64,000 bases of DNA, from assembly GCA_030295235.1 (NCBI GenBank), contig AP026128.1, positions 992,001 to 1,056,000 on the forward strand, read 5' to 3'. Below are positions 1 through 64,000 of this stretch, piece after piece; position 1 is the stretch's first letter; each line of letters starts with the position of its first letter. The translations under genes and the position numbers were made by a program. The notes beneath the pieces were generated by a model. It saw only the letters and a program-made list of their open reading frames with translations, ran no database searches and had not been told where the DNA came from. Source of the DNA: Fistulifera solaris. Its lineage: Eukaryota; Bacillariophyta; Bacillariophyceae; Naviculales; Stauroneidaceae.

Positions 1-348
1 GCTGAGACAGATCCCGCCTTTATGGAAGAGTTCTGTGAGAAACACTGCGAAACGAAGCATCATTACGGTAACAAACCCGTGAATGGCAATGGACTGTCGC
101 GCTTGCAAGAATTCTGTCAACTCGTCTTTGAACTCGATGTCGACAACGTGGTAGCTGGAGGGCATTCACTGTGGTTCCGTTCCTTCTTCCAGACCTACTT
201 GTTTTCAGAACATGTTGCACAAAAGAAAAAAGATTGTAAATGGTGGTCTTGTCAGTTTTACTTTGGAAAAGTGGAAACTGAGACGAAAGAGATTGCGTAT
301 CGAGTGAATTCGAGCAGTGTTACCGTGCTTCATCGCGGATTCGGTTAA
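1..348 (+). CDS. Histidine phosphatase superfamily protein, 3' end only
   Basis: The frame is open from base 1, so the gene begins outside the window. The visible part holds the second conserved histidine in a VVAGGHSLWFRSFF motif, as in phosphoglycerate mutase-like histidine phosphatases, where this His helps bind the phosphoryl group. A KKIVNGGLVSFTLEK strand and a C-terminal YRVNSSSVTVLHRGFG follow, both typical of the family's last strands. The middle strand is in another frame: one A too many near 226-231 and one too few near 267-270, both in A runs, would restore a continuous reading. The catalytic first His (RHG) is upstream and not visible. Substrate cannot be told. The family call is inference from the H motif and the C-terminal pattern. 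Confidence 0.6.
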   Translation, partial: AETDPAFMEEFCEKHCETKHHYGNKPVNGNGLSRLQEFCQLVFELDVDNVVAGGHSLWFRSFFQTYLFSEHVAQKKKDCKWWSCQFYFGKVETETKEIAYRVNSSSVTVLHRGFG

Positions 349-936
349 TCATCGTTGCCCTAACTTTCCTGATGACAGTACCTTATCGAAGTCGGGCTAT
401 TAGACAGCATAATACCGTTTCTTGTGAACTTCTTAGCTATCTAGATCTAGCACCTAGCTTTTCGTCAATCCGTCATCCGACGGTTGATCGCGGTAAATTG
501 TAAACTGCCCACACTTCGAACTTCGAAATGCCGTTCAACGTTCAACTAACCTTATAATCAAAATGTTAACTGACCGCTCATTCAACCAGCGAAGATGTGA
601 GAGGCAGGGTTCCTTTTCCGTACGAATTCCACCGAAATTCCTGGAATTCGAGTGGCAGATGGGCGAAACAAAACAGCTCTTCATGTACAATATGAGCTAT
701 AGTACTTCCAGTTACGTATGTCGCTTACGGACAATGACCTATGCTTCAAGAAAGGACGAGAAGAGTTCCGTCAAAGCGAAATAATTGACATCCATCGGAG
801 CCTCTTTACCAGGTAATTGTATTGTTGTTGATTGTTCTCGGTGTCGTTGAAATCAATTCTGATCCCTTTGACATCATTAATTCAGTAGTTTCATCTTTTG
901 TTTATATCCTGTTCCTTTGAATCGAGCTAAAGAACC
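349..936. other. Intergenic stretch, nothing supported
   Basis: This holds the 3' flank of the phosphatase and the upstream region of the carrier gene. An open frame at 563-784 has no recognisable domain and is not supported. Confidence 0.5.
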
Positions 937-2115
937 ATGACACGGAAAGATTTGCCGTCATCCTGTCCCGAAACGCTCTCAACGTCTCCAGCCAAATTTG
1001 ATCTCCCAATATACTGGGATGGCCTGGCCAAATCGGCGTACGGTTCAACGTACGCCTTTTTACCGGATTTTACGGAACATCCGAAACCAAAACGACGACC
1101 GACGGTGCAAGTTTCAAAACCAGAATTGTCGAATTCGAATCAAGAGGACGATGTCACGTTCTTTCACGACTTTGTTGCAGGAGGTGTAGCGGGATGCGCT
1201 TCTGTCATTGTGGGTCACCCTTTTGATTCCATGAAAGTACGACAACAAACGAATGCTACGGGAACAGCGTCGTTACGTTCGCTCTTTCGGGGCATGTCGG
1301 CTCCGTTGAGTGCAGCTACGGCGATCAATGCCGTCGTCTTTGGGAGTTACGGGGGAGCCAGTCGCTTCTATGACGAATACATTCAGGCTCCTCAAGAAAC
1401 GGATTTGAATCATGATCCCTGGCAAAAAAGTTGGGTATGTGGTAGTTTCGCTGGTATGGTACAATGTGTCATCATCGCACCGATGGAGCATGTCAAACTA
1501 AGAGTTCAAACGTCCGCCGAGTTGAAAGGTTCACGGCAAGCCGTTTCGCTCATTGTCAAAAACTATGGAGTACCAAAGTTGTTTCAAGGGTGGTGGAGTA
1601 CGTTTCTGCGCGAAGTGCCGGCATTCGGTCTTTATTTTGCCTCCTATGACTATATGAAAGACGCTTGCTTGACCTATTTGTCCGGAGGCGACAGCAGTGC
1701 CGAAGCCGCTGCTCAAATGAATTCCAGTCACGCTTGGCTAGCTTCCGCCATGGCCGGTGGCTCTGCGGGATGTCTCACGTGGGGCTTTGTTTACCCAATC
1801 GACGTGATAAAGGTACGTTTGTGTCGAGAATGCTGTTTGCCTACTGTATATTGACTTCGAGAGAACGTTTTGACTAACACTTTATTTGTTTCTCTCGCTC
1901 TTTTCGCACAGACTCATATTCAGATTGCACCTCTTGACAAACCTGCACCACGAATCTTGACGACGGCGCAAAAGATCATTCAAACAGCTGGATACCGAGC
2001 CCTCTTCCGTGGATTAGGCATCACTTTGATACGAGCTTTTCCAGTCAACGGTACCATTTTTCCGGTGTACGAATTCACACTGAAAAAGGTGGTAGCTTGG
2101 GAGAATGGTAACTAA
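937..2115 (+). CDS. Mitochondrial carrier family (SLC25) protein
   Basis: Membrane transporter of the inner mitochondrial membrane or a related organelle. Two exons, 937-1812 and 1912-2115, flank a 99-bp GT-AG intron (donor GTACGT). The exon lengths give 359 residues. Three carrier repeats are visible, each with the Px[D/E]xx[K/R] signature: HPFDSMKVR near residue 90, APMEHVKLR near 190 and YPIDVIKTH across the splice junction. The third repeat ends with RGLGITLIRAFPVNGT followed by a YEF, the pattern seen in the carnitine/acylcarnitine and basic amino acid carrier branch, so that type of substrate is a guess. An N-terminal extension of about 70 residues precedes the first helix. If the intron is not removed, translation stops at 1854. 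Confidence 0.85.
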
Positions 2116-3961
2116 ACGAATACTCTAATTCGGTTTGTACCTAGTTTGTAGCACTAGCTAGAGTGTCGTACGTCAGTCGTCTTCACTCGATTAGCTGTCA
2201 ATTGACTTTCGACTCCTCCATGTTGAACAATTGTTTCAATAAAGATGACTCTCACCGACAGGGCTCAACGTTTCGCCAAAACGGAATAGACGCGCGGCTT
2301 ACTTTGCCGAAGTCAGAGACTGGGGTAACAAGATGGACGAAAGCGTTCTGTCCGCCGCCTGTATGTAGTACATGTGTCCGCTCATTTCGCTGGTTGATTG
2401 TTGTGATAAAGAAGCCCGCTCGCGCCCGACGGGATCCAGAGACTGCGTATAAATTGACTACAGCACAAATTAGAAATAGACGAGGCTGAGGAAGTAGACG
2501 CAAATCGTTAGCAGGATCAAAATGAGGGCATGGGGACGAATGCACGAAAGAAAAGGAAGAAGACGCCTCATTTTAAAAACGCGATGCAACGAAGCGCTCA
2601 CCAATCTGCACAAAATCAATTTTAAACGCCATGAGCAAGCGATTGCTCTGCTGATTCTAGTTTCTTTGCGTTTCCTTTCCACCTTTCGTCGGCCTCATTC
2701 ATTCGCTCACATTTTAGGCCAATCCGTCGTTTCTGATTTCTATTGCAAATAATGCTTTCCTGCGCATCTGTATCCTTGATACAGTAAGACGATTGAGTGA
2801 GTAGTAATGACTTTAAATGAAGAATGCAGATCACATGTCGCTTGTTGATAGTCTTCATAGGTTCAACCATCAACCCGAATTCTCACTCCATTCATTTATT
2901 CGTCCCACGATCCATCGCGCAAAATTGTGATCCTTTGCCATAAAGTTTCACATTGTCACTATAGTGGCTTATCCGTTGGGGTCTTCGTCTACTAAATACC
3001 TTTTCAAATGTCCCTCTGAGTCTAGCTAAATTATTAAATTAGCCATGATTGCGAAACTTTTGGTACTGAAGGGAATCTGTTTCGCTCATACTAAAATAAG
3101 ATGCATCTCGTTGGGTGGCATTTTGGTCGACCTTGTAGACCCAAAAGACATGCCAGTTTCTTGACCGAATGATTTCAAAAAAAAACGCGATCGGCTTACC
3201 GAAAGCCGAAATATTTGACCTTCCTTTACTTCACCACCACAAAGCTCCTCTTTCATAAGTAAAAGCATTGCCGGATCAGAAGGAATTCAAATGTAAGTTA
3301 CAATTTTGCAGAAGGATGAAAACGAAGGAATGAAAGGAATTTTCTCCATCCCATTTTTTAGCGACCATGGTCGTCCGTCGGAGCGTTGAGAAAGCAGGCC
3401 CGGCGTTCCGCGAAATTCAAATACGCATAGTATCTTCCGTTCCAGTACCGTGTCCGGGATGTCTATTGTCAGACAGTAGACTACCTTTTTATTGCCTTGT
3501 TCAGCTTTGTATACGAACATTAATCGTTGCCGAAATTTCGATGCGGTTTTGACTTTGGACAGCGATACAAGGCAGTACATGGTGACCGCGACTTGTTTGA
3601 CGGAAGCAGTCAGCAAGTGTTTTTGCGGTTTGGATTCGTGCTCGCCGCCCCTCCATCGATGGACACGTCCGCAATTTTCGGGGTGTAGGAAATTCGATTG
3701 TTTCTCATTGCCTTTTAATCTCCAAAAGAGGAGCAACTTTTGACTGTTTTATCGAAAAAGATTGCATGTTTTTGTCGAATTGTCGTGGGTATGTTCTTCC
3801 GAAAGTTGCTATCGTCATTTTTTGTGACAATGACAAGGTGCACGCTGTTCGTTTGAATTTCCGTTCTCAACGCACCGAATCGCTAAATCCTTCATTGCTG
3901 ACGACACCAAATCGGAAAGCGTGGCCTTCATGCTCCCCTGACTTCATCGCATAGTCTCACT
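2116..3961. other. Long intergenic stretch, nothing firmly supported
   Basis: About 1.8 kb between two plus-strand genes. Open frames on both strands (for example 3287-3736 minus, 149 codons) lack domains, and nothing joins into a recognisable protein. A short coding-like stretch sits at about 2245-2360, but it needs several frame changes and was not called. Confidence 0.4.
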
Positions 3962-4660
3962 TTGGCGTTTTTTATTCAACAGAGCATCATGTCAGCATAT
4001 GCGTTACCAGGATTCTTTCCTCCGTTAGATACAACATTCGGTTCAACTTGCAAAAGTTCTTGTGAGACTACCAATGCTTCTTGCCAGAATGTTACGGATA
4101 TGGCGGATGTCAAGATTGATAACAAGGTGTCATCACGGCCAGTTGTTACAATATTACGAGCCAAGGTAGATCCAATTCGACTGATTGAGTCGCTCACCGC
4201 ACAAAGACCCAAACGTATCTTCCGCAGAAGACGATGCAACGACTCTTCTTCACAAAATCCCCAGGAATCCGCCATGGATTTTGAACTCAGTATGAGTACT
4301 GCCAACGGTCGCACTACAACAGTGGTGCGCACCATGGAGTCGATTCGTCGACTTCGCAAGGATCTATCGAGCTACACGAACGTTCCGGAATTGCCTGCGC
4401 TCAAAAATGATTGTCTCGGTTTTACACTCATGCACGACGCGTTACGGGTGTATTCTCCGTTACTGGCGCAATGGTTCCGCGATGTCATTCCTCATGTCGA
4501 AAATTTGAATGTGTGGTCCGAGTTCTGGTATCCCGAGACGACGAATCTGAGCTGCAACAACTCCTGGATGAGCAACTCATTGCTGCGACACCGAATATCG
4601 GCTCCGGTCATGTTGCACGCCATTGAAGAGTCGGAGTCAGATGATTCGGATGAAGAATAA
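3962..4660 (+). CDS. Hypothetical protein, possible small PX-like domain
   Basis: An open frame of 232 codons; the likelier start is the second Met at 3989 (MSAYALPGFF), which is close by and in the same frame. Residues from about 105 to 200 contain FELSMSTANGRTTTVVRTMESIRRLRKDL in outline: a strand with a GR turn, then RTMESIRRLRKDL and PELPAL. That order (strand, basic residue, helix with R-x-L-R-x-D, proline loop) recalls a phosphoinositide-binding PX domain, but the similarity is weak. The C terminus is acidic (ESESDDSDEE). Codon use and length suggest a real gene. Function is not assigned. Confidence 0.55.
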   Translation: MAFFIQQSIMSAYALPGFFPPLDTTFGSTCKSSCETTNASCQNVTDMADVKIDNKVSSRPVVTILRAKVDPIRLIESLTAQRPKRIFRRRRCNDSSSQNPQESAMDFELSMSTANGRTTTVVRTMESIRRLRKDLSSYTNVPELPALKNDCLGFTLMHDALRVYSPLLAQWFRDVIPHVENLNVWSEFWYPETTNLSCNNSWMSNSLLRHRISAPVMLHAIEESESDDSDEE

Positions 4661-5009
4661 AGAGAAGAAAAAAGGCGTTTTTGATGATTATTTACATGTT
4701 GTTATGTTTCTGAGCAAGCTACCAGAGCATGGTTCCAAATTAAATTCCTAATACACAGTTTCGCGACTCAGATTATTGCATTCGTAGCAAAGCTTGAATA
4801 AGACACTAGCAATTACAGCTTCCCGCGGTGCAAGCCATGGTCAAGATTTATTCCGAGAAGCCCACACGATGTCGTTGATGATTGCTACATCAATGTCGCA
4901 GATCGATGGCATCGTTTTACTCTGTTGTTGTCTTCTCGAGCAATGAATGAGAACTGATCTGAGAAGGCGCGCGTTTTCACGAAAGTAAAAGAGCGTCATG
5001 GCAAGCGAC
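4661..5009. other. Intergenic stretch between convergent genes
   Basis: Shared 3' flank of the PX-like gene (plus) and PIG-P (minus). No further gene is seen. The minus-strand frame 4841-5098 overlaps the PIG-P tail in the wrong frame and is a shadow. Confidence 0.5.
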
Positions 5010-5302
5010 TTACGAGAGTACAAGTTCCGGTGGACAAGGATGTGAATAATCGTCCGTGATGGTATCTTTCGAATCGATCCTGGGCACCGACAGGGCATTC
5101 AACACAAAATAAACAACGATGGTCGCAAAAAGATCACAACCAAAGAAGCAACGCCTTGTTGGTGAAAGGTTACGGGGTCGAAATAATAATCCAACCCTTG
5201 TAAGAGACGACTAACCCAAAGTACATAGAGACCTCCCACAAGGAGAACCGATACGTGCAAGACAAAGCCGCAATTTGCGGCAGACGCGTTCTTGCTGGAC
5301 AT
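5010..5302 (-). CDS. PIGP: PIG-P subunit of GPI-N-acetylglucosaminyltransferase
   Basis: PIG-P is a small two-helix ER membrane subunit of the complex that adds GlcNAc to phosphatidylinositol, the first step of GPI-anchor synthesis. The protein starts MSSKNASAANCGFVLHVSVL with a first membrane helix containing GGLYVLW, then a LDYYFDP loop like the family's ITYYP. A second helix (FATIVVYFVLNALSVPR) and the diagnostic DTITDDYSH tail follow. The two halves are in different frames, and one extra base near 5127-5143 would join them, giving 97 residues and an exact multiple of three. The family is usually 120-160 residues, so this is compact. A 20-bp GT-AG stretch nearby is too short to be an intron. 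Confidence 0.72.
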
Positions 5303-5487
5303 GCTATCAATGATTGACTATTTGATGAAACCACCTAGCTGCTCGATTCTCACCATGCATGTTGCACTGTTTTTTATCCGCATTCATGCAAAAGATGCTC
5401 ATGTGAAAACAACAAGGGACAACATAATCATCACCTGCTCCTCGGCATGTGATGGCGAAACGGGCGCAAATAAGATCAAAGCTATCT
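5303..5487. other. PIG-P upstream region
   Basis: Short spacer between the PIG-P start and the 224-bp satellite array. Its last 20 bases loosely resemble the end of a satellite unit (gatcaaa followed by ccggg), which suggests the array edge has decayed here. Confidence 0.4.
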
Positions 5488-7727
5488 CCGGGTACCCCCT
5501 CTGTCCATAAATTTCCCTACGAGAGCTACGTGAAATCTACGTAGACATTCGAAGCGATGCATCTTTCACGCTTATTGCATATTATTGAAGTCACTTTGGT
5601 GTCGATTATAGGTTGTTGGCACTTATGATTTGTGATTCGTGTCGAAGAAGGCGAACAAAACACTGGTGCGGTTTTGACCCGAAAGATGGTGTGATCAAAA
5701 TAACCCAATATCCGGGTACCCCCTCTGTCGATAAATTTCCATACGAGAGCTACGTGAAATCTACATAGACATTCGAAGCGATGCATCTTTCACGCTTATT
5801 GCATATTATTGAAGTCACTTTGGTGTCGATTATAGGTTGTTGGCACTTGTGATTTGTTATTCGTGTCGAAGAAGGCGAACAAAACACTGGTGCGGTTTTG
5901 ACCCGAAAGATGGTGTGATCAAAATAACCCAATATCCGGGTACCCCCTCTGTCGATAAATTTCCATACGAGGGCTACGTGAAATCTACGTAGACATTCGA
6001 AGCGATGCATCTTTCACGCTTATTGCATATTATTGAAGTCACTTTGGTGTCGATTATAGGTTGTTGGCACTTGTGATTTGTGATTCGTGTCGAAGAAGGC
6101 GAACAAAACACTGGTGCGGTTTTGACCCGAAAGATGGTGTGATCAAAATAACCCAATATCCGGGTACCCCCTCTGTCGATAAATTTCCATACGAGGGCTA
6201 CGTGAAATCTACGTAGACATTCGAAGCGATGCATCTTTCACGCTTATTGCATATTATTGAAGTCACTTTGGTGTCGATTATAGGTTGTTGGCACTTGTGA
6301 TTTGTGATTCGTGTCGAAGAAGGCGAACAAAACATTGGTGCGGTTTTGACCCGAAAGATGGTGTGATCAAAATAACCCAATATCCGGGTACCCCCTCTGT
6401 CGATAAATTTCCATACGAGGGCTACGTGAAATCTACGTAGACATTCGAAGCGATGCATCTTTCACGCTTATTGCATATTATTGAAGTCACTTTGGTGTCG
6501 ATTATAGGTTGTTGGCACTTGTGATTTGTGATTCGTGTCGAAGAAGGCGAACAAAACATTGGTGCGGTTTTGACCCGAAAGATGGTGTGATCAAAATAAC
6601 CCAATATCCGGGTACCCCCTCTGTCGATAAATTTCCATACGAGAGCTACGTGAAATCTACATAGACATTCGAAGCGATGCATCTTTCACGCTTATTGCAT
6701 ATTATTGAAGTCACTTTGGTGTCGATTATAGGTTGTTGGCACTTGTGATTTGTGATTCGTGTCGAAGAAGGCGAACAAAACATTGGTGCGGTTTTGACCC
6801 GAAAGATGGTGTGATCAAAATAACCCAATATCCGGGTTCCCCCTCTGTCGATAAATTTCCATACGAGAGCTACGTGAAATCTACATAGACATTCGAAGCG
6901 ATGCATCTTTCACGCTTATTGCATATTATTGAAGTCACTTTGGTGTCGATTATAGGTTGTTGGCACTTGTGATTTGTGATTCGTGTCGAAGAAGGCGAAC
7001 AAAACATTGGTGCGGTTTTGACCCGAAAGATGGTGTGATCAAAATAACCCAATATCCGGGTACCCCCTCTGTCGATAAATTTCCATACGAGGGCTACGTG
7101 AAATCTACGTAGACATTCGAAGCGATGCATCTTTCACGCTTATTGCATATTATTGAAGTCACTTTGGTGTCGATTATAGGTTGTTGGCACTTGTGATTTG
7201 TGATTCGTGTCGAAGAAGGCGAACAAAACACTGGTGCGGTTTTGACCCGAAAGATGGTGTGATCAAAATAACCCAATATCCGGGTACCCCCTCTGTCGAT
7301 AAATTTCCATACGAGAGCTACGTGAAATCTACGTAGACATTCGAAGCGATGCATCTTTCACGCTTATTGCATATTATTGAAGTCACTTTGGTGTCGATTA
7401 TAGGTTGTTGGCACTTGTGATTTGTTATTCGTGTCGAAGAAGGCGAACAAAACATTGGTGCGGTTTTGACCCGAAAGATGGTGTGATCAAAATAACCCAA
7501 TATCCGGGTACCCCCTCTGTCGATAAATTTCCATACGAGAGCTACGTGAAATCTACATAGACATTCGAAGCGATGCATCTTTCACGCTTATTGCATATTA
7601 TTGAAGTCACTTTGGTGTCGATTATAGGTTGTTGGCACTTGTGATTTGTGATTCGTGTCGAAGAAGGCGAACAAAACATTGGTGCGGTTTTGACCCGAAA
7701 GATGGTGTGATCAAAATAACCCAATAT
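5488..7727. repeat. 224-bp satellite array, ten copies
   Basis: Ten head-to-tail copies start at 5488, 5712, 5936, 6160, 6384, 6608, 6832, 7056, 7280 and 7504; each is exactly 224 bp and the total is 2240 bp. Units open with ccgggtaccccctctg and close with aataacccaatat. Copies differ at only a handful of sites: gagagc or gagggc, acatagac or acgtagac, tgtgattcg or tgttattcg, and cactgg or cattgg. These variants occur in mixed combinations, as expected from unequal exchange or gene conversion. Unit 1 has the most private changes and lies at the edge. Each unit has an 86-codon minus-strand open frame, but 224 is not a multiple of three, so the array cannot encode a tandem protein repeat. Confidence 0.97.
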
Positions 7728-7730
7728 CCG

Positions 7731-8281
7731 TGTACCAGAAATATTGGACCAGTTGTATTTCAATTGTGCAGAAAATCTGGCTGGTCCTGAATTTCTGGAC
7801 CAGATGTAGATCATTCATACAGAAAATCCTGTTCGGTCCAGAAATTCTGGACCAGTTGTATTCTCATTAATACAGATAATAATCTGGGCTGGTCCAGATT
7901 TTCTGGACCATTTGTAATTTCATTCATACAGAAAATCTGGGGTGGTCCAGAAATTCTGGAGCAGTTGTATTTTATTCATACAGAAAGTCTGGGGCGGTCC
8001 AGAAATTCTGGACCAGTTGGTATTTCATTCATACAGAAATCTGGGCTGGTCCAGATTTTCTGGACCAGTTGTACTTCATTCATACAGAAAATCTGGGCTA
8101 GTCCAGAAATTCTGGATTTGTAGTATTTCGTTCGTATACAGACAATCTGGGCTACTCCAGAAATTCTGGACCAGTTGTAATATCATTCATACAAAAATCT
8201 GGGCTGGTCCAGAAATTCTGGACCAGTTGAATTTCATTCATTCAGAAAATCTGGGCTGGTCCAGAAATTCTGGACCAGCTG
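7731..8281. repeat. 52-bp palindromic tandem array (first block)
   Basis: About ten degenerate units of roughly 52 bp, each built on the 19-bp odd palindrome GGTCCAGAANTTCTGGACC. A linker reading agttgtatttcattcatac and a short imperfect inverted motif (CAGAAAATCTG) complete the unit. It begins within 4 bp of the end of the 224-bp satellite. Some cores carry ATTTT in the middle yet keep both arms. The same unit forms the block at 59.0-60.6 kb. Confidence 0.93.
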
Positions 8282-8504
8282 TAGGCTGCATTTGATTAAC
8301 GCGTGTTTTCTGTGCACGACGAACGAATAAGTTTTCCATCATGTCTTCTTTACATTTTGAATTCTATTTTTTGGTAAATAAGATGTTGGGTAAAGTTATA
8401 ATGGCATTCGGGTCGGAAAGATTCCGGAAAGGGTGATCGAAATAAGGTTACAATTATGGTAGAACATTCCATGCTCCACAGGGACGAGATATAATGATGG
8501 CCGA
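8282..8504. other. Spacer between palindromic array and pseudogene
   Basis: No gene or repeat recognised. Confidence 0.4.
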
Positions 8505-9115
8505 ACAGCACGCTAACAAAATGATGAGTAAGGACATTCTGCTTCGTGGCGAAAAAGCTTGTTGCCTTCGTTGGATGGTGCACATGAACAGATATGGAAT
8601 TTTCGCATGATGAAAGGATGTCCTTTCGTGCTCCTGGGATGATTTTTCACTTGACGGAGACGTTGATGTTACGAAAGAGTAATCAGGTGATTCTGGGTCT
8701 AGACCTCGCAATATAAGTTGCACCTAAAGATGGATCTCCCCGTATTCAAGTCGAACCTGTTGTACCAGGTGTAAGCATTGCGGGACTGATGTTGGAAGCA
8801 ACGGAAAGATGTGTCGGTAATTTGAATAACACAGATTCGTCCTTGTTGCAGTGGGGACACGCAGATCAGAAAGATCCTGGCGGGCCAAACAATTTTGGTG
8901 GATTGTTTGACATTTTTTGTCGCGTCGGGCGAGGCAGTGCGGGAGACAGAACGAAAACGCATGTTGGCTATATGGTGCGCTTACACAGTGAATGCATTAT
9001 CGGGGATAACTTTTAATTGTGGCTTGCTGATCATGGCGCTTTGGATGAGGGCGAGGGAACAGATTATCCACACATATCACCCGGTTTCGATTGCGAGAAA
9101 CAATCGAAAAGGTGC
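8505..9115 (+). pseudogene. Relic of the bacterial-type beta-helix gene
   Basis: A decayed paralogue of the intact minus-strand gene at 16694-18587. Pieces in several plus-strand frames match it in order. LLRGEKAC is near 8540; FHLTETLM, then NQVILGL, near 8650-8700; DGSPRIQVEP near 8730. A 75-residue stretch at 8789-9016 follows, about three quarters identical, including GGLFDIFCRVG and CIIGDN. Matches to ADHGALDE and YPHISP run to about 9115. Internal segments are missing, the first 200 residues and last 150 residues are absent, and frames change repeatedly, well beyond the single-base breaks seen in other genes here. It lies tail to tail with the intact DUF6824 gene, the mirror image of the second locus. 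Confidence 0.85.
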
Positions 9116-9238
9116 GTAATCTATAATGCGGGAAAGGAGCCTAGAGTATAAAGAACAATCAATTGTAAAACGTAAAACACAAAACACTAATAACTAAAAA
9201 GAGATTTACCCCTTCTTGAGTTGTTGCTAACAATGGCA

Positions 9239-11389
9239 TTAGATCGTTGCGGTTTCGGTAGCGGCCTCAACCTTTTCTTCGTCCTTATCTGTTTCCTTTT
9301 CACCGTTAGTCTCAGTGTCGTCTTTCTTGCCTCCAGCAGCCGGAAGAGAAGCGGGGTCTGGCAACAAGACATTCACTCCAAGAGATTTCGGATCCGCCTT
9401 TGCCTTATCGTCCTTCTCGTCGTTGGTCTTTTCACGGAGCGCCTGCGACGTTTTCTCCGCCGCTTTCTTATCACCAACATCAATCCACTTTCCAGTCTTC
9501 TCGTCTTTTTTCAAGAAACGACCGGGTGGATCTCCATTCCGGATGGCGCGAACAATCACGCGGGCGACCGAAGGCTTTTGAATTTTCGGCGCTCGAACGT
9601 AGTCAGGCCGGTGCAAAGCGACGATATCTCTGAATCGTTTGTTTCCTTTGTGGTGATTCGTCAAGCCGCCACGACCAAGTAAAATGTCATGGTCCGTAAC
9701 CAAGATGTTACCCTCGTCATCAACGGCGTTCGGAGGAAGCCCCGCCGTAACAAGCTCCGTGCTTTCCGACTTCTTTTTGGCCGCCTGTTTCGCGGCTGAG
9801 GGGACCGACACACGGATCTTCGGTTTGTAATCTGCAGCTCCCACAACAGCGCTATCAGTAGTTTTTTGTTTTTTGGCCTTGCTGCCTTCTTCGGCATCGT
9901 CGTCACCGTCTTCGTCGTCTTTACCGCCGCGGAGGGACTCGCGGAGTGCCTGTCGATCACGCTTCTCTGCATTCGATCTTTCACGGAGACCCTGCGAGGT
10001 CTTTTCAGCTGCTGTGCGATCTCCCACATCGTACCACTTTCCGTCGTCATTCTTTTCAGGAATCTATGATAGTAGCAAAAAGAGTGAGAGATTGCCTCTG
10101 TCATTCCGCATAGTCTACTGTCCTGTCAACTAATAGTACGTACCTGCCAGGAGGGGTCCCGGTTCGAATGGCGCGGACAATCTTTCGAGCGACACCGGGC
10201 TTGTCCATTTTGACGGCACGAATGTAATCGGGACGATGCAAAGCGATAATGTCACGGAATCGTCGATTTCCAGGATGACTATTGGTCATTCCACCACGAC
10301 CAAACAGCACATCCCAATCATTTGGTTCATCAATGGGCTCAGTTCCGGGTTGTGCCATATTTTCCGAAGGCAAGTCCGCAATCCCTTCACTGATATTATC
10401 TAACGGGTTTCCCAGGGCATTGTACGCAATCAAATGAATTTCCTTTTCGAGAAAGACTTCGAATACGAAAATAAGTGAAAACTGGGCGGCTTCTGCTCCT
10501 GAAAGCAACTTCCAGTTCACCTTGTCATTTGCTTCCGCCAAACGAACCAGGAATCTCGAGTTCTGAGATGCAACTGCCGCAGGAACTTTGTCCTTATCTT
10601 CCTCATACAGTTCAGCCTCATCCAGTCCCTTGAGCAGCTCGATAGCAGCTTGTACTCGGTTCTCAACAGTCCTTGTCGTTGACGATACCAAGAGCGATGC
10701 GAGACTAAAAACGGTGCGATTTCCTCCCTGCTGCTCGTACATCTTTTCAGTCTCAGCACTGTCATCACAAAGAAACAAGACAACATCTTTGGGATTGGGA
10801 AGAAGGGCTTCATCTTCGGTGGCTTTGCGCTCCAATATTTCCTTGAAATGACTATAGGGACTCAGCGTCAAATCACCCAAGTCATCGTTTTTGAACTCTT
10901 CGACCATGGCACCCGCCAGTGCATCTTTGCATCTTGGTCGGCAACTTCAATCCAGCTCTTGTCTTCTTTCTTAAGAAAGCGTCCTTGCGACTTCATGAAA
11001 GGCTTGGGGACATCTTTGAGACCCGCCAACTCATACTCCTTGCCATTCTTGACGAGATTGAAGAGGTTTTCGGCAATTTCCATGGCCTCACTGGCGGTGG
11101 AAGGAGGTGCTTTGCCTTGCAACTTCCAGATGATGCGATGCAGTCTCATCATATCTTGCAAGAGGAGATTCGTGCGGTGTCCGGCCGAGCCTTCTCCTAC
11201 AATCACATCACGGAATCTCGGTTTCAGCGTAGAGCCGTCTTCAATATCCGAAGCGGTAGCATCATCTTCCTTTACGGCAGTCTCGACGTCTTCTGTCTCT
11301 TCTGTTTGAGTCTCTTCCGTTGCGACGGGTGTTTCTTGTTTCTCTTCCGGTTCTTTTGCCTTGGCGCCTCGTTTCGCTCGACCTTTCAT
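9239..11389 (-). CDS. Protein with three DUF6824 domains
   Basis: Large diatom-type protein of about 690 residues. Exons 10144-11389 and 9239-10063 flank an 80-bp GT-AG intron (donor GTACGT). DUF6824 is abundant in diatoms and of unknown function. The signature D-[VI]-L-x-GRGG-x-TN-x-H-x-GN-x-x-FR occurs near residue 360 (DVLFGRGGMTNSHPGN) and again near 540 (DILLGRGGLTNHHKGN). Each is followed by a PPGRFL and W-x-DVGD-x-x-A-x-EKTSQ tail; in the first the tail crosses the intron. A degenerate first copy spans about residues 55-160 (FRDVIVGEG, then GRFLKKEDKSWIEVAD). Both termini are acidic or lysine-rich, as in nuclear proteins. One A is missing from short A runs at two places (near 10926-10928 and 10053-10056); allowing these, the length is exactly 691 codons. 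A relic copy lies at 16.0-16.45 kb. Confidence 0.82.
10064..10143 (-). other. Intron of the DUF6824 gene
   Basis: 80 bp. Donor GTACGTACT and acceptor CTATCATAG interrupt the PPGR|FLK motif of the second domain. The third domain, which has no intron there, shows the uninterrupted form and confirms the splice. Confidence 0.85.
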
Positions 11390-12162
11390 GATGACGAATG
11401 CGGATGATGGATGATGACACGTGAATAATGAAGGATGGGTTCAATCAACCATGAATGCGAATGAATTCAATCAACAACGAAGGAGGACTGGTTTTTATCA
11501 TTCAATCACCTTCGTGAACTGACTCGTTCTCTTTTTTTTTGAGCGAGCGATTCTTTTCGCAAAAGCATGCGTTGAAAATTTCATCCACGATCACGATGAA
11601 ACCCGATCATTTCGTTTGTTTACGTAGAGTCCAGTAGTTTTTCTACAGGAGGACGGCTTTTTCATTCGGAAGAATGACCGTGTCGAATTCACATTTTGTC
11701 ATCCACGAATGTGCTACGACAGTCCCAGTATGTTTTTCTACATCATACTTGTAAAGCCATACTCTTTTTGAAATTTTGAACTTGACTCTACAACGGTAAG
11801 TAGAGGTAACAGACGTACGACGTACGAGCTTTGACGTGTTTCTTAGTAATGAATGAATCACGCTTTGACTAGGTCACGAGCCTCTCCAATTCAATTGAGA
11901 GATACTACAATTTTCCTTTATAGTAACTATCACCGTAGGGCTTCTACAGCAAGCTACATCAACGGTTATTTCAAATTTTTGCCGCCGCGTCAACAAAACA
12001 CCATCGACGAGCGAAAGATGATGCGAAGATGAAGTCCTTGATCGCTTGCTTTACAAGAAATTCCCATCAACATTCAACCTCTGTGCTGCTTTCTCAGGAG
12101 AGCATGCGTACAGTATGACGTACCTGGTTAAGCACAAAACAAGCAACGACAAGTGAGAAAAA
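11390..12162. promoter_or_regulatory. Intergenic region between divergent genes
   Basis: About 770 bp separate the starts of the DUF6824 gene (minus) and a hypothetical gene (plus), so both promoters should lie here. No specific element is recognised. The 72-codon minus-strand frame at 11643-11861 is not supported. Confidence 0.4.
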
Positions 12163-13089
12163 ATGACGAAAAGACCTGTTCGAGGAGTGTTCGGGGGCGG
12201 CTGGCACTGGTTGAGTCGGAAGAAACGCTCGAGTCCTGCAAAGGCAGTCTCTGTGACCCCCAAAACTCTTTGCAGCGAGGATGACGAAGAAGAATCGGCC
12301 CTATTGGCATCGACTGGCACGCAGTCTTCGCAAGAGCACAGTACGTCCGGGTTCACTCCCGTAGCCAAGAAGCGCCGTAACACATTTGGTAGTCGCAAAG
12401 CGCCTCAGATTTATCATTCAGTCTCCGATGATCTGTTCTTCTCGCCAAGTATTCTCTGTCGGAAGAGCACAATAAGAGTGGAAGGTAATGCGACGAGAAG
12501 GAAAGATCAAAGTAAAGACTCGTCTCCCTCGAACGAATCATCGAGTTCATCGCATTCAGAAAGCCAACTCAGTAGACAATTTGATTGCGAGGGGCAACAG
12601 AAATCACAGGAAATGGCGGACTCAACATTATTTAGTGTCTCTGCGAATGAATCCCTTAATTCGGGAAAATCTTCCATTATAGGGATTACTCAGGGTAAAC
12701 TTCAGAATACGAAAAACATTTCACAAGACAAGGAATTTGATTTTGACGACTCCACAACAATTCATTCCGCTGTCAATCGTACAGAAATGAAACAGCCCTC
12801 CAGTACCATGACGTCGCTCGACGAAGCACGAGCCTATTTCGCACAACTGGACGCTTCTCCGATCGTCATGGAGGCCGTCGATGACCGAGAACGACATCGT
12901 AACGTGGTACGCACGCGGCGTCGATTGCTTCCGACTCATCCGACCGTGAGGAAAGAATACAGAGAGTACGTACAAGCCTGCGAATGTGCAAAAGTGCCCG
13001 CCATGCCGTTGGAAGAGTTTGCGCGGCATCGAAAATTATTCCAAGCGAACGATGTAATATATGAGGGATTTTTGGATGTAGAAGATTGA
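12163..13089 (+). CDS. Hypothetical protein with conserved-looking C terminus
   Basis: Intact frame of 308 codons. The first 210 residues are Ser-, Lys- and Asp-rich and probably disordered, starting MTKRPVRGVFGGGWHWLSRKK. From about residue 215 the composition changes to a compact helical region: SLDEARAYFAQLDASP, then RTRRRLLPTHPTVRKEYREY, then a segment ending MPLEEFARHR. It resembles a short conserved C-terminal domain after a disordered tail. I do not recognise the family. The gene converges on GAA1, with stops only 41 bp apart. Confidence 0.7.
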   Translation: MTKRPVRGVFGGGWHWLSRKKRSSPAKAVSVTPKTLCSEDDEEESALLASTGTQSSQEHSTSGFTPVAKKRRNTFGSRKAPQIYHSVSDDLFFSPSILCRKSTIRVEGNATRRKDQSKDSSPSNESSSSSHSESQLSRQFDCEGQQKSQEMADSTLFSVSANESLNSGKSSIIGITQGKLQNTKNISQDKEFDFDDSTTIHSAVNRTEMKQPSSTMTSLDEARAYFAQLDASPIVMEAVDDRERHRNVVRTRRRLLPTHPTVRKEYREYVQACECAKVPAMPLEEFARHRKLFQANDVIYEGFLDVED

Positions 13090-13130
13090 AGCCACGTTTC
13101 ATAGTTAATTTTTATATCTTTATCAAGTAT

Positions 13131-14904
13131 TCAGGACAAGTAAAGGATTGTCAAAAGAGCATGCAGCGGCATGTATGCGTATCGTACGTAGATCGTGTAG
13201 TCTGGAAATACTCTTGGGACTAAAAGGATGCACGGCATTGTGATCCCAATCAGCCCGATGGATAAAGCATACAGTATAACGGATCGTGCCCGAAGTATAG
13301 CTCGTTTTGTGTCTTCTCCGTCACAATTATTAGAGTCATCAAAGGACGGAAAAGCAATCAGCGGAGCCCAAAAGATTGCAGACGGAAAAGCAAGCGACAC
13401 ATGTCCAAAGGCAATGGGGATATGCACCAGCAAAGCCGCGAAACAAGCAACAAATTGAACGGTCTGTTTCGATAACCGTCGCAATTTCAAACGTAAGAAG
13501 AGCGTCATTGTCACGTAAATTAACAAGAAAGCGACAACAATCATCTCCTTGTCCATCTTCGACACGACGGCGTGAAAGGTCGCCACGCAAAATAGCGTCA
13601 AGAATATTGTGGGTTGGACCGTCGGCCAGTGGAAAGCGGGGATATCCACAAGCACCAAAGTGACAGCCCGGACCACTAATGGTATCAATAACAGCAAATT
13701 AGGAATTAAATATTCCTCATGTTTGACGAAACGTTCCGGGGACGCCAACAAGTAAAGGGATGTGCTGTGATGCAGCCGTTCGTGTAGATTAGAAAGCGCT
13801 CGCAGTACATATTCCATTCGCTGGATGAAATTTGAAGTAAAGCGATTAGAATCAACACCAGGTGCAAACAAGGCTTGAATGGTCAAAGCATCGATTCCAC
13901 GATCCAGTGCCGTCGCATGAGGTGGGTACGGTCCCAACAAAAGCGAGTATTCAAACGCCAACAGTTCTAGCATCTTCGGTAACCATTCATTTACTTGCTC
14001 GACTTGCAAAGGAATGATTTTCGACTGAACATATTTTTGAATTTGCTTGGCTTCTTCGCGATATGGATGCATAGTCATGACAGCCTTATTGGTTTGTATG
14101 AGCAGGGACCGCGAATACACATACATGGCCAAGAAGACCAAATCCATGTTGGGTAATACACCCCGTCTCCCCTTGCGGTAAAATGCGTATTTCAGATTGT
14201 ACAAGAGCAATGGAGGACACGATTCCTTTTGGTGCTTGCGGCTGAACGTCTACAACGAGCAAATTTCGCAGCAGGAAACCATTCATATCAGGCGGCAGCG
14301 GCGGGCGAAAGGGCGTTTCGTGATCAACTGGCCCTAAATAGACGTCCAAGAATCGGTTGACAGTAGAAGTTAGATCCATTTTTGATTCCACCGTACTCGT
14401 AACGATGAAAAGAGTCTTGGCAATCCATTTGGCCTGTTGTAGTTGCTGAATAAGATTCAACACGGATACTTGAAACACATTCGACACGCTCGACGCAGTC
14501 CAAGGAATAACTAAAACAATCGCTTCTGAAACAGGACGGACCGCCACTTGTGTGGGTGTAATTTTGAGGATTTCGATACCATCGGGATGTTGTGTACAGG
14601 AAATTCGTGCATTCCGAGAGACGGCAGCACATGGAGAGCGTCGTTTCCATCCGGTCTGTACAGTGAGAGCCTCGAACTGCCCATTCCTATTAAAATACGA
14701 CGGATCTAACGAGTTTTCGTCAATGTACCATCTGCGTGGTTGCATGCGGCCTGTAAGGACGGAAGCGACCGGATGCAAAGCATGCCAGAGAATCCCGATG
14801 AGATACGGAGCGACGAGCAGCAAGGGCAGTTTACGTCGCCATTTAGGTGTCGTGAATTCCTCTTTATTTGGTCTTTCGCCATGTTCCCGCTTTCTACTGA
14901 GCAT
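13131..14904 (-). CDS. GAA1: GAA1 subunit of the GPI transamidase
   Basis: GAA1 is a multi-pass ER membrane protein of the complex that attaches preformed GPI anchors to proteins. About 590 residues, close to the family's usual 550-620. An N-terminal membrane helix (about residues 25-48, LPLLLVAPYLIGILWHAL) is followed by the lumenal M28-peptidase-like region. The family's NLD-type motif appears as RGVLPNMDL, followed by GIDALTI. A loop with NLHERLHHSTSLYLL and SPERFVKHEEYLIPN precedes several C-terminal membrane helices. The two halves lie in different frames; one A too many in the AAAA at 14227-14230 accounts for the break and gives exactly 591 codons. PIG-P of the same pathway lies 8 kb away. 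Confidence 0.82.
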
Positions 14905-15015
14905 TTAATGCGAAAAGATACTTCGTTTTCGATAAAGACGTTTGTCATCAGAAGGAGGGGTCGTCGTCATGGTGATGACAAGAGGAAATTATTGGTGATG
15001 ATCTTATGTGAGCAC

Positions 15016-15312
15016 GTGCTTTTTCACGTGTCCCGAAAATGTGGGTGTGTGCTTTTTCACGTCTCCCGAAAATGTGGGGGTGTGCTTCGAAATGGGGGTG
15101 TGCTATGTGGGGGTGTGCTTTTTTCACGTCTCCAGAAAATGTGGGGGTGTGTTTTTTCACGTGTCCAGAAAATGTGGGTGTGTGTTTTTTCACGTTCCCG
15201 ATAATGTGGGTGTGTGCTTTTTCACGTCTCCCGAAAATGTGGGTGTGTGTTTTTCACGTGTCCAGAAAATGTGGGCGAGTGCATTTTTCACGTCTCCAGA
15301 AAATGTGGGCTC
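15016..15312. repeat. 33-bp minisatellite, about nine copies
   Basis: Units read approximately gtgctttttcacgtctcc, then cgaaaatgtgggtgt, and vary between 32 and 34 bp; the third copy is badly degenerate. Both strands are open across it. The period is near 11 codons, giving CFFTSPENVGV-like repeats on plus and KKHTPTFSGDV-like repeats on minus. Length wobble between copies and lack of flanking coding sequence argue against translation. Confidence 0.9.
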
Positions 15313-16039
15313 TGCGAAACCACGTTCTTGTGCGAAACGGCAAGAATGTTGTACCAGGTAAAAATAAAATGTTGCCCGTTTCAATGTACAAGCGATGTAA
15401 GTGAGAGTGATTTCCTGTAAGGACCAGGAAAGGACGTTAAAATTCTGCCTCTCAGTACAAATTTCTACGTAGCGCTTACGGCGAGGCAGAATTTTAACGT
15501 CGTTTCCTGGAGGTCACGAGAAAAAAGATGGCACCATTAACCGCTCGAGGCGAGAAAAAGTCTTTCCTTACAGAAGCGCGATGTTCCAAGACAGAAGACG
15601 GAGAGAATTCATTAAGCAGCATGCCCTCGTAATTTTCACGACGAATTTATTTTCGTTTGACCGCCGGTCGTTGTAAATGCAGCCATCGAGCATTTTGCGG
15701 GGAACTATGGATTTTTGAATTTAAAGCTGGTTCAGAGGTCATGCGTCATGCGCTACAGTGTGAACATTGACCGCAAGTTGGTCAATATCAAGCCAGATTA
15801 CTGTTTGGCACGTGTGACCCACGGGAACTACATTACAACAAAGGATTGCTTGATGATATTGCTCGTGTATTTCCGGTCGCCGAAATAGTTGCTACTTGTC
15901 CTCACAAAAGAGCTAATGATGTATTTGTCTTTTCGGAATTGTCAGTATGAACGATATTGTCGATGAGAGTTCGATTCCTCGTAGGCTGGTGAACTTCGTG
16001 GGTCGAGAAGGATGTTAGGAGAAGATTATTGTGATGAAA
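15313..16039. other. Spacer with a strong hairpin, no gene
   Basis: Apart from the hairpin at 15424-15510, no coding sequence or repeat is recognised between the minisatellite and the DUF6824 relic. Confidence 0.4.
15424..15510. repeat. Near-perfect inverted repeat, 28-bp stem and 31-bp loop
   Basis: The left arm at 15424-15451 and the right arm at 15483-15510 are reverse complements at 27 of 28 positions (core gacgttaaaattctgcctc). The pairing can be extended outward by a gacc/ggtc pair with a small bulge. It could be a tiny MITE, a small-RNA precursor or a transcription end signal; the sequence does not decide. Confidence 0.85.
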
Positions 16040-16452
16040 GTAAATTGCGGATTTCACACTTAAGATAACTTAGTGTCGTCGACAGCAAGGACTGTTGACA
16101 TAAGAGCTGCTAACAGGTTTGGCTGAACTGCATGAAGAAGATGAAAAGAAGGATCTTGCGGTGGTAGCAACTCAAAATTCTATACTCCTGGTTCGTGCGA
16201 TGGAAGTGGATTGGCGGATAAACAGTTTCCAGAAGCTGAATTGGTTCAGTTTTCGCCCGATTTCCTAATCAATATTTTTCTCGATAATCAGAGTTATTTG
16301 ATGGCGTACAATGCGTTGGGAAGCTCGCTTGACGACAAACTTAAACCGATTTCAAAAACTCTCGGTGTTAACGTCTTATTGACAGACCCCGCAATCTTTT
16401 GCAGCTGCGGACAAACCAAAGAATGAGAAACTACTGCTACCGCAACAATCTT
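16040..16452 (+). pseudogene. Relic of the DUF6824 gene
   Basis: Plus-strand fragment matching the intact gene at 9239-11389. An alpha-helical segment (AELHEEDE, then VATQNSILLVR, then YLMAYNALGSSLDD) matches AELYEEDK, VASQNSRFLVR and HLIAYNALGNPLDN. After a large internal loss it jumps to the extreme C terminus (SKTLGVNVLLTDPA matching KSLGVNVLLPDPA), ending in ETTATATI against ETATI. Both complete DUF6824 domains and the N terminus are gone. It sits tail to tail with the intact beta-helix gene, the inverse of the arrangement at 8.5-11.4 kb. Confidence 0.85.
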
Positions 16453-16693
16453 CTGTCACCGTCGCGACTAGTCGTCATTAAGGGGCGATCTATTCTTATT
16501 GTTTTACGTGTTAACTGCCTGCTCTCTCTACTCTTTGTCCTTCATCGCATTGTATATTACGGAGTTCCCCCTATTCCCGGTCGAGTAATCAGGTTCCACA
16601 ATTCAGCAAATGACACCGAAATTATAGCCGATAAGGTATCGAGCCTTGTGCTGTCGTTGTTAGTCTTTTGTCTGAAACGACCGCGCTCTTAAA
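16453..16693. other. Spacer between convergent relic and gene
   Basis: Short 3' flank. Parts (attgttttacgtgttaac) loosely resemble the spacer between the relic and gene at 9.12-9.24 kb, as expected if the block was duplicated. Confidence 0.35.
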
Positions 16694-18587
16694 CTAGATC
16701 TGTTTGATAAAATAGCCCTCACCGATCCGCTGTAGCCGTACCGATCTCCCTTTTTCAGCAGCTTGAGTACCTTCATGATTCACAATCGAATGGATGCCAC
16801 CCAAGTTGTCCAGCTTTACTGTAAAAGCATTGAAAATGCGAATATTGGATTGAATCGGATGTTGGATAGCAGTCGAAATGACTACTGGATCGTTCCTAAA
16901 ATTGGAGTAAATCCCAGGTGCATATACGGTGTGGTCCGTGACGTCGTGGTTCACAAAGTATCCTCTAAACTCGTCCTTTGCAAAATCGTGACTTGCACAG
17001 TAAGGAAGCTCGCACTGATAAAAATAAACGACACCATGATCTCCTTTCCATATGACCTGGTGACCATTGGCATGTTCAACGGCCAAACCAGCAATATGAA
17101 TATTGTCGCCAGCTACTTCGATTCCGGTTTCAACTCGAAACTCATTGTTCTCTGTTTGCCAAAACACGGGTGATATGTGTGGATAGTTTGCTTTCTCGTC
17201 CTCATCCAGAGCACCATGATCAGCTCGCCACAGCCACAGATTATCCCCAATAATGCATCCACTGTGTAAGCGCACCATAAAGTCGACATGCGTTTCCCTT
17301 CTGTCTCCCGCTCTGCCTCCGCCGACGCGACAAAAAATATCAAACAATCCACCAAAATTGCCTGGCTCACCCGGATCTTTCTGATCTGCGTGTCCCCACT
17401 CCAATAAGGACGATTCTGTGTTATTCAACTTGCTAACGCTTCTTTCCGAAGCTTCCAACATCAGCCCCGCAATGCGCACACCTGGTACAAAAGGTTCGAC
17501 TTGAATACAGGGAGATCCATCCTCAGGTGCAACCAGCGTCGCGAGGCCCAGGCCCAGAATTACCTGGTTAATCTTTCGTATCATCAGGGTCTCCGTCAAA
17601 TGAAATATTCCAGGAGCCAAAACAACATCTTTTCCTTCGTCTAACGCTTCTTGAATTCGACTGATGGGGTCCTCAAAACTGATTACTCGAACAGAGCGAA
17701 AATCACGAATTTGTTCATCTGCCCCATCCAACGAAGGGCCACAGGCTTTTTCACCGCGCAGCAGTAGAGGTACTCTCAACTGGAACCACTCTTGCCCGTT
17801 CTCAGCAGTGGTTAGCGTGATGTATGGCTTTTCCATGCGAAGTTTGGGCTGTTCTACCACAGTAATCGCAGGTTCTGTATCACTGCCAGGATGAGGAGCC
17901 GGCACACGTCCACTACATCCGACATAAACCAGGCTCCAAGCCCCTCCTAACGCTAATGAGACCGCGAACGTTCAATGCTTATTATAGCGAAGTTGTCTTA
18001 CCTGTAACTTCTCCTCTCATTTCCACGTTTCGAAGAAGAAACTGTTGTTGACCACCAGCTCGGAGAGAACCGCCGACGTAGGCATTTGCCAAATGTCCAC
18101 CACTAGCGTATGCTGCATGATCATGAAGAAGTAAATCCGCATCCACGTGCACACGTCTCAACGGTGCGGCTTGACTCACCGCCCATTGAAGAGATGCGGT
18201 ACGAAAATTCTCGGCGCTCCTCCAGAATGTATCCAGACTCGTCCCAAAAGGAGGATGCAAGTGTTTGTTCAAAGCCGGAACGAAAGGACCACATTGAGGG
18301 AACGCAACATCTGTTGGACGAGATCCCAATCCTAATAGCTGCACGTAATATCCGATTTCAAAGTTGCGATCTAAGAAGTATTCGCCTGGCGCAAAGAGCA
18401 AGGCGTGACGCTTCGGGCTGAAATGGTTTTCACACGTAAAAGTTTGTTTGACTTCGTCCCAAGGATCTTGTGTCTTCTCAATTTGACTCAAAATAAAAAG
18501 AGGGTCGTCTGAAGGATGGAACAACAGGACCGAGTCGGGCCAGTTAGGAGGATTCGGTTCTGGCGCCCCAAACAACATGGTTGACAA
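16694..18587 (-). CDS. Bacterial-type right-handed beta-helix protein
   Basis: Predicted product of 612 residues from exons 18002-18587 and 16694-17946, separated by a 55-bp intron (donor GTAAGA). It resembles a family common in actinobacteria, often labelled adenylyl cyclase or pectate-lyase-like without proof. The shared order is FAPGEYFLDRNFEIGYYVQLLGLG in outline, DTFWRSAENF, WAVSQAAPLRR, ASGGHLANAYVGG, QQQFLLRNVEMRG, then a second half with GLGLATLVAP, GGLFDIFCRVGGG and WRADHG. Repeated short strands fit a parallel beta-helix. No signal peptide is evident at the chosen start. The intron shows it is expressed from the nuclear genome rather than contamination. A relic copy lies at 8505-9115. 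Enzymatic role unknown; bacterial origin is inferred from the family's distribution as I recall it. Confidence 0.8.
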
Positions 18588-19325
18588 GACAAACTACGGT
18601 CGGGAGCTCGGTCGGCGCTGTTAAATCATTTTTAAAGTTATGCGTTCTCGCAAAACCCTCAAAAACCTCAATAAACGACCAAAATGGACGGAGTTGTTTC
18701 AATGACCTTGGCAAATTATTCTTGGATGCAATGTCATGTTGGTCAAGAGTTCCTCGATCCACTTTCCGATTTTTCCAAGTTCTCAGTTTTTTTTGTCTTG
18801 CTTTGCGTTTTCGGTTTTAGTTGATTGTGACGTGGTACGGACGGCCAGACGCTCGTTACTCGTTAGGTCAAAGAATGAACAAGATCGAATGATAATGCCC
18901 ACCGACAACCGACACTGACACGGAGAATAATCGACTAAACAGAATAAAGTAGACAGTAGTAGAAGTAGAAGGTACTACTGTACGCTGTACGCTGTACGGA
19001 TTTCGAAAGAACACGCGAAGACCAAAGAAGGCGGGTGGTGAATGGTGAATGACTGATACCTTTACATTCTAATCGATAGTATCTATTGATTGATACTTCT
19101 TTTATTACCACACCTAAAATAATGACTACTGACTACGTAAATGACTAGGTATACGACATCTCCCGAAGACATTGTTTCTCCGCAAAAGAAAAAATAGCGG
19201 AGGGAGAAAAAACCGCTTTCCGCTTTTTTCTATCCGCTATGCAAACTGCAAGCTGCAATAACAGCAACTACTCCTCTTGCATTGAAATCAATTCTTTTCA
19301 TCGTTTGGAGTGTTAATGAAGACCG
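18588..19325. promoter_or_regulatory. Intergenic region between divergent genes
   Basis: About 740 bp between the beta-helix gene (minus) and the Ser/Arg-repeat gene (plus). A short run of gctgtacgctgtacg repeats lies near 18975-18998. No defined promoter element is recognised. Confidence 0.4.
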
Positions 19326-22130
19326 ATGGTACCCTTCGATAAGAGCGCAACACTCACCAGCGTCGCGATGGATCACAAACAACACAACTTGTCGAAACTT
19401 TTTGAGAAGCAGGACGCCGTTGCGTTGGATGACTTGAACGATGATGAGGATCCAAGCGTGGCTTCAGAATCAAAGGCTTCAATTGCGGGTCATCTACGGT
19501 CCATGTTGACCCGTACAGCCTCGAAAATGAACGTAACAAAAAGTGAAGATGATGATGCAAGTGTTATTTCTACTTCGGAGGGATCAGTCATGTCTACGCG
19601 AAGCGTTCTGTCGAGAACAGCGAGTGGACTTTCGTCCGGATTGCGTCGAGGTTCTCAACTCTTGAGAACTTCTTCATTTCGTTCCATGGGAAGCTTTCGA
19701 CATAAAGAGGATGCAGAAAAAGGAAGAAACTCGTTATATGGTTCGTCTCGAGATTTGAATGATAGTTCCAACTCTTCGCTGGGTAGCGTCGATATTTTGG
19801 ATGATTTGAGTCATGGGGAAGGCGCTATGCCATCTGCTCCGAGCCAGCCAAAGTTTGATTTATCTATGATGAAAACAGATGGTGCTCAACAGAAAGACTT
19901 GATGGTTAACGAAGAGGATCGATCTACGGTGTGGGTGAAAAGCGGCGAGGAAGGCAACCAGCACCTTCAGCTAGACATTCGAAATCACTCTTCTTTCGGC
20001 AGTCTTTTCGATGACGATTCACATGTGAACTACCATTCCTCCGGTCGAAGCTTGATATCGGACGATTTTGATTCATCCAATCCGAGTCTGTTTTCCTCGA
20101 AAGGCAGTAACAACTCTATTATATCTTCTTCTTCTGACATGGAAGAAAGTCATCATTCCCGATTGCCAAACTCTAGACGCGGAAGGAGACCACGACGATT
20201 GTCTGTGGATCGAGCCTCAGCGGGGACAACCTCCGCAAACCCGGAGCGAACACTGACGCGCCATTTGTCTGCCAATAGAATCGATGTTGGAGGGAAAGGT
20301 GATGATGTTTTGCGCTCGAGCAAATCAGCTTGTGGAATTGCAGCTGAAGCTCTTAAGAATCCCAGACGTAGAAGAACGCAAAGACCAAAAGGTTTCAGCA
20401 ATATGAAATTACATTCCTCTTCAGGAGCTATTGATCAAGCCGACTTCGATGCTATTGATCGTCGTTGCGCACAAAATGAGGAATGGTCCAATTTGAATAC
20501 CCCCAAGTCCGGTATAGGCCAAAATATACTTTTAAACAAACTCAAAACGAAAGGTTCTTTCGAGGACCCTAAAAACAGTTTACGGAGAAGCGATGACATC
20601 GGCAGTCAGGATAAGTTGCGTGGTTTAAACCGCTATTCTTCCGGGCGTTCTTTGAGAGCGTCTGGCTTTACCGACAGCGTGATTGATGCTGGAAGAAAAG
20701 AAGATGATGATGGTCAGGAGAAGAAGCGCGGTTTGAGTCGGTTTTCTTCTGGACGGTCTTTGAGATCTTTTACGACTATAGCTTCTAGTCAGAGAGGAGA
20801 CGATGGTGATGGACAGGAAAAGATACTCGGGGATAGTCGACGTATTTCTGGTCGCTCTTTGAGATCCTCTGCGGGGACAGAAAACAAGGATTTTCGTCGG
20901 AGAAGTGAAGAAGATGATGATCAGGATAAAACTCGCAAAGTAAACCGCCATTCTTCTGCGCTTTCTTTGGGATCCTTTGCTGAAAACGAAAGGAATACTT
21001 TGTATCGGGGAAGAGAAGAAAATGACAGCCAGGATAAATTGCTTGGTGTACGTCGCCATTCTTCTACACGATCCTTGAGATCTTCTTCGACTATTGAGAG
21101 CAAGGATTCTAGTCGGAAGAGAGACGACGATGGTAGCCAGGAAAAGAAACGTGGTTTGAATCGCCATTCATCCAGAAGTTCTCTAAAAGTCTCTGCAGAG
21201 ACCGAAAGCAAAAAAAGAGGATCCGATGTTAGCAGTCGGGATAAGAAACGTGGTCTGCATCGCCAATCATCCAGGAACTCACTGACAGCTTTTGTGGATA
21301 ACGACAGCAAATTTGTTAATCAGAGAAGGGATGATCTTGGTCAGGATAAGACACGTGGAGTCACTCGACACTCGTCCGGACTCTCGTTCCAATCGTTAAC
21401 AAGCATTGAAAACGAGGACGATAAGGCGCGCGAAGTAGGTCGCACTTTTTCCGGGCGCTCGTGTTTGAAAGCTCCAAAAAGAACATCGAGTGGCGACGTG
21501 GTAAAAAACCTCAAGGAGAGCAGCGATGCCAATCATGTGCCCGACAAATCAAGGAAGTCGGTTGCACGTACCGTGTCTTTTGGGAGAGGGGTAACGTCCG
21601 GGATGCCTCCTAGGACACTTTCTCATTCAAGTCCACTGGTCGGAAGTGGCGATGGATCGGTGCAAAAGATAGTGATGGGCACTGACGTTGACGATGATGC
21701 TCATACAACGGACACATACAATTTGCGCAAGAATTCATCAAGGAGCAAAGAAATAAGGAACATCAGTTCAGAAAATCTCGGTGAACGGTCTTACTCCAAA
21801 GGGCCCCATGTCAAATTAAGTCGAGGCATGCTTAACAGTCTCGGTCAAAGTATAGGAACTAAACACAACGAGTCGAATGGCCCTACCGAGTTGCGTGAGT
21901 CGGTTACGCGCGCTATGTCGTTCAATGAAAGAAAGTCTTCCAAGGCGCAGTTACGAGGTGATTCACACCGCTGTAGTTCTCTTGTAAATGTCAATGCACG
22001 CCAGAAAAAAGATGATAATAAATTGAAAAATGCTGCATGGGATATTGATGAATATGATGTTAAAGACGAAGACGACCTTAAGCGACGAAACATGAGAAGA
22101 ATGAAGAACGACTCCACTCTTCGGGCTTAA
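19326..22130 (+). CDS. Ser/Arg-rich repeat protein of 934 residues
   Basis: A single intact frame. The start at 19326 is the first Met; MDHKQHN at 19368 is an alternative. The N-terminal third is acidic and Ser-rich with blocks such as RSVLSRTASGLSSGLRRGS and RTSSFRSMGSF. Residues from about 415 to 720 hold eight or nine repeats of roughly 30-40 residues. Each combines an acidic linker, a Q-[DE]-K motif, a Gly-Leu or Gly-Val pair, an R-x-SS-x-x-SL-x core (for example HSSTRSLRS), and a variable tail. The R-x-x-S pattern fits basophilic kinase sites, and a CAMK-type triple kinase lies next door, but a link is only a guess. No membrane segment or enzyme domain is seen. Probably a disordered phosphoprotein; function unknown. 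Confidence 0.8.
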   Translation: MVPFDKSATLTSVAMDHKQHNLSKLFEKQDAVALDDLNDDEDPSVASESKASIAGHLRSMLTRTASKMNVTKSEDDDASVISTSEGSVMSTRSVLSRTASGLSSGLRRGSQLLRTSSFRSMGSFRHKEDAEKGRNSLYGSSRDLNDSSNSSLGSVDILDDLSHGEGAMPSAPSQPKFDLSMMKTDGAQQKDLMVNEEDRSTVWVKSGEEGNQHLQLDIRNHSSFGSLFDDDSHVNYHSSGRSLISDDFDSSNPSLFSSKGSNNSIISSSSDMEESHHSRLPNSRRGRRPRRLSVDRASAGTTSANPERTLTRHLSANRIDVGGKGDDVLRSSKSACGIAAEALKNPRRRRTQRPKGFSNMKLHSSSGAIDQADFDAIDRRCAQNEEWSNLNTPKSGIGQNILLNKLKTKGSFEDPKNSLRRSDDIGSQDKLRGLNRYSSGRSLRASGFTDSVIDAGRKEDDDGQEKKRGLSRFSSGRSLRSFTTIASSQRGDDGDGQEKILGDSRRISGRSLRSSAGTENKDFRRRSEEDDDQDKTRKVNRHSSALSLGSFAENERNTLYRGREENDSQDKLLGVRRHSSTRSLRSSSTIESKDSSRKRDDDGSQEKKRGLNRHSSRSSLKVSAETESKKRGSDVSSRDKKRGLHRQSSRNSLTAFVDNDSKFVNQRRDDLGQDKTRGVTRHSSGLSFQSLTSIENEDDKAREVGRTFSGRSCLKAPKRTSSGDVVKNLKESSDANHVPDKSRKSVARTVSFGRGVTSGMPPRTLSHSSPLVGSGDGSVQKIVMGTDVDDDAHTTDTYNLRKNSSRSKEIRNISSENLGERSYSKGPHVKLSRGMLNSLGQSIGTKHNESNGPTELRESVTRAMSFNERKSSKAQLRGDSHRCSSLVNVNARQKKDDNKLKNAAWDIDEYDVKDEDDLKRRNMRRMKNDSTLRA

Positions 22131-22324
22131 TATTTCATCTGCCAATTACTGAAGTAGACTACTTGGCGCCTAATCAAATATACTGATCTTTATGCTCCTT
22201 ATTTAGATTAATCATCGACTCTTAGATACGCTTAACAAGGTTACAGATTGCTTAGAAAGCACAAGCTGCTGAGCGGATCGACGTCATTCCTTTGCTGTGT
22301 TACTGCTACACAAAGATGACAATC

Positions 22325-25300
22325 TTATCTTACGCCAGCCAATAGTTCCAGTCTTCGGGCAGCCATGATAACGTAAGTTGCCGCCCGTACCTTTGCATGC
22401 CCATTTTGACGATTAAACATTCGATCCTCTTCTTCTATTTGACGTAAATATTCCTCATCTTCCAACACGGCAATCCAATCCGAATGCAACGCCGCGGTAG
22501 CGGTGATGCGCCCAATTAAGCTCCAACGTTAGCATTCGCGAAATCAGAATCTTCGCTTCCTCGGATATTTCATTCCAGTAGCGCTTGTGGAATTTATATT
22601 CTCCGTATCGAATTTTCCGAATAATCTCGTCACCGTCACCGCGGAATGGGCGGTAGCCGCCTAATAACATGTACATTACGACTCCAAGACTCCACATGTC
22701 ACACTGTACATCATATTCTGGTCGATGTTCTAGAATTTCAGGTGCCACATATCCTTCCGTACCGCACTGTGTTTGCAGCCCGTTGGGAATCAATACTCGT
22801 TTAGCCATTCCAAAATCTGTAAGCTTTACGTCGGTTACACTGCCCTTCTGAATCAGCTGAATCGTTTCTGTTTTGATATTGCGATTCGCGATGCGTCTGT
22901 TGTGGCAATATTCAAGCGCGCAGAGAAGCTTTTTGATTACAACTCGTGCTTCATTTTCCGTGTAATATTTCTTCTCACTCAAGCGGTCGATCAATTCGCC
23001 TCCGCGAAGACGCTCCATCACAACATAAGTAAAATCAGGTTCCTCGAAGACATCGACCAGTCGGGCAATATATTCACAGTCCACAAGGACGGACAGAGTT
23101 GATATTTCATCTTGCAAAGCAACAGCATCACCGGACTCTAAATCGGTGCGCTTGACGCATTTGATTGACACAATTTCGTTCAACTGATTGTGTCGCGCTT
23201 CTCGTAAGGTGAAGAAATCACCTTGTTCGACTACCCTGCCCCAGGTGTATAACTCCTCGCATGGTCGTCCACTAGAGCTATCGTAAATCTCTTCTCCCTC
23301 CTCTTCTCCATCTTCACCAATTGTGGCCATAGCGCCTTGTTGCGCCTGTGCAGTAATTTGAGTCTTGCGGTTTGCGACTTCTTCAAGAGTTCCCAAACCA
23401 GCGGTGAACGAAATGTCGAGCGATGTGTGCTTGTCGAGTTGTTTAATACCGTATGCTTGATCGTCTCCGGCTTTCTGTGTCTGTCGTTCCTGTAGGACGG
23501 CCTTTGCACCCGATAGATCTTTGGTTGTTAGGGCTTCTTCCTCCATTGCCATCCATGGGCACTGTAATGCTTCTTCTGCTGACAATCGGTGCTCAGCATA
23601 CACCTGCAAAAGATTACTGATCATGTCTTTGGCTTCGTTTGATATTTCTCCCCAATATTTTTCGTGAAAACAATACTCGCCTTTGCAGATAACCTGAGCA
23701 AGCTCGTGGACAGGCCCTTCAAAGGGCGCATATCCACCAATAATATATACACGACAACGCCAACACTCCACATATCGGCACGATGATCGTAACCGGGTGA
23801 ATGAAGATCAAGGACCTCGGGCGCAACGTATTGTGCCGTTCCGCAAAGCGTTCGTAAGCAGTTTGGCTTAAATACACGTTTCGCAAATCCGAAATCAGCG
23901 ATTTTGATACTGTGATCATCGTCTGCTTCCACCATCAAAACGTTTTCAGGCTTGATGTCGCGGTGCGCCACTTTCTTTTTGTGAATGTAATCCATAGCCT
24001 GGAAAAGAATCTTGCAAGTTTTGCGAGCCTCGCGTTCGGTGTAGAACTCTTTTTCTGTAACACGTGTCAGCAAGTCACCTCCCCGACACTCTTCCATCAC
24101 CATAAAAGTGTGATCTGGTTCTTGGAACACATCGAAGAGGCGGATGATATACGGTCCTCCACGCAGCAGTTTCAAAGCTGCAATTTCATCCTGCAGAGCA
24201 TTCATGGAAGAACTTTCCAACATGCTTGTATCTATGTCTTTGACAGCATAGATTTCTTTGGTTCGTTTGTGCATCGCTCGGTAGACGCATGCGTAACCGC
24301 CCTCTCCGAGGATATCTCCGAGGTCATAGAATTCTGAAAAAGGCCTTCCAGCTGCACTATCTTCAACGAATTTGGGTTGACGTGGCTTCTTTTCTCCATC
24401 ATCTTTCTTCACACGAGCAGCATTGCCATCCGCCCCAGTTCGTTCTAAAAAGCCGTTGAACTTTTCATCCAAGACCGCCAATCGATTGTCACCAGCTTCA
24501 ACAGCGGCAAGTCCCTTCTGTTTGCCTTTCTTGATATTCTGCTGAAGCGCTGTGTTATGAAGTCCGTCTTCATGATGTTCGCTCATATCATTGTCTAATC
24601 GCCGTGATGTCATCCAGGTGGCTTTCAAAGCTTCTTCCGAAGAAAATCGTTTTCTCGGATTCACAGTCAATAAATGCGTAACGAACTGCTTTGCCTCCGC
24701 GGAGATAGATTTCCAGTACGTCGGGTGAAAGTAATACTGTCCTTCACGAGTCTTTTCGAAAACTTTGTCCTCGTCTTCATCTTCGAATGGAAGGTAACCT
24801 CCTAGCAAAGGAAGATAATGACACCCACACTCCAGAGATCGCATTTCGTATCATAAGCAGGAAATCGTTCCAGAATCTCCGGTGCAAGATAACCTGGCGT
24901 ACCGCACAATGTACGACAACCGTTTTCTGTTTTCACTTTCTTGGCGAAACCAAAATCAGCCAGCTTAATTTGGTCTGCTATTGTATCCTCGGAGATCGAA
25001 TTCTGGTGATCCATCAATAAAAGGTTTTCCGGTTTTAGATCACGGTGCGCGACACGCTTCGCATGCATGTAAGCTAAACCCGTCAGCAATCCGCGGCAGC
25101 ATCCTCGGGCTTGTGGTTCAGTAAACGTTTTTTGCTCCAAGATTCGGTCAAATAACTCTCCGCCTCGAAGTAAGCCCATGACAAGAAAGCAGTGCGATTT
25201 CTCCTCGTAAACTTCGTAAAGTTGCACAATGTTAGGTCCATCGCGAACCAAGATCAGGTTATTGATCTCATCTTCTAGGGCATCACGATCTCCCCAAACC

Positions 25301-25572
25301 ATTTTACTTCGATCAATCTTCTTGATAGCATATTCTTGACCTGACGCCTTGTGCGTACCCATGAAGACCTTTGCGAAGGCACCTAGTCCAAGTTGCGGGC
25401 CGCGTGTGTACGCACGCTCAAACGCTCGCAGTTCACTAAAAACTTTGACATTCTGATTCAGCGATGGTGCTACTTGCGTATCGTATTCATCGCCAGCGAG
25501 AACTATTGCAGGTTTTGAGGGCTTGCGCTTCTTTTTCTTCTCTTTATCCTTGTCTTTCTCCTTTTCCGGCAT
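22325..25572 (-). CDS. Protein with three tandem CAMK-type kinase domains
   Basis: About 1082 residues. Kinase 1 (about 55-320) has LGLGAF, AIKKI, AHRDLKPEN, ADFGFA and CGTPGYLAPE, all catalytic elements. Kinase 2 (about 416-670) has LGEGGY, AVKDI, AHRDIKPEN, ADFGFA and CGTAQYVAPE, also complete. Kinase 3 (about 780-1035) keeps SIK and DFG, but its glycine loop is degenerate (VVEQGDF) and the catalytic loop reads ANRNIKTET, replacing the HRD aspartate with Asn; it is probably a pseudokinase. No EF hands or transmembrane segment are seen. Three single-base breaks split the frame (near 24807, 23737 and 22515), each at or next to a short run and each just inside a conserved kinase motif. Allowing them gives exactly 1083 codons. 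Starts with a Lys/Glu-rich tail. Confidence 0.85.
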
Positions 25573-26039
25573 GATGAGTCGTCGTTACCTCGGAGGCGCG
25601 CTTGCTGTATTGTCGATAGGAACACAGCGACTACAGCAGCCCTTGTCCTCTGATCAAAGATATTACTCCGGACTAATGGTGGAAACAAAGGGATGAAAAC
25701 GACGCGCGATCGAGGGAACGCATCGAAGACGCCAAAATGCCACATCGATGACCTTTTCTCGTCCGTTAATCAATATCTATGTACGAACCAACTTCTTGGA
25801 CGTAACCTGTACTCAATGTATGAGCGCTCATGGGATTTAGGTACCGGATAGATCTGACACTACCACATTAAGCATTAGGACGTAGTACGTAGTACGTAGT
25901 AGTCTTTTTCTTGGTCTTTTCGCACCAGAAAAAGGATTTACGGCCTATTTTAGGCTTATTTTACCAAGTCACAAAGAAGATCTTTGCTACAATAGAGAAC
26001 ACACATGGAACAGGAACCGGCATCCGATTGGCATTCACT
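25573..26039. promoter_or_regulatory. Intergenic region between divergent genes
   Basis: Upstream of the triple kinase (minus) and the ankyrin gene (plus). A gtagtac repeat (three copies) lies near 25880-25902. No specific element is identified. Confidence 0.35.
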
Positions 26040-27695
26040 ATGGCCCCCGATGTAAGTTTCTGCCACGTTGCGTTCGTCGATCGACCATTTTTTCTTTCGT
26101 CCACCTTTCACGACAACAACAAGACAACACAAATTCATGCAAACTTCGAGCTAAAGCGTTTGCATTGTCACGACAGCCAAGAATCATGCTTTCTTCTACC
26201 GAAGAACGGATAGCTCGACGTAGGGCCCAGGATCGCATTCCGACAACACTGCAAGCAGTTTTCCTGGCGAGCAATCGAGGCCATGAAGTGAAGTTGGCTC
26301 CTCCGGACAAGGTTGCTTCAAAAGAATACTTTCAGAACAATGTGTTTCTTAGTTCAGCCGCGAAGAAGTTAAATACAACGAGGAATGTCTTTGGAGTTGT
26401 CGATAGGAAAGCCATGATATCCTCACGGCAAAACAATGGGAGAACATTCCAACGAAGCAACGGAAAAATTCAAAGATCGCTTCCTGTCAGCCTGTTCAGT
26501 CCCAATCCGCATAAAGCATCTACTGCAAAATGCCAAATCGAACCGAATATTCCTGCACAAATAACAATAAAAGAGAAAGTATCTCCCAGACGCACGAAAC
26601 CGAGTTCTCCAAAGAGGATTGCGAAAACATCCATTAGCTTGCAACCCTTGCCAGCCGAGGATTGTGTGAGGGTAAGTTTGGGTGTAGAGTTACGATAATT
26701 TCGTTTCGGTAACTCACGTTTTCTTATGAATAAATTATTTCAGAGCATAGCTATCTCCCCGCATGAGTTCTTAGTGCAAAAGTTGGAAGAACGCGGGTAT
26801 TGCACACACATTCAATACACTCGATACGGCATATTACATCAAACCAACACCTTTACAACTCGCCAGTTACGATGTGTACTTAATTGGACAAGTCCGTGCT
26901 CACCAACCAGAAGGTCTTTTGGAAATGATTCAGTGTGGTCTGTCACCCAATCCTTGTAACCGTTACGGCGAATCCTTGGTGCATACCGTTTCACGTTTTG
27001 GTAACCATGTCCTTCTCAAAGTATTGCTCGATCAGGGATGTACTGTTCAAGTCTCGGATGATTACGGGCGAACCCCTTTGCATGATGGTGCGTATGATTA
27101 TGTCAAAAGGACTTTGAAACAGTATTATTTGCTAACCTTCACTACAGCGTTCTGGACGGCTAGACCATCATTTGATACGGTGGGGTTACTTTTGCAGCAA
27201 GATCCTCACTTGCTGTTTTTGATGGATACCCGCGGTAACGTGCCCCTTGATTATGTTCGAAAGGAAGATTGGGAAACGTGGATTCACTTTTTTCGAGACC
27301 GTCTCGATGTGTACTGGGCAATACCAGGAGACCCCGAACCATCACCACTCATGACGAAGTCGGTAGTGCGGTTACCCCTTGCCGATCCCGAAAATGCACT
27401 TCCTATAGATGTCGCAAAGCTTGTTGCCTCAGGGCGTGTCCAGCCAGGAGAAGCACTTCTGTTAGTTGCAAATTTGGACAATGAATCGGATTGTTCGCAG
27501 AGCGACGACGATGACTCGAGCTCGTACGAGGATGATCTTTCAGACGATATCAGCTCAGTAGACGGCAGCGTGTCTGAAACAGATGTGGACGATGACGATT
27601 CGTTCGCAGAATATAAAGAGGTGATTACCACCTTGCGTGCAAGCGTTATGAATTTACGCATGTCAACCACCTCATCCAAAGCAACGTGCGTATAA
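26040..27695 (+). CDS. Ankyrin-repeat protein
   Basis: About 465 residues. A likely first exon is ATGGCCCCCGAT at 26040-26051, spliced with a GTAAGT donor to 26177; if not used, translation could start in frame at 26165. Further introns are 26672-26743 (GTAAGT donor) and 27088-27147 (60 bp, GTGCGT donor, free of stops, so the raw frame runs through it). The central part reads LQLASYDVYLIGQVRAHQP, then ESLVHTVSRFGNHVLLKVLL, then GRTPLHDAFWTARPSFDTV, then MDTRGNVPLDYV. These are two or three ankyrin repeats of a layout frequent in diatoms. The C terminus is strongly acidic. A break in the ACACACA at 26803-26810 (one extra or two missing bases) shifts the frame. Partner unknown. Confidence 0.75.
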
Positions 27696-27773
27696 ATGCA
27701 TAAAAAGAACTTTAGTGACACTGATTTTTTGTCTTTATGAATGCTATTATTTTATTGCTAATTTGACTGTTAT

Positions 27774-29090
27774 CTACGGAAAGAGCACTTTGCGAAAGCC
27801 ATACATTAGTTTCTTCACACCAAGGTCGGCTTCCCGATCAGAATAATTCGTGACACTATCGTCTTCCGAAGTTTTGATATAAACAAAAACATTATCATCT
27901 TGATCGCGACTGATGCGGAGACTCTTATCCAAGTATGTTGTTCTGAAGATTGGTTTCGGTGTCTTGTAGGATGGAATGACCCGTTCTAGCTTGTTAGCCA
28001 GTCGTCGCGAATACAGCTTCGAGCTATCTTGATCCAAAAGGAGCCGTAAAATGGGCAAGTTGGACCCCTTCACCTCAACCGTGTCCATGAACAGTTCCAT
28101 TGCGGTAGAATTTTCAACTGGTACCCAATCCGCACTACTGACCAAAGCACCTTCAATCGATAAGGGCAGACCTCCGGAGTATCCTTTCTTGGCCCCAATG
28201 AACGGCACTGCACCGGCGGAGACCTCAAATTCGGAAACAATTCGTCCTGATTTTGTAATAATTTGTCGGACGGCTTGAATGCTACTAATCGCCAATGCCT
28301 GCCGATGCATGTCACAGAACCAGTTGTACCGATCACGGTCAATATCTGTCTTGCAGACCGCACGTCCCGCCATGAAGAAAGGGCTACTGCGAAACAGTTG
28401 TGTGCTGCAATACAGCAGTTCCCAACGTCCGTAGATGTGATCGGAAGTGATGGGTCGCTCGGTGGGATTGGCAGCTTCCAAGGCTCGAATCGTTTTCGAT
28501 GCCGCTTGTATCTGCACTTTTGTCGCAAACTCCCCGCGTCCTGTAATGGCGCCGAGTGATTGAAGAAAGGAAATGTTGTCTGCTGCCTTTTGTTTGTCGT
28601 CTTCTTCGTTCGTATCATGCTTTGTATCGTTTATCTGGGGCAATTCCTCAGTTTTGGTTTCGTTCTCACTTTTCGTGTTGTTCTCACTCTTCGTGTTGTT
28701 GTTACTTGATGTTTCCTCTTCGAGTGCAGCGTCCGGTTCCTCGACTGACTCGAAATCAATTGCACTGACTTCTTCTTCGTTCATTCCCTTCACTTCTTCT
28801 TGTTTGGTTTCATCTCGTTGTTTTAGTTCATCACTCGTCGTAGATCCCTCCGCAACTTCATCGGGCAAGGCTACCGGATCAAATTCCGCATTCCGAGGCA
28901 CTTGCTCCATTTTGGCGTCCACAATTTCAGATTTCTCTTCCGCACTCATGTCTCCATTCGCTTCTTTGTCATCCGCTTCGCTACTCTGAAATACAATCAT
29001 GCTGGGTCTTTGCATCGATCGCATCAAAGGTACAAATGCGTCCGTGCCGAGCAACAAGCTGGATGCTATTAAGAGAACTCTTGTCTTCAT
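27774..29090 (-). CDS. Plastid-lipid-associated protein (fibrillin family)
   Basis: Intact, 438 residues. The N terminus MKTRVLLIASSLLLGTDA is a signal peptide ending before FVPLMRS. That A|F junction is the motif that routes diatom proteins through the four plastid membranes, so the product should reach the plastid stroma or plastoglobules. An acidic, Glu/Thr-rich low-complexity region covers about residues 35-170. The PAP/fibrillin lipocalin-like domain follows, with NPTERPI, GRWELLYCSTQLFRSSPFF and a long strand-rich stretch ending near YLDKSLRISRDQDDNVFVY. Fibrillins bind lipids and quinones and help stabilise thylakoids under light stress. The acidic insert is longer than usual for the family. 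Confidence 0.83.
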   Translation of the reverse strand: MKTRVLLIASSLLLGTDAFVPLMRSMQRPSMIVFQSSEADDKEANGDMSAEEKSEIVDAKMEQVPRNAEFDPVALPDEVAEGSTTSDELKQRDETKQEEVKGMNEEEVSAIDFESVEEPDAALEEETSSNNNTKSENNTKSENETKTEELPQINDTKHDTNEEDDKQKAADNISFLQSLGAITGRGEFATKVQIQAASKTIRALEAANPTERPITSDHIYGRWELLYCSTQLFRSSPFFMAGRAVCKTDIDRDRYNWFCDMHRQALAISSIQAVRQIITKSGRIVSEFEVSAGAVPFIGAKKGYSGGLPLSIEGALVSSADWVPVENSTAMELFMDTVEVKGSNLPILRLLLDQDSSKLYSRRLANKLERVIPSYKTPKPIFRTTYLDKSLRISRDQDDNVFVYIKTSEDDSVTNYSDREADLGVKKLMYGFRKVLFP

Positions 29091-29284
29091 TTCGCTTCGT
29101 TTGTGATAAAAGGGGAACCTCTTAAATTGATATGATGTTGCGTTGCAATGGAAGCAATACTTGTAGTTGTAAGAATCGACGTTTCGATCGATAGCAACAA
29201 TGCTTCGAATGAGAAAACAAATGGAGAATGGAGAGAAACGAAAAAGTGTGCGAATGACGCAGAAAGTTCGCTCGTTTTTTTTTT

Positions 29285-29414
29285 GGGAGACTTCCGTTAG
29301 GTCTCCAACCAGGGTGAACCTCTTCCGATAGCTCTCCCGTTAGGAGAGACGTTAACTGACTACATTCAACTTTACAGTAGAGTACGCGCCATTGGATGTG
29401 GTACTAATTACTTA
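29285..29414 (+). repeat. Left terminal inverted repeat of the MULE
   Basis: 130 bp starting gggagacttccgttagg and ending gtggtactaattactta. It is identical to the reverse complement of 35016-35145. It contains two internal small inverted repeats, GGAGAC/GTCTCC and CTCTCC/GGAGAG. Confidence 0.97.
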
Positions 29415-29799
29415 AAGGCCTTCCATCCATCATTAGTTCTACTTAGGTCACGCACAATAACCGCACAATCGTTCGCGTTGTGCGTTTGTTCCGTTCCGAC
29501 TGCCGACAAGATGATCAGAACGCTGCATTCCTTATTGTCATAGTTGCCCTTCCGTTCCTACTGTTGCTCTTTTACAACATTAACATGTCGATCATTGAAG
29601 CGAAGGGCGGCGATCATTAATCCGCGATTATGCAAAAATATGGGGCACTTCCTCCAACCGGTCCGTATGATTTTGAAAAGTTTCTCTATGACAAACCGAT
29701 CCCTGAGGATGATCACGAGGAGCTTCTCCGCAGCATCGCTTTTGTGCGATCGAAAGCTCTTCACGAGATGTCAGCAAGCACGGAGAAAGCCCTTGCTAC

Positions 29800-31231
29800 G
29801 TGTGCACTTGCTGCAAAACGTTCTCACTTAAGTTCAAGGAAGAAAACGGCGAACTTCGATTGCTACACGACCATCCTAGTACTAACTTCAGGCACAGTTT
29901 GTTTTGCACTCCAACAAACGACCTCCCAAAGGACTGCCGCAGAAAATCAATGATAGTGCAGAACATTCCTGCTGTTCAAGACTTCTTCAAAACATGCTTC
30001 CAGGCACCAAACTTCGACAGTCATGCTACTCGCAAGAATCTCAACGCCGTCCTCAGGAAAGAGGGTTTCGACATCGAAGTTGGCCCGACAATGCATTCAA
30101 ATCTCAAGAAACACTTCCGTGAGGTCTACCGAAAGGATTTGTTGATGTACAATGAGCTGTTGGCCCAGTATCTTCGGAAATATGTCGAGCTAAATCCAAA
30201 TGCCTCCGTCAATTTAGAAACTGACCAGAACTCATGCTTTTTTCGGTCAACTGTGTTCATTGAGAATGCCGCGCACTTCTTTAGAAATGCCTGCATTCCT
30301 GCAATCTTTTAGACGGAACACACATCCGTATACCCGAACACGATGGAATTGGAGTCCCGATCATAGGGGTCGATGGAAATGGAAGTAACATTCCACTTGG
30401 TTTTGGGTTGATTCCCTCGGAAAACAAGCAAGGGATGATATATATCCTTCTCATGATGTATCAAGCTGGGTTCAATTTGAAGAGTTTCCAGTATTCACTG
30501 ACCGAGGACACATTCTACCGCTGTCCGAGCGTTGGCAGAACATTATGGACTGGTTGTTTCCGTGAAGTATTGCTTGATTCATATTCTTGAAACATTTACC
30601 ATCTATTCAATATCAATCAACGATCGCTGAGAGGGCAGAGCGGTCGCTTGGTTTATGCGCGAGATGCAAAGCGCTCCAGATGTTAACGCCTTCTTGGATG
30701 CTGCGAAGAAGCTTGTCAAAGCGCTTCCACAAATTGAAGAAAACGAAACTCTTAGTACCGGTGCAGCGAATTGTTATCTATGTTCTTGGGACAATTCATC
30801 CTACTCATTGGACTGTGTTTGGAAATACACCGAGTCAACATGAATCTATGTGGGAGCCCCTATATTTTACCTATCTAGCTGAAGTGAATGGCTTCACAGA
30901 GATAAGTGGAGACGTCGGCGAATGGAGGTGGTTGCTCAACGATCACGTGCCAGTTGGAAACAAGTTCCCTTTATATGGTTTCTGTTCAACAAATCATGTC
31001 GAATCGGCCCAGCAGTGGCTTCTACATCATGAAGTGAGGACTAATACCCCTCCACTAGCCATTTCTAACTTTTTGATGGCGGCTGCCGAATCTCTTCGAC
31101 AATTTCGAGATGAAATAACAACCAAATCTGCTAGGTTCCTCACCATATACTTTCGAAGCTTGCAAGATACAGGCAATGAAGATCTAGATTTTGTAATAGA
31201 GGATGCTGAAGGATGCCCGATGGCAGTTTGA
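29800..31231 (+). pseudogene. MULE transposase, frame-broken
   Basis: Segments in at least three frames. The first open frame (29800-30312) has a cysteine pair near CTCCKTF and a long helical region ending FFRNACIPAIF. The next frame continues directly into the catalytic DGTHIRIPEHDG and VDGNGSNIPLG. A third carries the TDRG aspartate, after which the frame at 30587-31231 holds the C-terminal catalytic half, including VFGNTPSQHESMWEPLYFT and LAISNFLMAAAESLRQFRDE. A SWIM-type C-x-C, C-x-H finger follows in another frame near 31.3 kb. About four frame changes are needed, at 30.3-30.6 kb and around 31.2 kb, so as read it cannot be translated whole. Confidence 0.75.
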
Positions 31232-31815
31232 AATTCAAATTGTACGGCTGAAAAGCACAAGAAGACGGAGTATGTTACTTATGAACCCACGAGCACTCCG
31301 TCCCTGTACTGCTCCTGCAGTAGAACAGCGATGCGGGAAATCTACTGCGGCCACATCAACCTTGTTTCACGTACAAGATCCTCAACTTGGCCCTCAATCC
31401 CACCCTCTGTGTTTTCGCGAATTCTACGAAGAGTTTGGAAAAGTTCCGACAAGTGGTGATCGTCAGCTTCCTTACAGAGTTTCTTAACAACTATCCAGCG
31501 ACTTGACGTCCCGGGATTTGGGGATATCAAGCTTGCTTATCAATCAGAAAACATTTATCCATCACCAACTTACACTGACAAGCTTAACTCGGGGAACAGA
31601 ATAATCAGTAATGGTGAACCGGGACCACGTAAGTCAAAGAAAAAGAAGCAATCGGCGCTGGAATCAGCACGAATGACAAAGGAGTATGAGCCAAGTTCAA
31701 AGAACAAGCTCAGTCGAAATAACGATGCAATAGCAGAAGCGATTGCCGCCCGATGGTCTGTTTGATTTTGGGACCAAACCAAAGGCGGAACACATGCAAC
31801 AGCTAGAATCAACTC

Positions 31816-33405
31816 TTGGACGCTAGCGTAGAGACGGCAAGCCCTTACCTCGGCACTGCTTTCACTGCAGATCACCGAATCACACAATTCGACAGTGTCT
31901 GGACTACCTCAAAGATGATCGAAGGTACATGGATCCTGCATTACTTGAAACTGGCGCAATTCTGGTCAACCATTTCCCAACATGCGTCATTGACATGGAT
32001 GCAGGAATTACTTCTGAAGATTTGGACAACGATGATACCTCCGGGAGGACATGGCCTTCACAATATTGACAAGATTGGCTTAGTAGAAGACTCTGATGCA
32101 GCCAATGCCATTGTCCAGTCACGGATTTTAAAGCTTACTGGAGAAGACGCTGCAGAAATTCACGCTGAAGACGACAACGAAAATAACTATCTTCTGGATA
32201 TGGACCTTGCTCCGTCAGGTAGTAACCGAGATATTGTAGTAATTATTCGTGACAAGGATTACACGGAAAGAAGAAGTCACGAACAAGAATTGACCATGGT
32301 TGATGATGTCGAGGTAGGCATCCATGACGATTCCCGTCTGAACAGTGCACACTCGGGTCATCTGTCGACAATTCTAGAGGATGAAGATGTGGAACCAAGC
32401 ACCGCACATAATGCTTTTGCCTCAAGTCCCGCAACAACAGAATATTCAGTAAATGAAATGCCAACAACTAGAACAAAGAGGAGATCCAAACAAGTAACGA
32501 ATTTAAAAGCGCAGAAGGCAAGTCCATCTACCGCAAAGTCATCGATATTGAAGACAGCGACCGCATCCAGACCGAATTTGAAACCACCGCCGACCACAAC
32601 AGCTTGTGCTTCCAGTCCAGCAACAACAGATTTTTCATTAGTCAAAATGGCAACGAGAAAGAGGAAAACGGCCGAAACAGCCACCAAATCAAAAAGCTGA
32701 AGGAACAAGTCCCGCCACAACTGATTCGTCAATCTTTGAGAGGCCGACCATGAAGAGTCAAAATCTGAAGCCACCACCTGATATCAGAGCTCATGCCTTG
32801 ACTATCGAAGTCTTCAATGAATGAGAATACAACACAAAAAAGGAAAAGATCGAAACTGACAGCAAATTCCAGAGCCAAAGGCCCGACTCATGCCCGTAAA
32901 AAAGAAGTTGAAACCGCCACCGATTGCAGAAGCAAAAGCAGGAAGTCCCGCCACAGCAGTTTCTTCCATAGTTGAGATGCCAACTATGAAGAGGGGTAAT
33001 CTGAGAGCACTGCCAAGATCTCATTCGAAACAGTCCAACAACCGAAGTATCACGATTCCTGAAGATATGATTATAAAGATACCGAAGACAGAACCCACTA
33101 ATGCAAGTCCCGCCACGTCTGCTAGTGACGATTCATCACATGTATTTAAAAGGCGATTAGACATCCAAAAGAAGAATGCAAGTCCCGCCAAATCCGGTAA
33201 TCTCAGTGACGATTCGTCGCATTTCCTGAAAATGCCGCTAGATCTGCGAAGAAAGAACTTGGCACAAAATGAAGCGCTCTCAAGTTCATTTTCAGTGGGT
33301 ATTCCGAAAACCAGAAGAACTCGTAGAGCTATAACAAGTCCCGCTACTGCCACTAGTGGGACCTCATCACAATTCTTGAGAACACCCTTCGACCTGAGAC
33401 GGTAA
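31816..33405 (+). pseudogene. MULE accessory ORF with SPAT-like repeats
   Basis: Two main open frames (31816-32700 and 32890-33405) are separated by a gap with stops. The N-terminal part has no known domain. From about 32.4 kb the sequence repeats a unit centred on SPAT (ASSPATTEYS, ASSPATTDFS, GSPATAVSS, ASPATSASDDSSH, ASPAKSG, TSPATATSG), roughly 35-60 residues apart, each followed by basic, Lys-rich text. At DNA level the motif caagtcccgcca recurs. This probably forms a disordered linker between transposase and protease. Confidence 0.6.
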
Positions 33406-34099
33406 GATTGTAGATCCCAGAAATGAAAATCAATTTTCATTACGTCGACAACAAGTAAGGCAAATTGGAGTAGCCCCTTTGCAACCCCCAGTCATTACTG
33501 ATGAACCATCAAAGATCGTATCCTATTTTTACGACACAGCTTATCCATTTGTGGGAACCATTGAGCAATTAAATTGTTTGGTTCAAGAACACGAGTTTGA
33601 TATTCCAGAATCATTTACGGAAAACGGAAACAAATGATTTAACGATGAAAAGAAGGGCTTCAACCCGAAAACGCAAGGCGCTAAAACCAGCGAGGACTTG
33701 TGAGTGAGAACAATATTGCAATCCACGTGCGCTGAATACTCTTGCAGAGACAGCAAAAGGAAAGAAGTGGAATAGAATCATTTATCACTGTAGGGACAAG
33801 AAAGAATGGAAACGATCTGATTTACAACAAAGAAGATGCCAGGGGATCTCTTCGGTCACTCCTTTTTGCAATCCAGTGCAAAGGGCGTTGATAAAGGTCG
33901 TGAGTCGTCACGACCTGAAGAGGGAAAGAAGCATCATATCAAGGTGCTAGTGGTGCCACGGCATCCATAACCAGTGAATGCCTTGAAATTATGAACTCGC
34001 AATGTTATTTCAATGACGCGATTGTGAACAGTTTCCTTGAAAGCATAACAAGCAAGACCGTGAACGGATGAGGGAGTTATTGCACACCCGTCGTATGTC

Positions 34100-34649
34100 A
34101 TGAGTAATCTGTGGGATTCCGCCAACCAAAATATTAAGAGAGAGGGTAGACTGCAGCTTAGTTCAGCGTTTGTGGCATTGAATTCTATGACAAAATCGAA
34201 CAATTTGGGCATTCATTTATTCCCTATGTGCAAGGAGAGGCACTGGTGGTTGATGGTGGTTGATGCCGATAATCGAGTTATTTATTCGCTCGACTCCCTC
34301 GAAGATCCGGACGATCACTACTCTAATGCTGTCTGGCTTTCAGGTTTATTTAAATTCGCGTGCGGTGAGGCAGCAATTAGAATGCGCGTCAACAAGCGAG
34401 CAGCAGGAATCAACATTACCCGATTTCGCTCCGTGGGAATACCAAGAAATGCGTCTTCCCAATAAACTATTGCAACATGATGGCCATAGTTGCGGACCAT
34501 ATGTATGTTTTTATGCGGCGACAATTCTGAAACATGGTCGACGTGCCCTCAATGAGAGGACATGGTTCCTTGACTCTATTTCGGAGATTGGAGTCGGAGA
34601 TGATCTCCGACCTTTTGTATTTGATGTTATGTTTCAATTGGCTGAATGA
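34100..34649 (+). pseudogene. ULP1/C48-type cysteine protease of the MULE
   Basis: The SUMO-protease-like fold is visible from its catalytic motifs. His lies in ERHWWLMVVD (near 34.24 kb), Asp in VIYSLDSLED and the oxyanion Gln plus catalytic Cys in LLQHDGHSCGPYVCFYA (near 34.48 kb). The His/Asp half is in one frame and the Gln/Cys half in another, with a single frame change between about 34.38 and 34.42 kb. ULP1-bearing MULEs are known in plants (the Kaonashi type), where the protease is thought to be carried by the element. Confidence 0.8.
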
Positions 34650-34754
34650 CACGTATAGAGTAATGTGTGATATTAATCAACCAAGTCTAGTTTGAAACTG
34701 AAATTGTGTAGATTGGGTTTTGATTATTTACACGAAGTAGTTTTCGACGAAAGC

Positions 34755-34930
34755 CTTGATCGGTGGAAGGTCACGTAGGCTGGGTTTTTCTTTATTGGAA
34801 GGTCGCGCTCGCTGCATCAGGGTCACGTGAGGCTGGTTTTTCTTTATTGACAATTGAGAGCGGTCGCGCTCGCTGACTTTTCTTTATCAAGAGCGGTCGC
34901 GCTCGCTGACTATTGTTTATTGAGGATTTG
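34755..34930. repeat. Subterminal direct repeats of the MULE
   Basis: Three copies of ggtcgcgctcgctg alternate with two copies of a ggtcacgt-aggctgg-tttttctttatt block. They lie just inside the right end, between the protease and the inverted repeat, a position where transposases of several families bind. Confidence 0.8.
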
Positions 34931-35015
34931 GTTATCTTAGAGGGGTGATTCATGAATCATCCGGGACTGTCATTCATAAGGCTTTGTTACTTTATCGAGC
35001 AACCTAAGTAGATTC

Positions 35016-35145
35016 TAAGTAATTAGTACCACATCCAATGGCGCGTACTCTACTGTAAAGTTGAATGTAGTCAGTTAACGTCTCTCCTAACGGGAGAGCT
35101 ATCGGAAGAGGTTCACCCTGGTTGGAGACCTAACGGAAGTCTCCC
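35016..35145 (-). repeat. Right terminal inverted repeat of the MULE
   Basis: Reverse complement of 29285-29414 without a mismatch. It is followed by a run of 12 T. Confidence 0.97.
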
Positions 35146-35805
35146 TTTTTTTTTTTTGAGAAAAAGTCACATCATTATTTACAGTGGCCTCAAATGTAAA
35201 CAGACCACGATTGAATTGCAGTCGTGAGATAAAAACCGAATGCTTTCTTGTTCGTCCAATCACATCGAGAAAGGCACAATCCACCTCTAGCAATCATTTC
35301 AAGAGAGAAGAACTCAACCCAGCTAAAAAATTAGAAATGCACACTCGCCACTCCCATCATTCGGAAATGAGACGGAAACAAAAACAATGAGATCTACGTG
35401 GCCACAACTTTGAGAACAAAGCGAAGCGTCGTGCAGATGCTGATAAAGAAAATAACTAATTATTTGACCAGTTTGCTTCCAAGAAACACAAAGTGATTTT
35501 CGCTTGTCGTGGACCACTTGATCGTTCACAACAACAAGAATCCTTTCGAAACAACACAGAATATGAAATCACTATGGCTCAAAGTGTAACCTGGTATTCG
35601 TTTTTCGCTGTGACTGCGTCTCAGTCATGAGTTATGAGGAGTCATGAATGACAATGACAAAAAACGGCAAAAAGACATTTTTCTTCGCAGTTCAAGTCAA
35701 GGTCATTCATTGATCATTATTGTTGTTTAAATTTCTCATTTATCATTTGTTTACCAGTAATTTATCATGTTTGAAATGAATAGAAATCGATAATCACGCA
35801 AGAGA
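35146..35805. other. Intergenic stretch, nothing supported
   Basis: 660 bp between the transposon and the sulfotransferase-like gene; its promoter should be here. Short open frames lack any domain. Confidence 0.4.
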
Positions 35806-37167
35806 ATGGACGCATCTGTGAATACATCGATCGAAGCGAATGCGGTTCGCCCACCGAAACGATACGGCAGTCGTCTCTTTCTCAGTGTCTTTATGATTTT
35901 GTTGATGGCGGGTACTATGCAGATTGTGTTATATACGGCTCCGACGTTCGAACCGCAACATCAAAAGGATCAAATGATCGATCCGATGGGCTGGAAAGTT
36001 CCCACAAAACGCCCCACAATCATCAACGCAACAATGACACTACAAATCGAAACTGAGCCACCCGAACAGAATGAAGCACTGGATCTACAATTACTCGTAC
36101 AAGACACAATACGTCGCAATCCGCTGATTGAACTGCTCGAAGAAGCCAAATTGATTCGACCGGAAGATGTCAAACAACATTTAGATACGTTGAATAATCC
36201 GAATGCCACCACGGTGGTCATTGATGGTCTCACATTACCGACGTGGCCTCTCTTGCAATCACTCTATGGTAAAATGGAAGAGCCCATTGTATTGGGAATG
36301 GAGCGATGTCAAACGTACCGTGACAATGTTTTACCCAAGCAGCGTTACACGGCCGTGGCGGGCATGTTCAATACGGGCACCAACGCGATGGAACATCATT
36401 TAAAACACAATTTAGTGCAAATGCGGAGTACTTGGCAAGTTCCGTGGGGAAAGCATCGTATGCCCTTTGTGCGATTGTCACACAAAGCCAATGGTTTAGA
36501 AAAAGAGGATCAAACGAAAGTTATGCCCGTGGTGATGATCCGTGATCCCTTTCATTGGATGCAAAGTATGGTGCGTGATCGACGAAACGATAAACTGTCG
36601 TTACTGCCTATCGCGACGCCATTTTTCTCACTTTCTATTGAATTAAAACAGTGCAAGATGCCGTATGCGACTCACTGGAAACATACCAAAAAGCATTGCC
36701 CAAATCTAATTCCCAATGAACTCGATTATCAACGGTTCGGTCGACAGGAACCCACCTTTCGCAACGGAACAGCTGCCATTAAAGTCATCTTCAGTGAGGT
36801 ACAAATATTTCATTGGGAGTCACTGGTGGATCTGTACAGTGATTACTATCGTCAGTATCTGGATGCCGATTATCCGCGATTGATCGTGCGCTTTGAGGAT
36901 ATGTTGCTACAACCCCGGCGGGTGTTGGCGCAAGTCGCCGAATGCGTCGGGACCACGGTCGCCGAGCAGTGGAAATACCAAACGGAAAGTAGCAAAGGAC
37001 ACGGGAGTCATACGACATTTGCGGCGGCTATCACCAAGACAGGGGATGCCCAACGGCGCGTGGCGGGTATGACGGAGGAAGACTTGGCGTACGCGACGGG
37101 ACATCTCGATCCAGAAGTGATGGAACGATTTCAATACCAGATTCCGAAGCAACTCTCTGACACATGA
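35806..37167 (+). CDS. Type II membrane protein, sulfotransferase-like
   Basis: The raw frame is 453 codons. Residues 23-45 form one membrane anchor (LFLSVFMILLMAGTMQIVLY), typical of Golgi type II enzymes. AGMFNTGTNAMEHHL (about 185-199) matches the P-loop-like 5'-phosphosulfate-binding motif of sulfotransferases. MIRDPFHWMQSM (about 244-255) matches the 3'-phosphate site (R-D-P with a downstream Ser). I infer an 81-bp intron at 36571-36651 (donor GTGCGT, pyrimidine-rich tract, acceptor AAAACAG). It is in frame without stops, so the raw frame reads through; removal yields QSM|CKMPYATHW and 426 residues, a better fit to related diatom proteins as I know them. Probable substrates are glycans or proteins in the secretory pathway. 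Confidence 0.72.
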   Translation: MDASVNTSIEANAVRPPKRYGSRLFLSVFMILLMAGTMQIVLYTAPTFEPQHQKDQMIDPMGWKVPTKRPTIINATMTLQIETEPPEQNEALDLQLLVQDTIRRNPLIELLEEAKLIRPEDVKQHLDTLNNPNATTVVIDGLTLPTWPLLQSLYGKMEEPIVLGMERCQTYRDNVLPKQRYTAVAGMFNTGTNAMEHHLKHNLVQMRSTWQVPWGKHRMPFVRLSHKANGLEKEDQTKVMPVVMIRDPFHWMQSMVRDRRNDKLSLLPIATPFFSLSIELKQCKMPYATHWKHTKKHCPNLIPNELDYQRFGRQEPTFRNGTAAIKVIFSEVQIFHWESLVDLYSDYYRQYLDADYPRLIVRFEDMLLQPRRVLAQVAECVGTTVAEQWKYQTESSKGHGSHTTFAAAITKTGDAQRRVAGMTEEDLAYATGHLDPEVMERFQYQIPKQLSDT

Positions 37168-38179
37168 TTTCTATTTTATTTTGTTCTCTAGCATCGTCGC
37201 ATTGCGGAGTCTGAGTGCCACTAACGAGACTATAGCTATAGCTAACAAACGCTGCTAGCATTGTGATGTGTGGGTGTTTGATGTTTTCTGATGAATCATC
37301 TTTGTTCAACATGTACCACTTGAAACACACTTGGTATGTGTGACGAATGATGAATGCCGACAGTTCGCTTAGCTACTTGTACCAGTTGCAACAGAAAAAA
37401 CAAGGAAATTTGCATGAGAGGCAAAGAAGTCTGGAACTCTTTTGGAAATTTTGTACCTTGGTTAACAAAAGTTACAAAAGCACTTTTAGGCTTACGGCAC
37501 CCTAGCTTTGTAGATGACGTTGGTCGTGCGTCATCCCTCATTTCCGTGAAGCTGTCGTCAGCCATTCACAAGAAGAGAAGCGAAGTTTTTGGTTGAGGTG
37601 ATGCGTACGTCATACTATCCCATCGCCATTCCGCCGATTGCAGTTGCGTTTCTTTGGACTTCTTGAGAGTCCAGTACAATCAAAGCTTATAGTTCTACTA
37701 GATGCTCCAAACACTGTGGCGCACATCGCCTCGGAGCGTTACTCAGACGTTGTTCCAAAATGCCGTTGTACTCTTATCTGCACAGTGAATCAGAAGTGAA
37801 TCTCCTCAATTTCGCCAATTAAACAAACATATGCCATTTTATGGAGGAATGGTCTTAGTATCACGTTTTACGTATATCTCTCATGAATCTCTTTCTCCAT
37901 TCCTGTACATTTATGTAGAATCAACGTATTGCTAAACTTCCGACCCGGTATAAATTTATCGACCAAAGCCACCCCTCCTGTTCTACCGTTAACTGCCTCA
38001 ATTACACAAAGGAGTGTTGACTCATTACCCGTTTCTTCGAAACTTCTGATTTCGCTCGAGAAGAGAAAAACGATCATTTCATTTTTACGTGTATTTGTTT
38101 CTTCTCGGTCGACAATCCTTTCATCGTTTTGAAAGGACTTGTTGTATTTGTTGGGAATTGACACTGTGAATCCTTCATC
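37168..38179. other. Intergenic kilobase, nothing supported
   Basis: Small overlapping frames on both strands near 37.3-37.6 kb have no recognisable domain. The ATPase promoter must lie in the right part. Confidence 0.4.
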
Positions 38180-41100
38180 ATGGCGGAAGGAACTCCTGTG
38201 AAAGTGTACCCGTGGCACGCGAAGACCGCCGATGAATGCTTTCAAGAGCTCGGCTGCAAAAACGATCACTTGACGACGGGTCTGACGACGGAGGAAGCGA
38301 ATGCTCGTCTGCAGAAATATGGTGAAAACAAGCTCTCCGAGAAGGAGAAAGTGACTCTCTTGCAGCGTATCTGGAATCAAGTTGCCAATGTGTTGGTTGG
38401 TATCCTCGTCTTTGTTGCTCTCGTGTCCGCAATCCGTGCTGCGACGATCGAGACGACGGACGGGAAGATCACCAACACCATTCAAGTCTGTCTCATTATC
38501 TTTGTCATCACGTAAGTATTTGATTTAAGCAGCGTCTTACTATTGCTTGCGAGATTCGCTTTCTCATTCCTCCCTTCATGCAGCATCAACACCATCATCG
38601 GTATCGTTCAAGAAGGTTCCGCCGAAAAGGCCGCGGAAGCACTCAAGAACATGTTGTCGTCGGATGCTGTCGTCGTTCGTAACGGCAAGGATGTCAAGAT
38701 CCCTGCTACTCAGATCGTTCCTGGTGATGTCATCCGCCTCTCGCTCGGTGACCGTGTCCCTGCCGATATGCGCATGTTGCGTGTCGGGAACCTCGCTGCC
38801 TCCGAAGCCGCCTTGACCGGTGAATCCGTCCCCATTGACAAGACGGTGGATCCGATCGTGATTGCCGGAGATCCCAACTCGCAACCCCTCGGTGATCGTC
38901 ACAACATGTGCTACAGTACTACGCTTATTTCGCAAGGTACCGGAACCGGTGTTGCCATTGCGACGGGAGATCAGACGGAAATCGGTACGATCAACGCTCT
39001 TGTGAACAAGGTTGAGAAGAAGAAAACCAACGTGTTGGAGCAGATTGATAACGTGTCCAAGATTTTGGCAGTTGCCATCGCCATCACTTCGGGTATTACT
39101 TGGGCCGTTGCATCTACCATGGCCGATATGAGTATCGTCGACGGTCTTTCCACGGCTTTGGTCTGCGCTGTTGCCATGATTCCCGAAGGTTTGGAGGCTA
39201 TCGTCACCATGACCTATGCCTGGGCTGTATCGAACATGGCCAAGCAAAATGCTATCATCCGTGCCTTGCCCGCTGTTGAGACCCTTGGTAGTGTCACCGT
39301 TATCTGCTCTGATAAGACTGGTACCTTGACGAAGAACGAAATGACCTTGGTGGCATTTGTTACTTCTGGAAAGCGTTACAAGTTCAACCAGTACGCCGAG
39401 GAACGTAAGCCTACCAACTTTGTCGTTGACCCTGCTTACATGGCCACGCGTGCGGATCACTCCAAGTTCATCAAGGCGAGTGAGGTCATAAAGAAAGGAC
39501 CCAGTTACGCTCGCAAGTCCAAACACGGCAGCAGTAACACCTTCCCGTTCGGTATGACTCTTGGCTTCGGAAAGACAGCTCACGGAGGCGTCGAGCCCGA
39601 GGAACCCGAACCTATCAATGAGCTCAAGGAAGGAGAAGAGGGCGGTGTCGCTTTTGGTTCTGGTGAATCCCCCGACAGCGCTTTCTTGCGCAAAGTGCTT
39701 TCTGGTGGTATCCTCTGCTCCAAGTGTGTTTTGGGAGATGGTGGCGGTCGCCAAGGTGAAATTGGTAACCCCACGGAACTTTCGATTCTTCGTGCTGCCT
39801 ATTTTGGTGATGTTAATGTGTCCGAAGTCAAGGATAGTTCTGCGGTTGTCGCCGAAGTACCTTTCTCCAGTGAATACAAGTTCATGGCCACTGTTCACGA
39901 ACCAGTACCTGAAAATGACGGCGACGAATACGAAGGAAGCTATGTTGTGCACGTGAAGGGTGCTCCTGATCGCATGATCCCCCTTTGCAAGTATCAAGCC
40001 AAGAATGGTTCTTTCGCTAAGGCTGACTTGGAGCCTTGCGACTCAAAGTACTGGATTGAGCAGATTGCAATTCTTTCGTCTCACGGTTTGCGCGTCTTGG
40101 CTTTGACTCGCGGTTCGGTCCCCAAGGATGCTGTCAAAGAAGGACAACAGCTTGGCGCTGATTTTGTCTTGGAACGTGGCGAGCCCTGGTTGACGATTGT
40201 TGGATTGTGTGCCATCATGGATCCTCCCCGTCCCGAGTGTGTTGCTGCTGTAGCGGAAGCTCATGGAGCTGGTGTTCGTGTTGCCATGATTACTGGTGAC
40301 CACCGCGATACGGCTTTGGCTATTGGTGGTATGTTGGGACTAGTTGACAAACAACATTCGGACGCTATTACCGGTCCTGAGTTGGATGCCATGAGTGACG
40401 ACGAACTGAAAGTTGCTGTCCAGAAATACAATGTGTTCGCACGCGCTTCACCGCAAAACAAGATCAAGATTGTCAAGGCTCTGATGTCTCAAGGAGAAAT
40501 TGCTGGTATGACTGGAGATGGCGTGAATGATGCTCCGGCGTTGAAGGCTGCCGACAGTAAGTATTTCAACAAATTCGTCGTATCTTTTTTTAACACCAAT
40601 TAGTTGCTAACATATAACTTCAAAAAAATATAGTGGGGGTTGCCATGGGCAAGGAAGGCACCGATGTCGCCCGCGAGGCTGCTGAAATGATTTTGGCTGA
40701 TGATAACTTTGCTACTATCATCTCTGCTGTCAGGGAAGGCCGTGTTGTGTGGGACAATCTTCGCAAGGTTTTGTTCGTCAACACGCCTATCAATAATGCT
40801 CAGGGAATGAGTGTGCTCTTTGGTCTATTGTTGGGTTTGGAGGAGTCCCCCCTCTCTTCCATTCAAGTGTTGTACTGTAACTTGATCTGTGCCATCACGC
40901 TGGGTTTTGTTACAGCCGTTGAGCCTGCCGAAGATGGTATCATGGATCAGCCCCTCGCCGTATTGGAAAACGCCTCATTGGTCGTTTCCTTTTCCTTCGC
41001 ATTGCCCTGGCTACGATCACTCTAATTGTTGCCACAGTTGGATCTGTCTTTGTTCTCAAAAACAATTCCAAAAATTACACGCTCGAAGAAGAGCGCGCGC

Positions 41101-41507
41101 AGTGCCTCAATACGCTTTCATTTGCTGCCATTTGCGTGACGATGAGCGCGCGCTTCACACGAAAGAGCGCCTTCCATATCCGTACGTTCCGAGGAAATCC
41201 GGTTGCTATTTGGTCTTACGTAATCATGAGCGTGCTACAGATCTTCATTACTTACACGCCAGGCTTGAATGAGGTCATTTTCAGCCAGACTGCCATGGAT
41301 GGCTTCCAGTGGCTCTTGGTGTTGATTGGCATGGCAATGGTTTTTGTTGTTATGGAATTCGAAAAGGCGGTCCGCAACTACTTGACCTTCTTGAAATACG
41401 ATACCGACGATCGTGAGCTCGACCAGTTCGACACTGTACCCGCACCCGACACCACACCTCTTCCTGCTGAGGTGGAACGATTTGGAAAGAATGAGTTGAA
41501 GCATTAA
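38180..41507 (+). CDS. P-type cation-transporting ATPase (P2 class)
   Basis: Ion pump of about 1059 residues. Exons 38180-38511, 38584-40556 and 40634-41507 are joined by introns of 72 and 77 bp, both with GTAAGT donors. Landmarks in order: N-terminal cation-ATPase domain; actuator LTGES near residue 190; helix 4 with [10 protein letters not shown] near 310; phosphorylation site CSDKTGTLT near 354; KGAPD near 569; hinge [10 protein letters not shown] near 752; then membrane helices. Helix 6 reads [12 protein letters not shown] and lacks the Asp that SERCA-type Ca2+ pumps carry there. It looks closer to bacterial PMA1/CtpF-like pumps, so the ion is uncertain. One C is missing from CCCC at 40951-40954 ([10 protein letters not shown] is restored in the other frame); with it, 1060 codons. 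Confidence 0.88.
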
Positions 41508-41669
41508 GTAGTATGCTCAACTATTTTTGTCTGTCCGTTTGTGTTTTGTTGGGTCATCAGTAATCATTTGGTTGAAAGATTGGTAATTAAGTAAGGATAG
41601 AAACTTTATATCATCACAATCGTTGCATTTTTAGCTGGAAGAAACAATGCTTACACTGTATATAGTTTT

Positions 41670-41960
41670 CTGGAACCACGTGATTTCACTCCCTTAGTCT
41701 TCTCCATCGACGGTATGATGGGACAGCAAGCTATTTCGGCATCGAGACAACTTGCAAGGAAGCTTCAGCGGAAGTGGAACAAGCCATACTCAGAGATTTG
41801 TGGGTTCATCAGAGCGCGCATGAGTCTTTCTCTGGTTTGGTCGGTTAGTATGCTTCTTCGGAATCCAAGAGAAGGGATGCCAAGACGATTTCCCCCTCGT
41901 TGGGAAACGGTCCTAGAACTCACTCGGCAAAATGCCAAATCGGAATCGGAATATTTGTGA
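41670..41960 (+). mobile_element. Scrap of a retroelement-type ORF (reverse-transcriptase-linked C terminus)
   Basis: A short open stretch reads LVFSIDGMMGQ, then LARKLQRKWNKPYSEICGF, then ARMSLSLV. The DG-x-x-G, W-x-KPYS-x-x-x-GF and R-x-S-x-x-x-V order resembles the C-terminal part of a protein family repeated near reverse transcriptases in algal and diatom genomes. Nothing upstream belongs to it, so it is a fossil fragment. Family assignment is weak; it could be LINE-type or another class. Confidence 0.35.
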
Positions 41961-42060
41961 CAAAAGCGAAAAACAGTGGAAAATTCAGTCGAATGAAAAA
42001 ATTCATTCGGACTTTAGGAAATTAGGAATAAATATTTAGGAATTACGGAGTATTTTTTAA

Positions 42061-42870
42061 GCACAGTAGTCTTACTCTGTGAGAAGAAAACACCCGGCCC
42101 AGATTTTCTGGACCATCCAAAGAGAATTTCTGTACCAGGTATGACGGGATCGCTGTTTCCAGATAATCTGGAAATTACACAAAAATTGTTTGTCGAAATC
42201 ACCGTCTCATTTTTGGAAGTAATACAGCATCAAACAATCTAGTATGTTCAATTACACCGTGTATAGATTTTTTCTGGAACAAAAGTTTCAAAAAAAGCAC
42301 AGTACCTCTGTGAGAAGAAAACACCCGGTCCAGAATTTCTGGACCAATCAAACAGAATTTCTGTACGACGGGATCGCTATTTCCAGATAATCTGGAAATC
42401 ACACAAAAGCTGTTTGTCGAAACCGCCGTCTCATTTTTGGAAGTAATGCAGCATCCCCCAACCAAATATGATCCTTTACACCGTGTAGTATAAAGCTTCT
42501 GGAACCAGCACAGTACCTCTGCGAGAAGAAAACACCCGGTTTGGAATTTCTGGACCATCCAAGCAGAAATTCTGTATGGCGGGATCGCTGTTTCCAGTAC
42601 TCTGGAAATCCTACAAAAGTTGTTTGTCGAAACCACCGTCTCATTTTTTAAAAAAGTAATTTTGCATTAGCCAATCTGGTATGAACTTATACACGCTGCA
42701 TAGATTTTTTGGAACCAGCACAGAACCTCTGCGAAGAAAACACTCGGTTTGGAATTTTTGGACCATCCAAGCAGAATTTCTGTATGACGGGATAGCCGTT
42801 TCCAGACAATCTGGAAATCACACAAATGCTGTTTGTCGAAACCACCGTCTCATATGGTTTAATCTATTAC
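42061..42870. repeat. Four ~210-bp units carrying two palindromes each
   Basis: Units begin near 42061, 42298, 42509 and 42718 with a block like gagaagaaaacacccgg. Each then carries GGTCCAGAANTTCTGGACC or a decayed form, a paired agaatttctgta, and a second odd palindrome TTTCCAGATNATCTGGAAA. A constant tail (tttgtcgaaaccaccgtctc) closes the unit. The first core is the same palindrome that seeds the 52-bp arrays at 7.7 and 59 kb. Units are diverged from each other by substitutions and small indels. Confidence 0.85.
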
Positions 42871-43664
42871 ACCGTGTCCATACAGAGCGCAGCTTATGTC
42901 GAAAGTCTCATTCAAAGCTGTTCGACAAATTTACGAGATAAATAAAGAATCGCATAGCCTTTGCCTGGGCGAGACGAATGCGACTGGGTTTTGGTCATTT
43001 TTCACGCCAATTCACTCTGCAAACTTGCTGAAATGTGGTTATGTTTCTTATTTTTTGAAATAAACTTATATCCGCGCTTCTACATGATGGCCAGGCAATG
43101 TTTGAGAATCTCCATGGTTCGAGCATCAAGGATCTGTGCCTGAGGATACCGGTACCGTAACTTGTCTTGACACAATGTGCCTCAAAAACAACATTCGGAA
43201 CTTTGTAATTGCAGGATAGCATTAAAGACGACGGACTTCCATCGACACTCACAACAGGGTTGTGCGAGTCGCATGGCGGAAAAAAGGAAAAGCACAATGC
43301 GTGGCCTTTCGCGTTCGACGCACCCGAAATTTTCCTCGAGACAACACAATTTCTCCGTTAGCGCCTAGAAGGACCCTCGAATTGAAAACAGAAGAACCTA
43401 GAACAGCGTCAAGCTAGATTTATTTAAAGACATGGTAATGCCGCATTTTTGTTGTTTTTGTCGATCAAGAGGTATATGGACATACCTCTTGTGTCGATCG
43501 CAAACATTATTTGATGCCCCGTGAAAATTACGAGTACTCCGTATAATAAAGAAGAATAAAAAACAGCATATCATTCAGATTTTCTGTCTGTTATATATAA
43601 CAGGGATTGTGTCTACTACCTGGTAACCTTACAAAGTACTGGTATAGTACAAACAAACAGTCAT
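42871..43664. other. Intergenic stretch with a small hairpin
   Basis: No gene supported. A perfect 10-bp inverted repeat, CAAGAGGTAT and ATACCTCTTG with a 6-bp loop, sits at 43466-43491. Confidence 0.45.
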
Positions 43665-44143
43665 GCACTTCAGCCATGAATCAAAATTCTTTCGAGCGAC
43701 GGATGTTACCTACAAGTCGTTCGATCGCCCAGTTTCTTGAACGTTAGTTGTCATTGTTGCAATGAAACAGTCTGGTTTCAAAAAAAAAGTCTTCAACATT
43801 GTTGTCATTATAAGTCATTATACGTCGATATATTTACGTCGAAGAGCCTTGTAAAACGTTGTCTGTCTTATTTTACTATAGACCCAAAGTGTTGGTTTAC
43901 GGAGACCACGACTGCATTTCAGTCATGAATCAATATTGTTTCGAGCGACGGATGTTACCTAGAAGTCGTTCGATCGCCCAGTTTCTTTAGCTTTAATTGT
44001 CATTGTTGCAATGAAACAGGCTTCAACAGTGTTGTCATTATAAGTCATTATACGTCGATATATTTACGTCGAAGAGCCTTGTAAAACGTTGTCTGTCTTA
44101 TTTTACTATAGACCCAAAGTGTTGGTTTACGGAGACCACGACT
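43665..44143. repeat. Tandem duplication of about 240 bp
   Basis: Copy 1 (43665-43913) and copy 2 (43914-44143) share a head (catgaatcaa, then tttcgagcgacggatgttacc) and a long tail ending gtttacggagaccacgact. A 20-bp stretch near gtctggtttcaaaaaaaaag is present only in copy 1. The start of a third copy (catttctgtcatt) follows at 44144. No coding role is seen. Confidence 0.9.
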
Positions 44144-44262
44144 TCATTTCTGTCATTCATCTTTATAGCATGCCGGAAGCCGCAAGAATGCGCGCTGCTT
44201 CGTCACAAGTCGCAACCATTGTCATTTTTCTCCTTCATTTTTTCCCTGACAATTAATAAAGA

Positions 44263-45140
44263 ATGAAATTCACCACGTTTATTTCCTGCGTTTGGAAGAT
44301 TTTTCTTGATCTTGGCGGCGCAACCCCTTTTCAGCTTCGCCGACGAAAAGCAGAATTGTGTGCCGGGTCTTCACAATGTGACGAATACAAACAGGAAAGC
44401 ACCGCCGCGTTTCACAGTATCATGGAAAACAACCGCCGATCCCGTAACAGAGATTGTCATTGAAGTCATTCGTGAATGGAGTCCGACCGGGGCGGATCGC
44501 TTTTATCAGTTGGTCCTTGATAACTTTTACAATTGCGCTACTTTCTTTCGCGTTGTTCCGGGTAAGTTGTTCGAACAGATCTTATGCCAAGAGTACCTCT
44601 TTGACTCATTTTTTGCTAGGCTTCGTAATTCAATTCGGTTTGGCGGCCGAACCCGAAGAAACGGCGAAGTGGGATCACCCCATTGTCGATGACACATACA
44701 ATGTGCAATCGAATACACTCGGGACGCTCAGTTTCGCCATGGCCGGTCCAGGAACGCGCACATCGCAAATCTTTGTGAATCTTGCCGACAATACCAACCT
44801 GGATAGCCAAGGATTCACGCCGTTTGCTCGAACAATCTCTGGCTTTTCGGTATGGCATGAGATTTACAACCCTACCAAAGAGTCGGGAGGAGCGAGTCAA
44901 GGAAAGTTGACACGAGAAGGAAACAAGTGGATTCTCGCCGAATTTCCCGATATTGATCTCATTCTATCCACTTCTTACGAAATCATTGAAAATGGCGACG
45001 ACACGAATGATGTACCTGTACCGGCAACAACCAATGAAGCAGGCCTGGACACTCCAGTCGCAACAGAATCGCGAAATTTACAGCTCGCCTTGTGTGCGTT
45101 GGAAGTGACTGTGCTATTATTTTTGATCAAATTCTACTAA
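44263..45140 (+). CDS. Secreted or membrane-tethered cyclophilin-type prolyl isomerase
   Basis: About 272 residues. Exons 44263-44561 and 44620-45140 flank a 58-bp intron (GTAAGT donor). A signal peptide (MKFTTFISCVWKIF, then LILAAQPLFSFA) precedes the cyclophilin fold. The fold shows ADRFYQLVLDNFYNCATFFRVVPG, FVIQFG (with the active-site Arg, Phe and Gln region), GTLSFAMAGPGTRTSQIFVN and LDSQGFTPFARTISG. The last 20 residues are hydrophobic (LALCALEVTVLLFLIKFY), fitting either a tail anchor or a GPI-attachment signal. One T too many in the TTTTT at 44300-44304 separates the start from the rest; allowing it gives 273 codons. Likely acts on secretory-pathway proteins. Confidence 0.82.
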
Positions 45141-45194
45141 TCCACTAGGATACAGCCCTACAGGGTGTACAAGCGTGATGCTACTATGCCCCGT

Positions 45195-48100
45195 TTAGAT
45201 TGTCTGCGTGATTTCGAAATAGTTCAAGTTCCAACCCCAGCTTGTGGACCTGAGAAGAACAGTGTATTTTCCGGCAGGTAGCTGTACTTGAATCGTCTCT
45301 GAAGCCCAAGACTGCCATCCTCCAGTCGAGGAGAACGACGCTCGCCCCAATACTTTTCCGCTTGATTCGATCTCCAACTGAAGACCACCGCCAGACATAC
45401 TGGAATAGCGAAAGTGTACATGGAAGGTTCCTGCAGTATTCACATTGATATTGTGTGCTATCCAGCCATCACCGCTTGGCCACCCGCTATTTTGACCACC
45501 TCCGATATCTTGCGTGTTCTCGGTTGACACACGCTGCATGTTACAAAACCCTTCAGCTTCCAACCGAGTTCGCCCAGAAACGCTTGCAAAGGGTGCACCA
45601 AGGCAACCTGTCAATGCCAAAATGGCGCCGTCATTTCGAACGACATGGCGCAAAAGAGAGGCATCCGCGACTTGCATCATGGCATTGCGTGTAAACGTAG
45701 CGTCCGGTTTCGAACCGCCATTGCGCCAGTAATACAGCAGTGTCTGATAATCAGTCGGCACACTCATAGAAAATACACCCGATGTCGACTGCATTTTTTT
45801 GAGAGTCCAATAGGCCCATCCTATGGAATTGCTCTCTAAAAGACGCACCGAGTCTCTGTACCAACCGTCAGTGTTTTCTCCGGACTCGCCCATCCACAGG
45901 GGAACTTGATGCTGGTTGCTCAACGACAGATAATCTTGAATCGTCCACACGCTGTTGTCGATCCAGTATCTATGGAAGCTTAAGACGACGGTGTCGTCAT
46001 TCATGGGCCATAGCCCATTGTGGTTATTACCCCAACAATTGCCTTCGATGTAAATGGCGTGGTTTCTGTCAACCTCCCGAATGGCGACAATGACACGATC
46101 GTAAAAGTCTTTCAGAGGGCCGTTGACAGTATCGTCACAACCATTTCCATTACCACCGGAGAACCCCCAATTCGGCTCATTGAGAAGATCATATCCAGCA
46201 ACCCAAGGCTCGTTCGCATAACGTACGGCAATCTTTTTCCACAAAGCTATCGTTTTGCGAACATTTTCTGGATCTTCCCACAAACTTGGCTTGGTGTCAT
46301 CGAAGTCGGAAATTTTGGAATCGCGACCCTGTCCACCAGGAGCAGCATGCAAGTCAATAATCAAATACATCTTTTCGGCGATGCACCATTCAAGCAACAA
46401 ATCAAGACGAGCAAAACTGCTTTCGATCCAAGTATCGTTTCCTCGAACAGGCTCGTTTTCAATGGGTAGTGTGAACAAGTTGTAGTGCAGCGCGGCACGG
46501 ATCGAGTTGAAGCCAGCTGCTTTCAAGGCTTGCACGTCTTCGAAGGTCATCCATTTGTCCAGCCATGCTTGTTGATAATCAGCAACACCTGTTTGCCCCA
46601 TCAATTCGGCAAGTTCCGCAAAGAACTCGTATTGTCCTTTAAAATCATTTCTCAACATGTATGGTTCTTGGATCATCCAGCCACCCAATCCCATTCCTCT
46701 TAGCAGTAAAGACTGCCCATTCGGATCAACAATTTCCTGCTTGTTGGCTTTCACAAACCCAGATGGAACGACAGGTTCTTTTTTCTCGATTTCAATCCAA
46801 TTGATATTCCACCCAGCAGCAAGAACAGTTAATTCAAGCGGCCATCGCCCAGCAGACAGTTTGACTTCGTGACGAATTGTGACCCAATTCTGCCAACCAC
46901 CAGTGCTCGGAAGAGTGTTCTTGATTGCCAGTGTAACCGAGTTGGTCGATATTTTATATGCGCCATCGCCGCTAAACGAAGCAACGCGAAAGCTAACGAA
47001 GTAATTATCTTCTTCTGGCACATCGAGGTACCAGGTCATCCAGTCGCCGCTTTCCAGATACCCAACATTTTCTCCTCCCCAACTGTCGCTCGTTGGTTCG
47101 ATTCGAACACCAGAGCTAGAGCAAAATGCTTCGGCTTCGATACGCGTAGCTCCGGCTACTTTGAAGATTTGACAGCCGGTATCAATGTAGTCAGTGGGGC
47201 TGTTCGAATGAACCGCATCTGGTTGTTTGAAAGGTGCTAGAGATGGGAAAACCGAAGGAGAGTTTCCCACTGGCAATTCAACTACTTTGAGGGTTGGGCT
47301 CTGCGAGGGAGATTTCGACGGAAGGGCTGAAGGCAATTGAGTGGGCATAAGGCTTGGCGTTTTACTTGGAAATCTGGACGGAAAGGAAGAAGGAGTTCTC
47401 GACTGTTCGCTTGTTGGTCCTTGAGAGGGTGACATGGGCAGAACCCCAGAAAAGCTGATATCAAGCCAGTGGATATTCCAGCCATCATCGAGAACTGTTA
47501 GCACAAGTTGCGTAATGCCAGCCTCTAGTTTGATTTCCTGTTCGATCGTGATCCAATTCTGCCATCCGCCCGTGCTCGGAAAGGGGTCGCTAATGATTAA
47601 ACTTGTTGTTCCGTTCGAAATAGCAAAAGATCCTTCGCCTGAATAAGATGCTATTCGATATCGGATGATGTAGTCACCGCCTTGCGTTACATCGGCGTAC
47701 CAGCTCATCCAGTCACCTCTTCCCAGATACCCCACATTGGTTCCTCCACCGATGTCGTTCGTAGGCTCAACTTGCACGCCGTAGCTAGAACAAAATGCAC
47801 TCTCATCGATTTGAACTGGACCAAAGCCTACCTGAAACTGTTGACAATTCGACTCGTTGAGCTTTTCAAATTCAATCCAGTTCAGATTGAATCCTCCTTG
47901 AAGTATTCTGAGGGTTAGCGTTTTTGGCCACTCTGCAGTTCGACCAAATCATGGACAGTTTCCCAATTCTGCCACCAGCCCGTACTCGGTAGCTTGTCGC
48001 GCAAGGCTATGTTTTGCGTCTTCAAGGATAGGGTGAACGCTCCGTCACCGGAGAACGACGCGAGTCGATAGCGCACAACGTAGAAGCCACTTTCCTTGAC

Positions 48101-48316
48101 GTCAATATTCCAAGTTACCCAATCGTTCACGTCAAGCCAACCGATATTAGAGCCGCCCCCAACATCGGAACAAGGTTCGACTTGAACACCAAAGCTTGAA
48201 CAGAAGGCAGCAGCATCGATTTGTGTTGGAGTGTATCCTGTGCCGACTCCGAAAAGCTGACAGCCCTGAGCTTGCTGTAAAGTTGTAGCAACCAGGGCAA
48301 TTATAATGCTACTCAA
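45195..48316 (-). CDS. Secreted GH5 glucanase with four CBM6-like modules
   Basis: About 1040 residues. Signal peptide MSSIIIALVATTLQQAQG, then CBM6-like modules at about 20-150, 155-290 and 378-515, a PSxxPS linker at 295-370, GH5 at 520-870 and a fourth CBM6 at 918-1040. The carbohydrate-binding modules share FCSS, GGGxNxGY, GDWMTWY, PSTGGWQNW and W-N-I-N-W. In the GH5 barrel, RGMGLGGWM opens the domain, LLNEPNW carries the acid/base Glu, SFHRYW a binding His and MGESGEN the nucleophile Glu. All catalytic residues are present. It probably cuts beta-glucans outside the cell. One A is missing from the AAAAA at 47921-47925; with it, exactly 1041 codons. The tandem paralogue lies at 56589-58848. 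Confidence 0.87.
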
Positions 48317-49034
48317 CTAGAACATTTGCTAAACTATTGGAAATTCCTTCAAATAACAATTTCGATTCGGCGAATCGGAATGAAATGAATGCAAATCGAA
48401 AGGAGAAGCCAAGTTCAGCTCGCGCAAACGCTAAACGCTTCATCCTTCCTCCAAATTTCAAAGAAAAGATGTTCGTTAACACGTAACACTCCCTTAGCTG
48501 ATGAGTAATGTAAAAGAGTAGATAACAATTCGAGCTGTTTACACGTGCATACAACATAATAATACAAAAAAGGACTGTACACAAAGGATACCAAGTAACA
48601 AGGAAAGACGAAAACACCGAAAGATACAGATAGATACAGATACAAGGATCACAGATCACAGCACAAAGATCGGAGATCACAGATCACGAAACCGGACGTC
48701 TCACGTCTTACACACACATCACACATCGCACCACATGTGTGTAACAAGTTGAGATTATTTGTGAGATGCGAGATGCGAGAGCGAGAGAGGGACGCTTTTT
48801 GAAATTTGAAGTCTGAAAAATTGCGAAGTGCGAAGTGTGAATAATGAATAATGTAACGTTATACGGAACACGATGTACTGAGTACAGTACGAAGTACCAG
48901 TATCAAATACTACCTACTGCTCGTTTATGCCTTGGTGACGGTGACTTGATGACTTGATGATACATGGTAATAAAGAACTTATGAAAATGATCAGTGATTG
49001 AATTGCATAGTTTTACCTGAGTTTTACGACTAAG
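48317..49034. promoter_or_regulatory. GH5 upstream region, low complexity
   Basis: Contains AGATACAG- and GATCACAG-type short repeats (48630-48700) and GAGATGC repeats (48760-48790). No gene. It holds the promoter of the minus-strand GH5 gene and ends at the retrotransposon. Confidence 0.45.
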
Positions 49035-49217
49035 TGATAAAACGTAGCGAATCGATTGAATTGCAAACAAACAAATTTATAAAGTTAACGTGTGTTACAT
49101 CGCTGGTTCCGCGAGGGTCTTTTCAGTCTTTTCAAACCTTCGCTTCGCCGTTTATGTCGGCACCCGGCTAACCCCAATCCTTAGGATAGCCCGTGATCGA
49201 CACACCACATTTTAACA
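49035..49217 (-). repeat. 3' LTR of the copia element
   Basis: 183 bp, from tgataaaacg to ttttaaca on the plus strand (TG...CA when read either way). It differs from the partner LTR by a 4-bp gap and a few substitutions. Confidence 0.92.
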
Positions 49218-52200
49218 CTCCTCTCAAGTAGATCGTTGTGAAGCGGTCAACTTGCAACAAAAGGTGTGTCATTCATTCACATCAAATTTAAGTGGTTCAC
49301 ACATGCTAATCCACTTGCACACAAGATGGTTCTTCTTCCACACTAGGAAGCTTACTTCCACCTTCACAAAAGGGGCACATCCCGGGACCTAGGTTATTTT
49401 AACCCCGATCGAAAGATATGATGCAACAAATTGCTAACAAATCGAACTCTCTTCTCTCCATGAGGTAGTTGCTTTGTCAACAAATCAGCTTCATTGTCAT
49501 GAGTATTCACATAGCACGTTCGCCACTTTCGCTGCAGCGCTACACCCTCACGAACAAAATGGTACGCAATGCTTTGTGATTTCTTTTTCAAAGTCGAATC
49601 CGGGATTGTTGCGTTAGCCAACACTGACTGATTGTCTCCTTCAATGTAACATGGCCCATCCACAGGTATTCCCATCATCACGAAGCTTGTATCTCAGTCC
49701 TCTGAGGTACTCGCAGCACTGTTTCATAGCGACAAACTCGGATCCAAAACTACTGCTTTCGACACTTGTCTGTTTCTTTGAATGCCAGCACACAAGCGCC
49801 ATATTCAAATACACAAGAAAGCCAGTTCGTGATCTCCTGGTCAGAGAGTCTGATGCGTGGTCAGCGTCAACCTTAGCTCGAATAACGAACCCAATCCCGC
49901 GTGGTTCCGGCATGTTCGCCGGTATGGTCTCCTGACCTTGAACATGACCGAATTCACTCGAGGCCCAATCTCTCTCCTGGAACTTAGCCTCGTCAACAAA
50001 GGGTACAGTCGGATCAAATACCATCTCGGCATTATGATACTTCTTGAGATAAGCAAAGATATGCAACACCTGTTCGAAATGTCCTTCACGCGGCATCGCC
50101 ATGAGCGAAGACAAAATCGAAACCTCAAGACAAATGTCGACTCTTCCAAGCTCAACAATCCACCGTAGAACCCCAATCAAAGACATGTAATACGCGGCAA
50201 GCGTTGGATCCAATTCAGGACTTACATCTAGCTCTGATCGATCACGAAGTTCGCATTGGAGTGTCTGCTTTACCGGAAGATTCCACCGATCCAATTTTCC
50301 AACGTACTTTTCAACGTTTGCGACGGCTGCTTGGACATATTGCGATGAAGAAAAGGACCACGCTTGTGTGCCGTTCTCTAACTCCACTTTTCGCACACGT
50401 CCTCCAAGATAGATCTTCGGCCGGTCCAATCGATTCTTCTTTCAATTCAAAGTACTTGCCGATCTCTTCCCTTAAAACCCGTTCAGGATTTTCGCTCACA
50501 CACAAAGTATCATCAGTGTAGAGAAGGATGTATTCGTAGTAGCTAGAGCCATCAGCCTTCTTGGCCGGTCTCATCCAAACATCCGGATCAGCTAAACATG
50601 AAGTGAAACCAAGATCCAACATGCCAGCACGCAAGTGGTTCCGGAAATCTCTCCCAGCCGATTTTCCGCCATACAAGGCGCGATGTATTAGTGCCACACG
50701 ACCAACATTCTCCAGTCCAAACTCGATTCCACAAATTACATAGTGCTTTTGCGAGGAAGGCGCCTGCAAATAGGGCGTTCGCGAATATCAGCAGCACAGA
50801 TGTCAACACCGTTAAGAGCAGCATACGTGAAAGCAATTCTGACGCTTTCCCTGGAGACAACACCAGCATAGGTAGATCCAATTGGGTCAGCAGTCTTATG
50901 CCCGTCCAGAACCCATCGAGCCTTTCGAGTAAAGTCCATCTTCACGTCAAAGACAAGATGTCCAGTTGCAGGCGTCCACCCAGGTGGTGCTTTCTTTCCT
51001 TCACCGAGGATCTCAAATGCCACTCCAACGTTGTACATCTCTTTGGCAATTGCATCTCGCCAGAAAGTGTTACCGTTTAGGTCGGTCAATTTTGTGAGCG
51101 TGCGCTACGTCCCTGGGTATCTCAATCCCGTACTTATGCGTAGTACGCCGAAGTCTCGTCTTGAGCGCGCAGGATTGCGTTCCGCTTCCGAAGAGTCATT
51201 GGTACCCACCACGAAAACGCCGGTTCATCGTCAATGCCTCTTGCAACCGCAAATTCAGCCGTTTCAACTGGGTGGGAGTCTTTTAGATCCTTGAGATGAA
51301 CCCACGACTCATTACCGTCCACGCCATCGAACAAGAAGTTTCCATCCTTGGGTCGTTTTACGCAATCGCTGGCTGTCCGCTGACGTGTGACAACACGAGC
51401 TTCACTCTTGCTTAGAGCTGTCTCCTCCTTCTTGTAGTCGACAATCCCTTCCATAAGGGACTTAGAGAATCCATCGTCGTCACATTGAGCAATCATGTTC
51501 TGAGCAATCAGGTTGGCGGAGTATTCACGAACAACACCGTCCAGCAAACTCAACGTCGTAAACAACAGTGTTCATTGTCGGGTTATCACTGTAGGTTCCA
51601 ATCGTTCGCCCGTCGTCACCAATCGTTCGTCCCACTACCCTGGCCGTTTCCACTTCACCGCCATCCTTTTGAAGCTGTACTTCAGCATTGATGATGCGAT
51701 CGTAGGCTGGTTGCTCGTTGAGAAGCACACCATTGGAATCAACCGGCTCTTCGATGTCTGCAAATTCTCTAGGGCGTCTCGTCACCATCCTGGTACGGTT
51801 CCCACTCGTCACTGTCGTGCTCTTTGCGTCGATAATCCTTTTGTCGCACTGGTGAGTCAATTGGTGGCGGTATCATTGCCGTCCCCCATCTCCTCTCAAT
51901 GAGGCCGTCAAAATTTCTCTTCTACGCTTCTCTGTATCACTGTGGAGCTCGGCAATGGTCAGCGGCGTGCTGTCGCGACGAACGACTCGACCATTCGCTT
52001 TCAGTACCCATTGGGCCATTTCATTCCCAGCACCCTTTGCCGGTCCAAGAACGGCGTCCAAGGATCTCCTTACTGACAGGAAAGTCGTTTTTCTGATCTC
52101 GGAAGTACACCCATTCATACCACCCAAATTGACACAAGTTGCTGATATCACCTGTATCACCTGTGACAAGAGTGTAAGGGTTCTGTCCGTGCAGATTGAA

Positions 52201-55200
52201 ACGGTCCCGTGCAGTCATGTTATTGATCCGAAGCGCCGCTCCAAGCAGTAGTCCCACAGAGGCATGGGGCTATTCGCCTCCTTCATGTCTTTCCGAAAAG
52301 CTTCCTTCAACAGTCCAATATAAAGTTCAGCCTTGTTCGACCACGGAGTATTCTCCTCTAAAGCACGTAATATCAATCCAATGTCACGACAAAAGCGTCG
52401 CACTTCGAGACTCCTGGTTTGTTCGCCGGACGCGTCACAAATGAATGCATCGGGAGCTCCCACTTCCTTTGCGAATTCCTTCATCGCTTGCAAGACTTCT
52501 CCCTTCGATCTCATCGGTGCGACATGCACGAAACCCTTGTCTGACACAAACAGTTGACAACACGTGTGTCCTCGTTCAGACTTGCCTGTTTTGGACGTAG
52601 CAAAGAGGGTATCCATGTAAAAGTACTCTTTGATGTGCTTGTAGCGAAGCATGCGATCGTTCGTTCCATAGTTGCGCGCCAACTTTGGGTTGTCTTGTCT
52701 TACTGCGCGTTGATCGGTAACTTCAAGTGTCCGCTCGGCATCTTTGTGTTCAATTCGCCAAACCTTGGACAAGTGTGCTGCATCGACGCCCTGGTGCCTA
52801 ATCCCGTGGGCAGCAGAGATCATCAGCTCATCCAACTCATCGCCCGATTCGGCACGTGCAAAATACTCTTCAACTAGATCAACAGTGTCGTCTGCAATTG
52901 CGGCGACGGGAGCATCAGTTGCATCACCATCATGGTATAGATGTCGCTGAGAGGAAACAGTTGTCGCACCAATCGCCATAGAAAATTCACCGCATTCGAG
53001 ACACTCCTTCATCCTGGCTAGTAAGCTCGAACAGTCGAGTTGTGGCGAGAATGGAAGAAACCCGTGCTCTTCGCCGGCATCTTCTGTAAAAGTGAACTCT
53101 GTTTCCGACGCTGGCTCCTCTCCAGACTGCTTATAACAAACGATTCCCTATCGTTGTCTTGCACAGCCGTCATGAGATAGTGAGTCTTTGGTAGAGGCAA
53201 CACCATTTCTCCATTGCAATCCAGCATCGCCGCCTCATTTATTGCATAGCTAACGTTGTGGGGGTCCCAAACCGTCAAGCGTCAACATGTAAATATTCTC
53301 CGACTGTTGTAGTTGGAGGAGACTTGGCTTGCTAGTTGAGAAGAAAGAAAACAACCATGCAGAGAAAGTGGAATCCGTAGTCCCGTCTCCTGAAAATAGA
53401 TCGCATGATTTTCGACGGTTGGATCCACAGTCTGAATCTTTGGCGTATCATCAACAGTAACACCAGCCTCACGCATCACAAAAGGTGGTATCAAATTGTT
53501 CTCCATATTCGAACGTGAAAGTGCATTCCGAACGAGCAAAATGATTTCATCCCCACTGTAAGGACACTCGTAGAGCAAAGCTGCATCAACAAGTGAGCAC
53601 TGCATTGGTTTATAGTCCGGTGTGAACGGTGAAACATCCACAGTCTCTCCGGTCCTCGCAACCACAAATGCGTTCACCGGCGACTGGCATATTTGCATGT
53701 GTGTCCAATTCAGTTCTCGAAATCCCAGACGTTTCTTGGTCATCAACGTCCATCGCACCGGCATCCATAATGACGGCATATGATGATGCTATCAGGCCTG
53801 TCAGATAAACATTCGGTGCGGTATGTCGTCCTCGGTCCCATTTTCGACTGTTCTCCGGCTGTGGCTTCCAACTTGCTGCTTTGTCATCATTGACTAAAGC
53901 AGTCACCGCCGCCAGGCCCAGTCAATGAGTGTAGCGATGGCTCACAGGACGGCGAGGTCCAGCACGTCGGAGAGCTTCGTTCATACGTCTCACGCTGTGC
54001 AGCCTCGGGTCCTGCCGTTGCTTCCTCATTCGCTTCTTGCGTAGGTTCCTCCGGAGACTCAATCTGTGCATCCTTGACCTCGACAGACGACACGTTTCCA
54101 CCCTGAGTCGCCGAACCCGTGATCATTTGAAGAAGATTCCGCGCTTGCTGCTCCACAGCAGAGATCTGCTTGTTTCCACTTGCTTCCGTCGGCGCCGCCT
54201 GGTCGCTGGCTTTCCAAGTGTCTGTTCACCGCCTTCTCGACTGCAGCTGCTAGTGCCTTGGTCCGCTTGTCCTTCTTCTTCTGCTTCTTAGCTGGGTTCT
54301 TGAACTCGTCTGGGTTCTTGGCCCGATAGTCCCATAACTCGTTCTTTTGCTCAACGGTCAGTTTTGCATATTCCTTGTTCGTGTGGTAACGCAAGTGAAC
54401 TCCACTCGACCCGATTCCTTGTTTCGCAGTTGCTCCGGACGACTCAGCATGTACATCAGAGATGGATGCGTTATTTCTCTTGTTGGTCCCCGTCGTATTC
54501 TGGCGTTTTGCGACGGGATCCTTTGGGAGCAAATAAGCGACCGCATCTTCAAAATTGCGCCTCTTGCCTCCAGGTGCGTCATCATTCTCGATGTGGGGCG
54601 ATTGCTGCCTGCAACCCCACATCGTCACAAATGATCTTGCTCAACAGGTCGGTCACTCACAGTATAGCCATCAGGAAGCTGATGAGGTACGTGCTCGGCA
54701 GCAGCAGTCATCTGGATGTAGGCCGTGCGGTGCTGCTGGACAAAACTCTCCAACGTAAAGTTTGAATTTCCTTTCCATTCTCTACGCGCAATGATGTCCT
54801 TGTGCTTCGCAATAATGGCATCCCATTTGTCCTTTCCAGCATACTGCGCCTTGAGTGCCAAGTAAGCTCCTCTTCCGTCCAAAGTCACGTTTAAACGGGG
54901 CAATCGAGTCGTGATAAACCGTATTCCGTGTCGCCTCTTCAATCTTGAAATACACCTCCGCGTTGTCTTCCTTGAAGTTCGATCGGGAATGAGAAGAACG
55001 ATGGATCAAATCCTCCACAATAGATCCATGCTTTTTCGGTGTAAGGCTGACTTTGCTTTCGAAGCGGGGCATTCGCGCAACATCAACCGTATCCCGAATC
55101 ACGGCTGCCAAAGGCACAAACCGAGTGCCAATGCACTGATAGCAATGGTCCTTGAAAGACTCAATCCACTTGACAAAGAGACACCTTTTCCCAACTTGGG

Positions 55201-55662
55201 CGCCCCGGGTTGCTCTTTCTTCTGTTTTAAGCCTTCGTCCCACAGCTCCTGGAAGTTCTTAATAACCGGAGTATACATCATATCCTGCGCCGTAACCGCT
55301 CTTCCGATTGTATCATAGAAGTGAAGGAGCTCAATAGCCGCTTCCAATCGAATCTCGCGATTTGATGGGGAAGGAAAATGGCTCGCGGGGAATTGTCGCT
55401 CCAGCTGGCGGGCCACCAGCTAATCCTGCATTCGGATCAGGGACACGACCGGTGGGGCGTCGAAGGCTCTCTGCGATGCGCTTCACATCATCCGGCTTGA
55501 ATGATAGCAAGTCATCGAATGTAGAGATGCCATCTCTCACCAACTGCTCATGCGCGTCGACGGAATTCCCATCTGTTCTGCAGCAGTGAAGAACGCCAAG
55601 TGCTGTTGTTGTGTAACCACCATGGTCACTCGCTGTCAAAGCTAAACTGGGTCTGAATAAAC

Positions 55663-55841
55663 TGATAAAGCGTGGCGAATCGATTGAATTGCAAACAAAC
55701 AAATTTATAAAGTTAACGTCGCGTTACATCGCTGGTTCCGCGAGGGTCTTTTCAGTCTTTTCAAACCTTCGCCGTTTATGTCGGCACCCGGCTAACCCCA
55801 ATCCTTAGGATAGCCCGTGATCGACACACCACATTTTAACA
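55663..55841 (-). repeat. 5' LTR of the copia element
   Basis: 179 bp, matching 49035-49217 over its whole length. Confidence 0.92.
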
Positions 55842-56588
55842 TAAGCACTAGCATAAGGCACAATAAGCTTAGCTTTGTGCGTATTCTCTACTGGTATTCT
55901 CTATAACCTCTAACCTTAGTCCTTAGTCCATAGCCTCTGAGCTCTGAGGCTTAGAGGCTTTACGCTTTACTCGGAGTATTACAAGTATCTCCTTTGCTTT
56001 ATGCCCACCGCTTACCGACACCGACCATCGAAGTCAACAATCTACACTCCTCCCCAGGACCAGGATCCAGAATCTGCTGTAAAAGGTCTTAGCCGGTCTT
56101 ACCTAGAGAAGCTAGAGATGCTCCAGGTCGGCTATCGGCTAGCAACTAGACTACGAAGTAGCATTCTTTCCCTCTCTCTCTACTCCCTATCCTATTCTAT
56201 TTAGAGAAGACCAGAGTCCAAAGCATCTCTCTCTAAGGTGAACAAGAACAAGATCGTCTCTAGCTCTTAACGATTCTATCAGCTAAACTAAAAAATGTAG
56301 ATCAAACGAATACAATTTTGAGGGGAGAGAAATAGGCTCAAAAACCTAATATCATTCTCGGCTAATACATACTGATTTATCACTTTCCTTTCGGTGAAAA
56401 AGAGAACGTTGGTAAAAAACTGCATTCAGATGGCTGGCATAGACGAGGGAGGATTCTTCCGCATGGCCGCCTTGCATCTTGTACGCATTTGCTACACAAG
56501 GATAAGCTTGAATGAAAGGGCAACCGCTTTACTTTACACTTTTGCGATTAGATCGTTATGGACATTATGATTATGAATTAGTAAACTT
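55842..56588. other. Intergenic stretch downstream of second GH5 gene
   Basis: Contains short CTTAG/CCTCTA-rich low-complexity text near 55900-55970. No gene supported. Confidence 0.45.
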
Positions 56589-58848
56589 CTAGATGACAGG
56601 TGCTAGCTCGACCCAGTTTAAATTCCATCCTCCGGCCAAAGCACGAATCACTAGCTCATATTCGCCTTGGGGTAGTTGCACGGTTTCTTCGATGGTGGTG
56701 AAATTCTGCCAGCTACCCGTTATTGGGGGGACTTTGAGGGCTTCCAGCTTTGGTTCCCCCAACTTGATTGAGTTCAACTTGAAAGGCTCCACCGCCTCCT
56801 AAACTGGCCACGCGATAACGTGCTTGATATGTTCCAGACTTGGCGACGTTGATCTTGTACGTCAACCAACCTGACGATTCCAGCCAAAACACATTCAGCC
56901 CTCCGCCGATATCCTCTGTGATCTCATTCGTTGCATTCGAGACGCTGCATGCATCTTCCGCTTCAATGCGCGTCCTGCTTTGAACTGCTATCGATACTGC
57001 ACTGGTGCAATTAGTGGAACGTCCAGTAAGAGATTTCATGGTCTGATGGTTGGGAAATGCGTTCTCCAGACGTGTAGATTTCGAGACTTGCAACATGACT
57101 TGGAATGAAAAGTCTGGATCCGGCTTTGTGGAGTTATCATTTTTCCAGTGATCAAGCAGAGCTTCGTATCCTCTGGGTGGATATATCGAAAATGAAGAAG
57201 ATGTCGATTGAAGCTTCTTAATCGTCCACCAGTGCCACGGGATTTGATTAACTTCTAGTAATTTGACGGCGGTCTTGTACCAGTTGTTGTCATTTTCTCC
57301 TGATTCGCCCATCCATAAAGGGATATTATATTTGTCTCTAAAGTCGATATACTCTTGCAACGACTCGAGCGTATTGTCGATCCAATATCTATGGAAACTG
57401 AGAACAACGTTATCATCTTCTAATGGCCACAGACCATTGTGATTGTTACCCCAGCAGTTTCCTTCAATATAAATAGCATGATTTCGGTCTACTTTGCGAA
57501 TGGCTACTATTGCTTGCTCATAGAAAGATCGCAGTGGTAAATTGTATTTGTCGGTGCAGCCATTCGTGTTCGTTGACTCGTGAAAGTTCCAAGTTGGTAC
57601 ATTCAAGAACTTGAATGTGTTGGTCGACAGGGTGTTCGCTGTTTCAAATTGCCAATTCGGCTCGTTCAATAAGTCGTAGCCAGCAACCCACGTTGCGTTG
57701 GCGTATCGCTCCGCCAGGCGTTGCCATAAAGCAATAGTTTTTCGTACATTTTCTTCATCTTCCCACAAGCTCGGCTTTGAACTGTCGTAGTCCGAAATTT
57801 TGGAATCTGTACCTTGTCCACCTGGTGCTGCATGCAGAACCGGTATGGCGTATATTTCCTCCGCTGTGCACCATTGAATCACTTGATCCAGTCGATCAAA
57901 CCCATCTTGTATCCATGTATCTTTTTCGACCACTGGTTCTTTCTCGATCGGTAGCGTGAACAAATTGTAATGTAAAGGTACTCGTATAGAATTGAAGCCT
58001 GCCTGTTTGATCGCTTGAACGTCTTCCAGTGTGAAGAAATTATCGAGCCATTCTTTTCGGTACGTGGCTAGATTTTCCTCACCAATCAAATCCGCAAGTT
58101 GTTCGAACATTTGCCATTGTGCAACGGCCGGTTCAGCCAGCATCATGTACGGCTCTTGCAGCATCCAGTTTCCTATACCCATGCCCCGAAAGCGAAGTGG
58201 ACGGCCGTCGGGGTCAACAATGTGTTTTCCGGCTGCTCGGACGTATCCGGTTGGTGGCGCTCGAAGCGAAAGGTTGGAGCTTCTTTTTAGTTCAATCCAC
58301 GCTAGATTCCATCCTCCGCTCTTGACACTAACAATGAGCGCTTTTGTACCGGCCTCTATCTCTACTTGCTCCTGTATGGTTACCCACGATTGCCACCCAT
58401 CGGTTTTCGGCAAAGACTCCACTTTCGATAATAATTGTGATTCGGTCGACAATTCGAACGCGCCGCCATCCACGGATGCAATTCGATAACTAGCAATATA
58501 GGTACCTCCAACTTCTACATCCACTTCCCAACTTAACCAATCTCCCTCATCGAAGAAGCCCGCATTAAACCCTTGTCGTTCCGTCGATTCTTCCACATTC
58601 ACTCCGTGACTTCGGCAGTACCGACTGGCATCGATCCGTACACGATCGAGCTCTTTGTTGAGCTGATAGATCTCACATTGTGGTTCTGAAACTCCGGCTT
58701 GTGTTGTTAACCATCGCAGGCCGCTTCCTATTATTATTTCTTGGTCCATGATGCAAATAAAAGCATCGCGACGAAAATAAAAAATTGCGTGGTCGGTCTT
58801 TTCTGCGCCGACGAAATTTCGGAAAACTCCGAAGAACGAAAAAGTCAA
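56589..58848 (-). CDS. GH5 glucanase with two CBM6-like modules
   Basis: About 752 residues and a close paralogue of the gene at 45195-48316. One CBM6-like module at about 58-192 (GDWLSWEVDVEVGGTYIASY), GH5 at about 200-555 and a C-terminal CBM6 at about 610-752. Catalytic residues are complete: LLNEPNW (acid/base), SFHRYW and MGESGEN (nucleophile). Compared with its neighbour it lacks two N-terminal modules and the PSxxPS linker, and carries an insert of about 20 residues rich in Asn/Thr after LLNEPNW. The first Met at 58848 gives no convincing signal peptide; MDQEII a little downstream is another candidate, so the true start may lie in an unseen exon. One extra G in the GGGGG at 56756-56760 breaks the C-terminal module; allowing it gives 753 codons. 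Confidence 0.82.
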
Positions 58849-59027
58849 TCTGCTTAATAGTAAAAATTGTCAATGGACATATTACTTTACACAGACCGGT
58901 ACCGGTACCAGATCCCAGATCCCAGATCTCTTCGAACTAATGACCAATGACCAATGACCAATGACCAATGACCAATGACCGCTGAACAATGACCATCACA
59001 AATCCCATTCCATTCCCTATCTGGGAC
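58849..59027. repeat. Low-complexity spacer with AATGACC repeats
   Basis: Six tandem copies of AATGACC (58939-58980) and short ACCGGT and CAGATCC repeats just before the 52-bp palindromic array. Confidence 0.8.
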
Positions 59028-60640
59028 AGTCCAGAAATTCTGGACAAGTTGTATTTCATTCCTACTCGTACAGAAAATCTGGGGCGGTCCAGAAATTCTG
59101 GACCAATTGCACTTCATTCATACAGAAAATCTGCGCCGGTCCAGAAATTCTGGACCAGTTGTATTCTCATTCATAGAGAAAATCAGGGAATTCTGGACCA
59201 GCCGTATTTCATTCATACAGAAAATCTGGGTTGGTCCAGAAATTCTGGACCAGTTGCATTTATTCATACAGAAAATCTGAGATGGTCCAGAAATTCTGGA
59301 CCAGTTGTATTTCATCCATACAGAAAATCTAGGCTGGTCCAGAAATTCTGGACCAGGTGTATTTTATTCATACAGAAAATCTGGGGTTCTCCAGAGATTC
59401 TGGACCAATTGTATTTCATTCTTACAGAAAATCTGGTATGGTCCAGAGATTCTAAACCATCTGTATTTCATTTATACAGAAAATGAAATACAACTGGTCC
59501 AGATTTTCTGGACCAGTTGTAATTCACTCGTACAAAATCTGGGCTGGTCCAGAAATTCTGGACAAGTTGCATTTCATTAATACAGAAAATCTGGTCTGGT
59601 CCAGAAATTCTGGACCGGTTGTACATTCACACAAGAACTCTGGGGCAGGCAGTCCAGAAATTCTTGAACAGTTGTATTTCATTCATACAGAAAATCTGAA
59701 AAGGTTCAGAAATTCTGGACCAGTTGTATTTCATTCATACAGCGGGGGCGGTCCAAAAATTCTGGACCATTCTGGATAAGCTATGCTTTGGGCTGGTCCA
59801 GAAATTCAGGATCAGTTGTATTTATTCATACAGAAAAGCTGCGGCGGTCCAGAAATTCTGGACCAGTTGTATTTTATTCATACAGCGGGGGCGGTCCAGA
59901 ATTCTGGACCTAGTGTATTTTCTTTACAGAAAATCTGGGCTTTCTGGCCCAGTTCTATTTCATTCATACAGAAAATCTGGGGCTGTCCAGAAATTCTAAA
60001 CCAGTTGTATTTCATTCATACAGAAAATCTGGGCTGGTCCAGAAATTCTGGACCAGTTGTATTTCATTATTACAGAGAATCTGGGCAGGTCCAGAAATTC
60101 TGGACCTGTTGAATTTCATTTATTCAGAAAATCTGGCCCGGTCCAGAAATTCTGGACCAGTTGTATTTCATTCATACAGAAAATCTGGGGAGGTCCAGAA
60201 ATTCTGGACCAGTTGTATTTCATTCATACAGAAAATCTGGTGAGCTCCATAAATTCTGGACCAGGTGTATTTCATTCATACAGAAAATATGGGGAGGTCG
60301 AGAAATTCTGGACCTGTTGAATTGCATTCATACAGAAAATCTGGGGTGGTCCAGAAATTCTGGACCAGGTGTATTTCATTCAATCAAAAAATCGGGGGTG
60401 GTCCAGAAATTCTGGACATGTTTGTATTTCATTCATACAGAAAATCTGGAGTGGTCCAAAAATTCTGGACCAGCTGTGCTTCATTCATACAGAAAATCTG
60501 GAGTGGTCCAGAGATTCTGGACCAGTTGTATTTCATTCATGCAGAAAATCTGGGGCTCTCCAGAGATTCTGGACTAGTTGTATTTTATTCATACAGAAAA
60601 TCAGGGCTGTTCCAGAAATTTCTGGACCCTTTATTGGAGT
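59028..60640. repeat. 52-bp palindromic tandem array (second, larger block)
   Basis: About 30 copies of a roughly 52-bp unit: GGTCCAGAANTTCTGGACC, then agttgtatttcattcatac, then agaaaatctggg. The palindrome is kept in most copies while the linker drifts. Some units are truncated (near 59180, 59740, 59900), and one has the perfect even palindrome GGTCCAGAATTCTGGACC. All three plus-strand frames are open for long stretches because the unit is 1 mod 3, giving NSGPVVFHSYRKS-like text in rotating frames; this is an effect of the repeat, not a gene. Confidence 0.95.
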
Positions 60641-60787
60641 TGTATTTTTTCATAAGGCAGAAAATTTGCGGTTTGCGACGCAAAGATCGACGCAAAGATT
60701 TTGCATTTTACGAAGAAGATCGTTCGCATAACAAAATGTAGTTGCATGAGCGTTTGATTATCTAACAAACTACAACTATTCGAGAGA
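60641..60787. other. Short upstream region of the methyltransferase gene
   Basis: Between the array end and the start codon. A gtttgcgacgcaaag / gatcgacgcaaag direct repeat lies at 60671-60698. Confidence 0.4.
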
Positions 60788-61724
60788 ATGCAGCAAGAAC
60801 TGGCGCAATGGATAACCGGGAAACCCTCCAGTCTTCCGCGTATCCTAATACTCGACGGAGGAGTGAGTAGCAATCTTGGACCGGAATCCAATTTCGCGTA
60901 CCGGTCGTTATGGTCCAGTAGTTTACTGTTGTCACCCGAAGGACGGCAGAAAATACTCCAAGGTCATCTGAGTTGGAAGGCAGCGCATGTGTTGACAACT
61001 GTCACGTATCAATGTCATTACGAACAACGATTTTGGCCCGATATCATGACAAAAGAGTTGATGGATGACATGTGGAAGCAGGGATTGATCTGGCACGGCA
61101 AGCGGCGCACGATCAGTTCGTAGTCGCCAGTTCAGGTTGTTATGGTGCCGCTTTGGCGAACGGAGCGGAATATACGGGCGACTATGGCGACGCATCTTTG
61201 GATGATCTCATCCAGTTTCATCGACGCAAACTGAAACGCGTATTGCAGCTTCAACCGGATGGTCTGGCCTTGGAAACGATTCCTAATTTAAAAGAATGTC
61301 AGGCTATTGCCCAGCTTCTTCCTGAGATCAGTTCCATGCCCTGTTGGTTTCTTTGGCTTGTCGGAACGGCCGTGAGTTAAATGATGGGACGCCCGTCTCG
61401 CAAGCAATCCATGTACTGAAAGATGCCCCGGCAATAGGATTCAATTGTTGTAATAGTGACTATCTCTCTGAGCTTATCACTTTCGTACCGGAAAACAAAA
61501 CTGTTGTTTTGTATCCCAACAGCGGAGAGGAGTGGGATGCTTCCCATCAGACCTGGGAAAAGCTTTCGGGAAATGTCGACAATGTTCCAGACAAATTGCT
61601 GGAGTGTATTGAGAATTTACCTGCAACAACACGAATACTGGTAGGCGGATGCTGTCGGACAACACCTGCAGTTATTCAAGATGTGCGGAATCGCGTCGAC
61701 GAGTTTTTGAACAAAAAAGCATAA
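60788..61724 (+). CDS. Homocysteine S-methyltransferase
   Basis: Cytosolic enzyme that methylates homocysteine to methionine, usually from S-methylmethionine or SAM. About 312 residues, as in the family. It starts near the barrel with ILILDGGVSSNLG, followed by TVTYQCHYE and SSGCYGAALANGAEYTGDY. The zinc ligands are present: Cys in AIGFNCC, and the paired Cys of GGCCRTTP near the C terminus. Two frame changes split it, near 61070 and 61346. Each fits one missing base (the second in a GG), and with both the length is exactly 313 codons. Starts immediately after the palindromic array, so its promoter is short or lies inside the repeats. Methyl donor not determined. Confidence 0.83.
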
Positions 61725-61849
61725 CAGAGTATCTCCTTCTTTTCCAAGAAGCATTGCTGATTTGTAATAAGGAACTCAAACATCCAATTTAACCCAATGT
61801 TTGTAGAGCTTTTTCAATGCTTTGTCTGAAAATTTATCATTATGTTTCA
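61725..61849. other. Spacer between convergent genes
   Basis: Shared 3' flank; no terminator-like feature stands out. Confidence 0.4.
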
Positions 61850-63097
61850 CTAACGCTCTAATGTGGCGGCGGCGCATTGGGCCGCCCGGGTCAATGCTTC
61901 TTGTGAAGCGGGTAAATCGAGTGCTGCTAACATGAGCAGAGGTGGCGCAAAGGCAATCGTCAAGTGAAAGGCGGCGTGCGACCAACCCCCAATAGGATAT
62001 TGAATAAACAACCAACCCGATATGAGCAATACGAACCAAAGCTTGAGGAAAAGTTCGGCATCGCCACGACGAAAAATCGGGATAGTATATGCGAGGATAC
62101 TGATTATGATGCGGATTTTGTTACGACGGGGCCGGACGCGGGTCTTGAATTGGCGATACATGCAATCGGCATTGAATAGACAGTTCGCCACGAAAAAGTC
62201 CCAGCTTCCGGACGTTGCATACGACATGCATGCAGAAGCAAAGTGAATCATAGCTTGATCCATTCGTCGACTCCAGTGAGTGGTTCGAGCAGCACCAGGA
62301 GGAAGTGAGTGAGCATACTTCCAGTGGTAAAGAAAAGAGAAGGGGGCATGAAAGATGATACCAAAGGCGGCGGCGAGTACTGGGAGGGGCGGCAAGGCCG
62401 GCATATTGTGCCATGACTGGTGAGCGAGACACCCATCTGGGACATTATAGCGATACGAAGCGTCGTTAAGGATTCCCTGTACAAGACTAGGATCGAGCCA
62501 GCGACCAGTCAAGAGGAAATAAATGCAATATAGAGGGCTGGGTATCATCGTGAGAGCGTTCCATTTCTCTTGGGTGGCAGTCATTTCACGCTTGGCCATG
62601 TATTGTTGCAAATCAAAGATAGGATCCTCTTTTGAGTGATAAGGAGGAATCACACGAAGCTTGGAACCTTCTTGAAAGTCAGGTCTGGGGGAATCTAGCA
62701 AGACCATTTCTTCTTGCTGTTGCTGTAACTCTCCGACGGTCGAAAGAGAGCTTCCCGACGAAATGCTACCCATGTCTTCCTCGTCATCGTCGCTTGCACC
62801 TTCTCGCGAAGGCAGACACAAAACATCTCCAGATGCTTTTTTATTATTCCAGCGTGCGACTAATTGTAAATCTTTCCATGAGTTTGACCGAGGCTTCTTA
62901 TCCGCCGAAGGTAGACTGCGGAAAAGCCAGTAACTCACTCGACCTCTACGACGTTTCTCGTCACCGTTTGTTTCTGCATTCTGTCCTTTCCGGTCTTCGG
63001 TCGAACGGGAAGTTCTCAATCGAGGTTGTGACTGAGCAAGAGGGGCGCTTTGCATTCTTCGTGAACGATCGCCGAGCAATGCCACTGCAGTTTTCAA
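61850..63097 (-). CDS. Multi-pass membrane protein, CREST-superfamily-like
   Basis: Intact, 415 residues. The first 170 are Ser/Arg-rich then acidic and likely cytosolic. From about residue 180 there are six or seven membrane helices. They contain FHAPFSFLYHW (S-x-x-x-H), RMDQAMIHFAS (an Asp before a His) and GWSHAAFHL (H-x-x-x-H) in that order. The CREST superfamily (alkaline ceramidases, PAQR receptors, Per1 and relatives) is defined by a Ser, an Asp and three His in the same order, forming a zinc-dependent amidase site. The order fits, but overall similarity is weak and I cannot name the subfamily. A ceramidase- or PAQR-like hydrolase is the working guess. It converges with the methyltransferase gene. 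Confidence 0.6.
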   Translation of the reverse strand: MKTAVALLGDRSRRMQSAPLAQSQPRLRTSRSTEDRKGQNAETNGDEKRRRGRVSYWLFRSLPSADKKPRSNSWKDLQLVARWNNKKASGDVLCLPSREGASDDDEEDMGSISSGSSLSTVGELQQQQEEMVLLDSPRPDFQEGSKLRVIPPYHSKEDPIFDLQQYMAKREMTATQEKWNALTMIPSPLYCIYFLLTGRWLDPSLVQGILNDASYRYNVPDGCLAHQSWHNMPALPPLPVLAAAFGIIFHAPFSFLYHWKYAHSLPPGAARTTHWSRRMDQAMIHFASACMSYATSGSWDFFVANCLFNADCMYRQFKTRVRPRRNKIRIIISILAYTIPIFRRGDAELFLKLWFVLLISGWLFIQYPIGGWSHAAFHLTIAFAPPLLMLAALDLPASQEALTRAAQCAAATLER

Positions 63098-64000
63098 TAG
63101 GAGCGAACAATATTGCAGATAAGGAAAGAAGTGGTTGAGTGCGGGTTGCTAGGAATCGATAGAGCAATCGCAATGATCAAACAAAGCAAAGGGAATTGCG
63201 AGGACGGTTGTCTTCAACGGTTCGCTTCTCACGCACTCCGAGAAAATGCACGAGTTTCGGCTTCGCGAAGCACAAGAAGTGCGACAACGACACAATAGGA
63301 TAATAGACGAAGATGAGAAACGAGGTGGGCAGAGGAGCTGAAGGCGAAAATGACGAGCTGGTCACACAATGCAAAAGCACGGCGCACTGGGCACTGTCTC
63401 ATAAAATGTACCAAGTTCAAACCTTCAGCTGCTTAACCAACACTTTGATCCACAGTAAAATGCGACGTGGTGTCCTGACAAATAACAGACCGCCAATTGT
63501 CGAACAAGAAAAACGCGAAACAAGACTCTGTTGTCGTAATGGTTTCAGCCAAACAAGACCCACAGAAAACACGTCACGAATCACGAGTCGCGATCGCATC
63601 GAAGTTCGCGCTTCGCGCGACCAACCTGATTCATGCGAAGACAAGCGGTGATGGCGATAGGAAGAGAAGCAGACGATGGAGAAGACGTGAAGAGAAGCGC
63701 GTTATTCTTTGCTTCTCGCTGCCCGAAAAGGAACAAAGGGCATTGCTGCAGCACCTGCGGCAATTCCTTTACGTCCATACTGTCGATGCAACGAAAATTT
63801 CGAATGCCAATCACTGTTTTGAGGTATTCTTGTGCACTTGGATGTGAGTCTACGCGCGACGAGCACTTGTCCGCTTTATGGAGACGACAAGCTAGACTTT
63901 CAAACAAAAAGACGATCCACGAGTAGATGCGGGGTTATAAGGGACGAAAGGATACCCGAGAAAGATCCGGAATCATGGTGAACGTCTGAAATTCTTTTAG
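63098..64000. other. Right end of window, nothing supported
   Basis: About 900 bp upstream of the CREST-like gene. Several short open frames on both strands overlap each other, and none has a recognisable domain. A gene continuing to the right cannot be excluded. Confidence 0.4.

Follow-up and report, generated by a model that had tools for sequence, protein, structure and literature searches.

Full-length and cut genes mirrored around GAA1 in Fistulifera solaris: the probable scar of a small inversion with staggered breaks

The window analysed here is a 64-kb stretch (positions 992001–1056000) of contig C13 in the 51.7-Mb, 61-contig genome of the diatom Fistulifera solaris, which is described in the part of the source drawn on here as an allopolyploid with 42 homoeologous chromosome pairs (PMC5935921). 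In keeping with that species, two sequences given in an F. solaris paper (PMC13276009) have exact matches in this genome: a primer, which occurs once, on C39, and a guide target shared there by a pair of homoeologous genes, which occurs twice, on C7 and C8. At this locus the homoeologue of C13 is contig C14, to which it aligns in six pieces longer than 2 kb (C14:952225–984401) with order and orientation kept and identities of 83.4–88.7 per cent; synonymous divergence between the two is 0.22–0.41 over eight gene pieces. A beta-helix (GH55-like) gene and a DUF6824 gene, called X and Y below, lie on the left (L) and right (R) sides of a core of about 4.7 kb with two genes, and each side carries one full-length and one wrecked gene: an X relic with Y on the left, a Y relic with X on the right. 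The features are as follows, in window coordinates unless a contig is named.

8448–9087, plus strand: left X relic, limited to part of exon 2, interrupted by two in-frame TAA stops and carrying internal deletions
9115–9238: left X–Y intergenic spacer, homologous to about 16441–16566
9239–11389, minus strand: full-length DUF6824 gene Y, with an inferred 80-bp intron at 10064–10143
12163–13089, plus strand: core gene for a hypothetical protein, an open reading frame with no Pfam match at E 0.01
13131–14904, minus strand: core gene for GAA1 (GPI transamidase subunit), in two open reading frame pieces
15016–15309: member of a genome-wide 33-bp minisatellite family, lying towards the core from the right relic
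15418–15527: palindromic MITE-like insert
15528–16068, plus strand: sequence that adjoins the truncated end of the Y relic and is for the most part also on contig C9
16069–16440, plus strand: right Y relic, a middle part joined to the last codons
16441–16566: right X–Y intergenic spacer, a copy of the left one
16694–18578, minus strand: full-length beta-helix (GH55-like) gene X, two exons with an inferred 55-bp intron at 17947–18001
C14, about 958253–958477: left X relic, shorter than the C13 copy
C14, 964576–964872: right Y remnant, about 300 bp, without the inner edge

On C13, X is open across its inferred intron for 609 residues, as expected from the sequence-only reading, which had called the right-hand beta-helix gene intact and had also named the gene families (beta-helix, DUF6824, GAA1) correctly. 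The C14 copy (C14:964985–966885) has two frame breaks, each due to a length difference of one base, with its first stop at residue 222 of 612, and dN/dS between the two copies is 0.08 in exon 1 and 0.20 in exon 2. Exon 2 aligns over residues 9–380 (E 1.6e-31) to PDB 4pew (of the 4pew, 4tz1 series), labelled 'Putative secreted protein' in the PDB table; neither exon has a Pfam match at E 0.01. We take 4pew to be a GH55 beta-1,3-glucanase of Streptomyces, and exon 2 is alike to it in sequence; at the position that we assume to hold the catalytic glutamate of GH55, however, an alignment by eye places a threonine in X. A structure predicted for exon 2 from the single sequence was useless (mean pLDDT 30.7). 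A protein search with exon 2 gave four matches, all of them in X itself (C13, C14) or in the left C13 relic, and scans of prokaryote and viral contig collections with X and with GAA1 found no relative; GAA1 itself matches PF04114 (E 2.2e-19) on its 13134–14210 piece.

Y carries two strong matches to PF20710 (E 7e-34 and 1.6e-17; 116.6 and 64.2 bits against a curated cut-off of 27) and a weak third domain at 17 bits, below that cut-off; no mention of DUF6824 was found in the literature searched. It had likewise been called intact, and it is indeed full-length, but as assembled on C13 its reading frame is lost soon after exon 2 begins, directly past the inferred intron; numbered from the start of the second open reading frame, the first stop falls at residue 388 of 529. 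The C14 copy reads 530 residues to its end, apart from a frame step near 10,920 that is conserved on both contigs with purifying selection on both sides, and that could be an unrecognised intron, a boundary between two proteins, or a ribosomal frameshift. Three pieces of Y give dN/dS of 0.07–0.18 between C13 and C14, so that across X and Y together (0.07–0.20) the frame breaks must be late, if they are real. The open genes alternate, X being open on C13 and broken on C14 and Y the reverse, which may reflect reciprocal loss between homoeologues or assembly error. The C13 break in Y bears on the present state of the genes, not on the edges described below.

Comparison of the two sides bore out the proposal that these loci mirror each other around a 4.7-kb core that holds GAA1 and a hypothetical gene. 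The arms 8448–10692 and 17876–16069 are collinear inverted copies, with homology far above chance, and six pieces lie in mirror order.

8539–8606 and 17764–17696, inverted: 81 per cent identity
8612–9087 and 17634–17162, inverted: 83.9 per cent over 477 bp, E 3e-144
9115–9179 and 16561–16500, inverted: 74 per cent
9336–9388 and 16408–16355, inverted: 78 per cent
10409–10617 and 16322–16121, inverted: 68 per cent, E 2e-15
10663–10692 and 16098–16069, inverted: 83 per cent

When the whole window was compared with itself under a low-complexity filter, the only other inverted pair of at least 60 bits between two different places was formed by the 130-bp ends of a transposon-like insert. As had been proposed, the right side holds a relic DUF6824 gene, inverted and collinear with Y; it lacks the roughly 1 kb holding both strong domains. 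Left X relic, Y, core, right Y remnant and X follow in the same order on C14, and since the mirror is present on the homoeologous contig, the event that produced it predates the split of C13 and C14. A palindrome created by collapsed or chimeric assembly is ruled out, given that the pieces are only 68–84 per cent identical and that the mirror is also on C14.

The limits of the duplicated stretch fall within genes. On the left, the relic can be matched to X as far as 8448 on C13 and 958253 on C14 and no farther, which places the X-side edge in the zone 17865–17876 of X, the same within about 10 bp on the two contigs; X exon 1 and some 24–27 codons of exon 2 are absent from both left relics. The outermost homologous stretches score well above shuffled sequence, C13L 8440–8538 with z 8.2 against C13R and 4.5 against C14R (0 of 300 shuffles as high), and C14L 958251–958341 with z 6.6 against C13R (0 of 300) and 6.2 against C14R (1 of 300). 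The next stretch outward has no detectable relation to X (z −0.6 on C13, −0.2 on C14), and the sequence outside the edge is common to C13L and C14L (z 22). This edge, being the same on both contigs, is older than their split.

On the Y side, the right relic matches Y only as far as 16069, opposite 10692 and about 700 bp short of the start of Y. For those 700 bp and about 500 bp farther upstream, four of four comparisons gave no counterpart in C13R or C9 (z −0.4 to 1.2), so that the right relic shows no signal of a retained N-terminal part of Y; this edge is defined on C13 and C9, the C14 remnant ending short of it. Further copies of X exon 1 or of the N-terminal part of Y were absent from the best candidates scored in DNA searches of the genome itself. 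What is duplicated thus runs from a point within X to a point within Y, and the mirror is one without two whole two-gene blocks. Had a partial copy of it been placed elsewhere, both ends of that copy would be cut and its source would retain X and Y whole; here, each locus instead pairs one full-length gene with one cut gene. On C14, a 29-bp inverted match between the left outer flank and the right inner spacer was considered as a breakpoint duplicate and set aside, as it also occurs near 43905–43937 of the window and was therefore taken to be a dispersed palindrome.

The locus is probably best read as the mark left by a small inversion with staggered breaks. The ancestral order would have been right flank, X, Y, hypothetical gene, GAA1, left flank. 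One of the breaks would have been a staggered one spanning some 2.9 kb, with one end within X (near 17870) and the other within Y (near 10692). Filling in of the overhangs, the chemistry presumed for breaks of this kind, would have left the overlap on both ends, and the piece from the overlap through GAA1 would then have been rejoined in reverse. One end would keep X at full length with Y cut, and the other Y at full length with X cut, so that a single such inversion would yield the alternating pattern directly. The cut copies would have been dead from birth, or nearly so, and would have decayed since, with the full-length copies under selection for most of that time. On this reading the inversion would precede the separation of the two subgenomes, to be followed by a presumed gene conversion that made the C14 Y tails alike and by a C9 copy that would derive from the right relic or share its ancestry.

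Studies of Drosophila have detailed inversions of this kind. Staggered breaks have been given as the origin of inversions along the D. melanogaster–D. yakuba split (PMC4965816), and in D. subobscura gene fragments are duplicated at inversion breakpoints (PMC5080602; PMC4965816). In those papers, as far as the sections drawn on here go, a truncated copy decays at one breakpoint and a functional copy is preserved at the other (PMC5080602; PMC4965816). The locus described here likewise has an inverted duplicate at both ends of a segment, as do the inversions O4, O8 and E12 of D. subobscura and those of the D. melanogaster group in the same sections, and its genes are cut and full-length on alternate sides, comparable to the gene fragments at one end and functional copy at the other, where truncated copies decay by point and length mutations. 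Membership in the class is probable, with the difference that the ancestral arrangement is here a reconstruction, the core spans only about 4.7 kb and two genes, and the host is an allodiploid diatom with the scar on both homoeologous contigs. Nothing was found, in the literature searched, on inversion breakpoints or inverted-duplication pseudogenes in diatoms, and the cases compared come from Drosophila.

Some observations count against the inversion. Deletions after a full duplication could also remove 5' parts, and repeat-mediated exchange may have been involved, given that related minisatellites lie near both edges of the duplicated stretch. As assembled, no contig keeps both genes working: C13 has a broken Y and C14 a broken X. 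A stagger of some 2.9 kb also seems long for breaks of this type.

The sequence-only reading had explained the locus as a full inverted duplication of the X–Y block followed by opposite loss of one gene per side. Its inverted duplication, its one wreck per side and the later decay all stand, in that each side does pair a full-length with a wrecked gene and the relics have acquired stops and additional deletions, the latter not the same on C13 as on C14; the second whole copy does not, no trace of X exon 1 or of the N-terminal part of Y having been found in the relics, although an old and complete deletion may have removed them. Homology stops inside both genes, at an X edge that is the same within about 10 bp on the two contigs, and the scheme needs a duplication plus two independent removals of a 5' half, one of which happens to lie at the outer limit of its arm and the other at the inner limit of the opposite arm. 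It is therefore regarded as rather unlikely. A two-step history, in which a partial inverted copy with both X and Y cut was placed beyond the core and a crossover between the arms then inverted the core and swapped which locus was whole, reaches the same end state and draws on arms that appear to exchange sequence, as the grouping of the C14 tails described below suggests; it takes two events to do what one could, the intermediate is not known here from any relative, and it is judged a little less likely again.

Counts of change along each lineage of X are in favour of the inversion. Over the 477-bp X stretch, unique changes number 45 in C13L, 28 in C13R and 20 in C14R, with two sites differing three ways. 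The ratio of nonsynonymous to synonymous changes (N:S) is 29:16 in the relic, 8:20 in C13R and 10:10 in C14R. Against a neutral expectation of 72–77 per cent nonsynonymous, depending on the assumed transition bias (p values computed at 73.8 per cent), the relic is not different from neutral (p 0.17), and the full-length copies pooled (18:30) depart from it strongly (p 1e-7). A pairwise dN/dS of 0.26 for the relic might be read as constraint on it, but the lineage counts show near-neutral change. A 3' deletion junction of the left relic that is common to C13 and C14 is weak and was left out of the argument: 2 of 1000 shuffles reach it, 11 of 1000 for a narrower piece, and parts of it also align elsewhere in X.

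The same stretch bears on timing. Relic and C13R differ with dS 0.396 (155 codons) and at 15 of 56 fourfold sites, and C13R and C14R with dS 0.364 (158 codons) and at 14 of 64. On these values the duplication seems to predate the subgenome split by only a little, with a large margin of error. On the Y side, homology of C14R to Y ends near 9410 and the C13R deletion edge, placed by eye, lies at about 9390–9410; this proximity hints that loss of the DUF6824 domains is also older than the split.

The arms appear to have exchanged sequence since. In the Y tail, identity is 90.7 per cent between C14L and C14R (321 aligned bases), 75.4 per cent between C13L and C14L (313) and 65.8 per cent between C13L and C13R (231), and a tree of 203 ungapped columns groups C14L with C14R at bootstrap 100; the two other topologies tested have p-AU of 0.025 and 0.021, values for which the program warned that replicates were too few. 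The likeness may have arisen by gene conversion from one arm to the other or through a copy made anew. Because the C14 tails became alike after the subgenome split, the arms might even be a still live site of recombination at which the GAA1 core flips between lineages or even cells, and full-length and cut copies swap ends, which is very improbable.

A relative of the right relic lies on contig C9, where C9:154760–153821 matches 15589–16535 at 79.6 per cent over 978 bp and has the same internal deletion. Of 65 matches in a protein search with the Y open reading frame, those to residues 90–156, outside the domain, are otherwise only on C9, and the rest are domain matches; the C13 right relic is itself not among the 65. 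Dispersed relics had been named beforehand as the finding that would tell against the mirror, and to the extent that the right Y relic has a sister on C9 they were found, but the arm pieces are collinear. That the right relic is an independent dispersed copy from C9 and lies outside the mirror is scarcely credible even with the shared deletion, since the stretch is continuous with an X–Y spacer common to C13L, C14L, C13R and C14R, a Y tail also stands at this position on C14R, and C10, the homoeologue of C9, carries other sequence there. It is simpler to suppose that the right relic gave rise to the C9 copy. Between the same flanking genes C10 has about 440 bp of other sequence, and the relic sequence may have been lost there. 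The gene beside the C9 relic, which by eye we take to be CNNM/DUF21-like, occurs once on C9 and twice in tandem on C10 (C10:165023–166955 and 167384–169247).

An inversion scar of this type is easily mistaken for a duplication with reciprocal loss, and a simple test between them is whether homology stops inside genes on alternate sides. If the ancestral order proposed here is true, the locus records a staggered-break inversion in an allodiploid diatom, and its two homoeologues allow later decay, gene conversion and dispersal to be compared.

The sequence that adjoins the cut end of the right relic (15528–16068) was not found in the 40 kb of C14 examined and has no detectable homology to the N-terminal part of Y. 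Next to it, the palindromic MITE-like insert, present on C13 and absent from the C9 copy of the neighbourhood, occurs in at least 39 other places among the best 40 of 401 candidates scored. The 33-bp minisatellite has 924 matches in the genome (475 forward, 449 reverse, with at most three mismatches; none in the control), and with so wide a distribution it is uninformative as breakpoint evidence; odd-numbered contigs are commoner among the matches listed, perhaps reflecting one subgenome. Outside the left arm, ten copies of a 224-bp tandem repeat with 98 per cent matches (5487–7736) adjoin a 52-bp minisatellite (7735–8283), and opposite 5487–8283 C14 has only about 730 bp between flanking matches. 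Farther along the window, the transposon-like insert (29285–35145) has identical inverted ends of 130 bp, and C14 has only about 570 bp opposite 29272–35452, so that this is probably an insertion on C13.
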